This document shows positions 1 to 64,000 of a stretch of DNA of 64,000 nucleotides, piece by piece. The DNA comes from Blattabacterium sp. (Mastotermes darwiniensis) str. MADAR. GTDB lineage: Bacteria > Bacteroidota > Bacteroidia > Flavobacteriales > Blattabacteriaceae. The position numbers and the translations under genes are program-made. The stretch lies in the NCBI RefSeq assembly GCF_000233435.1, contig NC_016146.1, positions 491,672-555,671 of the forward strand, written 5' to 3'. The notes beneath the pieces are model-generated. The model did no database searches. It was not told the DNA's origin and saw only the letters and a list, made by a program, of their open reading frames with translations. Position 1 is the first letter of the stretch. Every line of letters begins with the position of its first letter.

Positions 1-1292
1 ATATTCAAATTATTTTATCTAAAAAAAACTTAGATAAAAATTTTATAAAAAAAATAACCATCGGAACTTCTATTAAAGTTACAGGGATCGTAACAAAAAG
101 TATAGGGAAAAAACAATCTATAGAACTTTCATCTTTAGATATAAGTATATATGGAGAAGTAAAATCAGAAATTTTTCAAAAATCTATTCTACAACCGAAA
201 AAACATAGTTTAGAACTACTTCGTAAACAAGCTCATTTACGTTTTCGTACAAATATTTTTAGCAGTATTATGCGTATACGTCATCATATAGCTTTTTGTA
301 TCCATAAATATTTTCATGAGAATGGATTTTTTTATATTCATACACCAATTATTACCACTTTAAATTCTGAAGGAGAGGGATCTGGAAAAATGTTTCAGGT
401 AACAACTATGGATTTAAAAAATATTCCATGTATAAAAGAAGAAAATATATATAAAAAAGATTTTTTTAAAAGTAAAACATATCTTAGCGTATCTGGACAG
501 TTAGAAGCAGAAATGGCCTCTTTATCTTTAGGGAAAGTGTATACTTTTGGACCTGTTTTTCGTGCAGAGAATTCCAATACATCACGACATTTATCCGAAT
601 TTTGGATGATAGAACCAGAAATGGCTTTTTATCATTTAGAAGAAAACATGAATTTAGCAGAAGATTTTTTAAAATTTATCATACGATATATTGTTAAAAA
701 TTGTATGGAAGATCTTTCCTTTTTAAAGGATAATATAACAAAATGGAATCAAGAGAAAGAAAAAAAGGGATCCATTTTAGAAAAATTGGAACTTTTAATA
801 GAAATTCCCTTTCAAAGAATCAGTTATACTGAAGCTGTAAGGATTCTTGAAAAAGAGAACAAAAAAGGAAAATTTATTTATCCAGTTATTTGGGGTATGG
901 ATTTGCAATCGGAACATGAACAATACTTAGTGGAATATTTTAAGACTCCTGTAATTGTTTTTGATTATCCGGCTTGTATTAAAGCTTTTTATATGCGTAT
1001 AAATAATGATGAAAAAACGGTTAGAGCTATGGATATTTTATTTCCAGAAATAGGAGAGATCATTGGAGGATCTCAAAGAGAAGAACGTTATGATCTTTTA
1101 TTGAAACGTATAGAAGAAAAAAATATAGAGTATAATAAACTTTGGTGGTATTTAGATACACGTCGTTTTGGTTCTGTTCCTCATAGTGGATTTGGTTTAG
1201 GATTCGATCGTCTAGTTCAATTTATTACAGGAATGAAAAATATTCGTGATATTATTCCTTTTCCAAGGATACCCAATCATGCAGAATTTTAA
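1..1292 (+). CDS. asnS: Asparaginyl-tRNA synthetase, 5' end outside window
   Basis: Charges tRNA-Asn with asparagine in the cytoplasm. The reading frame is open from base 3, well before the first internal ATG at 270, so the gene enters from beyond the window; 429 residues are visible and by family length about 50 N-terminal residues are missing. The visible start is the end of the anticodon-binding OB-fold, followed by the class II core: the stretch RKQAHLRFRTN, then HTPIITTLNSEGEGSGKMFQV, motif 2 FRAENSNTSRHLSEFW, and motif 3 GFGLGFDRLVQF near the C-terminus. Motif 3 has Asp where Glu is commoner in this family. rpoN follows after three bases in the same direction. Confidence 0.95.
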   Translation, partial: IQIILSKKNLDKNFIKKITIGTSIKVTGIVTKSIGKKQSIELSSLDISIYGEVKSEIFQKSILQPKKHSLELLRKQAHLRFRTNIFSSIMRIRHHIAFCIHKYFHENGFFYIHTPIITTLNSEGEGSGKMFQVTTMDLKNIPCIKEENIYKKDFFKSKTYLSVSGQLEAEMASLSLGKVYTFGPVFRAENSNTSRHLSEFWMIEPEMAFYHLEENMNLAEDFLKFIIRYIVKNCMEDLSFLKDNITKWNQEKEKKGSILEKLELLIEIPFQRISYTEAVRILEKENKKGKFIYPVIWGMDLQSEHEQYLVEYFKTPVIVFDYPACIKAFYMRINNDEKTVRAMDILFPEIGEIIGGSQREERYDLLLKRIEEKNIEYNKLWWYLDTRRFGSVPHSGFGLGFDRLVQFITGMKNIRDIIPFPRIPNHAEF

Positions 1293-1295
1293 AAC

Positions 1296-2786
1296 ATGTT
1301 AAAACAAAAATTATTACAAAAAAGACAACAAAAACTTTCTCCACAACAAATTAAGTTAATGAAATTGGTTCAATTATCTACTTTAGATTTTGAACAAAGA
1401 GTGAAACAAGAATTGGAAGAAAATCCAGCTCTTGAAATGGAAGAAGATGGGAGTGATTCAGAAATATCAGAAGAAAATTTGAATTTTCTAGAAGATTCAA
1501 ATCCATCCAATAACAACATGGATAATAATAAAGATGGAGAAACAATAAATAATATTGATGAATACTTAAGTGATGATGAAATTTTAGATTTCAAAAATAA
1601 TAAACACAATCAAAATTTCAGTGAAGAAAAATATATGCCCATAGTTTCTGTTATTTCTTTTCAAGAATATTTAAAAAGTCAGTTACATACTTTTCGTTTC
1701 CTAAGTAAGGAAGACTTATTGATTGCTGATTTTATAATAGGAAGCATAGATGAAAATGGATATATAAGAAGAAAAATATCTGCTATAGTAGATGATATAT
1801 TTTTTAAACTTGGAATATCTGTTACTGTAAAAAAAGTAGAAAAATTACTTTTAAATTATATACAGAAACTAGATCCTATAGGAATAGGAGCTAGAGACTT
1901 ACAAGAATGTCTTCTTCTTCAATTAGAAAATAAGAAACAGTCCATAGAGGTTAATCTTGCTAAAGATATTATACAAAATAATTTTGAATCTTTTACAAAA
2001 AGACATTTTCAAAAATTGAAAAATAAATTAGGAATAACAAGAGATCTTTTACGGAAAGTAATTTTTAAAATTGAAAAATTAAATCCAAAACCAGGAAAAA
2101 TATATTCTGGCAATCATAGAAATTTAGATCATATTATTCCAGATTTTACTATTTGTATTTTAGATGGAAAATTAGAATTATCTCTAAATCATAGAAATAC
2201 TCCAGAATTAAAAGTATCCTCTTTATATATAGATATGTTAAAATCTTATTATCAGTACTCTAAAGAACGAAATATGAAAAAAAATGATGAAAACACTATT
2301 GTTTTTATAAAAAAAAAAATAGATTCTGCAAAATGGTTTGTAGATGCTATTAAAAAACGTCAAAATACACTAATGTTAACCATGAATGCTATTATGGATT
2401 ATCAAAAAGAATATTTTTTCACAGGGGATCCATACAAGATTAAACCTATGATATTAAAAAATATATCCCAAAAAATTGGAGTAGGAATCTCTACTGTTTC
2501 TCGCGTTGCTAATAGCAAATATGTCAATACTCCATACGGAACCTTCTTAATCAAGAGTTTTTTTTCTGAAAAAATGATAAATGAAGAAGGGAAGGAGATC
2601 TCCTCCATTGAGATAAAAAAATTATTGGGAGAATCCATTTATAAAGAAAATAAAAGAAAACCTCTGACTGACGAAAAGTTATCTATAATTCTCAAAAAAA
2701 AAGGTTATATAGTAGCAAGACGTACTGTAGCTAAATATAGAAATCAAATGAAAATACCAGTATCCAGAATGCGAAAAATTTTATAA
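1296..2786 (+). CDS. rpoN: RNA polymerase sigma-54 factor RpoN
   Basis: Alternative sigma factor that directs RNA polymerase to -24/-12 promoters and needs an AAA+ activator to open them. The 496-residue protein has the Gln/Leu-rich activator-interacting region at about 14-48 (LSPQQIKLMKLVQLSTLDF), an acidic linker at about 50-110, a core-binding domain, a helix-turn-helix near 390-415 (ISQKIGVGISTVSRVAN) and the RpoN box at 474-483 (ARRTVAKYRN, last residue Asn rather than the usual Glu). All functional regions are present, so the protein looks active. No activator gene lies in this window. It sits three bases after asnS, and its stop overlaps the tail of the convergent aldehyde dehydrogenase by six bases. 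Confidence 0.95.
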   Translation: MLKQKLLQKRQQKLSPQQIKLMKLVQLSTLDFEQRVKQELEENPALEMEEDGSDSEISEENLNFLEDSNPSNNNMDNNKDGETINNIDEYLSDDEILDFKNNKHNQNFSEEKYMPIVSVISFQEYLKSQLHTFRFLSKEDLLIADFIIGSIDENGYIRRKISAIVDDIFFKLGISVTVKKVEKLLLNYIQKLDPIGIGARDLQECLLLQLENKKQSIEVNLAKDIIQNNFESFTKRHFQKLKNKLGITRDLLRKVIFKIEKLNPKPGKIYSGNHRNLDHIIPDFTICILDGKLELSLNHRNTPELKVSSLYIDMLKSYYQYSKERNMKKNDENTIVFIKKKIDSAKWFVDAIKKRQNTLMLTMNAIMDYQKEYFFTGDPYKIKPMILKNISQKIGVGISTVSRVANSKYVNTPYGTFLIKSFFSEKMINEEGKEISSIEIKKLLGESIYKENKRKPLTDEKLSIILKKKGYIVARRTVAKYRNQMKIPVSRMRKIL

Positions 2787-4148
2787 TTTCCTTTTTTTTA
2801 TAATAATAGTTTTCCAATTAGAGAATTCTTTTATGGATAAAACAGAAAGTTCTCTTCCATATCCAGATTTTTTCACTCCTCCAAAAGGAAAACGAGGATC
2901 TGATTTCACAATTTCATTGATAAAAACCATACCAGTATTTATTTTTTTGGATAATACTTCCGCTTTTTTTAAATCTTTAGTCCAAATAGAAGCTCCTAAT
3001 CCATAACACGTATAATTAACAATAAAAGGAATTTCTTCTTCTTTAGAAAAAGAATAAACCAATCCAATTGGACCAAATATTTCCTCTTTATTATTAGAAT
3101 AATTTTCCATCTTTATCTTCAACAAAGATGGAGAAAAAAAGTTACCATCTCTTGTAGATTCTAAGCATACTGTTCCTCCATTCGAAATAACTTTCTTATA
3201 TTGTTGATGTAATTTTTCAGATAAATCAATACGAGAAATATAACCTATTTTAGTATATTTTTCATATAGATCTCCTCTATGATATTTTTTCATTTCTTGA
3301 ATAACCAGATCTATAAAATCATCTACAATAGAATTATCTACAATAAAACGTTTAGCAGAAATACAGGACTGTCCTGTATTGTTTAATCTAGATTTTGTAG
3401 CAAATTTCGCCGATTCTTGAATATTATTGACATCTTTCATGACTACAAATGCATCATTTCCTCCTAATTCTAAAATAGACTTTTTAATATACTTTCCGGA
3501 TAAATATCCTATATGACTTCCTGTTAAATGGCTTCCTGTAAAAGCAACTCCTTGTATGATAGAATGGGCTATTAAAGATTCTATTTGATGGTTTTCTACT
3601 AAAAAAACTTGAAAAACACCTTTTGGAAACCCAGATTCAACGAATATCTTTTCTAAAAGAATAGAACACCCTGCAGTATTAATAGCTGGTTTAAGAATCA
3701 TTACATTTCCTAATAAAATATTAGGAATGGTACATCTGATAGTTTGCCAAATAGGATAGTTCCAAGGCATAATTCCTAATATAGCCCCTATAGGCTCAAA
3801 TATAATATAAGATTTTTCATATTCAGTAGATATGTTTTTAAAAAAGATAGATTCTTCCAAAGAAGAATAATATTTGCACAAATTAATACTTTTATTTATT
3901 TCTTCACGTGATTGAGTTATAGGTTTTCCCATTTCTTGGGTAATGGAATACGATAATATATCTAGTCCTTCTTGCATACGATAAGATAATCTCGTTATAC
4001 TTTTTACCCTAGAATAAAAAGAAGATCCTTTCCATTCTTCATAAGCTTTATGAGCTATAATAAGCTTATCCTTAATTTCTTTTTCTTTTAGAAAGGAATA
4101 AGTATTTATTATACTATTATCTACGGGATTAATAGTTTGGAACTTCAT
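2781..4148 (-). CDS. NAD(P)-dependent aldehyde dehydrogenase, succinate-semialdehyde type
   Basis: Oxidises an aldehyde to the acid with NAD(P); the closest family is succinate-semialdehyde dehydrogenase, giving succinate for the TCA cycle. At 455 residues it has the usual length. Visible features are the MPWNYPIWQ segment at 127-135, the catalytic base Glu227 in ELGGND and the nucleophile Cys262 in NTGQSCISAKR. It is the last gene of a minus-strand run metE-sufE-this gene, with 14 bases to sufE, so cotranscription is likely. The substrate is inferred from resemblance to the short bacterial GabD/Sad group; another semialdehyde is possible. Confidence 0.8.
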   Translation of the reverse strand: MKFQTINPVDNSIINTYSFLKEKEIKDKLIIAHKAYEEWKGSSFYSRVKSITRLSYRMQEGLDILSYSITQEMGKPITQSREEINKSINLCKYYSSLEESIFFKNISTEYEKSYIIFEPIGAILGIMPWNYPIWQTIRCTIPNILLGNVMILKPAINTAGCSILLEKIFVESGFPKGVFQVFLVENHQIESLIAHSIIQGVAFTGSHLTGSHIGYLSGKYIKKSILELGGNDAFVVMKDVNNIQESAKFATKSRLNNTGQSCISAKRFIVDNSIVDDFIDLVIQEMKKYHRGDLYEKYTKIGYISRIDLSEKLHQQYKKVISNGGTVCLESTRDGNFFSPSLLKIKMENYSNNKEEIFGPIGLVYSFSKEEEIPFIVNYTCYGLGASIWTKDLKKAEVLSKKINTGMVFINEIVKSDPRFPFGGVKKSGYGRELSVLSIKEFSNWKTIIIKKRKL

Positions 4149-4162
4149 AATTTTTAAAAATT

Positions 4163-4608
4163 TTATTGAATTTTACCACTCAATCTAACAGAAATTTTTT
4201 CATTAAAAGCTATTGCATAAAACTTAATTTTTTTTAACAACAAAAGAATACCATTAGCTCGAATTGGGGATAAAAATGTTTGAAATCCTATTTCATAAAT
4301 AAAATTAGCCCTAGATGAAATAATTTCAAAAGGGAAATGTCCTGAATACACACGAATCATAATAGCAGCGATCCCTCTAGGTAACAAAGCATCACTATCT
4401 GCATCAAAAAAAACACGACTACCCTTTAATTTAGCTTCTAACCAAACTTTAGATTGACATCCATAAATTAATTTATCTTCGGATCTAAAATTATCGGATT
4501 TTTTTGGTAACTCTTTTCCTAAATCTATAAGATATTCATATTTTTCTTCCCAATTTTTGAGAAAAAAAAATTCTTTTTTTATTATTTCTTCTTTATTTTG
4601 TAACGTCA
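4163..4608 (-). CDS. sufE: SufE-type cysteine desulfuration protein
   Basis: Accepts persulfide sulfur from the SufS cysteine desulfurase and passes it to the SufBCD scaffold for Fe-S cluster assembly. The acceptor cysteine lies in GCQSKVWLEA. A TTG at 4627 would add six residues, but from the ATG at 4608 the protein is 148 residues and the cysteine falls at position 51, the same number as in E. coli SufE, so I chose the ATG. The rest matches the family, with the RGIAAIMIRVYSG and LSPIRANGI segments. It lies between metE and the aldehyde dehydrogenase on the same strand. Partner suf genes are not in the window. Confidence 0.9.
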
Positions 4609-4649
4609 TTGCAAATATTTTACGCAAATATAAGATCCTTAATATTTTT

Positions 4650-6944
4650 TCATATTAATTGATCCATTTTTTTTCTAGCAATTTTTGCAGCTTCCGTCAT
4701 ATTTTTAAGGGATTTTATAACTTCATTCCATTTTCTAGTTTTTAATCCACAATCTGGATTAATCCAAATATTTCTGATTGGTATTTTATTGGAAGCCTTT
4801 TTAATTAAATCTAATATTTCTTCTACAGTAGGAATTCTTGGAGAGTGAATATCGTATACTCCTGGTCCAATTTCATTAGGATAAGAAAATTCTGAAAAAC
4901 CCTTTAATAACTCCATCTTAGAACGAGATGTTTCTATAGTAATAACATCTGCATCTAGATCCGATATAGGTTTCAATATATCGTTGAATTCACTATAACA
5001 CATATGTGTATGAATTTGTGTTTCATCTTTTACTCCACTTGAAGCAATACGAAATGCTTTAATAGACCAATTAAAATAAGACGTCCAATCCTTTTTCTTC
5101 AAAGGTAATCCTTCTCTAAGAGCAGGTTCATCAATTTGAATAATTCTAATTCCAGAATCTTCTAAGGATTTTACCTCATCCCTAATAGCCAAAGCAATCT
5201 GATAAGCCGTAGTAGAAATGGGTTGATCATCTCTAACAAAAGACCACTGTAAAATAGTTACAGGACCGGTTAACATTCCTTTCATTAACTTCTTGGTTTT
5301 AGACTGAGCAAAACAAATCCAATCCACAGTCATTTCACCAATTCTACCTACATCTCCATAAATAACAGGAGGTTTTACACAACGACTTCCATAACTCTGA
5401 ACCCATCCATTGTCAGTAGAAATAAATCCCTTCAATTTTTCTGAAAAAAATTCAACCATATCGTTTCTCTCAAATTCTCCATGGACTAAAACATCTAAAT
5501 TGATTTCTTCTTGTTTTCGAATAACCTCTACAATCAACTCTTGAATTTTATTTTCATATTCTTTTTTACTTAATTCTTTTTTTCGTAATTTACTCCTTAA
5601 AATACGAATTTCTTTAGTTTGAGGAAATGAACCAATAGTAGTGGTAGGAAAAAAAGGAAAATTAAATTTTTCATGCTGTTTTTTCTGACGAATTTTAAAG
5701 GAACTTTTTCTTTTTATATCATTTTCTTTTATTTTTCTCACTCTTTCTTTGATCTTGGTATCATGAATAAAGGAAGAAGTCTTAGCCTTTTCTAATAAAT
5801 CAAAATTTTTTAATAAAATATCCTTATTTCCTTTTAGAATATTTTCTAAATCACTTAATTCATAAATCTTTTGTTTAGCAAAACAAATTATTTCTTTGAT
5901 ATCATTAGGAATGGAATATTCGTATTCTATATCTATAGGAATATGTAAAAGAGAAGAATTAGGAGCGATCATTACTCTTTTATCTCCCAATAATTCTATG
6001 GATCTTTCGATTTTTTTAATGGAATGAACATAATTATTTTTCCATATATTTCTTCCATTTATCAATCCTAAAGATAAAATCATTTTTTTTTCCATCAAAA
6101 AATCTAGAATAAATTCTAATTGTCCTGGATCTTCTATTACATCAATATGTAAAGCTTGTATAGAAATATCCTTAATAAGAGAAATATTTTCTAAAATTCC
6201 ATCAAAATAAGAGGTGAGCAATATATTTACTTCAGAACAAAGTTTAGATATTTCCTGATAAGCGTATTGAAAAGCCTCTATTTCTTTTTGAGACAAATCT
6301 AAAACTAAAATAGGTTCATCTATTTGAATCCAAGTAGATCCTTGATTCTTTAATTTTTTAATTATTTGTATATAAACAGGAATAAGATTTTCAATCAAAT
6401 CCATTCTATGAAATGAATTTTCTTTTTCTTTTCCCAAAAAAAGATAGGTAATAGGACCTATCAAAACAGGTTTTGGAATAGATTTAATCTCTTTTTTTAT
6501 TTCTTCAAATTCATCAAATATTTTATTGGAAAAAATATGAAATTTTTGATTTTTGTGAAATTCCGGAACTATATAATGATAATTAGTATTAAACCATTTA
6601 GTCATTTCCATAGCCTTTACATCCCATCCATTTTTTTGAAATCCTCTAGCCATAGAAAAATAAAGATCAATTTTTTCATTAATGATAGGAATTGACAAAT
6701 AAGGATCCGGAATGCATCCCAATAATAAAGACATATCTAAAACATGATCATAAAAACTAAAATCATTACACGGAATCAAATCTAAACCTGATTTTTCTTG
6801 TATTTTCCAATTTTCTTTTCGTATTTTTTTTCCAATTTCAAATAACTTATTTGAATCTATTTTATTGTACCAATAAGCTTCACAAGCTTTTTTTAATTCT
6901 CTTTGTATTCCTATACGAGGATAACCTAAATTATGTTTCAACAT
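4650..6944 (-). CDS. metE: Cobalamin-independent methionine synthase
   Basis: Transfers a methyl group from 5-methyltetrahydropteroyl-polyglutamate to homocysteine, the last step of methionine synthesis, without vitamin B12. The 764 residues are full length: an N-terminal folate-side barrel starting HNLGYPRIGIQRELKKA, a linker near 400-430 and a C-terminal catalytic barrel beginning FPTTTIGSFPQT. Zinc and homocysteine ligands are visible in THMCYSEF and, near the end, Cys732 in NPDCGLKTR. It is the first gene of the metE-sufE-dehydrogenase run; a TAGTTTTTG sequence (one base longer than the usual TAnnTTTG box) lies 24 bases before the start. Retention of metE fits a symbiont that supplies amino acids. 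Confidence 0.97.
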   Translation of the reverse strand: MLKHNLGYPRIGIQRELKKACEAYWYNKIDSNKLFEIGKKIRKENWKIQEKSGLDLIPCNDFSFYDHVLDMSLLLGCIPDPYLSIPIINEKIDLYFSMARGFQKNGWDVKAMEMTKWFNTNYHYIVPEFHKNQKFHIFSNKIFDEFEEIKKEIKSIPKPVLIGPITYLFLGKEKENSFHRMDLIENLIPVYIQIIKKLKNQGSTWIQIDEPILVLDLSQKEIEAFQYAYQEISKLCSEVNILLTSYFDGILENISLIKDISIQALHIDVIEDPGQLEFILDFLMEKKMILSLGLINGRNIWKNNYVHSIKKIERSIELLGDKRVMIAPNSSLLHIPIDIEYEYSIPNDIKEIICFAKQKIYELSDLENILKGNKDILLKNFDLLEKAKTSSFIHDTKIKERVRKIKENDIKRKSSFKIRQKKQHEKFNFPFFPTTTIGSFPQTKEIRILRSKLRKKELSKKEYENKIQELIVEVIRKQEEINLDVLVHGEFERNDMVEFFSEKLKGFISTDNGWVQSYGSRCVKPPVIYGDVGRIGEMTVDWICFAQSKTKKLMKGMLTGPVTILQWSFVRDDQPISTTAYQIALAIRDEVKSLEDSGIRIIQIDEPALREGLPLKKKDWTSYFNWSIKAFRIASSGVKDETQIHTHMCYSEFNDILKPISDLDADVITIETSRSKMELLKGFSEFSYPNEIGPGVYDIHSPRIPTVEEILDLIKKASNKIPIRNIWINPDCGLKTRKWNEVIKSLKNMTEAAKIARKKMDQLI

Positions 6945-7015
6945 AAACCAATTATTTTTATTTCAATTCAAAAACTATCACAGACCAAATGAACAAAAAA
7001 AAATAAAAAGTTGGA

Positions 7016-8215
7016 TCATTCATCCATCGAATGATATAAATATTTTAAAATTTCTTTATCCAATAGAGAAAAAGTAACATCTCTTCTCTTCATCATTATA
7101 TCAGCAGTTTCACATACTTTTTTAAAAGAAATGATTTTCCTCTCTTGTATTCCTCCTAAGGAAAAAGAAGGAATATATCTAGGTGGAAAACCATAACCAA
7201 AAATACTTGCATTAACACCTACTATCGTAGCTGTATTAAATTGAGTATTAATTGAAGATTTGGAATAATCTCCCATTATCATTCCAAAAAATTGAACATC
7301 AATAGGACAAAAACTTTTTTTTTCGTAATTCCAAACTGTAACTTTAGAATAGTCATTTCTTAAATTGGAAATATTAGTTCCAGCTCCTAAATTACACCAT
7401 TCTCCCAAAATTGTATTTCCCAAAAAACCATCATGAGCTTTATTAGAATAAGAAAAAATTACAGAATTTTTTATTTCCCCACCTATTTTACAAAAAGGAC
7501 CAATGGTCGTTCCTCCATATATTTTAGTTCCCATATTTAAAATCGATTTTTTACAAATAGCGGCTGGTCCTCTAATCATAGATCCTTCCATAATTTGAAC
7601 TCCTTTTCCAAGGTATATAGGACCAAATTTAGCGTTTAATACAATATTTTCTGTTGTCATATCTTCTTCTAAAAAGATTTTTTCTTTAGAGATAATGTGA
7701 TTATTTCCAAATAAAGAAAAAGAATTTTTTCCTTTTGTTAAAAACAAAAAATCTTTTTCTAATACAATTTCATTGTTCATAAAAATATCCCATGGTTTTT
7801 GAATGTCAACTACCTGGTTGATGTAGCATTTTTTTTTATAACCATTTAATGCTTGTAATGAAAAAGGATTTTCAAAAGAAAAATGAGACTTTCGTACAGC
7901 TACAATTTTTTCTTTAAAAAAAACCGCCTCATTTTCTCTTAATTCAAAAATTATTTGAATCAATTCTTCATTTGGAAGAAATGAAGAATTGATTATTAAT
8001 ACATTTTTGTATATTCCTTTCTTGCCCATTACAAAAGAATATTTTTTTGAAAGATATGGTTTCGTTATAACAAAAGCTTTTCCTCCAATATATCTTTCCC
8101 ATCTTTCTCTTATTGTGAAAATCCCTAAACGAATTTCTGATATAGGTCTAGTAAATGTAAGAGGCAGCAAATTTTTCCATTCTATACTTCCATCATACAA
8201 TATGAAATAATCCAT
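7016..8215 (-). CDS. Alternative GlmU-type sugar nucleotidyltransferase/acetyltransferase
   Basis: Belongs to the Bacteroidetes GlmU-like family (TIGR03991 group), proposed to make UDP-N-acetylglucosamine for peptidoglycan and lipid A. The N-terminus YFILYDGSIEWKNLLPLTF and the segment TRPISEIRLGIFTIRERW are characteristic. The C-terminal half (about 190-340) reads as a left-handed beta-helix with hexapeptide-like repeats such as GPIYLGKGVQIMEGSMIRGP and KIYGGTTIGPFCKIGGEIK. The usual GlmU nucleotide loop LAAGxGTRM is absent, as in this alternative family. It follows rpmE2 and fabH on the same strand, 18 bases after rpmE2. The enzymatic role is by family only. Confidence 0.85.
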   Translation of the reverse strand: MDYFILYDGSIEWKNLLPLTFTRPISEIRLGIFTIRERWERYIGGKAFVITKPYLSKKYSFVMGKKGIYKNVLIINSSFLPNEELIQIIFELRENEAVFFKEKIVAVRKSHFSFENPFSLQALNGYKKKCYINQVVDIQKPWDIFMNNEIVLEKDFLFLTKGKNSFSLFGNNHIISKEKIFLEEDMTTENIVLNAKFGPIYLGKGVQIMEGSMIRGPAAICKKSILNMGTKIYGGTTIGPFCKIGGEIKNSVIFSYSNKAHDGFLGNTILGEWCNLGAGTNISNLRNDYSKVTVWNYEKKSFCPIDVQFFGMIMGDYSKSSINTQFNTATIVGVNASIFGYGFPPRYIPSFSLGGIQERKIISFKKVCETADIMMKRRDVTFSLLDKEILKYLYHSMDE

Positions 8216-8233
8216 AAATAAGTAATTTCTATT

Positions 8234-8491
8234 CTATAAATTTTTTTTATATTTTTCGTATTTTTTATTAAACTTTTCTGCTGGTCCCGTTTTCCCTGAG
8301 AATCTTTTTTCTCCAGTAAAAAATGGATGAGAAAAACTGGAAATTTCCATTTTATACAATGGATAAACCAATCCATTTATTTTTATAGATTCTTTTGTCT
8401 TTACGGTCGATCTGCATATAAATATATTTTCGTTATTTATATCTTTAAAAACCACAGATCTATAATTTTTTGGATGTATTTTTTTATTCAT
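8234..8491 (-). CDS. rpmE2: Ribosomal protein L31 type B
   Basis: Small component of the large ribosomal subunit. The 85-residue protein begins MNKKIHPKNYRSVVFKD and carries the type-B hallmarks: the inserted STVKT segment, then YPLYKMEISSFSHPFFTGE and the C-terminal GPAEKFNKKY. It lacks the CxxC zinc motifs of type A L31, so it is the zinc-free form. Its start overlaps the end of fabH by eight bases and it is followed by the alternative glmU gene, so the three are likely one transcript. Confidence 0.97.
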   Translation of the reverse strand: MNKKIHPKNYRSVVFKDINNENIFICRSTVKTKESIKINGLVYPLYKMEISSFSHPFFTGEKRFSGKTGPAEKFNKKYEKYKKNL

Positions 8492-9593
8492 AATGTTTTT
8501 TTTTTGGAAACCGATAAATCATTCCATTAATATTCATTCCTGCTCCTAATGAAGCCATTAATATAGTATCTCCAGGATGAATTTCATGAGGAAGCATCCT
8601 TTTTTGTAGAATCAAATCCAACAAAGTTGGAACAGTTGCTACGGAAGAATTTCCATATTTTTGAATGGTCATTGGCATTAATTTTTTACAAAAATCCTTA
8701 GTTTTTGCATTATTATAATTATACAATTTCAATAATCTTTTTAAAATAGCATAATCCATTTTTGCATTAGCTTGATGAATAAGAATTTTTTTAATGTCTT
8801 TCAGATGTAAATTTGCATGATCCAATATTCTTTTTAACATGATTGGAACTTCTGTTAATGCATATTCATAAATACGTCTTCCATTCATTCTAATATTGAC
8901 TAGAGATTTTTTATAACTAGGATTCAAAGATGGTCCATTATTTAGATAATGAAGTTCTTCATTGTTGTTACACTGAGTATCGTAATAAATGATTCCGAGA
9001 TTTTCTTCTTCTATTTCAATAGAAGATAAAACAGCAGCACCTGCTCCATCTGAAAAGATCATGGAATTTCTATCATGCGGATCTATAGCTTTGGATAAAG
9101 TTTCAGAACTAGTGATCAAAATATTTTTTGCATATTTAGCTTGCAGAAGCTGATCAGCCAATATCATCCCTTCTATCCATCCTGTACACCCAAATATCAT
9201 ATCATATGGACGACATTTCTTATTTTTTATTTCAAGTTTATTTTTCACTCTAGCAGCTATAGAAGGCATTAAATCCGATTGAAAAGAAATAGGATTAATA
9301 TCTCCATAATTGTGGGCAGAAATAATATAATCTATTTCTTCTTTATAAATTTTAGAGTTATTCAAAGCTCTTTTTGCGGCAATAGTAGCTATATCAGAAT
9401 TTAATAAGGAATTATTAATATATCTTCTTTCTTCTATTTCTGTAATTTTTTGAAACTTATTGATTATTTCTTCATTAGATTTTTCAATTTTCAATCCTTT
9501 TTGATCGTAAAATACGTATTTTAAAAAATGATTACTCTTTATTATATTTTTTGGCAAATAGTGTCCAGTACCTGTAATGATGGATCGAATCAT
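8484..9593 (-). CDS. fabH: 3-oxoacyl-ACP synthase III (FabH family)
   Basis: Starts fatty-acid synthesis by condensing acetyl-CoA or a related acyl-CoA with malonyl-ACP. A longer open frame reaches 9665, but the ATG at 9593 gives the family N-terminus MIRSIITGTGHYLP and a 369-residue protein, so I chose it. The Cys-His-Asn triad is visible: Cys136 in FGCTGWIEG, His in IHQANAKMD and Asn in YGNSSVATVP. It is divergent from ubiE, whose ATG is at 9658, and heads the fabH-rpmE2-glmU-like run. fabF, fabG and acpP elsewhere in the window complete much of the type II pathway. Confidence 0.93.
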   Translation of the reverse strand: MIRSIITGTGHYLPKNIIKSNHFLKYVFYDQKGLKIEKSNEEIINKFQKITEIEERRYINNSLLNSDIATIAAKRALNNSKIYKEEIDYIISAHNYGDINPISFQSDLMPSIAARVKNKLEIKNKKCRPYDMIFGCTGWIEGMILADQLLQAKYAKNILITSSETLSKAIDPHDRNSMIFSDGAGAAVLSSIEIEEENLGIIYYDTQCNNNEELHYLNNGPSLNPSYKKSLVNIRMNGRRIYEYALTEVPIMLKRILDHANLHLKDIKKILIHQANAKMDYAILKRLLKLYNYNNAKTKDFCKKLMPMTIQKYGNSSVATVPTLLDLILQKRMLPHEIHPGDTILMASLGAGMNINGMIYRFPKKKHYE

Positions 9594-9657
9594 TTTTTTT
9601 AAATAAAATTCTTTGAAAGAATCGTTTTTCTTAAGTAAATTATGATAAAATAATATT

Positions 9658-10388
9658 ATGAACAAATATCCTATTTTATCAGAAGAAAAATTAATAAAAA
9701 TGTTTGATAATATTTCTTACAATTATGATTTTATTAATCATGTTTTGTCTTTCGGAATAGATATTTTATGGAGAAGAAAAGTGATAGATTTATTAACCAA
9801 TATTGGTAAAAAAAAAATCAAAAAATATTAGATTTGGCTACTGGAACTGGAGATCTAGCTTTATTGATAGCTAAAAAATTTCATGATACCAATGTTATTG
9901 GTTTAGATCCTTCTGAAAAAATGCTAACAATAGCCAGAAATAAAATAAAGAATAATCTTTTAGAAAAAAGAGTAAAATTTATTCAAGGATATTCACAAAA
10001 TATTCCTTTCAATAAGGATACTTTTGATGTAGTAACTATTGCCTTTGGAATAAGGAATTTTCAATATTTTCATCTCTCTCTTAAGGAAATATATAGAATT
10101 CTTAAACCTTTAGGAATTTTAGAAATTTTAGAATTTTCTAAACCTTCGAATACTTATATAAAAAAAATTATTGATTTATACTATCGTTTTATGGCTCAAA
10201 TAGGAAGTTTTTTATCTAGAAACCGTTTTGCCTATAAATATTTACAGGAATCCATTCAATCTTATTCCTATTGTGGAAATAAAATGAAAAGAATTTTAAG
10301 ACATCATAAATTTAAAACTATTTATACCAAAACATTAACATTTGGAATTGTTTCTATTTATTTATCAAAAAAAAATGAATTTGATTAA
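9658..10388 (+). CDS. ubiE: Demethylmenaquinone methyltransferase, split by a poly-A frameshift
   Basis: SAM-dependent methyltransferase for the last step of menaquinone synthesis (UbiE/MenG family). From ATG 9658 the frame reads a normal N-terminus (MFDNISYNYDFINHVLSFG) for 58 codons and then hits TAG at 9832. The rest, with the SAM motif LDLATGTGDLA and AFGIRNFQ, continues intact in another frame to 10388. The switch lies in a run of ten A at 9808-9817: one extra A would give ...GKKKNQKILDLATGTGD and a 243-residue protein of normal family length. No other defect is visible, so either transcriptional slippage makes some functional enzyme or the gene is a very young pseudogene. menD in the window serves the same pathway. 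Confidence 0.88.
9808..9817 (+). repeat. Ten-A run at the ubiE frame break
   Basis: Ten consecutive A bases after GGT in ubiE. The gene frame upstream leads to TAG 15 bases downstream; adding one A restores the conserved frame. This is the sort of tract where RNA polymerase is known to slip in A+T-rich endosymbionts. Confidence 0.9.
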
Positions 10389-10402
10389 AATTTTTCATTT
10401 CC

Positions 10403-11908
10403 ATGAAGTATTTGTCTGGATATTTAACCTCTTTTTTTATAAAAAAAAGAATAAAAAAAATAGAATACATCATACAAAATCCAATAGACATACAACATCA
10501 ACTAATACATAAAATGATTGTTTATGCAAGAGATACAGAATTTGGAAAAAAGTATGGATTTAAAGACATAAAAAAATATAAGCAATTTTCTGAAAGAATT
10601 CCTATATGTAATTATATGGATTTAAAACCTCTCATTGGAAGAATTCGTAGAGGAGAAAAGAATGTTTTATGGCCTGGAAAAGTAAAATGGTTTGCTAAAT
10701 CCTCTGGAACTACGAATACAAGAAGTAAATATATTCCTGTAACCTTATTTTCCATGCATGATTGTCATTATAAAGCAGGAAAAGATATGCTATCTATATA
10801 TATTCATAATCATCCAAAAACAAAAATATTTTTTGGAAAAGCTCTCCGTTTAGGAGGAAGTCACAAGTTATGCAGGAATTATAACACTTTTTATGGAGAT
10901 TTATCTTCCATTTTAATAAAAAATCTTCCGTTTTGGGCAGAATATATTAGTATTCCTAGAAAAAAAATAGCTTTAATGAGTGAATGGGAGAAAAAATTAG
11001 AAACTATCGTTAAAGAAACCGGACACAAAGATGTTCGTATTCTATTAGGAGTATGTTCTTGGCTTTTAATATTTTTAAATCGATTATTGAGCGAGTTTCA
11101 TAAAAGAAAAATCAACGAAATATGGCCTAATTTAGAAGTTATATTTCATGGAGGAGTAAGCTTTAAACCTTATATCAAACAATATAATGAATTATTCAAT
11201 CAACATATAAATTATTATAATGTCTACAGTGCTTCCGAAGGATTTTTTGCAGTGCAAGATCAAAGAAATGTTGAAGATCTTTTACTGTTATTGGATCATG
11301 GAATTTTTTACGAATTTATTCCTATGGAATTATTCCATAATTCATATAAAAAAGTTATTCCTATTGAAGAGGTAGAATTAAATAAAAACTATGCTTTAGT
11401 CGTTTCTACAAATGCTGGATTATGGAGATACATAGTTGGAGACACTATTAGATTTACCAGCTTATCTCCATATAGAATATCTATTTCCGGAAGAACAAAT
11501 CATTATATCAATTCTTTTGGAGAAGAATTAATCATGGAAAATGCAGAAATAGCTTTGAACAGAACTTGTATGAAAACAAATTCTATCATTCGTGAATATA
11601 CGGCAGGACCTATCTACATAAAAAAAAAAAATTCTGGAGCTCATGAGTGGATTATAGAATTTAAAAAAAATCCAAAAAATTTATCTCATTTTCGGGATAC
11701 TTTAGATAATGAATTAAAATCTTTGAATTCGGATTATGAAATAAAACGATATAAAAATATAGTTTTACGTCCTCCTGTAATCCATGTAGCCAGAAAGGAT
11801 TTGTTTTACGATTGGTTAAAAATGCATAGAAAATTAGGAGGTCAAAATAAAGTTCCTCGTTTATCCAATGATAGAAAATATATAGATTCTTTGCTTAAAA
11901 TAAAATAA
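10403..11908 (+). CDS. GH3 auxin-responsive promoter family protein
   Basis: Member of the GH3 branch of the adenylate-forming (ANL) superfamily, which in plants joins amino acids to acyl acids through an acyl-adenylate. In Bacteroidetes the substrate is unknown. The 501-residue protein shows a nucleotide-binding motif KSSGTTNTRSKYIPVT near residue 100, the YSASEGFFAVQ motif in the middle and the RYIVGDTIRF motif near 350, so the catalytic core looks complete. It lies 14 bases after ubiE and 8 before rpsO on the same strand. The family is clear, but the biological function in this organism cannot be told from sequence. Confidence 0.88.
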   Translation: MKYLSGYLTSFFIKKRIKKIEYIIQNPIDIQHQLIHKMIVYARDTEFGKKYGFKDIKKYKQFSERIPICNYMDLKPLIGRIRRGEKNVLWPGKVKWFAKSSGTTNTRSKYIPVTLFSMHDCHYKAGKDMLSIYIHNHPKTKIFFGKALRLGGSHKLCRNYNTFYGDLSSILIKNLPFWAEYISIPRKKIALMSEWEKKLETIVKETGHKDVRILLGVCSWLLIFLNRLLSEFHKRKINEIWPNLEVIFHGGVSFKPYIKQYNELFNQHINYYNVYSASEGFFAVQDQRNVEDLLLLLDHGIFYEFIPMELFHNSYKKVIPIEEVELNKNYALVVSTNAGLWRYIVGDTIRFTSLSPYRISISGRTNHYINSFGEELIMENAEIALNRTCMKTNSIIREYTAGPIYIKKKNSGAHEWIIEFKKNPKNLSHFRDTLDNELKSLNSDYEIKRYKNIVLRPPVIHVARKDLFYDWLKMHRKLGGQNKVPRLSNDRKYIDSLLKIK

Positions 11909-11916
11909 ATAATATT

Positions 11917-12186
11917 ATGTATTTGACTGCAGAAAAAAAAAAAGAAATATTCCAAACGTATGGTGGCTCCATTTTGGATACAGGATCTTCAAAATCTCAA
12001 ATAGCTTTATTTACCTATAGAATAAATCATTTAAGCCAACATCTAAAAAATAATAGAAAAGATTTTAATACAGAAAGATCACTGGTAAAATTGGTGGAAA
12101 AGAGAAAAAAACTTCTTAAATATATAGAAAAAAAAGATACAAACAGTTATAAAAAGTTTATAAAAATGCTAGGGTTAAGAAAATAA
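11917..12186 (+). CDS. rpsO: Ribosomal protein S15
   Basis: Primary 16S rRNA-binding protein of the small subunit. The 89 residues match the normal length, with the conserved GSSKSQIALFTYRINHLSQHL segment split around residues 25-45 and the C-terminal RKKLLKYIEKKDTNSYKK and LGLRK. It sits just before pnp, the classic rpsO-pnp pair, with 48 bases between them. I saw no strong hairpin in that gap, unlike the processed leader known in E. coli. Confidence 0.98.
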   Translation: MYLTAEKKKEIFQTYGGSILDTGSSKSQIALFTYRINHLSQHLKNNRKDFNTERSLVKLVEKRKKLLKYIEKKDTNSYKKFIKMLGLRK

Positions 12187-12234
12187 ATCTATCACATAAA
12201 TAATTTCTTTTCCAATAAAAAAAATACAACTAAT

Positions 12235-14379
12235 ATGTCAGATACAGTAAAGGAAATTATATCTTTAGAAGATGGACGTACTATTGTTATAGAAACAGGA
12301 CAATTAGCTAAACAAGCAGATGGATCTGCTATAGTACGTGTAGAAAATACAACATTATTAGCTACTGTAGTAGTATCCAAAGAAATAAAGAGTGGAATTA
12401 ACTTTTTACCATTAACAGTAGATTATAGAGAAAAATATTCCGCTGGAGGTAAAATACCTGGAGGATTCATAAAAAGAGAAGGAAGACCTTCTGATGAAGA
12501 AATTTTGACAATGAGATTAGTGGATCGTGTTTTAAGACCTACTTTTTCAGAATATTTTCGAAAAGAAATACAAATCATGATTTCCCTTTTATCTTATGAT
12601 CAAACAGTTTTACCAGATGGATTAGCTGGTTTGGCTGCCTCTACAGCTTTATCTGTAGCGGGAATTCCATTTAATGGACCAATATCAGAAATCCGTATTG
12701 TACGGGTAAATGGAAGATTCATCATAAATCCCAGTTTAGATCAATTGGAACAATCGGATATAGATTTAATAGTAGGAGCTTCTATAAATTCTATTCTTAT
12801 GATAGAAGGAGAAATGAAAGAAATCACAGAAAGTGAGTTTATTAATGCTATTGCCATAGCTCATAAAGCTATAAAACCTCAAATAAAAGCACAAATACAA
12901 TTGGTAAAGAAACTTCCAAATCGATTGTCTTTTTTTGAAAATAACAATATAATAGCCGATTCTTCTTTGGAACAAGAGAATATGAAAAAAAAACTTTTCT
13001 CTTTTTCTTATGAAAAGACTTATAAAGTCTATAAAAATTTTTTGGACAAAACCACTAGATCCATTCAGGAAAATACAATATTAAATAATTTTAAACAAAA
13101 ATTATCCATAGAGGAAAGAGAAAAGAATGAAATTCTTATAAATCAATGTTATGAAGAAATAAAAAAAAAAATAACAAGACATATGATTTTAGAAGAAGGA
13201 ATTAGACTGGATGGAAGAAATAATAAACAAATACGTACCATATATAGTATAGTGGATTATCTTCCTGGAGTTCATGGTTCTGCTTTATTCTCTAGAGGAG
13301 AAACTCAATCGTTAACTACAGTGACCTTAGGATCATCTTTGGATGCTAATAGAATAGACAATGTTATAATGGAAAACCAAGAAAAATTTTATCTACATTA
13401 TAATTTTCCTCCTTTTTCAACAGGAGAAATACGTCCAATTAGAGGAGTATCTCGACGAGAAATAGGTCATGGAAATTTAGCACAACGTGCATTAAAAAAT
13501 GTTATTCCTGAGACTCCATATACAATTCGTGTAGTTTCGGATATTCTAGAATCTAATGGTTCTTCTTCTATGGCTACAGTTTGTGCAGCAAGTTTAGCAT
13601 TAATGGATGCAGGAATTGCTCTTGAAAAACCTGTTTCCGGTATTTCTATGGGGTTATTCATCAATAAAAAAAAAACAGTTATTCTTTCTGATATTATGGG
13701 ATGTGAAGATAGTTTTGGAGAACTTGATTTTAAAATAACAGGGACGAAATATGGAATTACAGCTTGTCAAATGGACGTTAAAACAATACGAGAATTTTCC
13801 TATGATCTTTTCAAGAAAATTTTAATGCAAGCTTTAGAAGGTCGTATGTTTATTTTAAAAAAAATGCTAGAAACTCTGCCTATATATAGAAAAAAATTGA
13901 AACCTAATGCTCCTAAAATATACACTTTGAATATTCCAAAAAATTTTATAGGTTCTGTCATTGGTCCTGGAGGAAAAGTCATTCAAGAAATACAATCTTG
14001 TACCAAAACAAGTATACTAATTGAGGAAAAAGGGAATATGGGTTATATTGAAATTATAGGAAAGGATTATAAAAAAATGGATGAGGCAATTAATAGAATT
14101 AAAGAAATAACTTTTGTCCCTGAACTTGGAAAAGTTTATAAAGCTAAAGTTAAATCTATAAAAGATTTTGGTGCTTTTGTTGAAATATCTAAAGGAGTGG
14201 AAGGTTTGTTGCATATTTCTGAAATAGGATGGAAAAGATTAAACAATATAGAAGAGGAATTCCATATTGGAGATATCATTGATGTAAAATTTATGGGAAT
14301 AGATGATAGAAATAAAAAAATGAAACTTTCTAGAAAAGTACTTTTACCTCGTCCTAAAAAAAAAATGATCAATAAATAA
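12235..14379 (+). CDS. pnp: Polynucleotide phosphorylase
   Basis: 3'-to-5' exoribonuclease that uses phosphate to degrade RNA and can add tails. The 714 residues carry, in order, a first RNase PH domain (with VDYREKYSAGGKIPGGF near 60), a linker helical domain, the second RNase PH domain (FPPFSTGEIRPIRGVSRRE and SGISMGLF), a KH domain near 560-620 (IGSVIGPGGKVIQEI) and an S1 domain from about 630 (GKVYKAKVKSIKDFGAFVE). All domains are complete. It lies between rpsO and rpoD on the same strand, only 12 bases before rpoD. Confidence 0.98.
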   Translation: MSDTVKEIISLEDGRTIVIETGQLAKQADGSAIVRVENTTLLATVVVSKEIKSGINFLPLTVDYREKYSAGGKIPGGFIKREGRPSDEEILTMRLVDRVLRPTFSEYFRKEIQIMISLLSYDQTVLPDGLAGLAASTALSVAGIPFNGPISEIRIVRVNGRFIINPSLDQLEQSDIDLIVGASINSILMIEGEMKEITESEFINAIAIAHKAIKPQIKAQIQLVKKLPNRLSFFENNNIIADSSLEQENMKKKLFSFSYEKTYKVYKNFLDKTTRSIQENTILNNFKQKLSIEEREKNEILINQCYEEIKKKITRHMILEEGIRLDGRNNKQIRTIYSIVDYLPGVHGSALFSRGETQSLTTVTLGSSLDANRIDNVIMENQEKFYLHYNFPPFSTGEIRPIRGVSRREIGHGNLAQRALKNVIPETPYTIRVVSDILESNGSSSMATVCAASLALMDAGIALEKPVSGISMGLFINKKKTVILSDIMGCEDSFGELDFKITGTKYGITACQMDVKTIREFSYDLFKKILMQALEGRMFILKKMLETLPIYRKKLKPNAPKIYTLNIPKNFIGSVIGPGGKVIQEIQSCTKTSILIEEKGNMGYIEIIGKDYKKMDEAINRIKEITFVPELGKVYKAKVKSIKDFGAFVEISKGVEGLLHISEIGWKRLNNIEEEFHIGDIIDVKFMGIDDRNKKMKLSRKVLLPRPKKKMINK

Positions 14380-14391
14380 AATAAAACAAAC

Positions 14392-15255
14392 ATGAGACAA
14401 CTTAAAATAACCAAACAAGTTACAAATCGTGAATCTGAGTCTTTGGACAAATATCTTCATGAAATAGGTAAAATTCCATTATTAACTCCAGAAGAAGAAG
14501 TAGAATATGCTAGAAAAGCAAGAGAAGGAGATAATACGGCTGTAGATAAACTTGTTAATGCTAATTTACGTTTTGTTGTTTCTGTTGCCAAACAATATCA
14601 AAATCAAGGATTGAGTTTATGTGATTTAATCAATGAAGGAAATCTAGGTTTGATAAAAGGAATACTTCGTTTCGATGAAACAAGAGGTTTTAAATGTATT
14701 TCTTATGTGGTATGGTGGATCCGACAAGCTATTTTGCAGGCTATAGCAGAACAATCTCGTTCTATTCGTCAGCCTACAAATAAATTGGCTTTATTGAACA
14801 AAATACTTAAAACTCTTGCCCAATTAGAACAAGAACTTCAAAGAACTCCTTCTTCAAGAGAAATAGCAGAACATTTAGATATGAATGAAAAAGACGTGGA
14901 GGAGTCTATAAAGAATTCAGGAAAACATGTTTCTATGGATGCTCCTTTAATAGAAGGAGAGGATTCTAATCTCTACGATTTAGTAAGATCTGAAGAATCT
15001 CCTCGTCCAGATGAACACTTAGAAAAGGAATCTCTTCGTAAAGATATCAAAAGAATTTTGGGAACTTTGAGTGAAAGAGAACGTCGTGTTATTATTTTAC
15101 ATTTTGGATTAAATGGGTCACCACCAATGACCTTGGAAGAAGTAGGACAATCTTGCGATTTAACAAGAGAACGAGTAAGACAAATCGAAAGCATAGCCTT
15201 AAAACGATTGAAACATTCTTCTAGAAGTAAAATACTTAAACCTTATTTAGGATAA
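14392..15255 (+). CDS. rpoD: Primary RNA polymerase sigma factor (short Bacteroidetes sigma-70)
   Basis: Housekeeping sigma factor. At 287 residues it is the short form typical of Bacteroidetes, without the long region 1.1 and non-conserved region of E. coli RpoD. Region 1.2 is ESLDKYLHEIGKIPLLTPEEE, region 2 contains NLRFVVSVAKQYQNQGLSL and RFDETRGFKCISYVVWWIRQ, region 3 follows, and region 4.2 ends LEEVGQSCDLTRERVRQIE. With Cys and Val in FKCISYVVWW, where FSTYA or FISYA is usual, the -10 recognition helix differs slightly. This sigma factor reads TTTG/TAnnTTTG promoters in Bacteroidetes, and such boxes occur in this window. Confidence 0.96.
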   Translation: MRQLKITKQVTNRESESLDKYLHEIGKIPLLTPEEEVEYARKAREGDNTAVDKLVNANLRFVVSVAKQYQNQGLSLCDLINEGNLGLIKGILRFDETRGFKCISYVVWWIRQAILQAIAEQSRSIRQPTNKLALLNKILKTLAQLEQELQRTPSSREIAEHLDMNEKDVEESIKNSGKHVSMDAPLIEGEDSNLYDLVRSEESPRPDEHLEKESLRKDIKRILGTLSERERRVIILHFGLNGSPPMTLEEVGQSCDLTRERVRQIESIALKRLKHSSRSKILKPYLG

Positions 15256-15262
15256 AAACAGA

Positions 15263-15336
15263 AGACCTCGAAGGGATTCGAACCCATAACCTTCTGATCC
15301 GTAGTCAGATGCTCTATCCAATTAAGCTACGAGGCC
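15263..15336 (-). tRNA. tRNA-Arg (anticodon ACG)
   Basis: Seventy-four bases fold as a cloverleaf: acceptor stem GGCCTCG with CGAGGTC, anticodon stem TCTGA/TCAGA enclosing loop CTACGGA (anticodon ACG), and T-loop GTTCGAATC. The ACG anticodon is normally edited to ICG by TadA. No CCA is encoded, so it must be added enzymatically. The base after the acceptor stem is U, which is uncommon for arginine tRNAs. It lies between rpoD and tpiA on the minus strand. Confidence 0.95.
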
Positions 15337-15346
15337 TAAAAAAACA

Positions 15347-16099
15347 TTAAGATTGAATAATTCTCATAAATTTTTCTATATTTAGTGAAGAATTTCCAAC
15401 AAGACCTCCATCTATATCTTTCTGATAAAAAAGAGACTTAGCATTAAGATCATTGATGCTTCCTCCATACAAAATAGATATCTTTCTGGAAATATTTTTT
15501 CCATATTTATCCATAAACAAAGAACGAATATATTGATGCATAACCTGAACTACTTCAGGTGTAGCTGTTTTTCCTGTTCCAATAGCCCATATTGGTTCAT
15601 ATGCTATAATGAAAGAACTTATATTTTCTAAAGAAAAATGAAAAATAGTTTCTTCCAATTGATACTTTACGGACAAAAAATGTTCTTTTTTTCTTCTTTC
15701 AACTTCTGTTTCTCCAACACAAAAAATAATAATAAATTTATATTTTAATGCAGTTTTAATTTTTTTAATTAAAATATCATTTGTTTCTGAAAAATGTTTC
15801 CTACGTTCGCTATGTCCTAATATTACTTTTTGAACTCCTATAGATTTTAACATAGAAGCAGATACTTCTCCTGTATAGGATCCATTTTCCATTTGATGGA
15901 TATTTTGTGCAGCAATACTTAAAGTACTCCCCTGTAAAATTTGATTTGAAATATGTAAAAAAGGAAAAGATGGTGCAATAATTATTTCTTTTTTGTGATT
16001 GATTTCAAAAATAATTTTTAATAAGTTTCTAAGAAAAGAAGTAGTTTCATAGAAATCCTGATTCATTTTCCAATTGGCAATTACAACTTTTTTTCTCAT
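15347..16099 (-). CDS. tpiA: Triosephosphate isomerase
   Basis: Interconverts dihydroxyacetone phosphate and glyceraldehyde 3-phosphate. The 250-residue protein has the full set of active-site residues: Asn9 and Lys11 in VIANWKMNQ, His96 in LGHSERR, Glu168 in AYEPIWAIGTG, and the phosphate-binding LYGGSIN and GGLVGNSSL segments. It begins at a clear ATG and lies 34 bases downstream of the DUF1599 gene on the same strand; the tRNA-Arg follows immediately. Confidence 0.98.
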   Translation of the reverse strand: MRKKVVIANWKMNQDFYETTSFLRNLLKIIFEINHKKEIIIAPSFPFLHISNQILQGSTLSIAAQNIHQMENGSYTGEVSASMLKSIGVQKVILGHSERRKHFSETNDILIKKIKTALKYKFIIIFCVGETEVERRKKEHFLSVKYQLEETIFHFSLENISSFIIAYEPIWAIGTGKTATPEVVQVMHQYIRSLFMDKYGKNISRKISILYGGSINDLNAKSLFYQKDIDGGLVGNSSLNIEKFMRIIQS

Positions 16100-16133
16100 T
16101 GTAAGGAAAATTTATTGTAATATAAAAAAAATT

Positions 16134-16640
16134 TCATTTATTTCTTTCCATATCGTCCTTTAGTAAAATTAAAGTCATATTTAACAGTTTTAAAAGAAAT
16201 TGTTCCAAACTAATTTCTTCTTTTTTTTGTTTCAAATATAAAATATACTCTAAAATTTTATTTATTGTAAGTTTTTCTCTTTTTACTATTTTTTTATTAC
16301 TATTAATTTTATTAAATTGTTGATTATAAAGATTTATGACCTTAGGATGAGAAATATTTTCTTCATTATTTATATTTAATTTGATCAATGTAATTACGAT
16401 ATAATTTATCACATCCATATATGTATCTATAATCTTTTCTTCTTCCACTTTTTGACTTCCTCTTTTTTGAATATTGTGTATACGAAATACTTTAATAAAA
16501 ATTTGATCTATCATAGAACATATTTTTACTACTCTCCACGAAAAATCATAATCTTTTAATTTTTCTTCAAATATTTTTTTACATCTCTTTATGATAAAAT
16601 CAATTGAAATATGATTCATATACTTTAATTTTATAAACAT
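16134..16640 (-). CDS. DUF1599 family protein
   Basis: Conserved Bacteroidetes protein of unknown biochemical role, usually found beside folP. The 168 residues include the family core KIFEEKLKDYDFSWRVV, then MIDQIFIKVFRIHNI, KRGSQKVEEE and TYMDVINYIVITLIKL. The DUF1599 domain has been linked to nucleotide-modification proteins, but I see no catalytic motif to confirm this. A second ATG at 16619 would shorten it by seven residues; either start is possible. It is divergent from folP with only 20 bases between, so the two share an upstream region. The C-terminal third is Lys/Ile-rich and probably drifting. Confidence 0.75.
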   Translation of the reverse strand: MFIKLKYMNHISIDFIIKRCKKIFEEKLKDYDFSWRVVKICSMIDQIFIKVFRIHNIQKRGSQKVEEEKIIDTYMDVINYIVITLIKLNINNEENISHPKVINLYNQQFNKINSNKKIVKREKLTINKILEYILYLKQKKEEISLEQFLLKLLNMTLILLKDDMERNK

Positions 16641-16660
16641 GAATTAAAAATAGTTCTTTA

Positions 16661-17491
16661 ATGACAATTAATTGTGCAGGTTCTTTATTATATTTTAAGG
16701 ACCCAAAAATTATGGGAATAGTTAATTTAACTCCGGATTCTTTTTATGATAGAGGAAAATTTAATGATGAATTGAATGTACTAAAACATGTGGAAAATTT
16801 ATTAAAGGAAGGTTCTGATTTTATAGATGTTGGAGGTTGTTCTACTCGTCCTGGATCGAAACAACCAACGGAAGAAGAAGAAATAAAACGTGTTACACAA
16901 CCTATTCGGTCTATAATGAAAACATTTCCAAATGCAAAAATATCCATAGATACTTTTCGCAGTGAAGTAGCAAGAATAGCCGTAGAAGAAGGAGCATTAA
17001 TGATCAATGATATATCTGGAGGTATGCTAGACAAAAAAATGTTTTCTTTATTGGCAAAACTTAAGATTCCATATATATTAAATCATATGAAAGGGACCCC
17101 TGAAAATATGCAAAAAAACCCTTATTATAATAATACAATTATAGAAATAAATCATTTTTTTTCTAAGAAAATTTTCTTATTAAAAAAATATGGAATTAAC
17201 GATATTATTTTAGATCCTGGATTTGGTTTTGGAAAAACAATCCAACAAAATTTCCAATTATTGAAACATTTATCTTTGCTAGGATTTGAGGATCATCTAA
17301 TTTTAGTAGGGATTTCTAGAAAATCTATGATTCAAAATTTACTTAATATTTCGGCTAAAGAATCGTTAAATGCTACTTCTATCATTCATACTTTAGCTCT
17401 TTTAAATGGAATAAAATTATTACGTGTACATGATGTAAAAGAAGCCGTAGAATGTGTGAGACTTATCCAATATTATAGAAAAATTTTATAA
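16661..17491 (+). CDS. folP: Dihydropteroate synthase
   Basis: Joins p-aminobenzoate to 6-hydroxymethyl-dihydropterin diphosphate, making dihydropteroate for folate. The 276 residues carry IMGIVNLTPDSFYDRG near the N-terminus, DVGGCSTRPGS near 65 (the pABA loop with Thr-Arg), ISIDTFR, MINDISGG, NHMKGTPENMQ, LDPGFGFGKT and the C-terminal RVHDVKEAVE, so every pterin and pABA contact is present. It starts a plus-strand run folP-cdaA-murF and is divergent from the DUF1599 gene. Folate output would support metE in the same window. Confidence 0.97.
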   Translation: MTINCAGSLLYFKDPKIMGIVNLTPDSFYDRGKFNDELNVLKHVENLLKEGSDFIDVGGCSTRPGSKQPTEEEEIKRVTQPIRSIMKTFPNAKISIDTFRSEVARIAVEEGALMINDISGGMLDKKMFSLLAKLKIPYILNHMKGTPENMQKNPYYNNTIIEINHFFSKKIFLLKKYGINDIILDPGFGFGKTIQQNFQLLKHLSLLGFEDHLILVGISRKSMIQNLLNISAKESLNATSIIHTLALLNGIKLLRVHDVKEAVECVRLIQYYRKIL

Positions 17492-17505
17492 ATTTTATTT
17501 CATCA

Positions 17506-18291
17506 TTGCCATTTTTTTTGAAAATTTATTTCATCGATATTTTAGATTTTTTCCTAGTATCCATTATTTTATTTCAGGTCTATAGACTCGTTTATAAAAC
17601 TCCTGCTTTAAATATTTTTTACGGTATTATTGCCACTTTTGTTTTTTGGAAAATAGTAGAATCATATGAAATGAAACTCCTTAGTATAGTTATCAGTGTT
17701 TTTTTTCAAGGAGGTTTTTTGGCTTTAATTATCGTATTTCAACCAGAAATTAGAAAATTTCTTCTCATAGTTGGGAGCAGAATTTTTTTTAGAAAATTTA
17801 TTTTTTCTATTTTTGGAAAGTTTGGAAAATCTTCTGAATTTTCTATAGCAACAAAAACTGTAGATAGTATTGTAAATTCCTGTGCTATTCTATCAGGAGA
17901 TAAAACTGGAGTTTTAATTGTTATTCAATTACATCAAGATATCAAAGAGTTTATCCAAAATGGAGATAAAATGGATGCTAAAGTGAATAGGCCCATTTTA
18001 GAAAGTATTTTTTACAAAAATAGTCCATTACATGATGGAGCTGTAGTTATTATCGGAAATAAAATAGTAAGAACAAGGGCCATTCTTCCCGTATCTTATA
18101 ACAAGGAAATTCCATCTCGTTTAGGTCTTCGTCATAGAGCTGCTATTGGATTATCCGAAAAAACAGATGCAATATGTCTCGTTATTTCTGAAGAAACTGG
18201 TTATATATCTTATATTAAGGATCAAAAAAGAACAGTGATTACCAACATTAACAATTTGAGAATGAAACTTGAAAAAGATCTTCTTGTTTAA
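17506..18291 (+). CDS. cdaA: Diadenylate cyclase CdaA, TTG start
   Basis: Makes the second messenger c-di-AMP from two ATP. The 261-residue protein has three N-terminal membrane helices (to about residue 82) and a DAC domain with the DGA motif at 177-179 (PLHDGAVVI) and the RHR motif at 209-211 (GLRHRAAIG). No ATG lies near the conserved N-terminus; a TTG at 17506 gives MPFFLKIYFIDILDF, which fits the flavobacterial form, so I chose it. It is 14 bases after folP and overlaps murF by one base (TAATG), a conserved neighbourhood. No GdpP or DhhP phosphodiesterase is visible here. Confidence 0.93.
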   Translation: MPFFLKIYFIDILDFFLVSIILFQVYRLVYKTPALNIFYGIIATFVFWKIVESYEMKLLSIVISVFFQGGFLALIIVFQPEIRKFLLIVGSRIFFRKFIFSIFGKFGKSSEFSIATKTVDSIVNSCAILSGDKTGVLIVIQLHQDIKEFIQNGDKMDAKVNRPILESIFYKNSPLHDGAVVIIGNKIVRTRAILPVSYNKEIPSRLGLRHRAAIGLSEKTDAICLVISEETGYISYIKDQKRTVITNINNLRMKLEKDLLV

Positions 18292-19601
18292 TGATTCTAT
18301 GGATGACTATACAGAATTTATATGATTTATATACCATTTCTTCCGGGATTGAAATAAATAGTAAAAAAGTAAAAAATGGATCTATTTTTTTTTCCATAAG
18401 AGGAAAAAATTTTGATGGAAATCAATTTGCTCATGAAGCTATATCCAATGGAGCAATAATGTCCATAGTAGATAATAGAAAATATTCTTTTACTCATAAA
18501 AAAATTCTTTTTGTAAAAGATTCCTTATCTATTTTACAAAAATTAGCTCTATACCATAGAATTAAATTAAAAAATATTCCTATTATTGCTATTACAGGAA
18601 GTAATGGAAAAACTACTACCAAAGAATTAACAACAGCTATTCTTTCTAAGAAATATGAAATTGTCCATTCTACTAAAAATAATTTGAACAATCATATCGG
18701 AATTCCATTAACCATATTATCTATGTCTAAAAATACACAAATATCAGTTATAGAAATTGGGGCTAGTCATGAGAATGAGGTGGACAATATGTGTTCCATA
18801 ATTAATCCTGATTATGGATACATCACTAATTTTGGAAAATCTCATTTAGAAGGATTTAAAAATATGAAAGGAGTCATTCGTGGAAAATTGGAATTATATG
18901 ATTTTTTAAGAAAAAACAAAAAAAAAGTTTTTGTTAATGGAGATGATCCTATACAGTTGATTAATAGTATAGGAATAAACAGATATATTTTTTCGGAAAA
19001 AGAGAATTCAGATGTAAGAATTAAATATTTATGGAAGAAAACTTATTTAGAATCTATTTTATGTATGAATGATATGAAAATAGTATCCCCATTAGTGGGA
19101 ACTTATAACTTATACAATATTGCTTCCTCCATAACTATTGGAAAATATTTTAAAGTCCCTTTAATAAAGATAAAAAAAGCTGTAGAAGAATTTATACCTA
19201 AAAATCATCGTTCTCAAATATTAGAAAAAAATCATATAAAAATAATTATGGACTGCTATAATGCTAATCCTAGTAGTATGAGAGAATCTCTTACTTTTTT
19301 TAACAATAAACTTCAAGGGAATAAAATAGCTATATTGGGAGATATGTTAGAATTAGGAGTATTTTCTAAAAATGAACATAAAGAAATTATTTTATTTTTA
19401 GATAAAAGTAATATCAATAAAATATTTCTTATTGGAGAAATATTTTTCAATACTAATATCAAAACTTCCGATAAAATTGTAAAATTTTTTAATAAAAATA
19501 GATTCATTCAATGGATCAATAATAAATCTTTTCAAACAGATTATATACTCATCAAAGGTTCTAGAAAAAATGCCTTAGAGAGTCTGATTCCTTTTTTGTA
19601 G
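18291..19601 (+). CDS. murF: UDP-MurNAc-tripeptide--D-Ala-D-Ala ligase
   Basis: Adds D-Ala-D-Ala to the UDP-MurNAc tripeptide, the last cytoplasmic step of peptidoglycan precursor synthesis. The 436 residues show the N-terminal substrate domain (INSKKVKNGSIFFSIRGKNFDG split across 22-43), the ATP loop GSNGKTTT at 103-110, the NNLNNHIGIPLTIL segment, EIGASHENEVD, and the C-terminal DCYNANPSSMRES. All Mur ligase landmarks are intact, so the cell still makes peptidoglycan. It starts within the stop codon of cdaA; a second ATG four codons in could also serve. Confidence 0.96.
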   Translation: MILWMTIQNLYDLYTISSGIEINSKKVKNGSIFFSIRGKNFDGNQFAHEAISNGAIMSIVDNRKYSFTHKKILFVKDSLSILQKLALYHRIKLKNIPIIAITGSNGKTTTKELTTAILSKKYEIVHSTKNNLNNHIGIPLTILSMSKNTQISVIEIGASHENEVDNMCSIINPDYGYITNFGKSHLEGFKNMKGVIRGKLELYDFLRKNKKKVFVNGDDPIQLINSIGINRYIFSEKENSDVRIKYLWKKTYLESILCMNDMKIVSPLVGTYNLYNIASSITIGKYFKVPLIKIKKAVEEFIPKNHRSQILEKNHIKIIMDCYNANPSSMRESLTFFNNKLQGNKIAILGDMLELGVFSKNEHKEIILFLDKSNINKIFLIGEIFFNTNIKTSDKIVKFFNKNRFIQWINNKSFQTDYILIKGSRKNALESLIPFL

Positions 19602-19626
19602 ATTTATATCTTAAAGATTAAATTTG
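19595..19626 (+). promoter_or_regulatory. Bacteroidetes-type promoter for pdhA
   Basis: TTTG at 19595-19598, a 20-base spacer and TAAATTTG at 19619-19626 match the -33/-7 pattern TTTG-N(19-21)-TAnnTTTG known for Bacteroidetes housekeeping sigma. The -7 box ends 28 bases before the pdhA ATG. It is the only box in the window where I could also see a well-spaced -33 element. Confidence 0.6.
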
Positions 19627-19654
19627 TAAGGAAGAGAATTTGTGAAATTTTTTT

Positions 19655-20659
19655 ATGAAAAAAATTACCACAAAAACCTACCTCAAGTGGTTTCAAGATA
19701 TGTATTTCTGGAGAAAATTTGAGGATAAATGCCGTTCCCTATATTTAAAACAAAAAATTAGAGGGTTTTTGCACTTATATAATGGACAAGAAGCACTACC
19801 TGCTGGATTAACTCATGCAATGGATTTATCCAAAGATAAAATTATTACGGCTTATAGATGTCATATATTACCTATTTCTATGGGAGTGGATCCAAAAATA
19901 GTTATGGCAGAACTTCTAGGAAAAAAAACAGGAACTTCTCATGGAATGGGGGGTTCTATGCATATTTTCAGCAAAAAACATCGTTTTTATGGAGGACATG
20001 GAATTGTAGGAGGACAAATTCCATTAGGTGCTGGTATTGCTTTTGCCGATAAATATTTCAATAGAAAAGCAGTAACACTAACACTTATGGGAGATGGAGC
20101 TGTGAGACAAGGATCATTACACGAAACTTTTAATATGGCTATGTTATGGAAGTTACCAGTTGTTTTCATTTGCGAAAATAACCAATATGCTATGGGAACA
20201 TCTGTAAAAAGAAGTACTAATGTAGAAGAAATTTATAAAATTGGACATTCCTATGGAATGCCTTCTTATCCTGTAGATGGAATGGATCCTGAGAAAATAG
20301 CTAAAACTGCTTATACTGCTATTGAAAGGGCTAGGAGTGGAAATGGATCTACTTTCTTAGATGTTAAAACTTACAGATATAGAGGTCATTCCATAGCGGA
20401 TTCTGAATTATATAGAAGTAAAGAGGAAATTATTTCATATAAAAAAAAAGACCCCATTTTAAGGTTAAAAAATATTATTATACAAAATAAATGGGCAACA
20501 ATAGAAAGGTTAAATTTTATTGAAAATGAAATAAAAAAAGAAGTAGAATCCTGTGTCGAATTTGCGGAAAAATCAGAGTTTCCTTCTTTGAAACAAATGT
20601 ATAATATTGTTTATCATGAAAATAATTATCCTTTTTTAGATGAATTTAAATCTTCCTAA
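19655..20659 (+). CDS. pdhA: Pyruvate dehydrogenase E1 alpha subunit
   Basis: Thiamine-diphosphate subunit of the pyruvate dehydrogenase complex, converting pyruvate to the acetyl group of acetyl-CoA with E1 beta and E2. The 334 residues include GFLHLYNGQEA near 36, the TPP motif from MGDGAVRQGSLHE to ENNQYAMGTSVKR, HGMGGSMHIF, and the phosphorylation-loop region YRYRGHSIADSELYRS. It is full length and is followed by the E2 gene 45 bases later. The E1 beta gene is not adjacent, as in other flavobacteria where pdhB lies elsewhere. Confidence 0.97.
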   Translation: MKKITTKTYLKWFQDMYFWRKFEDKCRSLYLKQKIRGFLHLYNGQEALPAGLTHAMDLSKDKIITAYRCHILPISMGVDPKIVMAELLGKKTGTSHGMGGSMHIFSKKHRFYGGHGIVGGQIPLGAGIAFADKYFNRKAVTLTLMGDGAVRQGSLHETFNMAMLWKLPVVFICENNQYAMGTSVKRSTNVEEIYKIGHSYGMPSYPVDGMDPEKIAKTAYTAIERARSGNGSTFLDVKTYRYRGHSIADSELYRSKEEIISYKKKDPILRLKNIIIQNKWATIERLNFIENEIKKEVESCVEFAEKSEFPSLKQMYNIVYHENNYPFLDEFKSS

Positions 20660-20704
20660 TTTTTTTATATATATTATTATTGTGAAAATAAAAACATTAA
20701 AACA

Positions 20705-21832
20705 ATGGCAGAAATAATATACATGCCAAAATTGAGCGACACTATGGAAGAGGGAACTGTAATAAAATGGAATAAAAAAATAGGAGATAAAGTTTCCGAA
20801 GGAGATATTTTAGCAGAAATTGAAACGGATAAAGCTATTCAAGATTTTGAAATAGATGTAAGTGGCGTTTTACTTTTTATTGGGGTTAAAGAAGGAGAAA
20901 AAACACGTGTTAATGAAATATTAGCCATTCTTGGTGAAGAAGGGGAGGATATAAGTTCCCTCATAAAAAAAAGTTTTTCATTAAAAAAAGAAGAAAAAAT
21001 TGTTCTTGAAAAAAAAGAAAATAGAGTTTTTATCTCCCCTTTAGCAAAAAAAATGGCAAAAGAAATAGGAATGTCTACTGATAAGATTAAGGGAAGTGGA
21101 GATAACAGTCGTATTATTAAAAGAGATATTGAAAAAACATCAGAAAATAATGATCAAATAATTATACTTTCTTCTATCAGAAAAAAAATAGCAGAAAATT
21201 TAACACATTCCAAATTTACAGCTCCACACTATTATCTTTTCATAGAAGTAAATACAGAAAAAATGATTCATTTAAGGAAAAACTTAAACGATAAACTTCC
21301 TACAGAAGAAAAAATATCTTTTAATGACCTCCTTGTTAAAGCTGTAGCTAAATCTCTAAGAAAACATCCTAATGTGAATACATCGTGGAAAGAAAAAGAA
21401 ATAATATATCATTCCAATATTAATGTTGGAGTAGCAGTAGCTATAAAAGAAGGGCTAATTGTTCCGGTGATTAAAAATACCGATCAAAAATCATTATTAC
21501 AAATATCTCAAGAAATAAAAGATAAATCATTACGTTCAAGGTTAAGGAAAATAAAACCAGAAGAAATGGAAAATAGCACGTTTACAGTTTCCAATTTAGG
21601 AATGTATGGAATAGAATTCTTTACCTCTATTATTAATCTTCCTAATTCTTCTATTCTATCTATAGGAACTATTATGGAAAAACCAGTGGTTAAAGATTCA
21701 AAGATTGAAATAGGACATGTTATGAAATTGACATTATCCTGTGATCATAGAATTATAGATGGATCTACAGGAAGTAATTTTCTTCAATTTTTGAAAAATA
21801 TGTTAGAAGACCCAATGGGAATATTAGTTTGA
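20705..21832 (+). CDS. pdhC: Dihydrolipoamide acetyltransferase (E2) of pyruvate dehydrogenase
   Basis: Core subunit that moves the acetyl group from lipoate to CoA. The 375-residue protein has a single N-terminal lipoyl domain with Lys43 in EIETDKAIQDFEID, a peripheral-subunit-binding domain at about 107-145 (ISPLAKKMAKEIGM to IIKRDIEK), and a catalytic domain ending with the active-site CDHRIIDG. Many flavobacterial E2 proteins are longer with more than one lipoyl domain, so this is a trimmed form. Its stop overlaps the tail of the convergent terC gene by nine bases. Confidence 0.95.
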   Translation: MAEIIYMPKLSDTMEEGTVIKWNKKIGDKVSEGDILAEIETDKAIQDFEIDVSGVLLFIGVKEGEKTRVNEILAILGEEGEDISSLIKKSFSLKKEEKIVLEKKENRVFISPLAKKMAKEIGMSTDKIKGSGDNSRIIKRDIEKTSENNDQIIILSSIRKKIAENLTHSKFTAPHYYLFIEVNTEKMIHLRKNLNDKLPTEEKISFNDLLVKAVAKSLRKHPNVNTSWKEKEIIYHSNINVGVAVAIKEGLIVPVIKNTDQKSLLQISQEIKDKSLRSRLRKIKPEEMENSTFTVSNLGMYGIEFFTSIINLPNSSILSIGTIMEKPVVKDSKIEIGHVMKLTLSCDHRIIDGSTGSNFLQFLKNMLEDPMGILV

Positions 21833-22540
21833 TTTTTTTTTATTTTTAATCCATAAAATAAAAATTGGAAAAAAAAATAAAGCCATAGCTATAAATGAAA
21901 AGATACTTTCCAACGAAGAATATTCTTTTTCGAATTCAAAAAAAATAGACGATATAAGTTTTATTCCAAGTAGGATTACAACAGAAAATGCAGAATCCTT
22001 CATAAAGGGATAAATTTCCATTATTTTTACTAATCCTTGAGAAGTAAATCTCATAGTTAAAATACCTATAAAAACGCCTAATAAAATTAATAGAAAATTT
22101 TCCGATAAGGAAACAGCCGAAAATATATTATCAATAGAAAAAGCTAAATCCATTATTCCTATAGAGATAAGTACTCTCCAAAAAGAATCTTGAAGTGTTA
22201 TCTTTTTTTTGAATTTATTTTCATATTTATTCTTTGAAAAAAAATGATTTAATCCAATAAGAATTAAATATAAACCTCCTAATGTTTTTAACCACCAGAC
22301 TTTAATTAGTATAGAGGAAAATATTAGTACAGTTACTCTCAAAAAATAAGCTCCAAAAATTCCATATTTTAAAGCTCTTTTTCTATCTTTTTTTTTTAGT
22401 CCCATAACCATAGATGCTATCATAACCGCATTATCTATGGATAATATGCTTTCTATTAAAAATAGATTTCCTAGAATAGAAATAGAGACTAAAGGTTTTT
22501 TTATAAGATCTGTAATAGAATTAAAAATAAATTCCTTCAT
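21824..22540 (-). CDS. TerC family integral membrane protein
   Basis: Polytopic membrane protein of the TerC/Alx family, linked to tellurite resistance and metal-ion (manganese) export or to loading of secreted metalloproteins. The 238 residues have seven hydrophobic segments, with the conserved acidic motifs ESILSIDNAVMIASMV near 30 and MDLAFSIDNIFSAVSL near 130. Both are needed in characterised members. It is six bases downstream of the ABC exporter on the same strand and ends within the tail of pdhC. The exact substrate is unknown. Confidence 0.88.
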   Translation of the reverse strand: MKEFIFNSITDLIKKPLVSISILGNLFLIESILSIDNAVMIASMVMGLKKKDRKRALKYGIFGAYFLRVTVLIFSSILIKVWWLKTLGGLYLILIGLNHFFSKNKYENKFKKKITLQDSFWRVLISIGIMDLAFSIDNIFSAVSLSENFLLILLGVFIGILTMRFTSQGLVKIMEIYPFMKDSAFSVVILLGIKLISSIFFEFEKEYSSLESIFSFIAMALFFFPIFILWIKNKKKSN

Positions 22541-22546
22541 TATTTT

Positions 22547-24388
22547 TTAAAAACTTTGCATGGATAGTAAATTACTGTATATTCCTTGTTTTGAAATTAA
22601 AACATTGTGTTTTCCTTGTTCTATTATTTTTCCTTTTTCCAATACAATAATATGATCTGCATTTTGTATAATAGTAGAGGATAATCTATGAGCTATGACT
22701 AATGAAGTTCTATTTTTCATCATCTTATTTAAAGCTTTTTGAACCATTATTTCTGATTCCGTGTCTAAAGAAGAAGTGGCCTCATCTAAGATCATAATTG
22801 GAGGATTTTTTAATACAATTCTAGCTATACTAATTCTTTGTTTTTGTCCCATGGATAATTTATTCCCATTGTATCCAATAATAGTATCATATCCTTTTGG
22901 AAGTTTTTGAATGAAACAATGAGCATTTGCTATTTTAGCTGCTTGTATTACAGAATTCATAGAAATCTTTCCTTCTAATCCTAAGGTAATATTATTGATA
23001 ACTGAATCATTAAAAAGGACTGGTTCTTGCGTTACAATCCCTAGTAACCTTCTATAATCTTTAGTTTTTAAATACTTAATGTTGATTCCATCAATGGTTA
23101 TTTCTCCAGAGGTAGCCTCATAAAAATTAGCAAGTAAATTAGCAATAGTAGATTTACCACTTCCGGATCTACCTACTAAAGCTATAGTTTTTCCTTTTTT
23201 TAAGGAAAAATTTAAATTCTGAATCAATACTAATTGATTGTACTTCAAGGATACATTACGAAATAAAATTTCATTTTTAAAATGAAAAATAGATTTATAT
23301 CCTGTTTTTTTGTTATTGGAGGAACATTGAGTATTTAATATTTCTACAACACGTTCTGCAGAAGCTTTTCCTTTCTGAATATTGGATATAGAATTCACTA
23401 AATTTTTTGCTGGATTAATGATTTGAAAAAATAATCCTACAAAAGAAAAAAGTATTTCAGGATCCATTCCTTTTTTTTCTAGAAAAAGTTTTCCTCCATA
23501 CCAAATAATTAATATCATAGTGATAGAGCCTAAGAACTCACTAATTGGAGAAGCTAATTCTTTTTTACGATTCACACGTGCAGAAAGTCTTTTTTGACAT
23601 TCAGATACTTTTTCAAAACGTTTTTGCATCTTATTCTCCGCATTGAATATATTTATAATTTTTGTAGAATTCAAGGTCTCTTCTATGACAGAAAATAATT
23701 TACCTAATTGATTTTGAGCCCCTCTTGCATCTTTTTTCAAACTATTTCCTATGATAGAAATCAATGTTCCCATTAATGGTAAAAGAATAAAAGCAAATAA
23801 AGTCAACTGATAACTCATAAAAGATAAAGTAAGTAAATGAAAAAAAACCATAATGGGAGAACTAATCATATTGGCTAGAGAATTTACAATAGAAATTTCT
23901 ATTTCATTTACATCGTTAGACAATCTGGACATTAAGTCTCCATTTTTTTTATCGTAAAAAAAAATTATTGGAAAAGACAATATTTTTCTATGAAAATCAT
24001 TTCGAATATTTCGTATGATAGAAGTTCTTATACCTATCATAAAATATTCTGCTAAATACCTAAAAACATTTCGAATTAGAAAAAGAAAAATAATGAATAT
24101 ACATAAAATTCCAAGTGTATTTATTTTGCCATACTTATCTGATAAAATCTCTATATAATAATGAAAATATCTTTGAATAAAATTAAATGATCCATCCAAT
24201 AAATTAAAAAATGTTGTTTTATTTTCTTGTTTTTCCTCAGATATTTCCAATAAAAAACTCAATAGAGGAGAAATAGATATTATAGATATGACAGAAAATA
24301 AAGAATGTAAAAAGTTACACGATATATTTAGAATGTAGTAATATTTATAAGGTTTTGAATAAGATAAAATTTTTTCAAGTGCATTCAT
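22547..24388 (-). CDS. MsbA-like ABC exporter (membrane plus ATPase)
   Basis: Half-transporter of the type IV ABC exporter family; in a Gram-negative symbiont the likeliest cargo is lipid A core or another lipid, but drug or peptide export cannot be excluded. The 613 residues have about six membrane helices in the first 330, then an ATPase with Walker A GRSGSGKSTIANLLA, Q-loop VTQEPVLF, signature KLSMGQKQRISIARI (Met replacing the usual Gly in LSGGQ, giving LSMGQ), Walker B MILDEATSSLD and H-loop IAHRLSS. A TATCTTTG box lies 24 bases before the ATG. Confidence 0.88.
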   Translation of the reverse strand: MNALEKILSYSKPYKYYYILNISCNFLHSLFSVISIISISPLLSFLLEISEEKQENKTTFFNLLDGSFNFIQRYFHYYIEILSDKYGKINTLGILCIFIIFLFLIRNVFRYLAEYFMIGIRTSIIRNIRNDFHRKILSFPIIFFYDKKNGDLMSRLSNDVNEIEISIVNSLANMISSPIMVFFHLLTLSFMSYQLTLFAFILLPLMGTLISIIGNSLKKDARGAQNQLGKLFSVIEETLNSTKIINIFNAENKMQKRFEKVSECQKRLSARVNRKKELASPISEFLGSITMILIIWYGGKLFLEKKGMDPEILFSFVGLFFQIINPAKNLVNSISNIQKGKASAERVVEILNTQCSSNNKKTGYKSIFHFKNEILFRNVSLKYNQLVLIQNLNFSLKKGKTIALVGRSGSGKSTIANLLANFYEATSGEITIDGINIKYLKTKDYRRLLGIVTQEPVLFNDSVINNITLGLEGKISMNSVIQAAKIANAHCFIQKLPKGYDTIIGYNGNKLSMGQKQRISIARIVLKNPPIMILDEATSSLDTESEIMVQKALNKMMKNRTSLVIAHRLSSTIIQNADHIIVLEKGKIIEQGKHNVLISKQGIYSNLLSMQSF

Positions 24389-24412
24389 TTAATTTTCTTA
24401 GTCCACTAAAAA

Positions 24413-24420
24413 CAAAGATA
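24413..24420 (-). promoter_or_regulatory. TAnnTTTG -7 box for the ABC exporter
   Basis: On the minus strand this reads TATCTTTG, a match to the Bacteroidetes -7 consensus, 24 bases upstream of the ABC exporter ATG at 24388. I could not find a TTG at the expected -33 distance. Confidence 0.4.
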
Positions 24421-24461
24421 ATTAGAAAATTTTATTATACTCTAATTTTTATATTTTTGCC

Positions 24462-25879
24462 ATGAAGGGAAGGGTATAAGAAATTTATTTACAATTTTTA
24501 CAGTTATTATTCTTACATCTATTTGTTTCTATTATATTATTAATTCTTTTATACTTTTATAAATAAAACCCTAAATCTAGGTTTAGATTTAAAAGGAGGA
24601 ATAAGTATGATTGTAGAAGTATCTGAAAAAAGTCTATTAAAAAAATTTTCTGATAATTATAAAAATACAATTTTTTTAAAATTATTAGAAAAAGCAGATG
24701 CAAAAAAAGAAAAAAATACTAATACAGATTATTTTTCTTCCTTTCTCCATTTTTTTTATAAAGAAAAAAAAAAATCTAGGATACATTTTTCTCTTTATGA
24801 TTTTTTTATCCAAAAAAATCAAGACATAAAGAAACTGAATAATGTGAATAATTCAGATGAAGAAATGGAAAAAATTATTAGAATAAAAATGGAATCATCG
24901 ATTTATAATACTTGTAATATTCTGAAGTATAGAATAGATAAATTTGGATTGAGTACACCTAACATACAAAGAATTCATAATTTCAATCGAATTCTAATAG
25001 AATTATCTGGAACAAAAGATATACAAAAATATTTTACAAAAAAAGGCTGAATTAAACTTTTTTGAAGTATGGAATTTACAAGAAATACTTCCCTATTTTG
25101 AAAAAATAAATGAAATTTATTATAAAAATTATTCTTCTTCATTTCCAGAAGTAAAAACATTTGGAAATGAGAATCAATTAAAAATAGTAACTAAATACAA
25201 GATATGGGATGACAATAATCAAGTGGATCAAGAAATTTACAAAAAGATGTTTTTATCATTGAAACCTTATTTTAAAAATATAAATTTTAATGATTTTAAA
25301 GGAAAAGAAAATTCTTTAGGGATTATATCTTACGAAAAAGTAGGTCCTATTATAGCTAAAAATATGACTAAAAATGCTTTTATTTCAATATTTATATCTT
25401 TATTAGGAATATTTTTATATATTTTTATAAAATTTAAAAAATGGCAGTTTGGTTTAGGAGCTGTGATGGCTTTGCTACATGATATCATTCTTGTACTTGG
25501 AGTATTTTCCATTTTTCATAATTGGAATCCAATTTTAGAAGTAGATCAGTCTTTTCTAGCCGCTTTGTTGACTATCATAGGTTATTCAATTAATGATACA
25601 GTAGTTATTTATGATAAAATTAGAAAAATTTCAAATATTTCTTCTTTGATGGATTTTAGAAAAATTATAAACAATGGAATTAATCATTCTTTAACAAGAA
25701 CTATGAATACTTCATTCATTACTTTATTTGTTATAGGAATTATTTTTTTATTTGGAGGAAATACTATTCGTAGTTTTATGTTGGCTTTATTACTTGGAAT
25801 AAGTATTGGGACTTATTCTTCCATATTTGTTGCTTCATCTATAGTATATGATTTATCTAAAAAAACAAAGAAAAAATAA
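24462..25879 (+). pseudogene. secDF: SecDF translocase subunit, internally deleted and frameshifted
   Basis: Remnant of the fused SecD-SecF protein that uses the proton gradient to pull preproteins out of the Sec channel. The flavobacterial protein is roughly 1000 residues; about 470 codons remain in three reading frames. ATG 24462 runs into TAA after five codons, while the next frame encodes the first membrane helix (FTIFTVIILTSICFYY). The frame switches again between 24544 and 24562 to LGLDLKGGISMIVEV and part of the SecD periplasmic domain, then at a seven-A run (25038-25044) to AELNFFEVWNLQEI. Here SecD stops and SecF periplasmic sequence (EVKTFGNENQLKI) follows directly, so SecD helices 2-6 and SecF helix 1 are lost. 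The SecF part is well conserved: FGLGAVMALLHDI and LTIIGYSINDTVVIYDKI. A GTG at 25223 could start a lone SecF-like product of 218 residues. tatA starts in its stop codon. Confidence 0.85.
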
Positions 25880-26121
25880 TGAATTTTTTATTTATTAGTA
25901 TTGAAGAAAGTTTTTTTATTATTTTTATGGCTATAATTGTATTTGGTCCAAAAAAGATACCGGATATAGCTCGTGGAATGGGAAATGGTATAAGATATTT
26001 GAAAAATGCTAAAAATAAAATTAAGAATGAAATAATGAAAAATATTCTTTCTGAAAAAGAACCAACATCTAATAACGAAAAAAAAAAATCAAAGATACAT
26101 TCTTCTGTCAAACGTAATTAA
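25879..26121 (+). CDS. tatA: TatA/TatE family twin-arginine translocase protein
   Basis: Pore-forming subunit of the twin-arginine pathway for folded proteins. The 80 residues show the family plan: a short N-terminal membrane helix (FFIIFMAIIVF), the FGPKKIPDIARGMGNGIR hinge and amphipathic helix, then a charged tail. It starts inside the stop codon of the SecDF remnant (TAATG), so the two were one operon. Its last four bases overlap ppiD on the other strand. No TatC gene is in the window, and whether a full Tat system exists cannot be told here. Confidence 0.9.
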   Translation: MNFLFISIEESFFIIFMAIIVFGPKKIPDIARGMGNGIRYLKNAKNKIKNEIMKNILSEKEPTSNNEKKKSKIHSSVKRN

Positions 26122-28244
26122 AAATTTTTTCTATAATCTTCTATCTTGGATTTATCCATTAATACTTTTTCCAAGATTTCTAAAATTTTTTTTCTCAAAG
26201 AAGCATTTAAAATTTCTATTTCATAAGAAAAATAAGAAGGATTATTAGAAGTATAACTATGTTTTAATGGTTTTATAAAGAATATTCCATTTTCACCTAA
26301 TATAGGTTTAGATGTTTCATACAATTTTAAAGAAGAAGCAAAACCAACAACTTTAGGTTCTTTAAAATTATTGATTATAGAATCATAAAAATTTATTTTG
26401 TAATATTTTTTGATTTTTTTGTAAAAATAAAATGCTATATATTCTAAATTTTTCTTTTTTTCCATATTATAGAAATTATAGAAGAAATTTTCTATCTTTT
26501 TTCTCCTAATGAAAGAAATCAAATTATTTTTGATTTCTTCAACAGGAAATCCTTTTTTTCTAATCTTTGAAAGATAGACAAGAATATAATCTTTATTTGA
26601 AGTCTTCATTATTTTTGTATCTCCTTCTTTTCTATTATTTTCAAAAGACCAATCAATAATTTTTTTATCTATTTCTGTATTTAAACCATCAATTTCCCAT
26701 TGATTATATCTAACATTTTTAAAATATATAGTTTCATATCTTTTTTTTCTTGCATTATTAATCAATGTATTTAAACTAGAATTTTTATTTTCTATAAAAA
26801 ATTTATTTACATTTTTATAAAGAATATCTTTCGTTTTTTTAGATGGAATAATCGTTTTTATAACAACAGCAAATTGATAAGCAGGTTTAGGAATACTTTT
26901 ATCATCTATCCTTATAATATGATAACCAAATTCTGTTTTAGAAAATCCAATCATTCCTTTTTTATTCTCGGAATTAAAAATATTAAATTTTCCAAAAACA
27001 TTAACATTTTGTCCGTCATATTTCAACCATCCTAAACTTCCTTTATTTTTTTTAGCATTAATTACATCATCTGATTTTTCCTTTACTAAAAAATCAAATT
27101 TTTTAGGATTTTTTTTAACCAAATTGTATATATTCTTAGCTATTTTTTCAGCTTCTTTTTTAGTTCTTTTATTAGAAGAACGTATAGCTTCTTCATGAGA
27201 AATTAATATATGACTTGATAAAACAGAATCCGATATCATTTTTTTCCCAATTATTTTTGCTAGAACATAAATACTTCCTCTTTTTATAGGACCAAACATA
27301 CTTCCAATCTTATCATTTTGGACAACAAAATTTTTCAATATGGGAGGGAGATTTTTTTTTAGATAAAAGTTGGAATCAAAAGGTTGTTCAGATTGATTTG
27401 AAACAAAATTAGCATTTTGATTGGTATATTTCAATTTATAAAATAATTTTTCCATTTTATTTTTCATATTTTTTTCATCTTCTAAAGATGGTTCTGATGG
27501 AAAAATCACAAAACTAAGACTTCTTAAATTTTCTTTTTTATAAAGGAACTTATGTTGTTTTATGTAATTTTTAATTTCATAATTTTTTATTGTATTATAT
27601 TTATGTTCTATTTCTGAATAAGGAATAAAAACATAATCTACAATAGAAAAGAAATTTTTGTCCTTATAATTTAATTCTGCTTCTATTAAAGAAGTATTTA
27701 ATCCATACATCAACATCTCTACATATTTTTTTGCGAGGATTCTTTTTGGAATATTATTTCTTTCATAATCCCAAATTCTCTTTTCTTCTTCAATTTTATA
27801 ATTGTCTCTATTTGATGAATTTTCCAAATTATTTAGGTATAATTTAAATTTTCTTATATCAAAAATTCCATTTTTATCCTGAAAAAAAGGGATATAACTA
27901 TATATAGATTGTTTGGATACAGCATTCCAAAAATCTTGTTTGGTTGTTTGTATTCCTAATTTTATAGCTTGTTGATTTAAAATTCTTTCATGAATCAATA
28001 ATCTCCAAGCTTCATTTTTTAAATAATAATATGGATCCTCTTGACGAAATTTTTTTAAAAATTGAAAACAATCTTCATATTCTTTTATAAGAATATTTTC
28101 TCCATTTAATTTTCCAATTATATTGGTATTTCTTGTAAAAAATTTAAATAAAATATTAGGATCCAATACAAAAGATATAAAAACAATTCCTATAAATAGG
28201 AATAAAAACCATGTATTTCTTCTAATTTTTTCTAACAAACTCAT
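26118..28244 (-). CDS. PpiD-like periplasmic peptidyl-prolyl isomerase/chaperone
   Basis: Membrane-anchored periplasmic chaperone that helps outer-membrane proteins fold after Sec export. The 708-residue protein begins MSLLEKIRRNTWFLFLFIG, a single membrane anchor typical of PpiD, followed by a SurA-like N-terminal chaperone region and a parvulin (rotamase) domain near 335-465, seen as SSHILISHEEA to GSLGWLKYD and FGYHIIRID. The C-terminal 240 residues are less conserved and Lys/Asn-rich. It follows the CNNM/CBS gene directly, with no gap, and belongs to the minus-strand envelope run with lptC. A second parvulin domain is not evident. Confidence 0.85.
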   Translation of the reverse strand: MSLLEKIRRNTWFLFLFIGIVFISFVLDPNILFKFFTRNTNIIGKLNGENILIKEYEDCFQFLKKFRQEDPYYYLKNEAWRLLIHERILNQQAIKLGIQTTKQDFWNAVSKQSIYSYIPFFQDKNGIFDIRKFKLYLNNLENSSNRDNYKIEEEKRIWDYERNNIPKRILAKKYVEMLMYGLNTSLIEAELNYKDKNFFSIVDYVFIPYSEIEHKYNTIKNYEIKNYIKQHKFLYKKENLRSLSFVIFPSEPSLEDEKNMKNKMEKLFYKLKYTNQNANFVSNQSEQPFDSNFYLKKNLPPILKNFVVQNDKIGSMFGPIKRGSIYVLAKIIGKKMISDSVLSSHILISHEEAIRSSNKRTKKEAEKIAKNIYNLVKKNPKKFDFLVKEKSDDVINAKKNKGSLGWLKYDGQNVNVFGKFNIFNSENKKGMIGFSKTEFGYHIIRIDDKSIPKPAYQFAVVIKTIIPSKKTKDILYKNVNKFFIENKNSSLNTLINNARKKRYETIYFKNVRYNQWEIDGLNTEIDKKIIDWSFENNRKEGDTKIMKTSNKDYILVYLSKIRKKGFPVEEIKNNLISFIRRKKIENFFYNFYNMEKKKNLEYIAFYFYKKIKKYYKINFYDSIINNFKEPKVVGFASSLKLYETSKPILGENGIFFIKPLKHSYTSNNPSYFSYEIEILNASLRKKILEILEKVLMDKSKIEDYRKNF

Positions 28245-29510
28245 CTATAGTCTTTTTTTTAGGAAAACTTCCTCTATTTTATTTTTAGAGACCTTTTTTA
28301 TTTCTATGGACAAAGAATCGCTAATAATTATTTTTTCTCCTTTTTTAGGAATGTATCCTGTATGAAAAACAATCATTCCTCCTAAAGTTTCGTATTCTTC
28401 AGATTTAGGGAGACCTAATTTGTATTTTCCATTAATAAAATCAATCTCTAAACGAGCAGAAAATAAAAACTCATTATCATTAAATTTATTTTCAATGAAT
28501 TTAATTTCATCATGTTCATCTTTTATATCTCCAAGAAATTCTTCTAAAATATCCTCTATAGTTATCATTCCTGCCGTTCCACCATATTCATCCAATACTA
28601 TGGATATACTTTTTTTTTTCTTAATAAGAAGATCCATTATCTCTCGTATTGGAGTCGTTACATGAACTAATTCCACAGGTCTAATTATAGATTCCAGATT
28701 TTTTGGTTTTTTTTTTAATATTTCTAAATAGTGAATATATCCTATAATATTATCTATATTATTTCTATAAATTACAATTTTTGAGATTCCTTTTTCCGTA
28801 AGTTTATGACGAATTTTATCAATAGAAGAAGTTTCTATATTAGAAGAAATAATTTCTTTTCTAGGAACCATACATTCTCTTGCTTTCCTTTCATAAAATT
28901 TTAAAGCTTTATGAAATATTTCTACTTCAGATTCCACTATTCCCTGAATATTATTTTCTATATTCTCTGATAAGAAATAAATTAAATCTTCTTTATCAAA
29001 AATTTTTGTTTGATCATCTTCTTTTTCTCCAAAAAAATTTAAAAAAATATTGGATATACAAATAATGAAATTTGTAATAGGTGAAAAAATTTTATATAAT
29101 ATATATATAGGAACAATAAAAAAACTTAATAATTCATTAGAATATGCGCTAAATATCATTTTAGGAATAAATTCTCCAATAATAAGAATAATAGTAGCGG
29201 AAACTATCGTTTCTAAAAGAAAAATACAAAAATAATTATCATAAATTAAAAACCATTTCGTAAAAAAATAAAAAAACAATTTTTCCATATAAACTCCATA
29301 CACTACCAAGGATATGGTATTTCCAATCACCATTGTAGTTATGAATTTTTTTGGTTTATTGAGGCTTTTATAAAGCAATTTATAACGAAAAGAATCTTTT
29401 TCTAATAATTCTATTTTAAATAAACTGGAAGAAACTAAAGCCATTTCCATTCCAGAAAAAAAAGCAGATACAAGTATAGTAAAAAAAACCATACTAATAT
29501 GAAAAACCAT
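28245..29510 (-). CDS. CNNM/CBS-domain (HlyC/CorC) membrane protein
   Basis: Member of the hemolysin C/CorC family, thought to move or sense divalent cations such as magnesium. From the ATG at 29510 it has 421 residues; a GTG at 29540 would add ten but overlap lptC, so I chose the ATG. The N-terminal DUF21 domain has four hydrophobic segments (SAFFSGMEMALVSSSLF near the start), followed by a CBS pair (about 195-320, MVPRKEIISSNI and VLDEYGGTAGMITIEDILEEF) and a C-terminal CorC_HlyC domain with YETLGGMIVFHTGYIPKKGE. It lies between lptC and ppiD. It resembles the general hemolysin family more than gliding protein GldE. Confidence 0.85.
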   Translation of the reverse strand: MVFHISMVFFTILVSAFFSGMEMALVSSSLFKIELLEKDSFRYKLLYKSLNKPKKFITTMVIGNTISLVVYGVYMEKLFFYFFTKWFLIYDNYFCIFLLETIVSATIILIIGEFIPKMIFSAYSNELLSFFIVPIYILYKIFSPITNFIICISNIFLNFFGEKEDDQTKIFDKEDLIYFLSENIENNIQGIVESEVEIFHKALKFYERKARECMVPRKEIISSNIETSSIDKIRHKLTEKGISKIVIYRNNIDNIIGYIHYLEILKKKPKNLESIIRPVELVHVTTPIREIMDLLIKKKKSISIVLDEYGGTAGMITIEDILEEFLGDIKDEHDEIKFIENKFNDNEFLFSARLEIDFINGKYKLGLPKSEEYETLGGMIVFHTGYIPKKGEKIIISDSLSIEIKKVSKNKIEEVFLKKRL

Positions 29511-29520
29511 AAAACTTCTT

Positions 29521-30048
29521 TTATATAGAAAGAAATCCACTAATATTTTTTAGTCTAATTTCTTTTAAGTCATCAGTAGCTTCCAATCCATTTATAGCTT
29601 TCAATATTGTACCGTTAGAAAAATATATAGTTGTGCATTTATTATTAAATATTTTTTTACGTTCTATATTCCAGAATATTTCCTCAGTTTTTAAAAAATC
29701 TCCATTAGGATTCATAATAATAATATTTCCTTTAATATGATAAAATACTTTTTTAGTTGACTTAACCCAATTTGCACTGAGATAAGTATACTTACTGGGA
29801 TCTTTTTTTTCATAAAGAAATAATTGTAATCCATTTGGAAAAAAAGTATAAATTGAATATTCTTCTATAATTGGAGAATAAATAAATAATCGAAAAAACC
29901 CATCTTCTTTATATAAAATACTTGTACGAAGAAAGACTATCCTAGGAGTTTCTTTCTTATGTTTAATGGAAACTTCTTCCTTTGTACAAGAAAGAAAAAA
30001 AGACAATAAAAAAAATATAATTTTAAAACTTTTTAGTTTTTTACTTAT
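29521..30048 (-). CDS. lptC: LptC-like lipoprotein of LPS export, probable ATA start
   Basis: Periplasmic bridge protein that passes lipopolysaccharide from the LptBFG transporter towards the outer membrane. Visible LptC traits are VFLRTSILYKEDGFFRLFIYSP, then the TYLSANWVK and GDFLKTEEIFWN segments of the beta-jellyroll. A TTG at 30006 gives 161 residues starting inside the signal peptide. The same frame continues upstream to encode SKKLKSFKIIFFLLSFFLSC, a complete lipoprotein signal with the lipobox Cys, with an ATA at 30048 (and another at 30051) just after a stop. ATG, GTG and other TTG are absent there, so an ATA start is inferred. Confidence 0.75.
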   Translation of the reverse strand: MSKKLKSFKIIFFLLSFFLSCTKEEVSIKHKKETPRIVFLRTSILYKEDGFFRLFIYSPIIEEYSIYTFFPNGLQLFLYEKKDPSKYTYLSANWVKSTKKVFYHIKGNIIIMNPNGDFLKTEEIFWNIERKKIFNNKCTTIYFSNGTILKAINGLEATDDLKEIRLKNISGFLSI

Positions 30049-30075
30049 TATTTATTGTATTTTTGTTCTCTGGTA

Positions 30076-30148
30076 GGTATCTTAGCTCAGTAGGTAGAGC
30101 AAAGGACTGAAAATCCTTGTGTCCCCGGTTCGATTCCGGGAGATACCA
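30076..30148 (+). tRNA. tRNA-Phe (anticodon GAA)
   Basis: Seventy-three bases form a full cloverleaf: acceptor stem GGTATCT with AGATACC, D-arm AGCTCAGTAGGTAGAGC, anticodon stem GGA/TCC region with loop CTGAAAA (anticodon GAA), T-arm CCCGGTTCGATTCCGGG, and A as the discriminator base. No CCA is encoded. It is on the plus strand between lptC and skp, which are both on the minus strand. Confidence 0.97.
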
Positions 30149-30151
30149 CAA

Positions 30152-30664
30152 TCAAATACCTAATTCTTTTTTTACTTCTTCCGTAATATCCATTCCTTTA
30201 TTGACTAAAATTCCTTTTCCAGGACTACAATCGTCAACTCTTACAATTGTTTTATTCTTATCCATTACTTTATTAATAGCTTTTTCTATTTTTTTATATA
30301 TAGGATTAAACAATTTATTTTTCTTTTTAACTAAATCATCTGTAGCTGTTTTTTGATAAGCATCAGCTTTATATTTTAATACGTCTAATTCTTTTTTAAG
30401 AATTGGATTCTTATTTTTTTGGAATTTTTCCGCTTTTTTATGAAATTCCTTTATTAATTGTTCCAATATATTCTCATGATTTTTACTTAATCTTTCTAAT
30501 TCTTTTTGAGCTATAGAAAATTCAGGCATATTCTCCAAAAGAATTGAACTATTAAGACAAACTATATTACATTCTTTTTTATCACATTCTTCAGAATATA
30601 AAGATATTCCTATTCCAAATAATAAGAAAAACAATAAACAATAAACAATCGTATTTATTTTCAT
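30152..30664 (-). CDS. Skp/OmpH-type periplasmic chaperone
   Basis: Holds unfolded outer-membrane proteins in the periplasm on their way to BamA. The 170-residue protein has an N-terminal signal peptide (IVYCLLFFLLFGIGISLYSE), then NIVCLNSSILLENMPEF in place of the usual DSEYILEKMPEY-like start, long coiled-coil arms from about 50 to 130 rich in Lys and Glu, and a C-terminal VRVDDCSPGKGILV. The extra cysteines near residues 27-36 are unusual. It directly follows bamA on the same strand, the standard bamA-skp order. Confidence 0.9.
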   Translation of the reverse strand: MKINTIVYCLLFFLLFGIGISLYSEECDKKECNIVCLNSSILLENMPEFSIAQKELERLSKNHENILEQLIKEFHKKAEKFQKNKNPILKKELDVLKYKADAYQKTATDDLVKKKNKLFNPIYKKIEKAINKVMDKNKTIVRVDDCSPGKGILVNKGMDITEEVKKELGI

Positions 30665-30700
30665 TTTTTTGTATTGTATTTATTTAAATTATATTTTATA

Positions 30701-33076
30701 TTATTCTTTTCCTATAATAAAATTGGTTTTCCATCCTGATTGGACCGAAAAATTTTTCCTATCTATAGGATTACTTATATCTAATCCAAAAAAACCTATT
30801 GGAGACCAAAAAATACGGAACCCTAATCCAAAAGATTTCTTCATCTTAAACGGATTAAATACTTTATAAGAATCACTAATATTTCCTCCTTCTACAAATA
30901 AATTGGTCCAAAATTTAGATAGATTAGAAAACTCCTTAATCAAATAACGAATTTCGAAAATAGATTTATTATAAATAATTCCTCCATCCATTGGACTAAT
31001 AGATTCTGGATGATTTCTATGAAAAGAATATCCTCTTAATGGAATCATATCTACATTTAAATTTTTACTTAAATGATTGGACTCTCCTCCTATATAAAAT
31101 TTATGGAATGGAAACAATACTTTTGATTCGTCGCATTTTACCAATAAACCAAACTCTCCACCACTTTTAATTACCATTTTATCCATAATCTTTTTATACC
31201 AAAAGGCTTTCATTTTAAGTTTTAAAAAATTCATCCAATTCAATTTAAATTCTTCATTATTTCTCCTTATAATAGAATAAGGAAAATTAAATCTGCTAAT
31301 AACTTGTATTTCCGATCCTTTAAAAGGAAAAATAAAATCAGGAGAACTTGTATCTCTTTGCAAAGAGATTAAATAGTTCATGTTATTATATCTAAATTTA
31401 CGATCCAAATATGAAAATAAATATCTATTATAAAGAAATTTATCATAATTAATGGAAAATTCTACTTTGGTAGAATAGGGGAACCGAAAAGTTAAAAACT
31501 TTTTAAAAATCAAAGAATAATTTTTTTTTTCCAAAAATTCTTCATGAATTGCTGTTTCAGTAAATGAAATTTTCGGTAATAAAAAAATATCTTCAGATTC
31601 TTGTATTCTATCTTTTGAATAATTAAAATTTAAAGTTAATGATGTTGGACTTATTATTTCCAGCCAAGGTTCCGTAAAAGAACCCCCATAAGATTTTGTA
31701 TCATCCTGGCTCAATTGACTATATAATAAAAGTTTTTGTCCATCTCCTTGAGGTAAAGGCCTCCATGATTTAAAATTAAACAAATTATTAATGGAAAAAT
31801 TTAAAAAATTTAATCTTAAATTACCAACAAAATTACCCTTTCCGTATCCACCATTCAATTGAATTTGATTATAATTTTTTTCAATTACACGCCATTCTAT
31901 ATCTACTGTATTATTTTCTTTATTGGGTATGAATTTAGGAAATACTTTATTAAATAAATCTAAATTTTCCAAACGTAATAGACTATATTTTATTTCTCTA
32001 GGAGAAAAAATATTACCCGGGAAAGTATATAATTCACGTCTAATTACATGATCTTTAGTTATCGTATTTCCTGATATATTCACTTTATTAATATACACTG
32101 GTTTATTTTCTTCAATTCTTATTTCTAGATGAATTTTATTATCCTCTATCCTTTTCTCTATGGGAATTATTTTCGAAAATAAATATCCTGAATTTAGATA
32201 ATATGAAATCATACCATATTCTGGATTTGAAATATTTTTATCAATACCAACTTTATCATAAATATCTCCTGTCTTATAAAAAAATTTTTTTCTTAAAAAA
32301 TCCGTTTCATATAAAGTATTTCCTATAAAATCAATATTTCCCAAATAATATCGTTTCCCTTCAATAACCTTAATTTTTATTCCATAATTTCCAGAGTTTT
32401 TCTTCCATACGGAATCTAAAAATACTTGTACATCTCTAAAACCCATTGATTGATATTTATATCGAATATTTCTCAAATTCTCTTTGAGATTTGAATCAAA
32501 TATATTTTTTGTAAACCAAAATTTATCTTTGGTTAGAAAACCAAGTAATATTTTTGTTGGAATAATTTTATTTCCCTCAAATAATATTATTTCAATTCTT
32601 TTTCCCTTACTATTTTTATTTTCGTTAAGTGATTTCCACTTATTTTCTATTAAAATTTCATTATTTTCAGAAATTTTATCTTCTGATTTTATTTTCTCTA
32701 TTGAAGGTGAAACTTTTTCAATTCCTTTTATTTTATCAACATCTCTTAAATCCTCCAAATCAAAAATAAGATCCATTTCATTTTCATAAGATGTCTTTTT
32801 TTTATAGACCGATATATTTCCAAAAAAATGGCTATTCCATAATCTTTTAATAGCTTGATCTATCTTAATACTAGTATCTCCAGAAAAAATATGAGATAAA
32901 TTTGAAATAAAATGAGGATCATGTTTCGTTTTCCCAGTAATCAAAATATTTCTTACAATAAAGGTTGAAGTTTCCTTAGTAGGATCTTTAAATTTTTCTG
33001 TTTGAGCAGATAATATCTGTAATAGAATAAAAAACGAAAATAAAAATAAATTTTTTGATTTATATAACCTTTCCAA
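30701..33076 (-). CDS. bamA: Outer-membrane assembly factor BamA
   Basis: Inserts beta-barrel proteins into the outer membrane. The 791 residues have a signal peptide ending near LSAQ (about residue 25), five POTRA-like repeats to about residue 400 (for example NISGNTITKDHVIRRELY and KIDFIGN-type segments), and a C-terminal barrel with GGYGKGNFVGNLRLNFLNFSI and SFTEPW. The barrel lid region has PLRGYS where VRGF/VRGY is usual. The protein ends FIIGKE, whereas BamA usually ends in an aromatic residue. It overlaps the end of uppS by 17 bases, so translation is probably coupled. Confidence 0.95.
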   Translation of the reverse strand: MERLYKSKNLFLFSFFILLQILSAQTEKFKDPTKETSTFIVRNILITGKTKHDPHFISNLSHIFSGDTSIKIDQAIKRLWNSHFFGNISVYKKKTSYENEMDLIFDLEDLRDVDKIKGIEKVSPSIEKIKSEDKISENNEILIENKWKSLNENKNSKGKRIEIILFEGNKIIPTKILLGFLTKDKFWFTKNIFDSNLKENLRNIRYKYQSMGFRDVQVFLDSVWKKNSGNYGIKIKVIEGKRYYLGNIDFIGNTLYETDFLRKKFFYKTGDIYDKVGIDKNISNPEYGMISYYLNSGYLFSKIIPIEKRIEDNKIHLEIRIEENKPVYINKVNISGNTITKDHVIRRELYTFPGNIFSPREIKYSLLRLENLDLFNKVFPKFIPNKENNTVDIEWRVIEKNYNQIQLNGGYGKGNFVGNLRLNFLNFSINNLFNFKSWRPLPQGDGQKLLLYSQLSQDDTKSYGGSFTEPWLEIISPTSLTLNFNYSKDRIQESEDIFLLPKISFTETAIHEEFLEKKNYSLIFKKFLTFRFPYSTKVEFSINYDKFLYNRYLFSYLDRKFRYNNMNYLISLQRDTSSPDFIFPFKGSEIQVISRFNFPYSIIRRNNEEFKLNWMNFLKLKMKAFWYKKIMDKMVIKSGGEFGLLVKCDESKVLFPFHKFYIGGESNHLSKNLNVDMIPLRGYSFHRNHPESISPMDGGIIYNKSIFEIRYLIKEFSNLSKFWTNLFVEGGNISDSYKVFNPFKMKKSFGLGFRIFWSPIGFFGLDISNPIDRKNFSVQSGWKTNFIIGKE

Positions 33077-33782
33077 AACGACGTCTTCTTTTTTGATAAT
33101 TTATTATGGCTTCAAAAAAATCTTTCTTACGAAAATCTGGCCACAAAACATTTGTAAAATATAATTCTGCATAAGCAGATTGCCAAAGCAAAAAATTGCT
33201 AATTCTCTGTTCTCCACTAGTCCTAATAATAAGATCTACATCTGGTATTTTTTTTGTATATAAATGATTTTGAAAAAAAGAAAAATTTATATCTTCTAAA
33301 GTTATATTTCCCATATAAACTTTCTTAGCTATAATTTTGGTCGCCCTTATAATTTCTTCTCTAGATCCATAACTTAAAGCTAATACTAACGTCATGGATG
33401 TATTATTTTCAGTTTTTTTTATGAATAGAAATAATCTTTTTTGTATAACCACAGGAAATTTTTCTATTTCTCCTATAGCAATAATTTTTACATTTTTGTT
33501 ATGAATTTCTTCTAAAGAATCTTTCAAATTATTATGCAACAAACGCATCAAACTATCTATTTCCTTCTTTGGACGATTCCAATTTTCTGAAGAAAATACA
33601 TACAGAGTCATATAAGGAATACCCAATTCTTTACATCCAACAATGGAATCTTTCACAGACTGTATGGAATTTTCATGTCCAAATGTTCTTAATTTTCCTC
33701 TTTGTTCAGCCCAACGACCATTCCCATCCATAATAATTCCAACATGATTAGGAATGTTATTTAAATCTATTTTATTTTTCAT
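33060..33782 (-). CDS. uppS: Isoprenyl (undecaprenyl) diphosphate synthase
   Basis: Extends farnesyl diphosphate with isopentenyl units to make the lipid carrier for peptidoglycan and glycans. From the ATG at 33782 it has 240 residues; an upstream TTG at 33797 adds five and is less likely. Key features are the catalytic Asp in GIIMDGNGRWAEQRG, RTFGHENSIQSV, the TLYVFSSENWNRP motif and the C-terminal DLIIRTSGEQRISNFLLWQS. A TATATTTG sequence lies only 12 bases before the ATG. It heads the minus-strand run uppS-bamA-skp. Confidence 0.96.
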   Translation of the reverse strand: MKNKIDLNNIPNHVGIIMDGNGRWAEQRGKLRTFGHENSIQSVKDSIVGCKELGIPYMTLYVFSSENWNRPKKEIDSLMRLLHNNLKDSLEEIHNKNVKIIAIGEIEKFPVVIQKRLFLFIKKTENNTSMTLVLALSYGSREEIIRATKIIAKKVYMGNITLEDINFSFFQNHLYTKKIPDVDLIIRTSGEQRISNFLLWQSAYAELYFTNVLWPDFRKKDFFEAIINYQKRRRRFGKVI

Positions 33783-33833
33783 CTTAAGAAAACACAAATA
33801 TATAAAAAATAAAGAATAGAATAATGGATGGCA

Positions 33834-34718
33834 TTAATTTCTTTGGTCCATTCCCCACAATAATTTTTCCCGTAAAGTTTTGTAATAAGTATGTTTTTCT
33901 TCTTGTATGAGATATATATAAAAAGGAGCTTTCTTAATGTATAACTCATTTTCTTTTTTCAAGGAAGTAAGTCTAGTATCCATAGATAAAGAATAATATT
34001 TCACACGACTATGTATTTTTAAATGAATTTTTTGATGATCCGAAATAATCAATGGACGAGAAAACAAATTATGAGGAGATATAGGTGTAAGAACAAAATT
34101 TTTGTTTTCAGGAGTAATAATCGGCCCTCCACAACTTAAGGAATATCCAGTAGAACCTGTGGGAGTAGAGATTATCAATCCATCAGCCCAATAAGAAGTT
34201 AAAAATTGATTATCTATATAGGCATCTATAATAATCATAGAAACAGTTTCCTTACGAATAATAACAATTTCATTTAATGCAAAATTAAAAAACGGATCAT
34301 GATCCATAATAGAGGTTTCCAAACATAACAAACTTCTAGGCATTAAATGAAATTTACGATTAAAAATTTGATCTATTTTTTTAATAAAAACATCCTTATT
34401 AAAAGTTGCTAAAAATCCTAAATTTCCAGTATTTACTCCTACAATAGGAATTCCAGTATCCCTAACAAAAGTTATGGCAGATAATATCGTTCCATCCCCT
34501 CCAAAAGTAAACATTAAACTAAAATCTTTGGTTAATTCTTTATAATGAGAAAAAACAGGAAAATTAAGATTCTTAAATTCTTCAAAAGAAGATAATACAT
34601 GAAAAAATGATTTTTCTATATAAATTTCTATTGAATGATTAGATACATAGCCAATGAACTGATTCAGGTATGGGATATTTTTTCTTCCAAATTTTTGTCC
34701 ATATAGGGCTACTTTCAT
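33834..34718 (-). CDS. nadK: NAD kinase
   Basis: Phosphorylates NAD to NADP. The 294-residue protein shows the catalytic GGDGTILSAI motif near residue 75, VGVNTGNLGFLATF, and the NE/ADGLIISTPTGSTGYSLSCGG region split across about 160-200, all diagnostic of the family. The start is an ATG preceded, 30 bases upstream, by a TAATTTTG box. It is divergent from the GHMP kinase gene and precedes uppS by 51 bases on the same strand. Confidence 0.97.
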   Translation of the reverse strand: MKVALYGQKFGRKNIPYLNQFIGYVSNHSIEIYIEKSFFHVLSSFEEFKNLNFPVFSHYKELTKDFSLMFTFGGDGTILSAITFVRDTGIPIVGVNTGNLGFLATFNKDVFIKKIDQIFNRKFHLMPRSLLCLETSIMDHDPFFNFALNEIVIIRKETVSMIIIDAYIDNQFLTSYWADGLIISTPTGSTGYSLSCGGPIITPENKNFVLTPISPHNLFSRPLIISDHQKIHLKIHSRVKYYSLSMDTRLTSLKKENELYIKKAPFYIYLIQEEKHTYYKTLREKLLWGMDQRN

Positions 34719-34748
34719 TATAAATATTTTTATTAACTATAAAATCTA

Positions 34749-34756
34749 CAAAATTA
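34749..34756 (-). promoter_or_regulatory. TAnnTTTG -7 box for nadK
   Basis: On the minus strand this reads TAATTTTG and ends 30 bases before the nadK ATG at 34718. No TTG is at the expected -33 spacing, so support comes from the box and its position only. Confidence 0.4.
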
Positions 34757-34824
34757 ATCTGTTAATAAAGAAAAAAAATAATTATTTTAGCAAATTAAGG
34801 TGATAAGAAACAATTTAATAAAAG

Positions 34825-35747
34825 ATGAAAAAACATATATATCCTTCTAAAATTTTATTATTTGGAGAATACTGCATCTTAGAAAATTCTAGTGGACTTT
34901 CCATTCCTTATGATTTTTATCAAGGAACTTTAAAATTTATTTCTGTATTATCTTCCAATAAAGAATCCATATATTCCAATTTTGAATTAAAAAAATATTT
35001 TCAATTTTTGTTAGAAAAAAAAAATTAGCAAAATTTGATCTCGAAAGATTAAACGATGATCTGCAAAAAGGTATTTATTTTCAATCCAATATTCCTAAAG
35101 GATATGGAATAGGAAGTTCTGGAGCCTTAGTTACCGCTATTTATGATAAATACGCTAAAAAAAAATTAAAAAAATGTTTTAAAAATATAAGAATTCTAAA
35201 GGAAATATTTAGTCAAATGGAATCTTTCTTTCATGGAAAAAGTTCTGGAATAGATCCTTTAGTTTCCTACTTCAACAAACCTTTACTTATTCGATCAGAA
35301 AGCAATATCTCTACTATAAATATACCAAAAAAAAAGGAATTTAAAGGGAAAGGAGCTATTTTTTTACTAGATTCTGGTTGCTCTAGAAAAACCTCATCTA
35401 TGATGAGTTTTTTCTTAGAAAAATTAAAAAACGATAAATTTAAAAAAATATTAAAAGAAGAATTTATGAAATACAATGAGAAATGTATTGAATTTTTCTT
35501 GAAAGGAGATTTTAAAATAATGCTAAAAAATGTAAAATTACTTTCCACCTGGGTTTTTCATCATTTTAATACTATAATTCCAAAAAAATTTTGTCAAATA
35601 TGGGAAGAAGGACTTATTACCAATATTCATTATCTAAAATTGTGTGGTTCTGGAGGAGGTGGCTATATTTTATGTTTTACTCCAGATTACAAAATCTCTA
35701 GAGAAAAATTAAAGGACTATACAAAAAAAGTAATTTTTCGTTTTTAA
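34825..35747 (+). CDS. GHMP kinase (mevalonate-kinase-like), split by a poly-A frameshift
   Basis: GHMP-superfamily small-molecule kinase of the kind often labelled mevalonate kinase in flavobacteria; the real substrate is uncertain. From ATG 34825 the first 67 codons (with SKILLFGEYCIL) end at TAG 35026. The remainder continues in another frame from 35025, with the ATP motif PKGYGIGSSGALVTA, the FHGKSSGIDPLVSYF segment and the C-terminal LKLCGSGGGGYIL. The break is in a ten-A run at 35015-35024; one extra A gives LEKKKLAKFDLERL and an unbroken protein of 307 residues. All three GHMP motifs are otherwise intact, so the gene is probably rescued by slippage or only recently broken. rluB follows after 11 bases. 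Confidence 0.82.
35015..35024 (+). repeat. Ten-A run at the GHMP kinase frame break
   Basis: Ten consecutive A bases preceded by TTAG and followed by TTAG. Reading straight through gives a stop at 35026; one added A restores the conserved frame. It has the same length and the same required correction as the ubiE tract at 9808. Confidence 0.9.
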
Positions 35748-35758
35748 AGCATAGTTTT

Positions 35759-36493
35759 ATGAATCCAACAATAAAAAAAAACGATTTTATACGATTGAAT
35801 CATTATTTATCCAATTCTGGAATATCCTCTAGAAGAGAGGCTGATAAATTGATTCAATCAGGAATCATAGAAGTTAATGGAAAATCCATATCAAAATTGG
35901 GAACCATCATTCACATGAATGATGTTATAACTATTAATGGAAATAGAATTAAGAATAAAAAGAAAATATATATACTACTTAATAAACCTAAAGGTTTTAT
36001 TACTTCTACACATGATCCTTTTAATAGAAAAACAGTAATGAATTTAATCCCAAATTTTTCTGATTATAGAATCTATCCCGTTGGAAGATTAGATCGTTCA
36101 ACTACAGGAGTTTTACTTCTTACAAATGATGGATCTATTACAGAAAAATTGACTCATCCGAAATATAATATAAAAAAAGTATATCATGTTGTATTAAATA
36201 AGAATATTCACGATAACGACATACATAAAATAAAAAAAGGAAAAATATTCCTCCATGAAGGAAGGGTAAAAGTTGATTTTATATACAAAAAAAAAAATAA
36301 AGTAAAAATTGGATTGCATATAGGATGGAATAGAGTAATTAAACGAATTTTTAAAAAACTAAATTATGAAGTAATACAAATAGATAGAATTAATTTTGGA
36401 GGATTTAATAAAAAAAATCTTAATAGAGGTAACTGGTGTTTTTTAAATAAAAAAGAAGTAGATGATACTACAAAAAAAAATAAGCATTATTAA
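35759..36493 (+). CDS. rluB: Pseudouridine synthase, RluB/RsuA family
   Basis: Converts uridine to pseudouridine in ribosomal RNA. The 244 residues have an N-terminal S4 RNA-binding domain (RLNHYLSNSGISSRREADKL) and a catalytic domain with the Asp in PVGRLDRSTTGVLLLTNDG. Flavobacterial members often carry a long Lys/Arg-rich N-terminal extension, which is missing here. Its last 32 bases overlap the start of aroQ in another frame, and it follows the GHMP kinase gene closely. RluB is the best guess within the family; RsuA or RluE-type specificity cannot be excluded. Confidence 0.85.
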   Translation: MNPTIKKNDFIRLNHYLSNSGISSRREADKLIQSGIIEVNGKSISKLGTIIHMNDVITINGNRIKNKKKIYILLNKPKGFITSTHDPFNRKTVMNLIPNFSDYRIYPVGRLDRSTTGVLLLTNDGSITEKLTHPKYNIKKVYHVVLNKNIHDNDIHKIKKGKIFLHEGRVKVDFIYKKKNKVKIGLHIGWNRVIKRIFKKLNYEVIQIDRINFGGFNKKNLNRGNWCFLNKKEVDDTTKKNKHY

Positions 36494-36896
36494 TGGTCCT
36501 AACTTGAATCTTTTAGGAAAAAGAGAACCAGAATTATACGGAACTATAAATTTTATAGATTATTTAAATAAACTAAAAAGAAAAAAAATTTTTTCCAACA
36601 TGGAAATTACTTATTTTCAAAGCAATCATGAAGGAAAAATTATAGATATACTACATAATATTGGATTTCAATCAGATGGAATTGTTCTCAATGCAGGAGC
36701 ATATACTCATACTTCTTTAGGAATAGCTGATGCTATTAAATCTATTTCTTCTCCAGTCATAGAAGTTCATATTTCTAATATTCATTCAAGAGAATCCTTT
36801 AGAAAAAAATCGTTTCTATCTTCTGTTTGTAAAGGAACTATTTTTGGTTTCGGATTAAAATCCTATGAATTAGGAATAATAAGTTTTTCCTTGTAA
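36462..36896 (+). CDS. aroQ: Type II 3-dehydroquinate dehydratase
   Basis: Third step of the shikimate pathway, removing water from 3-dehydroquinate on the way to aromatic amino acids. The 144 residues are normal length, with INGPNLNLLGKREPELYG at the N-terminus (Tyr in the flexible lid), QSNHEGKIID, LNAGAYTHTS and EVHISNIHSRESFR. The ATG at 36462 lies inside the 3' end of rluB; no later ATG precedes the conserved start, so the 32-base overlap is real. The 3' end overlaps engB on the other strand by 34 bases. Confidence 0.97.
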   Translation: MILQKKISIINGPNLNLLGKREPELYGTINFIDYLNKLKRKKIFSNMEITYFQSNHEGKIIDILHNIGFQSDGIVLNAGAYTHTSLGIADAIKSISSPVIEVHISNIHSRESFRKKSFLSSVCKGTIFGFGLKSYELGIISFSL

Positions 36897-37477
36897 GATT
36901 TATTAAAATTTTGAATATGTTGAATTATTTCTTTTCTTCCATATCCTTTCTTTACGGATACTTTGAAATACTTAGGCATCGAGAAAGAAGTTTTTTCAAT
37001 TTCTTCCTTACAAAGATCTATCTTTTTATCCAAAATTCTGGAACTTAGTTTATCCGTTTTTGTAAAAACAATACAAAAACGAATTTTTAAATTGTTTAAC
37101 TTTTTTATGAAGTCTAGATCTATTTTCTGTAAGACAGTTCTGCAATCCATCAATAGAAACAAAAGAATTAAATTTTTTCTATAAGAAACGTAATCTAGAA
37201 TTAATTTTCTCTTTTCTTTTTTTTTCCTCTTAGAGTATCCATATCCAGGCAAATCTGTTAAATACCATTCATGATTTATCAGAAAAAAATTGATCAATTT
37301 CGTACTTCCTGGATGAGAGGAAACTTTAGCTATTTTTTTACAATTTGCAATAAAATTAATCAAACTGGATTTTCCTACATTAGAACGTCCAGAAAAAGCA
37401 TATTCAGGAAGATTATGAAAAAAAAATTGATGTAATTTAACAAAACTTCCTTTAAATTTTACAGAAAAAATTTTCAT
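36863..37477 (-). CDS. engB: Ribosome biogenesis GTPase EngB/YsxC
   Basis: GTPase needed for assembly of the large ribosomal subunit. From the ATG at 37477 it has 204 residues and starts MKIFSVKF, as in relatives; a TTG at 37489 is less likely. G1 is SGRSNVGKSSLIN, G3 is DLPGYGYSKR and G4 is FTKTDKL, with KVSVKKGYGRKEI near the end. The start overlaps the tail of the alpha/beta hydrolase, and the 3' end overlaps aroQ on the opposite strand by 34 bases. Confidence 0.96.
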   Translation of the reverse strand: MKIFSVKFKGSFVKLHQFFFHNLPEYAFSGRSNVGKSSLINFIANCKKIAKVSSHPGSTKLINFFLINHEWYLTDLPGYGYSKRKKKEKRKLILDYVSYRKNLILLFLLMDCRTVLQKIDLDFIKKLNNLKIRFCIVFTKTDKLSSRILDKKIDLCKEEIEKTSFSMPKYFKVSVKKGYGRKEIIQHIQNFNKSYKEKLIIPNS

Positions 37478-38216
37478 GATCAAAATCAAATTTGGATAAC
37501 CATTTTTCTAATATTTTTATAAATTTTTTTGGATGTTCCATCATAGGAACATGTCCGCATTTATCTATCCAATATAATTCTGAACAGGGCAATAATCTAT
37601 GAAACTCCTCTGCTACTTCTGGAGGAGTAACATGATCTTGCTTTCCCCAAATTAAACAAATAGGTTGTTGAATAAGAGATAAATCCTTAGACATATTATA
37701 TTTCATTGCACTTTTTGCAATGTATAAAGTTTTAATTCCTTTTTTTTTATCATTCACAATATGAAATACTTCATCGATCAATTCTTTAGTAGCAATTCTA
37801 GGATCATAAAAAACTTCTTGCGATTTTTTTCGAATATATTCATAATTTTCTCTTTTAGGAAATGCTTCTCCAAAAGATTTTTCGAATAAACCAGAACTTC
37901 CTGTAAGTACAACAGAATGTACTAAATCTATTCTTTCTTTTGCTATGATTAAGGCTATATGTCCTCCTAGAGAATTTCCTATCAATGTAGCTTTTTCAAT
38001 CTCTATTTCTATTAAAAATTGAATAATATATTTAGATATATTATAAATATTTGTAAGAAATAAAGGCATATTATAAAGTGGAAGTGAAGGAATAATAACC
38101 TTGTATCCTTTTTTTGGAAAGAAATCTAAAAGTGCATCAAAATTGCTTAATCCCCCCATTAACCCATGAAGCAATATTAATGGATGTCCTACTCCCTTTT
38201 TTATGTAAGATATCAT
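37452..38216 (-). CDS. Alpha/beta-fold hydrolase
   Basis: Cytoplasmic hydrolase of unknown substrate. The 254 residues have the oxyanion region LILLHGLMGGLSNF near the start, the nucleophile Ser in LIGNSLGGHIALI near 86, the acid Asp in IWGKQDHVTPPE and the His in CGHVPMMEHP, so the triad is complete. The gene shares an ATGA overlap with rnc upstream and overlaps engB downstream, a compact rnc-hydrolase-engB run. Conserved in flavobacteria in this setting, but the function is not assigned. Confidence 0.87.
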   Translation of the reverse strand: MISYIKKGVGHPLILLHGLMGGLSNFDALLDFFPKKGYKVIIPSLPLYNMPLFLTNIYNISKYIIQFLIEIEIEKATLIGNSLGGHIALIIAKERIDLVHSVVLTGSSGLFEKSFGEAFPKRENYEYIRKKSQEVFYDPRIATKELIDEVFHIVNDKKKGIKTLYIAKSAMKYNMSKDLSLIQQPICLIWGKQDHVTPPEVAEEFHRLLPCSELYWIDKCGHVPMMEHPKKFIKILEKWLSKFDFDHENFFCKI

Positions 38217-38974
38217 GTGAAATATTTTTTACATTGTTTTTGAATAAGGAAATAAGCTTGTTTTGCTGCAAATTCTTCCGATTTTTTTTTTGAAGGACCT
38301 CTTCCTTCTGTTTTTATTCCACATTCAGAGATACTAACCTCAGAAAGATAAGTGATTACATGTGGATATTCTTCTTCAATTTTAATTTCTTTTTTTTCTC
38401 TAAAAGTATTAAAATTTATAATAAATTTATTTTTTTGAGACCATTCTATAATCCATACTTTGTAGCTAAAAATTTCCTTTTGCAATCTCGTAATATTTAC
38501 ATGATGATGTAATATTTTTTTATACACAAAATTTTTACATTCTTGATATCCTATTTCTAAATAAATAAAACCTATTAAAGCTTCAAGGACATTTCCCAAT
38601 ATATTATCGGATACAAGGGGCTTATTCAAAAAAAATATTTCGGTTATAAAAAGTTTTTTAGATATATCATTTAAATTTTTTCTGCATACGATTTTAGATC
38701 GTACTTGAGTTAACTCTCCTTCTTTTTTTTTAGGAAGCCGTTCATACAAAAAATGTGAAATAATGGAATTCAATACAGCATCTCCTAAAAATTCTAATCT
38801 TTGAAAATTAACATAATAATTCTTATTCAAATTCCTTTTTTCTGTTGAAAAACTATAAACGAATACTTCCTTGAAAAATTTTATATTCTTTGGACAAAAA
38901 CCCAGTACATTCTTTAATTTTTTAAAGAAAAGAGAATCTTCATCGTTTTGAAAAAAAAAATCATCAGATAACAT
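38213..38974 (-). CDS. rnc: Ribonuclease III
   Basis: Cuts double-stranded RNA, including rRNA precursors. The 253-residue protein has the catalytic helix QRLEFLGDAVLNS with Glu61 and Asp65, a second catalytic region GNVLEALIGFIYLE, and a C-terminal dsRNA-binding domain ending GRGPSKKKSEEFAAKQAY. At the place of the second catalytic Asp (Asp114 in E. coli) I read Asn128, three residues before the conserved Glu131. Whether this is normal in the phylum needs an alignment. It overlaps fabF by 11 bases and the hydrolase by four. Confidence 0.94.
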   Translation of the reverse strand: MLSDDFFFQNDEDSLFFKKLKNVLGFCPKNIKFFKEVFVYSFSTEKRNLNKNYYVNFQRLEFLGDAVLNSIISHFLYERLPKKKEGELTQVRSKIVCRKNLNDISKKLFITEIFFLNKPLVSDNILGNVLEALIGFIYLEIGYQECKNFVYKKILHHHVNITRLQKEIFSYKVWIIEWSQKNKFIINFNTFREKKEIKIEEEYPHVITYLSEVSISECGIKTEGRGPSKKKSEEFAAKQAYFLIQKQCKKYFT

Positions 38975-40223
38975 CTATTTGCTTAAATAAAATACAAACG
39001 TTATGTCCTCCAAAACCAAAAGTGTTGCATATACTAATTTTGACTTCTCTTTTTATAGCTTTGTTTGGAGTAAAACTAATTTTTGGATCTATTCTTTCGT
39101 CTACTTGAAATAAATTAATAGTTGGAGGTATAATCTTTTTACTTAAAGGAAGTATAGTAGCAATGGCTTCTATAGCTCCTGCTGCACCTAGTAAATGACC
39201 TGTCATAGACTTAGTAGAATTTATATCAATATTGTATACATTTTTTTTAAATACCGTTTGAATAGCTCTCACCTCTGCAAGATCTCCCAAAATTGTGGAA
39301 GTTCCATGAGCATTAATATGATCTACTTTACTATATTCAATTTCAGCATCTTCTACAGCTGATCTCATAGCTATAATTACTCCCCTCCCTTCCGGATGAG
39401 GAGCCGTTATATGATAAGCATCTCCAGACATACCTACTCCTCCTATTTCCGCATAGATATTAGCACCTCTTTTTTGAGCATGATTGTATTCTTCAAGTAT
39501 TAGACACCCAGCTCCTTCTCCCAAAACAAAGCCATCTCTATCCTTATCAAAAGGACGTGAAGCTGTTTTGTAATCTTCATTTCTAGTGGATAAAGCATGT
39601 AAAGCATTAAAACCTCCTACTCCACTTTGTGTAATAGCAGCTTCAGAACCTCCTGTTACCATAATATCTGCTTTCCCTAAACATATTAAATGATAAGCAT
39701 CAACAATTGCATTAGAAGATGAAGCACAAGAGGATACAGTAGCATAATTAGGCCCATAAAGTCCATAATTCATCGAAATAAAACCAGCAGTAATATCTAT
39801 GAGCATTTTAGGAATAAAAAAAGGACTAAATCTAGGATATCTTCCTCCATCAACATAATCCGAAATAGATTCTTCTAAGTTTAAAAGACCTCCAATTCCA
39901 GACGACCAAATAACACCCACACGTTCCCTTTTTTCTTTGTAAAAATCGATCTTACTATTTTCAACCGCTTCTGAAGAAGCTAAAATTCCATATTGTGCAC
40001 ACGGATCCAATTTACGTTGTTCTTTTTTACTAAAAAAAAGACTGGGATCATAATTTTTTAATTCGCAAGCAAATTTAGTTTTATATTTTTCGGTATTAAA
40101 ATAAGTAATGGGAGCAGAACCACTTTTTCCACTAATCAGGGATATCCAATATTCTTCAACATTATTTCCTATCGGAGTAATAGAACCAATACCAGTAACT
40201 ACTACTCTCTTTAATTTTTTCAT
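38964..40223 (-). CDS. fabF: 3-oxoacyl-ACP synthase II
   Basis: Elongates fatty acids by condensing malonyl-ACP with acyl-ACP. The 419 residues are full length. The nucleophile is Cys166 in TVSSCASSSNAIVDA, the two histidines are in NAHGTSTILGDLAE and TGHLLGAAGAIEAI, and the glycine-rich end is CNTFGFGGHN. It lies 16 bases downstream of acpP and overlaps rnc, the widely conserved acpP-fabF-rnc order. It acts with fabH, fabG and acpP in this window. Confidence 0.98.
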   Translation of the reverse strand: MKKLKRVVVTGIGSITPIGNNVEEYWISLISGKSGSAPITYFNTEKYKTKFACELKNYDPSLFFSKKEQRKLDPCAQYGILASSEAVENSKIDFYKEKRERVGVIWSSGIGGLLNLEESISDYVDGGRYPRFSPFFIPKMLIDITAGFISMNYGLYGPNYATVSSCASSSNAIVDAYHLICLGKADIMVTGGSEAAITQSGVGGFNALHALSTRNEDYKTASRPFDKDRDGFVLGEGAGCLILEEYNHAQKRGANIYAEIGGVGMSGDAYHITAPHPEGRGVIIAMRSAVEDAEIEYSKVDHINAHGTSTILGDLAEVRAIQTVFKKNVYNIDINSTKSMTGHLLGAAGAIEAIATILPLSKKIIPPTINLFQVDERIDPKISFTPNKAIKREVKISICNTFGFGGHNVCILFKQIDVI

Positions 40224-40239
40224 AAGATACTAATAAATA

Positions 40240-40494
40240 CTAATTATTATTTTTCTTTTCATTCAAGAGATCTTCTATCGCCTGTATAGCTTCTCCTACA
40301 GTAGTTATTTTTTCTGCCTTTTCATCAGAAATATTAATGTTAAATTCTTTTTCAAATTCCATAATAAGTTCTACAATATCTAAAGAATCAGCCCCTAAAT
40401 CATTAGTAAAGCTAGCATTAAGGATAACATCCCTTTCTTCTACACTCAATTTTTCTACTATAAGAGACTTCACTCTTGATGCAATATCAGACAT
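40240..40494 (-). CDS. acpP: Acyl carrier protein
   Basis: Carries growing fatty-acyl chains on a phosphopantetheine arm. The 84-residue acidic protein has the attachment Ser37 in [19 protein letters not shown] and the normal four-helix pattern. It is the first gene of the acpP-fabF-rnc-hydrolase-engB run on the minus strand, with a TAATTTTG box 29 bases before its ATG. It is divergent from pckA across an 89-base gap. Confidence 0.98.
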
Positions 40495-40523
40495 AGGATC
40501 ATAATTTTTATTCTAATCTAATA

Positions 40524-40531
40524 CAAAATTA
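40524..40531 (-). promoter_or_regulatory. TAnnTTTG -7 box for acpP
   Basis: On the minus strand this reads TAATTTTG, ending 29 bases before the acpP ATG. The nearest upstream TTG is 26 bases away, further than the usual 19-21, so the -33 element is not convincing. Confidence 0.45.
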
Positions 40532-40546
40532 GTAAACTTTTATATA

Positions 40547-40554
40547 TAAATTTG
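40547..40554 (+). promoter_or_regulatory. TAnnTTTG -7 box for pckA
   Basis: Plus-strand TAAATTTG, ending 29 bases before the pckA ATG at 40584. It is the same octamer as in the pdhA promoter at nearly the same distance. No TTG is seen at the -33 position. Confidence 0.45.
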
Positions 40555-40583
40555 TATCAATGATACTTTAATGATACTATGGC

Positions 40584-42158
40584 ATGAGTTCTCTAGAAAA
40601 TTATGGAATATTGAATTCTTCAAATAATTGGCAATTATCCCCTGATGAATTGCAAAATATAATTTTACGAAACAAAATGGGTATAGAAACTGAATCAGGA
40701 GTTTTGGCTATCTACACTGGTTTATTCACTGGACGTTCTCCCGCAGATAGATTTATAGTAAAGGATAGCATTACCGAAAAAAAAGTATGGTGGAATGATA
40801 AATTCAATCGATCTTTTGACCCTGAAAAATTCAATCAGTTATATAATAAAATAGTCAGATACCTATCTGGAAAAAAATTATACATACGAGATTGTTTTTT
40901 ATGTTCCGATAAGCGTTATCAACTGAATGTTCGTTCTATTAGTGAATATCCATGGTCGGATTTATTTGTCCACAATCTTTTTTTTAGAGTTCCCAAAAAA
41001 GGACAAATATTACCAGATTGGTTGTTGTTATGTACCCCTGGATTTCAAGCAAACCCAATAACAGATGGAACACGTAGTAAAAATTTCTCTATATTAAATT
41101 TCTACAAAAAAATTGTATTAATTGGAGGATCAGGATATACAGGAGAAATAAAAAAATCAATTTTTTCTGTACTAAATTTTATACTCCCTAATAAAAAAGT
41201 ACTACCTATGCATTGCTCTGCTAATATTGGAAAAATACAAAAAGATACAGCTCTTTTTTTTGGATTGTCTGGAACAGGAAAAACAACTATTTCCAATGAT
41301 ACCAACAGGAAATTAATAGGAGACGATGAACATGGATGGACTTCGGATAATATTATTTTCAATTTTGAAGGAGGTTGTTATGCCAAAATACTTGGAATTT
41401 CTAAAGAAAAAGAACCTATGATTTATCAATCTATCAGAAAAGGAGCCATGTTAGAAAATGTTCTTTTTAAAAAAGGGACCAAAGAAGTGGATTTTTTCAA
41501 TGATTCTATTACACAAAATATTAGAATAAGTTATCCTATATATTTCATAAATAATATTGAAAAAAAATTACTATCCTCTAATATTAGAAATATTTTCTTT
41601 CTAACCTATGATGCTTTCGGTGTATTACCCCCTATAGCAAAACTAAATAAAGCACAATCTGCTTATTATTTCTTATTGGGATATACTTCTAAAGTGGCTG
41701 GAACAGAATTGAACATAATAAAACCACAAGCTACTTTTTCTTCCTGTTTTGGAGCTCCATTCATGCCATTAAATCCTATACAATACACAAAAATGCTAAT
41801 AAAAAAATTAGATAATCCAAAAATAAATGTATGGATGGTAAATACAGGAATTATTTCCAGTGGAGATACCTCTGGTTCTCGTATTAAATTAAGAGATACA
41901 CGAAAAATTGTCCAATGTGTTTTGAATGGGAGTCTATCTAGGGTTGATTATGAAAGATATCCAGTTTTCAATTTTTATATTCCAAAATATTGTCCAGGAA
42001 TATATTCAGATATTTTAAATCCAAAAAATACATGGAAAAATAAAAAAATGTATCAGGATCAATTAGAAAAACTTGTAAAAAAATTCATGAAACATTTTGA
42101 TTTATACAGGAAATATACCAACAAAGAAATATTATCTGGAGAACCTAAAATAGGATAA
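40584..42158 (+). CDS. pckA: Phosphoenolpyruvate carboxykinase (ATP)
   Basis: Converts oxaloacetate and ATP to phosphoenolpyruvate, the entry to gluconeogenesis from TCA-cycle acids. The 524-residue protein has FTGRSPADRFIVKD at the substrate side, the kinase-1 loop FGLSGTGKTTIS, the metal-binding DDEHGWTSDNIIFNFEGGCYAK region (split), and the SSCFGAPFMP and NTGIISSGD segments. It is complete. Only six bases separate it from the convergent ribE gene. With tpiA and pyruvate dehydrogenase it outlines central carbon metabolism fed by amino acids. Confidence 0.97.
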   Translation: MSSLENYGILNSSNNWQLSPDELQNIILRNKMGIETESGVLAIYTGLFTGRSPADRFIVKDSITEKKVWWNDKFNRSFDPEKFNQLYNKIVRYLSGKKLYIRDCFLCSDKRYQLNVRSISEYPWSDLFVHNLFFRVPKKGQILPDWLLLCTPGFQANPITDGTRSKNFSILNFYKKIVLIGGSGYTGEIKKSIFSVLNFILPNKKVLPMHCSANIGKIQKDTALFFGLSGTGKTTISNDTNRKLIGDDEHGWTSDNIIFNFEGGCYAKILGISKEKEPMIYQSIRKGAMLENVLFKKGTKEVDFFNDSITQNIRISYPIYFINNIEKKLLSSNIRNIFFLTYDAFGVLPPIAKLNKAQSAYYFLLGYTSKVAGTELNIIKPQATFSSCFGAPFMPLNPIQYTKMLIKKLDNPKINVWMVNTGIISSGDTSGSRIKLRDTRKIVQCVLNGSLSRVDYERYPVFNFYIPKYCPGIYSDILNPKNTWKNKKMYQDQLEKLVKKFMKHFDLYRKYTNKEILSGEPKIG

Positions 42159-42164
42159 TAATTT

Positions 42165-42764
42165 TTATTTCATTTTCAAGAAAAGAAATTTCCTAATATA
42201 TTTTCCCAAAATATCGTATTCCACATTAACAAAATTACCTACTTTCATGAAACGAAAATTTGTTTTTTCATAGGTATAAGGAATAACAGATACACTAAAT
42301 ATGTAATTAGTGCATTTTTTTATTGTAAGACTAATTCCATTTACAGCAATAGATCCTTTTTCTACTACAAAAGAATCCAATTTTTTTTTGGATTTAAAAG
42401 AGAATAACCAACTTCCATTTTTTTTATTTATTTCAACAATTTTAGCTATTGTATCTACATGTCCTTGCACTAAATGTCCATTCACCCTTTCATGAAGTTT
42501 CATTCCACGTTCCAAATTAACTTCATCTTTTATTTTTAAAAAATATAAATTGGTGCAACGTAAAGTTTCTTCCGAAGCCATTACTGAATAATTTTTTTTG
42601 TTAACCTCTATGAGAGTTAAACATATTCCATTATGAGAAATACTTTGATTAATTTTAATCTGATCAAAAAATGGATTTTTAAAAGTAATATATAGATTAT
42701 TTTTTTTACGATTTAATTGTTGTACTTGGGTAGTACATTCTATAATCCCATTAAACATATTCAT
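42165..42764 (-). CDS. ribE: Riboflavin synthase alpha chain
   Basis: Converts two molecules of 6,7-dimethyl-8-ribityllumazine into riboflavin. The 199 residues are two tandem lumazine-binding domains: the first begins MFNGIIECTTQVQQL with NGICLTLIEV, and the second contains RVNGHLVQGHVDTIAKI and VNGISLTIKKC. The start is either the ATG at 42764 or the one two codons later, which matches the usual MFxG N-terminus. It is divergent from pdxA with 24 bases between, and convergent with pckA. ribF in this window uses its product. Confidence 0.96.
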   Translation of the reverse strand: MNMFNGIIECTTQVQQLNRKKNNLYITFKNPFFDQIKINQSISHNGICLTLIEVNKKNYSVMASEETLRCTNLYFLKIKDEVNLERGMKLHERVNGHLVQGHVDTIAKIVEINKKNGSWLFSFKSKKKLDSFVVEKGSIAVNGISLTIKKCTNYIFSVSVIPYTYEKTNFRFMKVGNFVNVEYDILGKYIRKFLFLKMK

Positions 42765-42788
42765 AATTTTTTTTAAATTAAAACATAA

Positions 42789-43832
42789 ATGAATTATAGA
42801 AAAAAAAAAATAAGAGTAGGAATTTCCACAGGAGATATAAATGGAATAGGAATAGAAATCTTTTTAAAAGTATGTCGTAAAAAGAAACTTTTGGATTTCT
42901 TTACCCCAATATTATTTGGATCTACAAAATTATGTTCTTATTATGAAAAAATTCTGAATATTGAGTTAAATAATATACGAGAAATAAAAAATTTAAAAGA
43001 AGTTGTTGATTATAAAATCAATGTTTTAAATATTTGGAAAGAGGATATTAGATTTGACTCAATAAAAATAAATCCTGAATCAGGAAAATATCCTATTTTA
43101 TCTTTAAAAAAAGCAGTAAAAGCTTTAAAAGAAGGAAAAATAGATGTTCTTGTTACAGCTCCTGTCAACAAAAAATGGATGAATTTTAAAGGATTCCATT
43201 TTTTAGGTCATACAGAATATTTACAAACCCTTTTAGAAGGAGAATCCTTAATGTTAATGATTCATGATACCTTAAAAATAGCTTTAGTGACTAATCATTT
43301 ATCATTAAAAAATGTTAGTTCTGAAATAACTATAAAAAAAATTATAAAATCCATAAAAATTTTACATCAATCTTTAATAGTGGATTTTTCTATAGAAAAA
43401 CCTAAAATTGCGGTTTTAGGATGCAATCCTCACTCTGGAGAAAATGGATTATTAGGAGAAGAAGAAAAAACTCAAATTAAACCAGCTATTGATAGTTTAT
43501 TTCAAAAAAAAGGATTATTAGTTTTCGGTCCTTATTCTCCAGATGGATTTTTTGGGAATCATAACTATCGAAATTTTGATGCAGTTTTAGCCATGTACCA
43601 TGATCAAGGATTAATTCCTTTTAAAATATTAACCTTTAATGAAGGAGTAAATTTTACAGCTGGTCTTTCTCATATACGTACTTCTCCAGATCATGGAGTA
43701 GCGTATGATATTGCAAAAAAAGGAAAAGCTAATGAAAAATCTTTTGAAGAAGCTATTTTTAGTGCTATAAAAATATTCAACAATAGAAAAGAATACATGA
43801 AAATTGTTTCTTCAAAATATAAATCTCTATAA
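42789..43832 (+). CDS. pdxA: 4-hydroxythreonine-4-phosphate dehydrogenase
   Basis: NAD-dependent step in the synthesis of pyridoxine 5'-phosphate by the DXP-dependent route. The 347-residue protein has GISTGDINGIGIEIFLK at the start, VTAPVNKKWM, the metal-binding His in FLGHTEYLQTL, LGCNPHSGENGLLG, MYHDQGLIPFK and TSPDHGVAYDIA, all diagnostic. It is divergent from ribE, and its stop overlaps the end of atpC on the opposite strand by six bases. Supply of pyridoxal phosphate would serve speA among others. Confidence 0.97.
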   Translation: MNYRKKKIRVGISTGDINGIGIEIFLKVCRKKKLLDFFTPILFGSTKLCSYYEKILNIELNNIREIKNLKEVVDYKINVLNIWKEDIRFDSIKINPESGKYPILSLKKAVKALKEGKIDVLVTAPVNKKWMNFKGFHFLGHTEYLQTLLEGESLMLMIHDTLKIALVTNHLSLKNVSSEITIKKIIKSIKILHQSLIVDFSIEKPKIAVLGCNPHSGENGLLGEEEKTQIKPAIDSLFQKKGLLVFGPYSPDGFFGNHNYRNFDAVLAMYHDQGLIPFKILTFNEGVNFTAGLSHIRTSPDHGVAYDIAKKGKANEKSFEEAIFSAIKIFNNRKEYMKIVSSKYKSL

Positions 43833-44060
43833 AATAACAACAATTACATTTTTTTTTACTTGTAAAAAACCTCCATTTATTTTCATTTTAAAATCTTTAT
43901 TATGGTGACTTATTTTTATTAATCCATATCCCAATACAGAGATAAGTGGAGCATGATTTTCTAATATTTGAAAATAACCATCTAATCCAGGAACTGTAAT
44001 AGAGTTGACTTTTTCATCCTGATACAAGATTTTTTCAAAATCAATAATTGTTATCTGCAC
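43827..44060 (-). CDS. atpC: ATP synthase F1 epsilon subunit, short form, GTG start
   Basis: Central-stalk subunit of the F1Fo ATP synthase. The 77 residues cover only the N-terminal beta-sandwich: SITVPGLDGYFQILENHAPL and ISVLGYGLIKI, ending GGFLQVKKNVIVVIL. The C-terminal helical hairpin that inhibits the enzyme in E. coli is absent, as in short Bacteroidetes forms. The start is GTG at 44060; no ATG precedes the conserved region. It lies 15 bases after atpD. The other ATP synthase genes are elsewhere, which is normal for Bacteroidetes. Confidence 0.93.
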   Translation of the reverse strand: MQITIIDFEKILYQDEKVNSITVPGLDGYFQILENHAPLISVLGYGLIKISHHNKDFKMKINGGFLQVKKNVIVVIL

Positions 44061-44075
44061 GTTAAAATATTTTTT

Positions 44076-45608
<1,533 letters not shown>

Positions 45609-45642
45609 CTATACAATATACGGGTAGTATATGTGAATCATA

Positions 45643-45650
45643 TATATTTG
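45643..45650 (+). promoter_or_regulatory. TAnnTTTG -7 box for ribF
   Basis: Plus-strand TATATTTG ending 27 bases before the ribF TTG start at 45678. No clear -33 TTG. The region also holds the start side of the divergent atpD, where TATCTTTT (one mismatch to the consensus) is read on the minus strand at 45601-45608. Confidence 0.4.
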
Positions 45651-45677
45651 TAAATATAAATTTTAAGATAAAAAATT

Positions 45678-46634
45678 TTGAAAATTTATTCATTCATTGA
45701 TGAATTTTCTTCCTTTTTACCGTGTGTATTTACACTCGGTTTTTTTGATGGAGTTCACATAGGACATAAAAAAGTAATTCAAAATTTAGTCCTTAGAGCA
45801 AGAGTAATAAAATATTGTTCGGTCCTACTAACTTTTAATCCGCATCCAAAAAAAGTTTTGAATCCAGAAAAAAAATTTTTTTATTTAAATACTCTTTCTG
45901 AAAGAATTTATCATATCAAAAAAACAGGAATCGAAAACTTGATCATTCATCCCTTTACCATAAATTTTTCAAAATTAAGTACAAAAGATTTTTTTCAAAA
46001 AATTTTGTTTTCCAAAATAAAAATCAAGAAAATCATAACAGGATACGATTCTCATTTAGGAAAAAATAGAGATGGAACATTTCATCAAATCAGAGAATTT
46101 TCTAAATTATATGGTTTTGAACTATATAAAGTCAACCCCTGTATATTAGAAAATAAAATCGTTAGTTCTACCAATATACGAAAATCTCTTCTAAAAGGAA
46201 ATATAGAATGGGCTAATAAAGCTTTAGGTTATTGCTATACATTATCTGGATACGTAGTAAGAGGAACAGGAATAGGAAAAATATTAGATTTTCCAACGGC
46301 CAATATTCAAATAAATAAAAATAAATTAATTCCAAAAAAAGGAGTTTATGCTGTAAAAATTCATTATTCAAATCATATTTATAAAGGAATGATGAATATA
46401 GGAGTACGTCCTACTATTGATAAAAAAAATCAAAAAATAAAAATTGAAGTACATTTTTTTGATTTTTATCAAAACATTTATGGGAAAAAAATTAAGGTTA
46501 TAATAGTTCAAATAATTCGCGAAGAAAAGGAATTTAATACACTTCATGATTTAAAAGAACAAATTCAACGAGATCAAATAAAAATAAAAAATATTTTTAA
46601 AAAAAAATCTTTCGAATCAAATTATTTATTGTGA
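45678..46634 (+). CDS. ribF: Bifunctional riboflavin kinase/FAD synthetase, TTG start
   Basis: Makes FMN and then FAD from riboflavin. The 318 residues have an N-terminal FAD synthetase domain (TLGFFDGVHIGHKKVI; LLTFNPHPKKV; SSTNIRKSLLKG) and a C-terminal riboflavin kinase domain (GYVVRGTGIGKILDFPTANI and MMNIGVRPTID). The start is TTG at 45678, which gives MKIYSFIDEF as in relatives; no ATG lies before the conserved N-terminus. It overlaps the next gene by four bases (GTGA). It uses riboflavin from ribE. Confidence 0.95.
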   Translation: MKIYSFIDEFSSFLPCVFTLGFFDGVHIGHKKVIQNLVLRARVIKYCSVLLTFNPHPKKVLNPEKKFFYLNTLSERIYHIKKTGIENLIIHPFTINFSKLSTKDFFQKILFSKIKIKKIITGYDSHLGKNRDGTFHQIREFSKLYGFELYKVNPCILENKIVSSTNIRKSLLKGNIEWANKALGYCYTLSGYVVRGTGIGKILDFPTANIQINKNKLIPKKGVYAVKIHYSNHIYKGMMNIGVRPTIDKKNQKIKIEVHFFDFYQNIYGKKIKVIIVQIIREEKEFNTLHDLKEQIQRDQIKIKNIFKKKSFESNYLL

Positions 46635-49345
46635 TAAAAAAAATAGACAGAATCATTCAACATTTATTGAAACAAAAAAAATATATAGAAAAAAAATTAT
46701 TATTGGTTTCATTTAACGATTCTCTTATAGAATATTTTAAAGAAAAATACCAAAAATATGGGATTTTCACAGAAATTTATACAATGGAAAAACTATTAGA
46801 AAAAATATCCGGATTATCTTCCTTTCATAAATCTTATATTCTATTTTATTTCTTTTATATATTAAAAAAAAGAAATAGTTATTTATCCAGAAGTTTTAAT
46901 GATTTTTTGAAATGGGCTCCTGATATTTTAAATGATTTTCAGGATTTGGATTTTAACTTAATAAATATTGAGTACTTTTTTACTTATATCATTTCTACAG
47001 AAAAAATTAAAAAATGGAATCCTAATAATATAGAAAAAAACTTAGTAGGAAAAAATAATCTATTTTGGAATGAAATTTATAAATCCTATAAAATTCTTCA
47101 AGATATTCTTTTAAAAAAAGGGATTGGTTATAATGGAATGATTTTCAGAATAGCTATTCATCGTTTAAAAAATTTTTTATCCAATAACTTAGATACACGA
47201 ATAATTTTATTTTTTTCCAGATTTCATCTATTAAACAAATGTGAGAAAATATTCATAAAAAAAATTATTCAATTAGATAAAGGATCCATATACAATTTGA
47301 ATTTGGAAGAAAAAAATATGCTAATAAAAAAAATTTCTGATTTGTGCATCAAAAAAAAAACTTCAATAAACAATATCAATCCTAATAAAATAAAAATTAT
47401 CAGAGTTTCTAAAGAAGTAGAACAAGTCAAAATAGTAGAAAAATTAGTTCATCAATTGATCCAGAATGGAAAAAAACCCAATCAAATTGTTTTAATTTTA
47501 GGAGACAAATATTTAACCATTCCTTTGTTATATTCTATAAAAAATATATTAGGAATTCCTATATCTATATTCACAGATTTTCCATTAAAAACACTTCCTA
47601 TTCATCATACATTTCATTCAATTTTTCAATTATTGTTAAAAAAGGAAAAAATGAAAAATTTTTATGGAAAAGATATACTAAGAGTCTTATACGATGGATA
47701 TATCCAAAAATTTTTTATCAAAAAAAATTTATCATTTTTAGATGAATTCAACAAATATCATTCAAATTTTGTTTCTGAATCTATAATGAATAAATATCTA
47801 TTCAAAAATATAAACAATAAACTAAATATAATTTTTCAGATACCAACTTATGATACAAAAAAATGCATTATTGGTCTTATGAGTTTTATTACAGAATTTA
47901 AAATTTTGTTGTGTAAAAATGCACCAAAACATTTATTCGAATTAAAATTCCTTTCCAAATTAGAAGTCTATATGCAAAAACTGAAAATATTAGTTAGAAA
48001 AACAGAAACTTACTTTTTTGGAATTAAAGATATATTTAACATTTATCAACAATTTATAAAGACAGAGAAAATATCCTATATATGTAAAGATACAAAAGGT
48101 TTACATATAAGAGTATTTATGGATTCGTATTTTGAAAATTTTGAAAATACGATTATGACTTCTGTCAACGAAGGTTTTATTCCACCAGATAAAAAAATAT
48201 ATAATACTTTTATTCCTTTGGATATTCGTAATAAACTAAATTTTTCCATTTTTCAGGAAAATGAAGAGATTTATTGTCATTATTTTATAAAAATTTTGAA
48301 TAATTCAAAAAATACTTATTTAATCTACAAAAATAAACCGGACGAACTTAATTCTGGAGAAAAGAGTCGTTTTATTCATCAAATAGAAATGAATTCAAAT
48401 TTTTCCATGGAAAAAAAAAATAATTTTACATTTAATCTTTTAAATTCGTCAAAAAAAAACCCTTTTGTGATAAAAAAAACGAAATCAATGATTCGACGTT
48501 TGTATGAAATAGCCGATCAGGGTTTATCTCCTTCTTCCATACTTTTGTATAATTATAATCCTCTTTCTTTTTATTACAAAAAAGTACTCGGATTGAAAAA
48601 TATAGAAAAAAAATCCATCAAACAAGAAACAGGAAAAATCATACACAAAATATTAGAAGTTTTATATCATCCCATTAAAGGAAATTTTATTACTTTAGAT
48701 TGGATAAATAAAATGAAAAATAATTATGAATATATTACAAAAAATATTTTATCAAAAACTATAAAAAGTTCTTTTTTGGAGGGAAAAAATATTTTTCTAT
48801 ATTCTATAATAAAAAATTATATACAAAATTTTATTAATTGGGAGGAAAAATTGGTTCATCAAGGACATAAAATTTTTCTAAAAGAAATAGAAATTCATGC
48901 ATCTACAAGATTAGATATAGGATTTCATCAAGTAAATTTATACGGAATTATAGATCGTATAGACGAATATAATGGGATGACACGTATTATTGATTACAAA
49001 ATAGGAATATCCCAAAAACAAAAAATACATATTTCTTTGGATAAAATTGAAAATATATTCCAAGATCCTAATCACGGAAATACAATGCAATTACTTATTT
49101 ATATGTATTTATTATGGTTTAAATCTGGATACAAAAAAAAATCTACAATAATTTCTCTTGTTTCACCAGAAAAACATAAAAAAGATTCAATCTTAACAAT
49201 TCCCATAAATTTTTTTCATCAAAAAAAAAATAATATCACCTATGAAAGTTATGTAAAAATTTTTCTACCACATTTAATTAAAAGAATTTCTGAAATATTG
49301 GATCCAAAAATACCAATTCAAGAAAAAATAAATAGGTATGTTTGA
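46631..49345 (+). CDS. AddB-like PD-(D/E)XK nuclease/helicase protein, GTG start
   Basis: Large protein resembling the Bacteroidetes AddB subunit of the AddAB double-strand-break repair nuclease. It has 904 residues from a GTG overlapping the stop of ribF. The first 600 residues look like a degenerate UvrD-type helicase core; no Walker A loop is visible (the early segment is KKLLLVSFNDSLIEYF). The C-terminal nuclease has ETGKIIHKILEVLY, LYGIIDRIDE and TRIIDYKIG, fitting the PD-(D/E)XK pattern. Its partner AddA would have to lie elsewhere. The middle is Lys/Asn/Ile-rich, so identity is by the ends and overall layout. Confidence 0.78.
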   Translation: MIKKIDRIIQHLLKQKKYIEKKLLLVSFNDSLIEYFKEKYQKYGIFTEIYTMEKLLEKISGLSSFHKSYILFYFFYILKKRNSYLSRSFNDFLKWAPDILNDFQDLDFNLINIEYFFTYIISTEKIKKWNPNNIEKNLVGKNNLFWNEIYKSYKILQDILLKKGIGYNGMIFRIAIHRLKNFLSNNLDTRIILFFSRFHLLNKCEKIFIKKIIQLDKGSIYNLNLEEKNMLIKKISDLCIKKKTSINNINPNKIKIIRVSKEVEQVKIVEKLVHQLIQNGKKPNQIVLILGDKYLTIPLLYSIKNILGIPISIFTDFPLKTLPIHHTFHSIFQLLLKKEKMKNFYGKDILRVLYDGYIQKFFIKKNLSFLDEFNKYHSNFVSESIMNKYLFKNINNKLNIIFQIPTYDTKKCIIGLMSFITEFKILLCKNAPKHLFELKFLSKLEVYMQKLKILVRKTETYFFGIKDIFNIYQQFIKTEKISYICKDTKGLHIRVFMDSYFENFENTIMTSVNEGFIPPDKKIYNTFIPLDIRNKLNFSIFQENEEIYCHYFIKILNNSKNTYLIYKNKPDELNSGEKSRFIHQIEMNSNFSMEKKNNFTFNLLNSSKKNPFVIKKTKSMIRRLYEIADQGLSPSSILLYNYNPLSFYYKKVLGLKNIEKKSIKQETGKIIHKILEVLYHPIKGNFITLDWINKMKNNYEYITKNILSKTIKSSFLEGKNIFLYSIIKNYIQNFINWEEKLVHQGHKIFLKEIEIHASTRLDIGFHQVNLYGIIDRIDEYNGMTRIIDYKIGISQKQKIHISLDKIENIFQDPNHGNTMQLLIYMYLLWFKSGYKKKSTIISLVSPEKHKKDSILTIPINFFHQKKNNITYESYVKIFLPHLIKRISEILDPKIPIQEKINRYV

Positions 49346-49358
49346 TGCTGAATTCTAT

Positions 49359-49697
49359 TTATAGAATCCATATGGTTTTGAAAAAAAGAATCATAAAATA
49401 CGATAAAAAAAAATTAATGATTGTTCTAAACGAATTCAATATGTTGATATTAATAACAAAATAAATAAATAGATTCACATTATAAAATAACTGTAAAATA
49501 ACAATCCATACAATAAAATATGGTTTTTTATTTATAGTTGACCACAAACAAAGAAAGAAAAAAAGACTATTAACAGGCAATAAAAGAATATATAATAAAA
49601 GAAAATTTTTTTCATCAAAAAAAAAATTACAAACTATAATATGAATAGTTCCAAAAAAAAAAGTTGAAAAATTATATCCTATAATTTTTTTTATCAT
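49359..49697 (-). CDS. Small integral membrane protein, function unknown
   Basis: I do not recognise this gene with certainty. It encodes 112 residues with four predicted membrane helices (for example TFFFGTIHIIVCNFF, YILLLPVNSLFFFLCLW, FIVWIVILQLFYN and FFLSYFMILFF) separated by short loops, and two basic residues at the N-terminus. The size and helix number resemble the small flavobacterial membrane proteins found near atp genes (AtpI-like or DUF6168-like), but no signature motif is clear. It stands alone on the minus strand between the AddB-like gene and tyrS; the ATG start and the lack of stops over 339 bases of A+T-rich DNA support a real gene. Confidence 0.6.
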   Translation of the reverse strand: MIKKIIGYNFSTFFFGTIHIIVCNFFFDEKNFLLLYILLLPVNSLFFFLCLWSTINKKPYFIVWIVILQLFYNVNLFIYFVININILNSFRTIINFFLSYFMILFFKTIWIL

Positions 49698-49749
49698 TTT
49701 TAAATAAATGTGTCTAAAAAAATCTATAAAATAATGTTACTATAATTTC

Positions 49750-51045
49750 ATGAAAAACATTATTGATGAACTCTCTTGGAGAGGGTTGATCCAAAATAAA
49801 GTTCCTGGTGTAGAAAAACAATTAAAAAAATGTACTACTCTATATATTGGATTCGATCCTACTTCTGATTCCTTACACTTAGGAAGCTTGCTTTCCATTA
49901 TTGTATTAATTCATTTTCAAAAAATGGGGCATAAATCCTTGATATTGATTGGAGGAGCCACTGGTCTTATAGGAGATCCATCGTATAAATATGATAGAAG
50001 ATCTTTTTTTAGTAAAGAAACTTTATACAAAAATATAGAATCTATAAAAAAACAACTTTGTAAGTTGTTACATTTTCATTCAGAAGAAGTAGAATTTTTA
50101 GACAATTTTAATTGGATGAAAAATATTTATATTTTGGATTTTCTACGTGATATAGGAAAACACTTGACTGTAAGTTATATGATAACTAAAGATTCTGTTA
50201 AAAAACGTATTAAAAATAACGGAATTTCTTTTACTGAATTTACTTATTCCCTTATCCAAGGATATGATTTTCTTTATTTAAATAAAGAAAAAAATTGTCT
50301 CCTACAAATAGGAGGATCCGATCAATGGGGTAATATAACCACTGGAATAGAACTTATTAGAAAAATAACAGGAAAAAAAGCATATGGAATCACCTTTCCT
50401 TTAGTAACAAGAAATAATGGAATAAAATTTGGAAAAAGTGAAGAAGGGGAAAATATATGGTTAGACCATAATAAAACTTCTCCATATAAATTTTATCAAT
50501 TCTTGATGAATATTTCGGATATGGAGATTGAAAAATTTATCAGAATTTATACTTTCTTACCGAAAGAAAAAATTGATACATTAATTTCAAAACATAGAAA
50601 GAATCCTGAAAAAAGATTTTTGCAAAAAAAAGTAGCTTCTGAAATAACTCAATGGGTACATGGAAAAGAATCCTATGAAAAAATTGTGAAAATTTCAAAT
50701 ATTTTATTTGAAAAAGAATATACATACTTATTATCTTTAGATGAAAAAATTTTTATTTCTATATATGAGAATCTCCCACATATGATTTTATCTCATCAAG
50801 AATTTGAAAAAGGAATTCTTTTATTAGATTTGTTAAAAAAAAGTAGTTTTTTCAATTCTAAAAGTGAAGCTAAACGAGCTTTAAATTTTAATTCCATCTT
50901 TATCAATAAAAAACTTATTAAAGAAAATATATTGCTCAAAAAAGAAAATATAATAGGAAAAAAATATATTTTACTACAATTTGGAAAAAAAAATTTTTTT
51001 ATGATAAAAATTGAATCCAACGAAAAAAAACATATTCATTCCTGA
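49750..51045 (+). CDS. tyrS: Tyrosyl-tRNA synthetase
   Basis: Charges tRNA-Tyr. The 431-residue protein is the class I TyrRS with the HIGH-like motif in FDPTSDSLHLGSLLS, GGATGLIGDPS, QGYDFLYL, LQIGGSDQWGNITTG and the KMSKS-equivalent KFGKSEEGENIWLD. The C-terminal S4 RNA-binding domain from about 360 (KSEAKRALNFNSIFINKKLI) is present. It is convergent with clpB, with a short hairpin between. Confidence 0.97.
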   Translation: MKNIIDELSWRGLIQNKVPGVEKQLKKCTTLYIGFDPTSDSLHLGSLLSIIVLIHFQKMGHKSLILIGGATGLIGDPSYKYDRRSFFSKETLYKNIESIKKQLCKLLHFHSEEVEFLDNFNWMKNIYILDFLRDIGKHLTVSYMITKDSVKKRIKNNGISFTEFTYSLIQGYDFLYLNKEKNCLLQIGGSDQWGNITTGIELIRKITGKKAYGITFPLVTRNNGIKFGKSEEGENIWLDHNKTSPYKFYQFLMNISDMEIEKFIRIYTFLPKEKIDTLISKHRKNPEKRFLQKKVASEITQWVHGKESYEKIVKISNILFEKEYTYLLSLDEKIFISIYENLPHMILSHQEFEKGILLLDLLKKSSFFNSKSEAKRALNFNSIFINKKLIKENILLKKENIIGKKYILLQFGKKNFFMIKIESNEKKHIHS

Positions 51046-51063
51046 AAAAAAGAGGTCTTTTTT
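51046..51063. terminator. Possible two-way terminator between tyrS and clpB
   Basis: AAAAAAG, a four-base loop AGGT and CTTTTTT form an inverted repeat directly after the tyrS stop; T-runs follow on both strands, and the pair is convergent. The stem has only one G-C pair, so it is weak. It is the best terminator-like element between convergent genes in the window. Confidence 0.4.
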
Positions 51064-51069
51064 GTGTAA

Positions 51070-53664
51070 TTATTGTGCTGGTTCTGATTGTCTGAAAACA
51101 ATACCTTTTTCTTTAAAAAAATCTACTAAAATCTTATGACGATCGTGGATTCTTCCTTTAAGAATTTCTTTAGAAAGATTATTTAGAATATCATGTTGAA
51201 TCACTCTTTTTAATGGTCTAGCACCAAAATGAGGGTCAAAACCTTTTTCAGATAAATAATCTATCGCTTCATTAGTAGCTTCCATACAAATATTTTTATT
51301 CCATAACAATTTTTCCAATTTTTTCATTTGCAATTTTACAATATCTCTAATCTCTTTCCTGGTAAGAGGTTTGAATAGAATAATTTCATCAATACGATTA
51401 ATGAATTCTGGTCTAACTATATTCTTTAACAAATCTATTAAAGCATTTTTTGTTTTTTCCATTCCATTGGTTAATTGATCTTGAATAATATCCGCACCTA
51501 CATTAGAGGTCATGATGATAATGGTGTTTTTAAAATTTACTGTACGACCTTTATTATCTGTCAACCTTCCATCATCTAAAACCTGTAACAATATATTAAA
51601 TATATCAGAATGTGCTTTTTCTATTTCATCTAATAAAATAACCGAATAAGGTCTACGACGTATAGATTCTGTTAATTGTCCACTTTCATCATATCCTATA
51701 TATCCAGGAGGAGCTCCAATAAGTCTACTTACAGAATGACGTTCTTGATATTCACTCATATCTATACGGACCATATTATTTTCATTGTCAAAAAGATATT
51801 CTGCTAACGTTTTAGCAAGTTCTGTTTTTCCTATACCTGTACTGCCCATAAAAAGAAAAGATCCTATAGGTTTTTTTTCATCTTGAAGTCCTGCTCTGGA
51901 ACGTCGTATAGCATCGGAAATAGATTGTATAGCCTCATTTTGACCTATTACCCTTCTGTGCAATTCTTTTTCCAAACACAATAATTTTTCTTTTTCGCTT
52001 TGCAACATTTTAGTAATCGGAATTCCAGTCCACTTAGAAACAACCTGAGCTATATCTTCTTTGGAGACTTCTTCCTGAATCATTTTTTTTCCTTTACATT
52101 CCTTTTTTTTTAATTCTATTTCAAATGATTTTACCTTATTTTCTTCTTCTTTTATTTTTCCATATCTCAACTCAGCTACTTTCCCATAATCTCCTGATCT
52201 TTCCGCTTGTTCAGCTTCAAATCTAAAATTTTCTATTTTATCCTTAGATTTTTGTATTCCTTCAACCAAATCTTTTTCACTTTGCCATTGAGCTTGTAAT
52301 TGCATTCTTTCTTCATTCAATTTAGACAATTCTTTTTTTAAGGAAACTAATTGTTTTTCATCATTTTCTCTTTTAATGGCTTCTATTTGTATTTCCATTT
52401 GCATAATTTTCCTATGTAAAACATCTAATTCTTCTGGTTTAGAGTTTATTTCCATTCTTAATTTTGAAGCCGATTCATCAATAAGGTCAATAGCTTTATC
52501 TGGTAAAAAACGTTCGTTGATATAACGTTGAGATAATTCTACGGCAGCAATAATAGACTCATCTTTAATTCTTACTTTGTGATGACTTTCATATTTTTCT
52601 TTAATTCCACGCAATATAGAAATAGCATCTGTCACAGATGGTTCATCAACATATACCTGTTGAAATCTTCTTTCTAAGGCTTTATCTATCCTAAAGTATT
52701 TTTGATATTCGTTCAAAGTAGTGGCTCCTATAGCACGAAGTTCTCCTCTTGCTAGAGCCGGTTTTAAAATATTTGCAGCATCCATCGATCCTTCTCCACC
52801 TCCTGCACTGACAAGTGTATGGATTTCATCAATAAATAAAATAATCTCTCCATCTGAGGAAGTCACTTCTTTAACAACGGATTTTAAACGTTCTTCAAAT
52901 TCTCCTTTGTATTTAGCTCCTGCAATAAGAGAAGCCATATCTAAAGAAAAAACTTGTTTATTCTTTAAATTATCTGGAATATCTCCATTAATAATTCTAT
53001 GTGCTAAACCTTCAGCTATTGCTGTTTTTCCAACCCCTGGCTCTCCAATTAGAATAGGATTATTTTTTGTTCTTCTAGATAATATTTGTAAAACTCTACG
53101 TATTTCCTCATCACGTCCAATAACAGGATCTAATTTTCCTTTATTAGCCCATTCATTAAGATTTTTTGCATATTTTTCTAGAGAATTATAAGTACTTTCT
53201 GCTGTTTGAGAGACTACATTCCCACTTTTTTTTCTGACATTTTCAATCAATTTTCGTATTTTATTTTCGTTAAATCCTTGATTTTTTAAAAGTTTAGATG
53301 TTTCGTCCGAATTCATAAAAATAGCATAGAAAATATGTTCGATAGAAATAAATTCATCTTTCAAAAAATATGCATAATTTTCTGCTGCATTAAACATTCT
53401 TGTAGAATGATTACTAAAATGTTGAGTAATAGGTTGACTCACTACTCTAGGATAAGAAGATATAATCTTATCCAATTCTATCATTATTACTTCACGATTT
53501 ATATTCAATTTTTTGAAAAAATAAGGAATAAGGTTTTCCTCTATTTTTAATAAAGCCTTCAAAATATGCGAATTTTCAATAGATGGTTGATTATTCATTA
53601 AAGCAATACGTTGTGCCTCTTGGATCACCTCTTGAGATTTTAGAGTAAATTTATTCAAGTTCAT
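51070..53664 (-). CDS. clpB: Protein disaggregase ClpB
   Basis: Hsp100 AAA+ ring that pulls proteins out of aggregates with DnaK. The 864 residues have an N-terminal domain, the first ATPase (GEPGVGKTAIAEGLA, Walker B IILFIDEIHTL), the long coiled-coil middle domain at about 410-530, and the second ATPase (GSTGIGKTELAKTLA, Walker B VILLDEIEKAH, sensor region NRIDEIILF and GARPLKRVIQ). All parts are present. It is convergent with tyrS and divergent from prfB. Endosymbionts keep strong chaperone systems, which may buffer their unstable proteins. Confidence 0.98.
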   Translation of the reverse strand: MNLNKFTLKSQEVIQEAQRIALMNNQPSIENSHILKALLKIEENLIPYFFKKLNINREVIMIELDKIISSYPRVVSQPITQHFSNHSTRMFNAAENYAYFLKDEFISIEHIFYAIFMNSDETSKLLKNQGFNENKIRKLIENVRKKSGNVVSQTAESTYNSLEKYAKNLNEWANKGKLDPVIGRDEEIRRVLQILSRRTKNNPILIGEPGVGKTAIAEGLAHRIINGDIPDNLKNKQVFSLDMASLIAGAKYKGEFEERLKSVVKEVTSSDGEIILFIDEIHTLVSAGGGEGSMDAANILKPALARGELRAIGATTLNEYQKYFRIDKALERRFQQVYVDEPSVTDAISILRGIKEKYESHHKVRIKDESIIAAVELSQRYINERFLPDKAIDLIDESASKLRMEINSKPEELDVLHRKIMQMEIQIEAIKRENDEKQLVSLKKELSKLNEERMQLQAQWQSEKDLVEGIQKSKDKIENFRFEAEQAERSGDYGKVAELRYGKIKEEENKVKSFEIELKKKECKGKKMIQEEVSKEDIAQVVSKWTGIPITKMLQSEKEKLLCLEKELHRRVIGQNEAIQSISDAIRRSRAGLQDEKKPIGSFLFMGSTGIGKTELAKTLAEYLFDNENNMVRIDMSEYQERHSVSRLIGAPPGYIGYDESGQLTESIRRRPYSVILLDEIEKAHSDIFNILLQVLDDGRLTDNKGRTVNFKNTIIIMTSNVGADIIQDQLTNGMEKTKNALIDLLKNIVRPEFINRIDEIILFKPLTRKEIRDIVKLQMKKLEKLLWNKNICMEATNEAIDYLSEKGFDPHFGARPLKRVIQHDILNNLSKEILKGRIHDRHKILVDFFKEKGIVFRQSEPAQ

Positions 53665-53797
53665 ATTATATTTTTTTTAAACAATAATTAATGGAAAAAC
53701 GCTAAGATATGGAATGATTTTATAATTGATCATTAAGTTCTTTTCATCAAAAATTTTACTTCGTTTTTTTTATGAAAATATTTATTATTTTCGTATC

Positions 53798-54889
53798 ATG
53801 ACAATAATAAACAAAGAAGAAATACAATCCATTTCTAAAAAAATTAATAGAATTTATGATCTACTGAACATTGAAAAAATAAAAGATTTTATTGATAACG
53901 AACAAAAGAAGATCTCAAATCCTAATTTTTGGAAAAACTCTAAAAAGGAATCAAAAAATTTCATCAAACGTTTTAATTCTATGAAAACGTGTATGCAAAA
54001 TTTTTTTGAATTAAAAAATTCTCTAGAAGAATTAGAAATTATCTTTTCTCTTTCTAAAGAAGAAAATCTAGAAAAAGAACTTAAAATTCAATTTATTAAA
54101 ACTAAAAAATTATTAGACGATATAGAATTAAAAAATCTTTTTCAAGACAACGAAGACTATTATAATGCTATATTGCAAATTTCTTCTGGAGCAGGAGGTA
54201 CGGAAAGTTGTGATTGGACTTCTATGTTAATGAGAATGTATACAATGTGGGCAGAAAAAAAAAAATATTCGGTTAAAAATATCCATCTCATCCATGGAGA
54301 TATTACAGGAATAAAAACCGTTACTCTAGAATTTAACGGAATATATGCTTTTGGATATCTAAAAGGAGAAAATGGAGTACATAGATTAATACGGATATCT
54401 CCATTTGACAATAATTCAAAACGTCATACATCTTTTTCTTCTGTTTATGTGTATCCTTTAGTAGATAAAAAGGTAGAAGTTGAGGTAAAATCATCCGATA
54501 TTCATTGGGAAACTTTTCGTTCTTCTGGAGCAGGAGGACAAAATGTAAATAAAGTAGAAACTGGAGTACGACTACGTCATATCCCAACGGGTATCGTTAT
54601 TGAGAATACAGAATCTCGTTCACAAATACAAAACAGACAAAAAGCTTTACAACTTTTGAAATCCAGATTATTTGAGATAGAATTAAAAAAAAGAAATGAA
54701 AGAAAAAACAAAATAGAATCTGAAAAAAAAAAAATAGAATGGGGATCTCAAATACGAAATTATATTATGCATCCTTACAAATTGGTAAAGGATTTGCGAA
54801 CAGGTTATGAAACTACAAATATTAACTCGGTCATGAATGGAGAAATAGATATTTTTTTGAAAAAATTCCTAATGTATAAAAAAAAATAG
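53798..54889 (+). CDS. prfB: Peptide chain release factor 2
   Basis: Ends translation at UAA and UGA. From the ATG at 53798 it has 363 residues; the frame is open further upstream to 53726, but the ATG matches the family start (MTIINKEEIQSISKKI). The stop-recognition tripeptide SPF is in RISPFDNNSKRHTSF and the catalytic GGQ in SSGAGGQNVNKVETGV. There is no in-frame UGA near codon 25, so the self-regulating frameshift found in many bacteria is absent. A 12-A run at 54723-54734 lies in the gene but is in frame. Confidence 0.95.
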   Translation: MTIINKEEIQSISKKINRIYDLLNIEKIKDFIDNEQKKISNPNFWKNSKKESKNFIKRFNSMKTCMQNFFELKNSLEELEIIFSLSKEENLEKELKIQFIKTKKLLDDIELKNLFQDNEDYYNAILQISSGAGGTESCDWTSMLMRMYTMWAEKKKYSVKNIHLIHGDITGIKTVTLEFNGIYAFGYLKGENGVHRLIRISPFDNNSKRHTSFSSVYVYPLVDKKVEVEVKSSDIHWETFRSSGAGGQNVNKVETGVRLRHIPTGIVIENTESRSQIQNRQKALQLLKSRLFEIELKKRNERKNKIESEKKKIEWGSQIRNYIMHPYKLVKDLRTGYETTNINSVMNGEIDIFLKKFLMYKKK

Positions 54890-54903
54890 AATTTTTATTC
54901 TAT
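54886..54903 (+). terminator. Weak hairpin at the end of prfB
   Basis: ATAGAAT, loop TTTT, ATTCTAT is a perfect seven-base inverted repeat that includes the prfB stop codon. It has just one G-C pair per arm and no long T-run after it, so termination is doubtful. Confidence 0.2.
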
Positions 54904-54975
54904 TTCAAAATTAATTCCTATTTGATTATTAGTTTCACTCAATTAGATCCAATCTTTGATTTTCCTATTCATTCA

Positions 54976-56367
54976 ATGAAAATTCGATATTCTGATCTTA
55001 TAGATCAAACCTTTGATTTTCCTACAGAGGAGTTTACCATTAAAAATAATTTTTTAGAATTTCATGGAATTCCATTGATGGATCTTATTCAAAGATATGG
55101 GACTCCTTTAAAATTTACTTATTTACCAAAAATTTCTCAAAACATAAAAAAAGCTAGAAAATGGTTTAAAAAAGCAATCGATTCCAATCGATACAATAAC
55201 AAGTATACTTATTGCTATTGTACAAAAAGTTCTCATTTTTCTTTTGTATTGGAGGAAGTATTAAAAAATAATATTAGTATTGAAACTTCATATGCTTATG
55301 ATATAGAAATTATTAAAAATCTTTATCAAAAAGGAAAAACCAGCAAAAATATTGAAGTTATTTGTAACGGATTCAAAACTCATAATTATATAGAAAATAT
55401 ATCGGAATTAATTAATAATGGATTTTGCAATACTATTCCTATATTAGATAATTCCGATGAATTAGAAAAATTGAGTTTTTTTATTCATTATCCATTTAAA
55501 TTAGGCATACGAATAGCTTCTGAAGAAGAACCAAAATTTGAATTTTATACCTCTCGACTAGGAATAGGATATAAAGATATCCTTGTTTTTTACTTGAACC
55601 AAATAAAAAACAATCCAAAAGTAGAACTAAAAATGTTACACTTCTTTATCAATACTGGAATCAAAGACACTGCTTATTATTGGAATGAACTTTTTAAATG
55701 TTTACATATTTATGCTAGATTAAAAAAAATAGCTCCTGAATTAGATATATTAAATATAGGAGGAGGTTTTCCTATCAAAACATCGATGTCCTTTAAATAT
55801 GATTATGAATACATGACCAATGAAATTGTCTATCGAATCAAAAAATTTTGTCAAGAAGAAAATGTTTCAGAGCCCCATATATATACAGAATTTGGAGCTT
55901 ATACAGTAGGAGAAAGTGGAGGAATTATCTATAAAATACTTAGTCAAAAGAAACAAAATGATAGAGAAAAATGGAACATGATAGATAGTTCCTTTATGAC
56001 TACTCTTCCCGATACTTGGGCTATCAGTCGTAGATTTATCATGATGGCTATAAATCGTTGGGATGATTCTTATGAAAGAGTATTTTTAGGGGGCCTAACA
56101 TGTGATAGTGATGATTATTATAATTCAGAACAACATATGAATGCTATATATCTTCCTTGCTTCCGTGAAAAAATCCCACTTTACATTGGATTCTTTAATA
56201 CTGGAGCCTATCAAGATACAATAAGTGGATACGGAGGAGTCCATCACTGTTTAATTCCACAACCAATTCATATTTTGATCAATCATGATGAAAAAAAAAA
56301 CTTAGTGTATAGAATTTTTCGATACTCTCAAAGTCCTAAAGAAATATTAAAAATATTAGGTTATTAA
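54976..56367 (+). CDS. speA: Biosynthetic arginine decarboxylase
   Basis: PLP enzyme that makes agmatine from arginine, the first step to putrescine. A TTG at 54922 opens the frame, but the ATG at 54976 gives the family start MKIRYSDLIDQTFDFPTEEF and 463 residues, so I chose it. It is the fold type III barrel decarboxylase, with the PLP lysine in YCYCTKSSHFSF, the phosphate-binding LNIGGGFPIK, and the C-terminal VFLGGLTCDSDD with the active-site Cys. Arg and Asp substrate contacts cannot be verified by eye. speB follows 14 bases later. Confidence 0.92.
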   Translation: MKIRYSDLIDQTFDFPTEEFTIKNNFLEFHGIPLMDLIQRYGTPLKFTYLPKISQNIKKARKWFKKAIDSNRYNNKYTYCYCTKSSHFSFVLEEVLKNNISIETSYAYDIEIIKNLYQKGKTSKNIEVICNGFKTHNYIENISELINNGFCNTIPILDNSDELEKLSFFIHYPFKLGIRIASEEEPKFEFYTSRLGIGYKDILVFYLNQIKNNPKVELKMLHFFINTGIKDTAYYWNELFKCLHIYARLKKIAPELDILNIGGGFPIKTSMSFKYDYEYMTNEIVYRIKKFCQEENVSEPHIYTEFGAYTVGESGGIIYKILSQKKQNDREKWNMIDSSFMTTLPDTWAISRRFIMMAINRWDDSYERVFLGGLTCDSDDYYNSEQHMNAIYLPCFREKIPLYIGFFNTGAYQDTISGYGGVHHCLIPQPIHILINHDEKKNLVYRIFRYSQSPKEILKILGY

Positions 56368-56381
56368 AAAATATTTTTTTT

Positions 56382-57233
56382 ATGAAAAAAAAAACTTTTG
56401 CTGGTATTCCTAAAAAATATGCTACTCTTGAAAAATCACAAATAGTACTAATACCAGTTCCGTATGATTCTACTGAAACATGGAAAAAAGGATCTAATAG
56501 AGGACCTGAAGCTTTTTTATCTGCATCGGAACATATGGAATTGTATGATATAGAAACAGATTCAGAAGTATACAAAAAAGGAATTTTTCTTGCTGCTCCT
56601 ATTGGAAATACTTCATTATCGTCTAATAAAATGATAGAAAAAGTATATCACACTACCAAGAAGTATCTTTTAAAAGAAAAATTTGTAACTCTCATAGGAG
56701 GAGAACATTCTATATCCATAGGAAGTATTCGAGCATTTGGAGAAAAATATACAGATATGAGCATCCTTCACATGGATGCACATACAGATTTACGTCCTAA
56801 ATACAATGGAAATCCTTACAATCATGCTTGTTCTATGTTTGAAGCCTCAAAAAAATATCCACTGATACAGATAGGAATTCGTAGTATGGATGTACTAGAA
56901 AAAAAGTATATTCAAAATGAAAATATTTTTTATTTTCATAAAATCTATCAAAATGATTCATGGATGAAGGAAGCTATTCAAAGATTATCACAAAATGTAT
57001 TTATAAGTATAGATATAGATGTATTTGATCCAAGTATAGCTCCTTCTACAGGAACTCCAGAACCAGGAGGTTTTTTTTGGTACGAAATATTAAAATTTTT
57101 TCGAATGGTTTTCGAAAATAAAAAAATTATAGGATTTGATATTGTTGAACTTTTACCAAATAAAAAAGATTACTCCACAGATTTTTTATCCGTTAAACTT
57201 TACTATAAATTATTATCATATAAATACTACTAA
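56382..57233 (+). CDS. speB: Agmatinase
   Basis: Binuclear manganese ureohydrolase that splits agmatine into putrescine and urea. The 283 residues show all metal-binding motifs: GGEHSISIGSI, MDAHTDLRPKYNG, HACSMFE and SIDIDVFDPSIAPSTGTPEPGG (split as IDIDVFDPS and TPEPGG). It directly follows speA, its supplier of agmatine, and precedes cmk by three bases. Agmatinase is the best call because of speA; an arginase role is less likely. Confidence 0.93.
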   Translation: MKKKTFAGIPKKYATLEKSQIVLIPVPYDSTETWKKGSNRGPEAFLSASEHMELYDIETDSEVYKKGIFLAAPIGNTSLSSNKMIEKVYHTTKKYLLKEKFVTLIGGEHSISIGSIRAFGEKYTDMSILHMDAHTDLRPKYNGNPYNHACSMFEASKKYPLIQIGIRSMDVLEKKYIQNENIFYFHKIYQNDSWMKEAIQRLSQNVFISIDIDVFDPSIAPSTGTPEPGGFFWYEILKFFRMVFENKKIIGFDIVELLPNKKDYSTDFLSVKLYYKLLSYKYY

Positions 57234-57236
57234 ATA

Positions 57237-57938
57237 ATGAATCAAAAAATAATTATATCCATAGATGGATATTCCGCTTCTGGAAAAAGTTCTTTGGCTC
57301 AAGAAATTTCTAAAAAATTGAAATACATACATATAGATTCAGGATCTATGTATAGAAGCATAGCTTTATTAGCTATTAGAAAAAAAATTTTCAATAGCGA
57401 TTTATGGAATATAAAAAATTTTATTCCTTTTTTGAATAATATCCATTTTCAATTTCAATGGAATAAAAGATTGAATAGAACAGAAATCCTTTTAAATAAA
57501 GAAAATATTCAATCTGAAATACGCTCTATGGAAGTAACCGAAAAAGTTGGTCTAATAGCAAAGATACCAGAAATTAGAGATAGATTAACAATTATACAAA
57601 AAAATTTTGGAAAACAAAAAGGAATTGTCATGGATGGTAGAGATATAGGATATATGATTTTTCCTCAATCAGAATTGAAAATTTTTCTGAAAGGATCCAT
57701 AGAAGTTCGTGCCTATAGAAGATATAAAGATCTTAAAAAAAAAGGGAACAAAGTAACCTATGAAGAAATCAGAAAAAATCTATTCTATAGAGATATGATG
57801 GATATCAATCGTAAAATCTCTCCACTTAAAAAATCTATAGATTCTATAGAAATAGATAACACATTTCTTAGTTTAGAAAAGCAATTAAACCTAGTTATTC
57901 AATTAATAGAAAGTATTTATAAAAAAAAAAAAAAATGA
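57237..57938 (+). CDS. cmk: Cytidylate kinase
   Basis: Phosphorylates CMP and dCMP. The 233-residue protein has the P-loop IDGYSASGKSSLAQEI, HIDSGSMYRSIALLAI, and the GIVMDGRDIGYMIFP and RAYRRYKDL lid motifs. The end of the gene is a run of 15 A coding for a Lys tail before TGA. The stop overlaps the fabG ATG by four bases (ATGA), so slippage in the run could alter the tail. Confidence 0.96.
   Translation: MNQKIIISIDGYSASGKSSLAQEISKKLKYIHIDSGSMYRSIALLAIRKKIFNSDLWNIKNFIPFLNNIHFQFQWNKRLNRTEILLNKENIQSEIRSMEVTEKVGLIAKIPEIRDRLTIIQKNFGKQKGIVMDGRDIGYMIFPQSELKIFLKGSIEVRAYRRYKDLKKKGNKVTYEEIRKNLFYRDMMDINRKISPLKKSIDSIEIDNTFLSLEKQLNLVIQLIESIYKKKKK
57921..57935 (+). repeat. Fifteen-A run at the cmk/fabG junction
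   Basis: Fifteen consecutive A bases run up to and include the A of the fabG ATG. It encodes the C-terminal Lys tail of Cmk. It is the longest single-base run I noticed in a coding region of the window. Confidence 0.9.
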
Positions 57939-58669
57939 AACTTTTAAATGGAAAAATAGCAATAGTTACAGGCGGTTCAGGAGACATTGGAAAATATATT
58001 GTGAGAACATTTGTCCAACATGGAGCGTATGTTATTTTTACATTTTTTTCATCAAAAAATAATGCAATAAAATTATCCTACGAATTGAAAAATTCTGTTA
58101 GTTATTACGAAATTGATCTCAAAAATTTAGACTCTTCAAAAATTTTTGTTAAAAAAATTACAGATAAATTTGGTCGTATAGATATATTGGTAAACAATGC
58201 AGGAATAATAAGAGATAATTTTTTATTGAAAATGTCGGAAAAAGATTGGGATGAGGTTATTCGAACTAATATTTATTCGGTTTTTAATTTAACAAAATAT
58301 GTAATATTTCCTATGATTAAACAAAAAAATGGCAGCATTATTAATATGAGTTCTGTTGTAGGGATAACAGGAAATATTGGACAATCCAATTATGCAGCAT
58401 CTAAAGCAGGAATTATCGGTTTTACTAAATCAATAGCTAAAGAATTAGGAAAAAAAAATATTCGTTGTAATGTTATAGCTCCTGGCTATATTTCTACTCA
58501 AATGAATTCTCATTTTCAATTTAAAATAAAAGAAGAATGGATTAAAAAAATTCCATTAAGAAGAGCAGGACATCCTCAAGATGTAGCTAACTGTAGTCTA
58601 TTTTTGGCTTCTGATTTGTCCAATTATATTACTGGATCTGTATTCAATGTTAATGGTGGAATGATTTAA
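57935..58669 (+). CDS. fabG: 3-oxoacyl-ACP reductase
   Basis: NADPH-dependent reduction of 3-oxoacyl-ACP in fatty-acid elongation. It is a classical short-chain dehydrogenase of 244 residues: cofactor loop VTGGSGDIGKYIV, NNAGIIRDN, catalytic Ser in NMSSVVGITG, Tyr and Lys in SNYAASKAG, and the end GSVFNVNGGMI. It overlaps cmk by four bases and is 10 bases before menD. It goes with fabH, fabF and acpP in this window. Confidence 0.94.
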   Translation: MKLLNGKIAIVTGGSGDIGKYIVRTFVQHGAYVIFTFFSSKNNAIKLSYELKNSVSYYEIDLKNLDSSKIFVKKITDKFGRIDILVNNAGIIRDNFLLKMSEKDWDEVIRTNIYSVFNLTKYVIFPMIKQKNGSIINMSSVVGITGNIGQSNYAASKAGIIGFTKSIAKELGKKNIRCNVIAPGYISTQMNSHFQFKIKEEWIKKIPLRRAGHPQDVANCSLFLASDLSNYITGSVFNVNGGMI

Positions 58670-58679
58670 TTCGTAAATA

Positions 58680-60365
58680 ATGTTGTATTCAGATAAAAAG
58701 ATTGTGCAAAGCTTAGGAGAGATATTGATAGCAAAATCCATTTTTCATATAATAATATCTCCAGGTTCTAGAAACGCACCAATAATCATTCACTTTACAC
58801 AGCATCCATCTTTCAAAACTTATAGCATTGTAGACGAACGTTGTGCTGGTTTTTTCGCTTTAGGAATAGCGCAAAATATAAATAACCCTGTAGTTCTTAG
58901 TTGTACTTCTGGATCTTCTGTAGTGAACTATTACCCTGCAGTAATAGAATCATTTTATCAAAATATACCACTTATTTTTATTACGGCAGATCGTCCTAAG
59001 AAAGTTATAGATATTCTTGAAGGACAATCCATTCATCAAGAACATATTTTTAACAACCATGTAATATCCTCTATACAATTAACCGAAAATGAATCTAAGT
59101 TAGGCTTGTGGTATAACGATAGATTGATTAATGAATCTATTAATAGATGTATTATAAAAAAAAAACCTATACATATTAATATTCCTTTTTCAGAACCTCT
59201 TTATGGAACCACCACTTGCTTACAAGTAAAACCTAAAATTATAAATGTTATACCTGTAAAAAATTATATTGAAAAAAAAAAGTATTATAAAAAGGAAAAA
59301 TATATATGGAGAAAATCCAAAAAAAAAATGATTTTACTAGGTTTATACAATCCAGAAAAAAATTTTGAAAAAATTTTGAAAAAATTAAGCATAGATCCTT
59401 CTATAGTTATTTTCACAGAAACTACATCTCATGTATATGGAAAATTATTTTTTTCATGTATAGATCAACTACTTTTTAGTATGAGAGATAAAGAATGGTT
59501 AAATTTGAAACCCAATCTCCTATTAACCGTTGGGGGAAACATTATATCCAAAAAAATAAAATTTTATTTACGAAAATATCCTCCAATGTACCATTGGCAT
59601 ATAGGAGAAAAACTAATAAATTATCCAGATACTTATTACAAATTAACCACTTATTGGCCTATACAACCAGAACTCTTTTTCAAAATAGTATATGAAAACA
59701 ATTTACTACAATCATCCAATTATAGATATAAATGGGAAGAATTTAGAAAAGTAAGAAGAAAAAAAAATAATTTCTTTTTAAGAAAAGAAAAAAGTTTTTC
59801 AGATCTTAAAGTTCTATTTCTTATATTCAAATCCATTCCTAATGATTCTGTTTTACAATTAGGAAACAGTACTATAATACGGTATTATCAACTTTTTGAT
59901 AATAAAAAAAAAAATTTTATTAAATCTTATTGTAATAGAGGAACTTCAGGAATAGATGGTTGTGTTTCTACTGCTATAGGTTATGCTATTCACAGCAAAA
60001 AAATGGTGACATTAATTGTTGGAGATATAAGTTTTTTTTACGATAGCAATGCTTTATGGAATAATTATATACCAAAAAATTTTCGGATTATACTTATCAA
60101 TAATGGAGGAGGGAATATTTTTAGATTTATTTCAGAAGGAAAAATTCCTGAAAAAATTTTCAATTTTTTTGAAACCAAACATTTTTTTACTGCAAAAAAA
60201 ATTTGTGAAATGCATAATTGGAAATATGAAGTGGTATCGGATAAACTATCCTTGATAAATAGTTTACATGGATTTTGGAATCCATCAGATCTTCCTTGTC
60301 TTTTGGAAATCAATACTAAAAACTCTTCTAATGCAGAAGTATTAAAGAAATATCTATCCTCTTGA
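58680..60365 (+). CDS. menD: SEPHCHC synthase (menaquinone biosynthesis)
   Basis: Thiamine-diphosphate enzyme that adds 2-oxoglutarate to isochorismate, the first committed step of menaquinone synthesis. The 561 residues fit the family, with IISPGSRNAPIIIHF near the N-terminus, DERCAGFFALGIAQ, LSCTSGSSVVNYYPA, and the C-terminal TPP-binding GTSGIDGCVSTAIGYA, LIVGDISFFYDSNAL and NNGGGNIFRF. It ends 12 bases into the tail of the minus-strand sanA-like gene. ubiE/menG in the window acts at the end of the same pathway. Confidence 0.96.
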   Translation: MLYSDKKIVQSLGEILIAKSIFHIIISPGSRNAPIIIHFTQHPSFKTYSIVDERCAGFFALGIAQNINNPVVLSCTSGSSVVNYYPAVIESFYQNIPLIFITADRPKKVIDILEGQSIHQEHIFNNHVISSIQLTENESKLGLWYNDRLINESINRCIIKKKPIHINIPFSEPLYGTTTCLQVKPKIINVIPVKNYIEKKKYYKKEKYIWRKSKKKMILLGLYNPEKNFEKILKKLSIDPSIVIFTETTSHVYGKLFFSCIDQLLFSMRDKEWLNLKPNLLLTVGGNIISKKIKFYLRKYPPMYHWHIGEKLINYPDTYYKLTTYWPIQPELFFKIVYENNLLQSSNYRYKWEEFRKVRRKKNNFFLRKEKSFSDLKVLFLIFKSIPNDSVLQLGNSTIIRYYQLFDNKKKNFIKSYCNRGTSGIDGCVSTAIGYAIHSKKMVTLIVGDISFFYDSNALWNNYIPKNFRIILINNGGGNIFRFISEGKIPEKIFNFFETKHFFTAKKICEMHNWKYEVVSDKLSLINSLHGFWNPSDLPCLLEINTKNSSNAEVLKKYLSS

Positions 60366-60947
60366 TTTTATTTCTCTCAAAAAAGAGAAAAATATCTCCA
60401 CTATAGCTTTAATTCTAGCAAAAAATTCTCTAATCTGCATTTTGAAATCAAAAGTAAGGTTTTTTGCGTTAAAACCTATGACATCTAATCCCAAACAATT
60501 TCCAATAAATATAGCTCTCTCATTATGAAATTTTTGGGAAATGATGGTAAATTTTCTTTGATTAAATATTTTATAAACTCTTATAACAGAATGAATAGTA
60601 CTAATTCCAGAAATATCCTTGTATATAAAATAATTCGGAATCCCTTTTCTTATTAATTCTTTCTTCATCATTTTTGGTTCGTTATAATTTTTATCTCTAT
60701 TATCTCCACTGACTATGATATAACGAATTTTTTTATGACGAAATAAAAAATAAGCGGCATCCATCCTATATTTAAAATAGGCATTTAATCCTCCTCCATG
60801 CAAATATTTAGAAGTACCTAGAACTACTCCAAATGTATTATATGGAATTTCATCAATATTATCATAGTTCTTTCTTATAGACCATAAACTAATCCCAAAA
60901 TAACCAATAACTATGAATAAAATTATGATAAAAAATATACGTCTTAT
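60354..60947 (-). CDS. SanA/YdcF-like DUF218 membrane protein, probable ATA start
   Basis: Envelope protein of the SanA/ElyC (DUF218) family, tied to envelope integrity. A TTG at 60803 gives 149 residues (DAAYFLFRHKKIRYIIVSGDN, IREFFARIKAIVE) but misses the conserved VVLGTSK before it. The same frame is open upstream to a stop at 60954-60956 and encodes a membrane anchor (RRIFFIIILFIVIGYFGISL) then YNTFGVVLGTSKYLHGG, giving 198 residues. In that stretch the only start-like codon is an ATA at 60947, just before Arg-Arg. A full-length protein from ATA is inferred. It overlaps menD by 12 bases. Confidence 0.75.
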   Translation of the reverse strand: MRRIFFIIILFIVIGYFGISLWSIRKNYDNIDEIPYNTFGVVLGTSKYLHGGGLNAYFKYRMDAAYFLFRHKKIRYIIVSGDNRDKNYNEPKMMKKELIRKGIPNYFIYKDISGISTIHSVIRVYKIFNQRKFTIISQKFHNERAIFIGNCLGLDVIGFNAKNLTFDFKMQIREFFARIKAIVEIFFSFLREIKSRG

Positions 60948-60972
60948 TTCTAATTAACACAATCTTATTTTT

Positions 60973-63900
60973 CTAAAAACAATCATCTTCTATAATCCAT
61001 TCTCCCTTTTCCAAAAAAAAATATACTTTCTTGAATTTTATATTCTTTGTTTCTCCTGTAACTAAATGGCGGATATTAATTCTATTGTTTCTTCTTAATT
61101 TTTTTCCATTTTTTTCTTTAAAAAAGGAATCTATTATTCTATTATTATTTGGAAGACATACGATATCGTTCTTCATTATAGTAGACTGAAACAAAAAAGA
61201 AAGAATTTTTCTATTAATTTCATAAACTCTTTCTTGAAACAAATTGAAAGCATTCTGTTTGTAAACTATAAGAGGATCTTTTTGTTCAAAAACAGCATTT
61301 TGTACAGAATATCGTAAATTATCCATTTCACGCAAATGCTCTTTCCACTTTTCATCCAGAAAACACAATATAGTTTTTTTTTCAAACATAGATAACAAAG
61401 ATTCCCCACGACTATGATAAAATTCTTTTAAATTTGATGTAGAAACAATATTAATAATGCCATTTGTGAATACAACCTGAATTGTATAATAATCCATTTT
61501 ATTTTTTACATTATTGGATAGAATAGGAAAAAGATCTTGATGAACTATTTTTTCTTTTTTTTTCCTATAACAATTTATAATTAGATCATGAAGAAAATTA
61601 ATACAATTTCGTTCTTTATATGAAAAAAAATCCCTTTCTGAAAGGGGAATTTTAATCCCAAAAATTTTAAAAAATTCGTATTCCAAATTCTTAAAATCAT
61701 TAAAAGATTTATTAAAAAATATCATGATATCCAATAAAACATACACCATATTAGAAATATCTAAATTCAAATCCTCTCCACATAAAGCATTTTTACGTCT
61801 TTTATAAATAAATTCTCGTTGTTTATTAATAACATCGTCATAATCTAGCAAACGTTTTCGAATGCTAAAATTATTATTTTCTATTTTCTTTTGTGCTCTT
61901 TCTATAGATCTCGTTAACAAAGGATGTTGGATAATATCTCCTTCTTTATGTCCAAAACGATCCATTAATTTAGACAATCGTTCTGAATCTATAAATAAAC
62001 GAATTAAATTATCTTCTAGGGATACATAAAATTGAGAACTACCTGGATCTCCTTGACGTCCAGAACGTCCTCTTAACTGATTGTCTACCCTTCTAGAATC
62101 GTGTCTCTCAGTTCCTAAAACTGCAAGTCCTCCATATTTAACTACTTCTTTGGATAGTTTGATATCCGTTCCTCTACCTGCCATATTTGTTGCTATAGTT
62201 ACAGATCCAGGAAGTCCTGCTTTTGCTATAATTTCAGCTTCTTTATCATGTAATTTTGCATTTAAAACATTGTGTTCTATTTTTCTAAATTTTAAAGCTC
62301 TACTAAGAAATTCAGAAACCTCAACAGAGGTTGTTCCAACAAGAACAGGACGTTTTTCATATTTGGATAAATGAATGATTGTTTCTATAATAGCATTATA
62401 TTTTTCACGTTTTGTTTTAAAAACAAGGTCTTGTAAATCTTTCCTTATCATAATTTTATGTGTAGGAATGACTACAACATCCAATTTGTAAATATGCCAA
62501 AATTCTCCGGATTCTGTTTCAGCTGTCCCTGTCATTCCAGATATTTTCTTATACATTCTAAAATAATTTTGCAAAGTAATAGTAGCTAAAGTTTGACTGG
62601 AAGATTCTATTTTTACATTCTCTTTTGCTTCAATAGCTTGATGAAGACCATCTGAATAACGTCTTCCTTCCATAATACGACCAGTTTGTTCATCCACTAT
62701 TTTCACTTTTCCTCCTAACACCACATAATCTACATCTCTTTCAAATAAAGTATAAGCTTTAAGTAACTGGTTTACAGTATGTATACGTTTTGATTTTACC
62801 GAAAAGTTTTGTAATATTTTTTCTTTTTCTTTGATTTCTTTTTCTTTAGGAAAATTCTTTTTTTCTAATTCTGTAATTTCTACATTTATATCAGGCAATA
62901 CAAAAAAACCTATATCTTTTACATTTTTGGATAAAAATTCAATTCCTTTATCCGTTAATTCTACAGTATTATTTTTCTCATCAATAACAAAATAAAGATC
63001 TTTATCCACTTTATACATCTCTCTTCCATTATCCTGTAAATAATAACTTTCCACCTTTTGTAAAAGAAAACGTATTTTATCCTCACTTAAAAATTTAATT
63101 AAGAATTTTTTCTTTGGTAACCCTCTATATGCTTGAAAAAGTTTAAACCCACCTAATTTTTTTTCTCCATACTTAATTAAATTTCTTGATTCATAAAAAA
63201 ATTTTTTTACTTCTATATTTTGCCTATTGACAATATCTTCTATTTTATCTTTCAATAATTTAAATTCTTCTATATTCTCATTATGAGAATGTACTACTGG
63301 GCCTGAAATAACTAAAGGAGTTCGTGCTTCATCTATTAAAACGGAATCTATTTCATCTATAATAGCATAATTCAACTCTCTTTGAACCAATTCTTCTTTA
63401 GAACATACCATATTATCACGTAAGTAATCAAAACAAAATTCGTTATTCGTTCCATAAGTGATATCTGCTTGATAAGCTTTCTTACGCATAGAAATATTAG
63501 AAGATGGATAATTATCAATACAATCCACTCTTAATCCATGAAATTCCATTAAAGGAGCCATCCAATTTGTATCTCTTTTAGACAAATAATTATTTACGGT
63601 AACAATATGAACTCCTCTTCCAGAAAGAGCATTTAAATAAGCGGATAGAGTAGCTACAAAAGTTTTTCCTTCCCCAGTAGCCATTTCAGCTATTTTTCCT
63701 TGATGGAGTACTATTCCTCCCATCAATTGAACATCATAATGAACCATATCCCATATTATAGATTTCCCATAAAACTCCCATTCGTTTTTCCAAATAGCCT
63801 TATCTTTTTGCAAGTGAACGTAAGGTTTTGTTTTGGAAAATTCTTCATCGAGAGGAGTAGATTTTACTATAATTCGTTTTTTTTCTTTAAAACGTTTAGC

Positions 63901-64000
63901 TGTTTCTTTGACCACAGCAAAAGCTTTAGATAAAAGACTGACCAAAACTTTTTGTTCTGTATTATAACATTCTTGTTGGTTTTTTTCTCTATTTAAATGG
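60973..64000 (-). CDS. secA: Protein translocase ATPase SecA, 5' end outside window
   Basis: Motor that drives preproteins through SecYEG. The frame is open to the end of the window, so the N-terminus is beyond it; about 1008 residues are visible. Present are the Walker A AEMATGEGKTFVATLSA, NYLSKRDTNWMAPL, YGTNNEFCFDYLRDN, Walker B DEIDSVLIDEARTPL, ISGMTGTAETE, GRGTDIKLS and LRGRSGRQGDPGSSQF. The C-terminus ends in GEWIIEDDCF with no Cys-rich SEC-C zinc tail, as in other flavobacteria. With secDF eroded in this window, SecA is the main export motor left in view. Confidence 0.98.
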   Translation of the reverse strand, partial: HLNREKNQQECYNTEQKVLVSLLSKAFAVVKETAKRFKEKKRIIVKSTPLDEEFSKTKPYVHLQKDKAIWKNEWEFYGKSIIWDMVHYDVQLMGGIVLHQGKIAEMATGEGKTFVATLSAYLNALSGRGVHIVTVNNYLSKRDTNWMAPLMEFHGLRVDCIDNYPSSNISMRKKAYQADITYGTNNEFCFDYLRDNMVCSKEELVQRELNYAIIDEIDSVLIDEARTPLVISGPVVHSHNENIEEFKLLKDKIEDIVNRQNIEVKKFFYESRNLIKYGEKKLGGFKLFQAYRGLPKKKFLIKFLSEDKIRFLLQKVESYYLQDNGREMYKVDKDLYFVIDEKNNTVELTDKGIEFLSKNVKDIGFFVLPDINVEITELEKKNFPKEKEIKEKEKILQNFSVKSKRIHTVNQLLKAYTLFERDVDYVVLGGKVKIVDEQTGRIMEGRRYSDGLHQAIEAKENVKIESSSQTLATITLQNYFRMYKKISGMTGTAETESGEFWHIYKLDVVVIPTHKIMIRKDLQDLVFKTKREKYNAIIETIIHLSKYEKRPVLVGTTSVEVSEFLSRALKFRKIEHNVLNAKLHDKEAEIIAKAGLPGSVTIATNMAGRGTDIKLSKEVVKYGGLAVLGTERHDSRRVDNQLRGRSGRQGDPGSSQFYVSLEDNLIRLFIDSERLSKLMDRFGHKEGDIIQHPLLTRSIERAQKKIENNNFSIRKRLLDYDDVINKQREFIYKRRKNALCGEDLNLDISNMVYVLLDIMIFFNKSFNDFKNLEYEFFKIFGIKIPLSERDFFSYKERNCINFLHDLIINCYRKKKEKIVHQDLFPILSNNVKNKMDYYTIQVVFTNGIINIVSTSNLKEFYHSRGESLLSMFEKKTILCFLDEKWKEHLREMDNLRYSVQNAVFEQKDPLIVYKQNAFNLFQERVYEINRKILSFLFQSTIMKNDIVCLPNNNRIIDSFFKEKNGKKLRRNNRINIRHLVTGETKNIKFKKVYFFLEKGEWIIEDDCF

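Follow-up and report, generated by a model that had tools for sequence, protein, structure and literature searches.

Results

Organization of the ubiE locus

The window, which is the entire 64-kb stretch of DNA analysed, corresponds to positions 491672-555671 of contig C1 of the present strain (G000:C1:491672-555671), and the chromosome of this strain is 587,248 bp long. Gene content and relatives place the strain in Blattabacterium, a genus of cockroach and termite symbionts. Outside the block around ubiE, the window was compared with the matching stretches of three relatives. The features discussed below are summarized in Table 1.

Table 1. Features of the window and the evidence by which they are assigned
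Feature	Position	Strand	Evidence
ubiE/menG (demethylmenaquinone methyltransferase), frame-broken	9658..10388	+	PF01209 matches both halves
A10 run, ubiE one base short	9808..9817	+	frameshift placed there by comparison with three different intact relatives
Premature TAG in the starting frame of ubiE	9829..9831	+	sequence, ORF reading
Downstream part of ubiE, open and conserved, starting just before SAM motif I (LDLATGTGD)	9819..10388	+	PF01209
Decayed secDF, a real gene death within the window	24476..25876	+	about half of a 943-aa relative missing, several frameshifts
Mevalonate-kinase-like gene (GHMP kinase), frame-broken	34825..35747	+	PF00288; TIGR00549 below cut-off
A10 run, mevalonate-kinase-like gene one base short	35015..35024	+	

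An earlier note on this DNA proposed that ubiE is broken at a run of ten A residues. This run consists of exactly ten A, preceded by GGT and followed by TC, and the frameshift is located there irrespective of which of three intact relatives is used for comparison. Reading from ATG 9658 gives 57 codons of an intact N-terminus and then TAG 9829-9831, as the note described, except that the stop codon begins 12 bases, not 15 bases, after the run. The second frame is free of stop codons from 9819 to TAA 10386-10388 and encodes 189 aa. It is open and conserved as claimed, but its share of the protein is larger than the two thirds given (~78%). PF01209 matches the upstream piece with 28 bits and the downstream piece with 149.6-153 bits, in such a way that adjoining parts of the profile are covered in different frames. 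The rejoined protein consists of 243 aa, the length that had been expected, and intact relatives consist of 243-247 aa. The gene is assigned to UbiE/MenG by a profile match above a curated cut-off, by motif I and by its full length; the intact orthologue at L072:9631-10362 exceeds the NCBIfam UbiE cut-off.

The A run encodes a lysine linker of variable length, which connects the N-terminal helix to the SAM-binding motif LDLATGTGD. Without this motif, the 57-aa peptide cannot be an enzyme. The G000 genome contains no other ubiE copy, and its menA, menB and menD genes are intact. The menaquinone pathway has been described as symbiont-dependent in Blattabacterium (PMC9603385). The possibility that the two pieces form a split two-protein enzyme, with a restart at TTG 9834, was also considered and rejected: the second piece would start at motif I and lack the 50 conserved residues of the N-terminus, and adaptation to such a split is seen in no broken copy.

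Recurrence of the ubiE break

The ubiE gene is present in all 49 Blattabacterium genomes compared. Comparison of the tract among these genomes, which the earlier note had suggested as a check, reveals that ubiE is split at the lysine linker in seven of them (G000, G005, G027, G032, G033, G038 and G047), so that six species other than the present one are broken at the same site. The linker varies between species in both length and make-up, with a longest A run of 4 to 13. All broken copies contain A10-A13: ubiE is broken in 7 of the 17 genomes with at least ten A and in none of the 32 genomes with a shorter run. Expressed in the other direction, at least ten A are found in 7/7 broken but only in 10/42 intact copies (Fisher P = 2e-4). 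Six of the seven broken copies are one base short, and that of G047 is two bases short. At least six changes are required to explain the broken state on a tree constructed from nine neighbouring proteins (3,528 columns). The nearest relatives of G000, G001 and G042, have an intact ubiE gene, and G047, a member of that group, has its break in a different phase. Judged from these genome comparisons, the ubiE linker is a repeatedly breaking site. Long A runs at this linker are broken more frequently than those in 14 other genes of the first 20-kb block (7/17 vs 8/281; P = 2.5e-6). When run length and ubiE breakage are compared in independent pairs on the tree, the relation is not significant, the contrasts being too few.

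The ubiE gene of G046 (L047/L097) apparently contains two shifts, one at A10 (reference residue 99) and another, at residue 126, by which the frame is restored, such that ~27 residues between them are apparently left in another frame.

Other genes broken at A runs

The mevalonate-kinase-like gene, which was not mentioned in the earlier note, is a second gene of the window with the same defect. It is broken at the same site in 17 of the 49 species, including sister groups such as G005, G029 and G031, and the run is exactly A10 in 15 of these 17. Many of the 17 breaks are common by descent, and these counts are not independent. The remainder of the gene is still under selection: behind the run, dN/dS is 0.15-0.28 in nine pairs that are broken on both sides (each P < 1e-10). 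The frame seems to have been regained through another nearby indel in G012 and G046 and through A11 in G035. The mvaK gene is listed as a pseudogene in one published Blattabacterium genome (PMC6039017), which may be the same case.

The aroQ gene, which encodes type II 3-dehydroquinate dehydratase (L103:17738 onwards), is one base short at one site with A9-A13 in seven of the 49 species (G004, G012, G025, G027, G028, G038 and G046). The three frame-broken genes, ubiE, the mevalonate-kinase-like gene and aroQ, all lie on routes to menaquinone.

Dependence of breakage on run length and direction

The frequency of breaks was determined by frameshift-aware alignment for 32 genes from two 20-kb blocks in up to 49 genomes, with only single frameshifts in otherwise intact genes being counted for each run length. 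A few frames could not be judged, because the blocks of some relatives contain N runs in or beside genes (L072 16110-16565; L139, which is G031). Breaks are found at 9 of 22,765 runs of A5-A8 (0.04%), of which 7 are among the 5,911 runs of A7-A8, and at 2 of 836 runs of A9 (0.2%), 21 of 357 runs of A10 (5.9%) and 11 of 85 runs of A11 (12.9%). The corresponding values for the longer runs are 1/39 for A12 and 5/18 for A13. Breaks are concentrated in the mevalonate-kinase-like gene (17/49), aroQ (7/49), ubiE (7/49) and murF (4/49), and none is seen at the long A runs of rpoN, pnp, asnS, GH3 and fabH in the first 20-kb block.

Almost all breaks at runs of at least nine A (40 of 42) are one base short, which is the defect that a single inserted A cures. 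The two directions are represented by 14:11 in decayed genes, as compared with 40:2 at A runs (P = 1.6e-4). When only parsimony events are counted, the ratio at A runs is about 15:2 (P = 0.002), although the event numbers depend on the tree. The run-length effect is by itself no proof that rescue is transcriptional, because replication slippage also increases with run length; it accounts for part of the effect, as the supply of mutations.

Selection on the broken ubiE gene

Added defects elsewhere in the gene, which the earlier note had named as one part of the evidence against its reading, were searched for, and a second lesion is found in none of the seven broken ubiE copies. The G027 and G038 copies are both broken, and comparison of their regions behind the run gives a dN/dS of 0.29, with ~32 replacements as compared with 97 expected under neutrality (P = 1.5e-14). 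The dN/dS values of G000 ubiE against its nearest relatives are 0.34-0.37 downstream and 0.26-0.32 upstream of the run. These values are higher than those among the near relatives of G000 (0.13-0.21), in the upstream part as well, suggesting that some mild relaxation is possible. They are nevertheless well below 1, and neither the further lesions nor the neutral evolution expected of a pseudogene is seen in ubiE.

Genes that are truly dead have a different appearance. The metE gene of G042 (L093) contains 9 frameshifts and the fabH gene of G030 (L081) contains 12, with several stop codons in addition. The several frameshifts of secDF in the window lie outside long A runs, and the reading frame has stayed open in its SecF-like C-terminal domain (218 aa).

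Discussion

Probable rescue by RNA polymerase slippage

The earlier note regarded ubiE as a conditionally functional gene rescued by slippage rather than a dead one. This reading gains support from the comparative evidence, namely a single lesion, its recurrence, purifying selection downstream of it, an intact pathway, the sharp increase in breaks at A10 and their bias towards one missing base. We consider it probable, on the strength of these genome comparisons, that ubiE carries an inherited frameshift that is partly rescued by slippage of RNA polymerase. According to this model, a one-base deletion would have been fixed in the DNA within the A run of the lysine linker, immediately ahead of the SAM-binding motif. 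RNA polymerase would slip on this run and insert an extra A into a fraction of the transcripts. The corrected transcripts would give the full 243-aa methyltransferase, while the remainder would give the useless 57-aa peptide. The break would be tolerated, because a minority of correct message would suffice for an enzyme in low demand, and it would arise repeatedly and sometimes be reversed. What we observe directly is that ubiE is broken, that the break recurs, that it depends on run length and has a preferred direction, and that purifying selection acts on the downstream half of ubiE, whereas we infer that the rescue occurs in transcription, and likewise its efficiency.

Three points speak for slippage, namely that the threshold lies close to ten A, that single-base insertions are in excess in A/T runs of Buchnera transcripts, and that a share of transcripts is reported to be corrected in other insect symbionts. 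The RNA:DNA hybrid, which is the stretch over which RNA polymerase slips, is 9 bases long (PMC5574713), and the jump at A10 is near that length. In Buchnera, most insertions made during transcription add one base within an A/T run, and their frequency rises exponentially with run length (PMC5574713). The corrected transcripts of such genes amount to 12-50% in aphid and ant symbionts (PMC5009743; PMC3017870). Counting against slippage rescue, the transcription-error study of Buchnera reports no frame-restoring error (PMC5574713).

Alternative explanations

A full-length protein would also be produced from a message that stays at ten A, if the ribosome shifts by −1 on a sequence of the A AAA AAA type, as in dnaX. 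Such a shift would cure exactly a one-base deletion, and the 40:2 direction agrees with it equally well as with polymerase slippage; moreover, any ten-A run, including that of ubiE, contains the slippery heptamer. However, a search among pseudoknot-free folds detects no stem-loop beyond chance downstream of the run (MFE z −0.61 for ubiE and +0.35 for the mevalonate-kinase-like gene), and ribosomal slippage would already work at A7-A8, where breaks are rare (7/5911), instead of giving a jump at A10. The supply of mutations is also lower at short runs, and this rarity should be read with that caveat. We regard ribosomal frameshifting as unlikely, but as the strongest of the alternatives. An assembly or sequencing error, in which case the real G000 run would contain 11 A and ubiE would be intact, is suggested by the fact that ten-A runs are error-prone and that undercalling is the usual error on some sequencing platforms. 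Yet the frame is kept at 30 of the 32 A/T runs of at least ten bases that lie in coding regions of the window, six other genomes have their break at the same ubiE site, and the break in the mevalonate-kinase-like gene is common to related species. An error governed by run length alone would not choose a gene, and it fails to explain why breaks are found at 7/17 runs of ubiE and 8/281 runs elsewhere. Sequencing error is rejected as a general cause on account of this gene dependence, and an error restricted to G000 has a small probability.

The remaining two explanations are less probable still. If ubiE is dead in G000 and further damage has yet to accumulate, it would be a recent pseudogene. 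Blattabacterium does lose genes, secDF is decayed in the same window, and dN/dS of G000 ubiE is somewhat raised. Nevertheless, a second lesion is seen in 0/7 broken copies, while the dead metE of G042 and fabH of G030 have many; selection acts on the downstream half between G027 and G038, which are both broken; and ubiE is retained in 49/49 genomes, with the rest of the menaquinone pathway intact as far as examined. Recent death is thus improbable. Least probable of all is a population in which cells or genome copies with 10 or 11 A coexist, as in phase variation, with the commoner one being assembled and the minority making the enzyme. The run length does differ between close relatives, and in-frame and broken states alternate on the tree, but the presence of A10 in 15 of the 17 species with a broken mevalonate-kinase-like gene would demand that the same majority be reached repeatedly.

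Comparison with known systems

Rescue of poly(A)-tract frameshifts by transcriptional slippage, the explanation preferred here for ubiE, has been reported for Buchnera and Blochmannia (Tamas et al. 2008; Wernegreen et al. 2010; described in PMC3017870 and PMC5009743). Blattabacterium resembles these symbionts in having an AT-rich reduced genome, in which a gene otherwise intact and conserved carries a single indel in an A run of ~9-12, and in that the frameshifts recur or persist between species. The ubiE gene has the sequence features expected of a gene rescued by slippage: it carries a single indel in an A/T run of ~9 or more and is otherwise intact, purifying selection continues behind the break (more weakly in G000 itself), and the break recurs between species, as do those of the mevalonate-kinase-like gene and aroQ. 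In contrast to Buchnera and Blochmannia, which are Gammaproteobacteria, Blattabacterium belongs to the Bacteroidota, and the genes affected are ubiE, the mevalonate-kinase-like gene, aroQ and murF. In addition, with 49 species, run length, direction and recurrence can be treated statistically. No earlier report of such rescue in Blattabacterium was found in the open papers searched; for the flavobacterial symbiont Walczuchella, a single sentence of one paper raises the possibility. The Blattabacterium case probably represents the phenomenon described by Tamas et al. (2008) and Wernegreen et al. (2010), to which recurrence at defined sites and the numbers are added.

In common with dnaX and its −1 frameshifting, ubiE has a slippery run of A with an identical one-base effect on its reading frame. 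It differs in that no downstream stem-loop is found, that a broken gene would be rescued rather than two proteins being made, and that the threshold is near 10, not 7. As at the homopolymeric contingency loci responsible for phase variation, a change in the length of a run within a coding region switches the frame. Unlike those loci, the genes broken here are housekeeping biosynthetic genes of a strictly inherited symbiont and show no sign of adaptive switching.

Implications for Blattabacterium

A wider reading, which we put forward only tentatively and consider rather doubtful, is that ubiE, the mevalonate-kinase-like gene, aroQ and murF are permanently or repeatedly one base out at A10-A13 throughout the genus. 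The broken state would then be inherited through speciation, as in the many-host clade for the mevalonate-kinase-like gene, the run would be held near ten A, and slippage would serve as a standing layer of expression or as a dosage setting. In this wider reading, three of the genes would feed menaquinone synthesis, through the isoprenoid tail, chorismate and the final methylation. To our knowledge, there are no earlier figures for the rate of breaks in natural symbionts according to run length, gene and direction. The present figures suggest that the genes tolerating a large cut in correct message are those for low-demand enzymes, and not rpoN, pnp and asnS, the long runs of which are always in frame here. 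Because annotation pipelines call such genes pseudogenes, metabolic reconstructions delete pathways that the symbiont still has.
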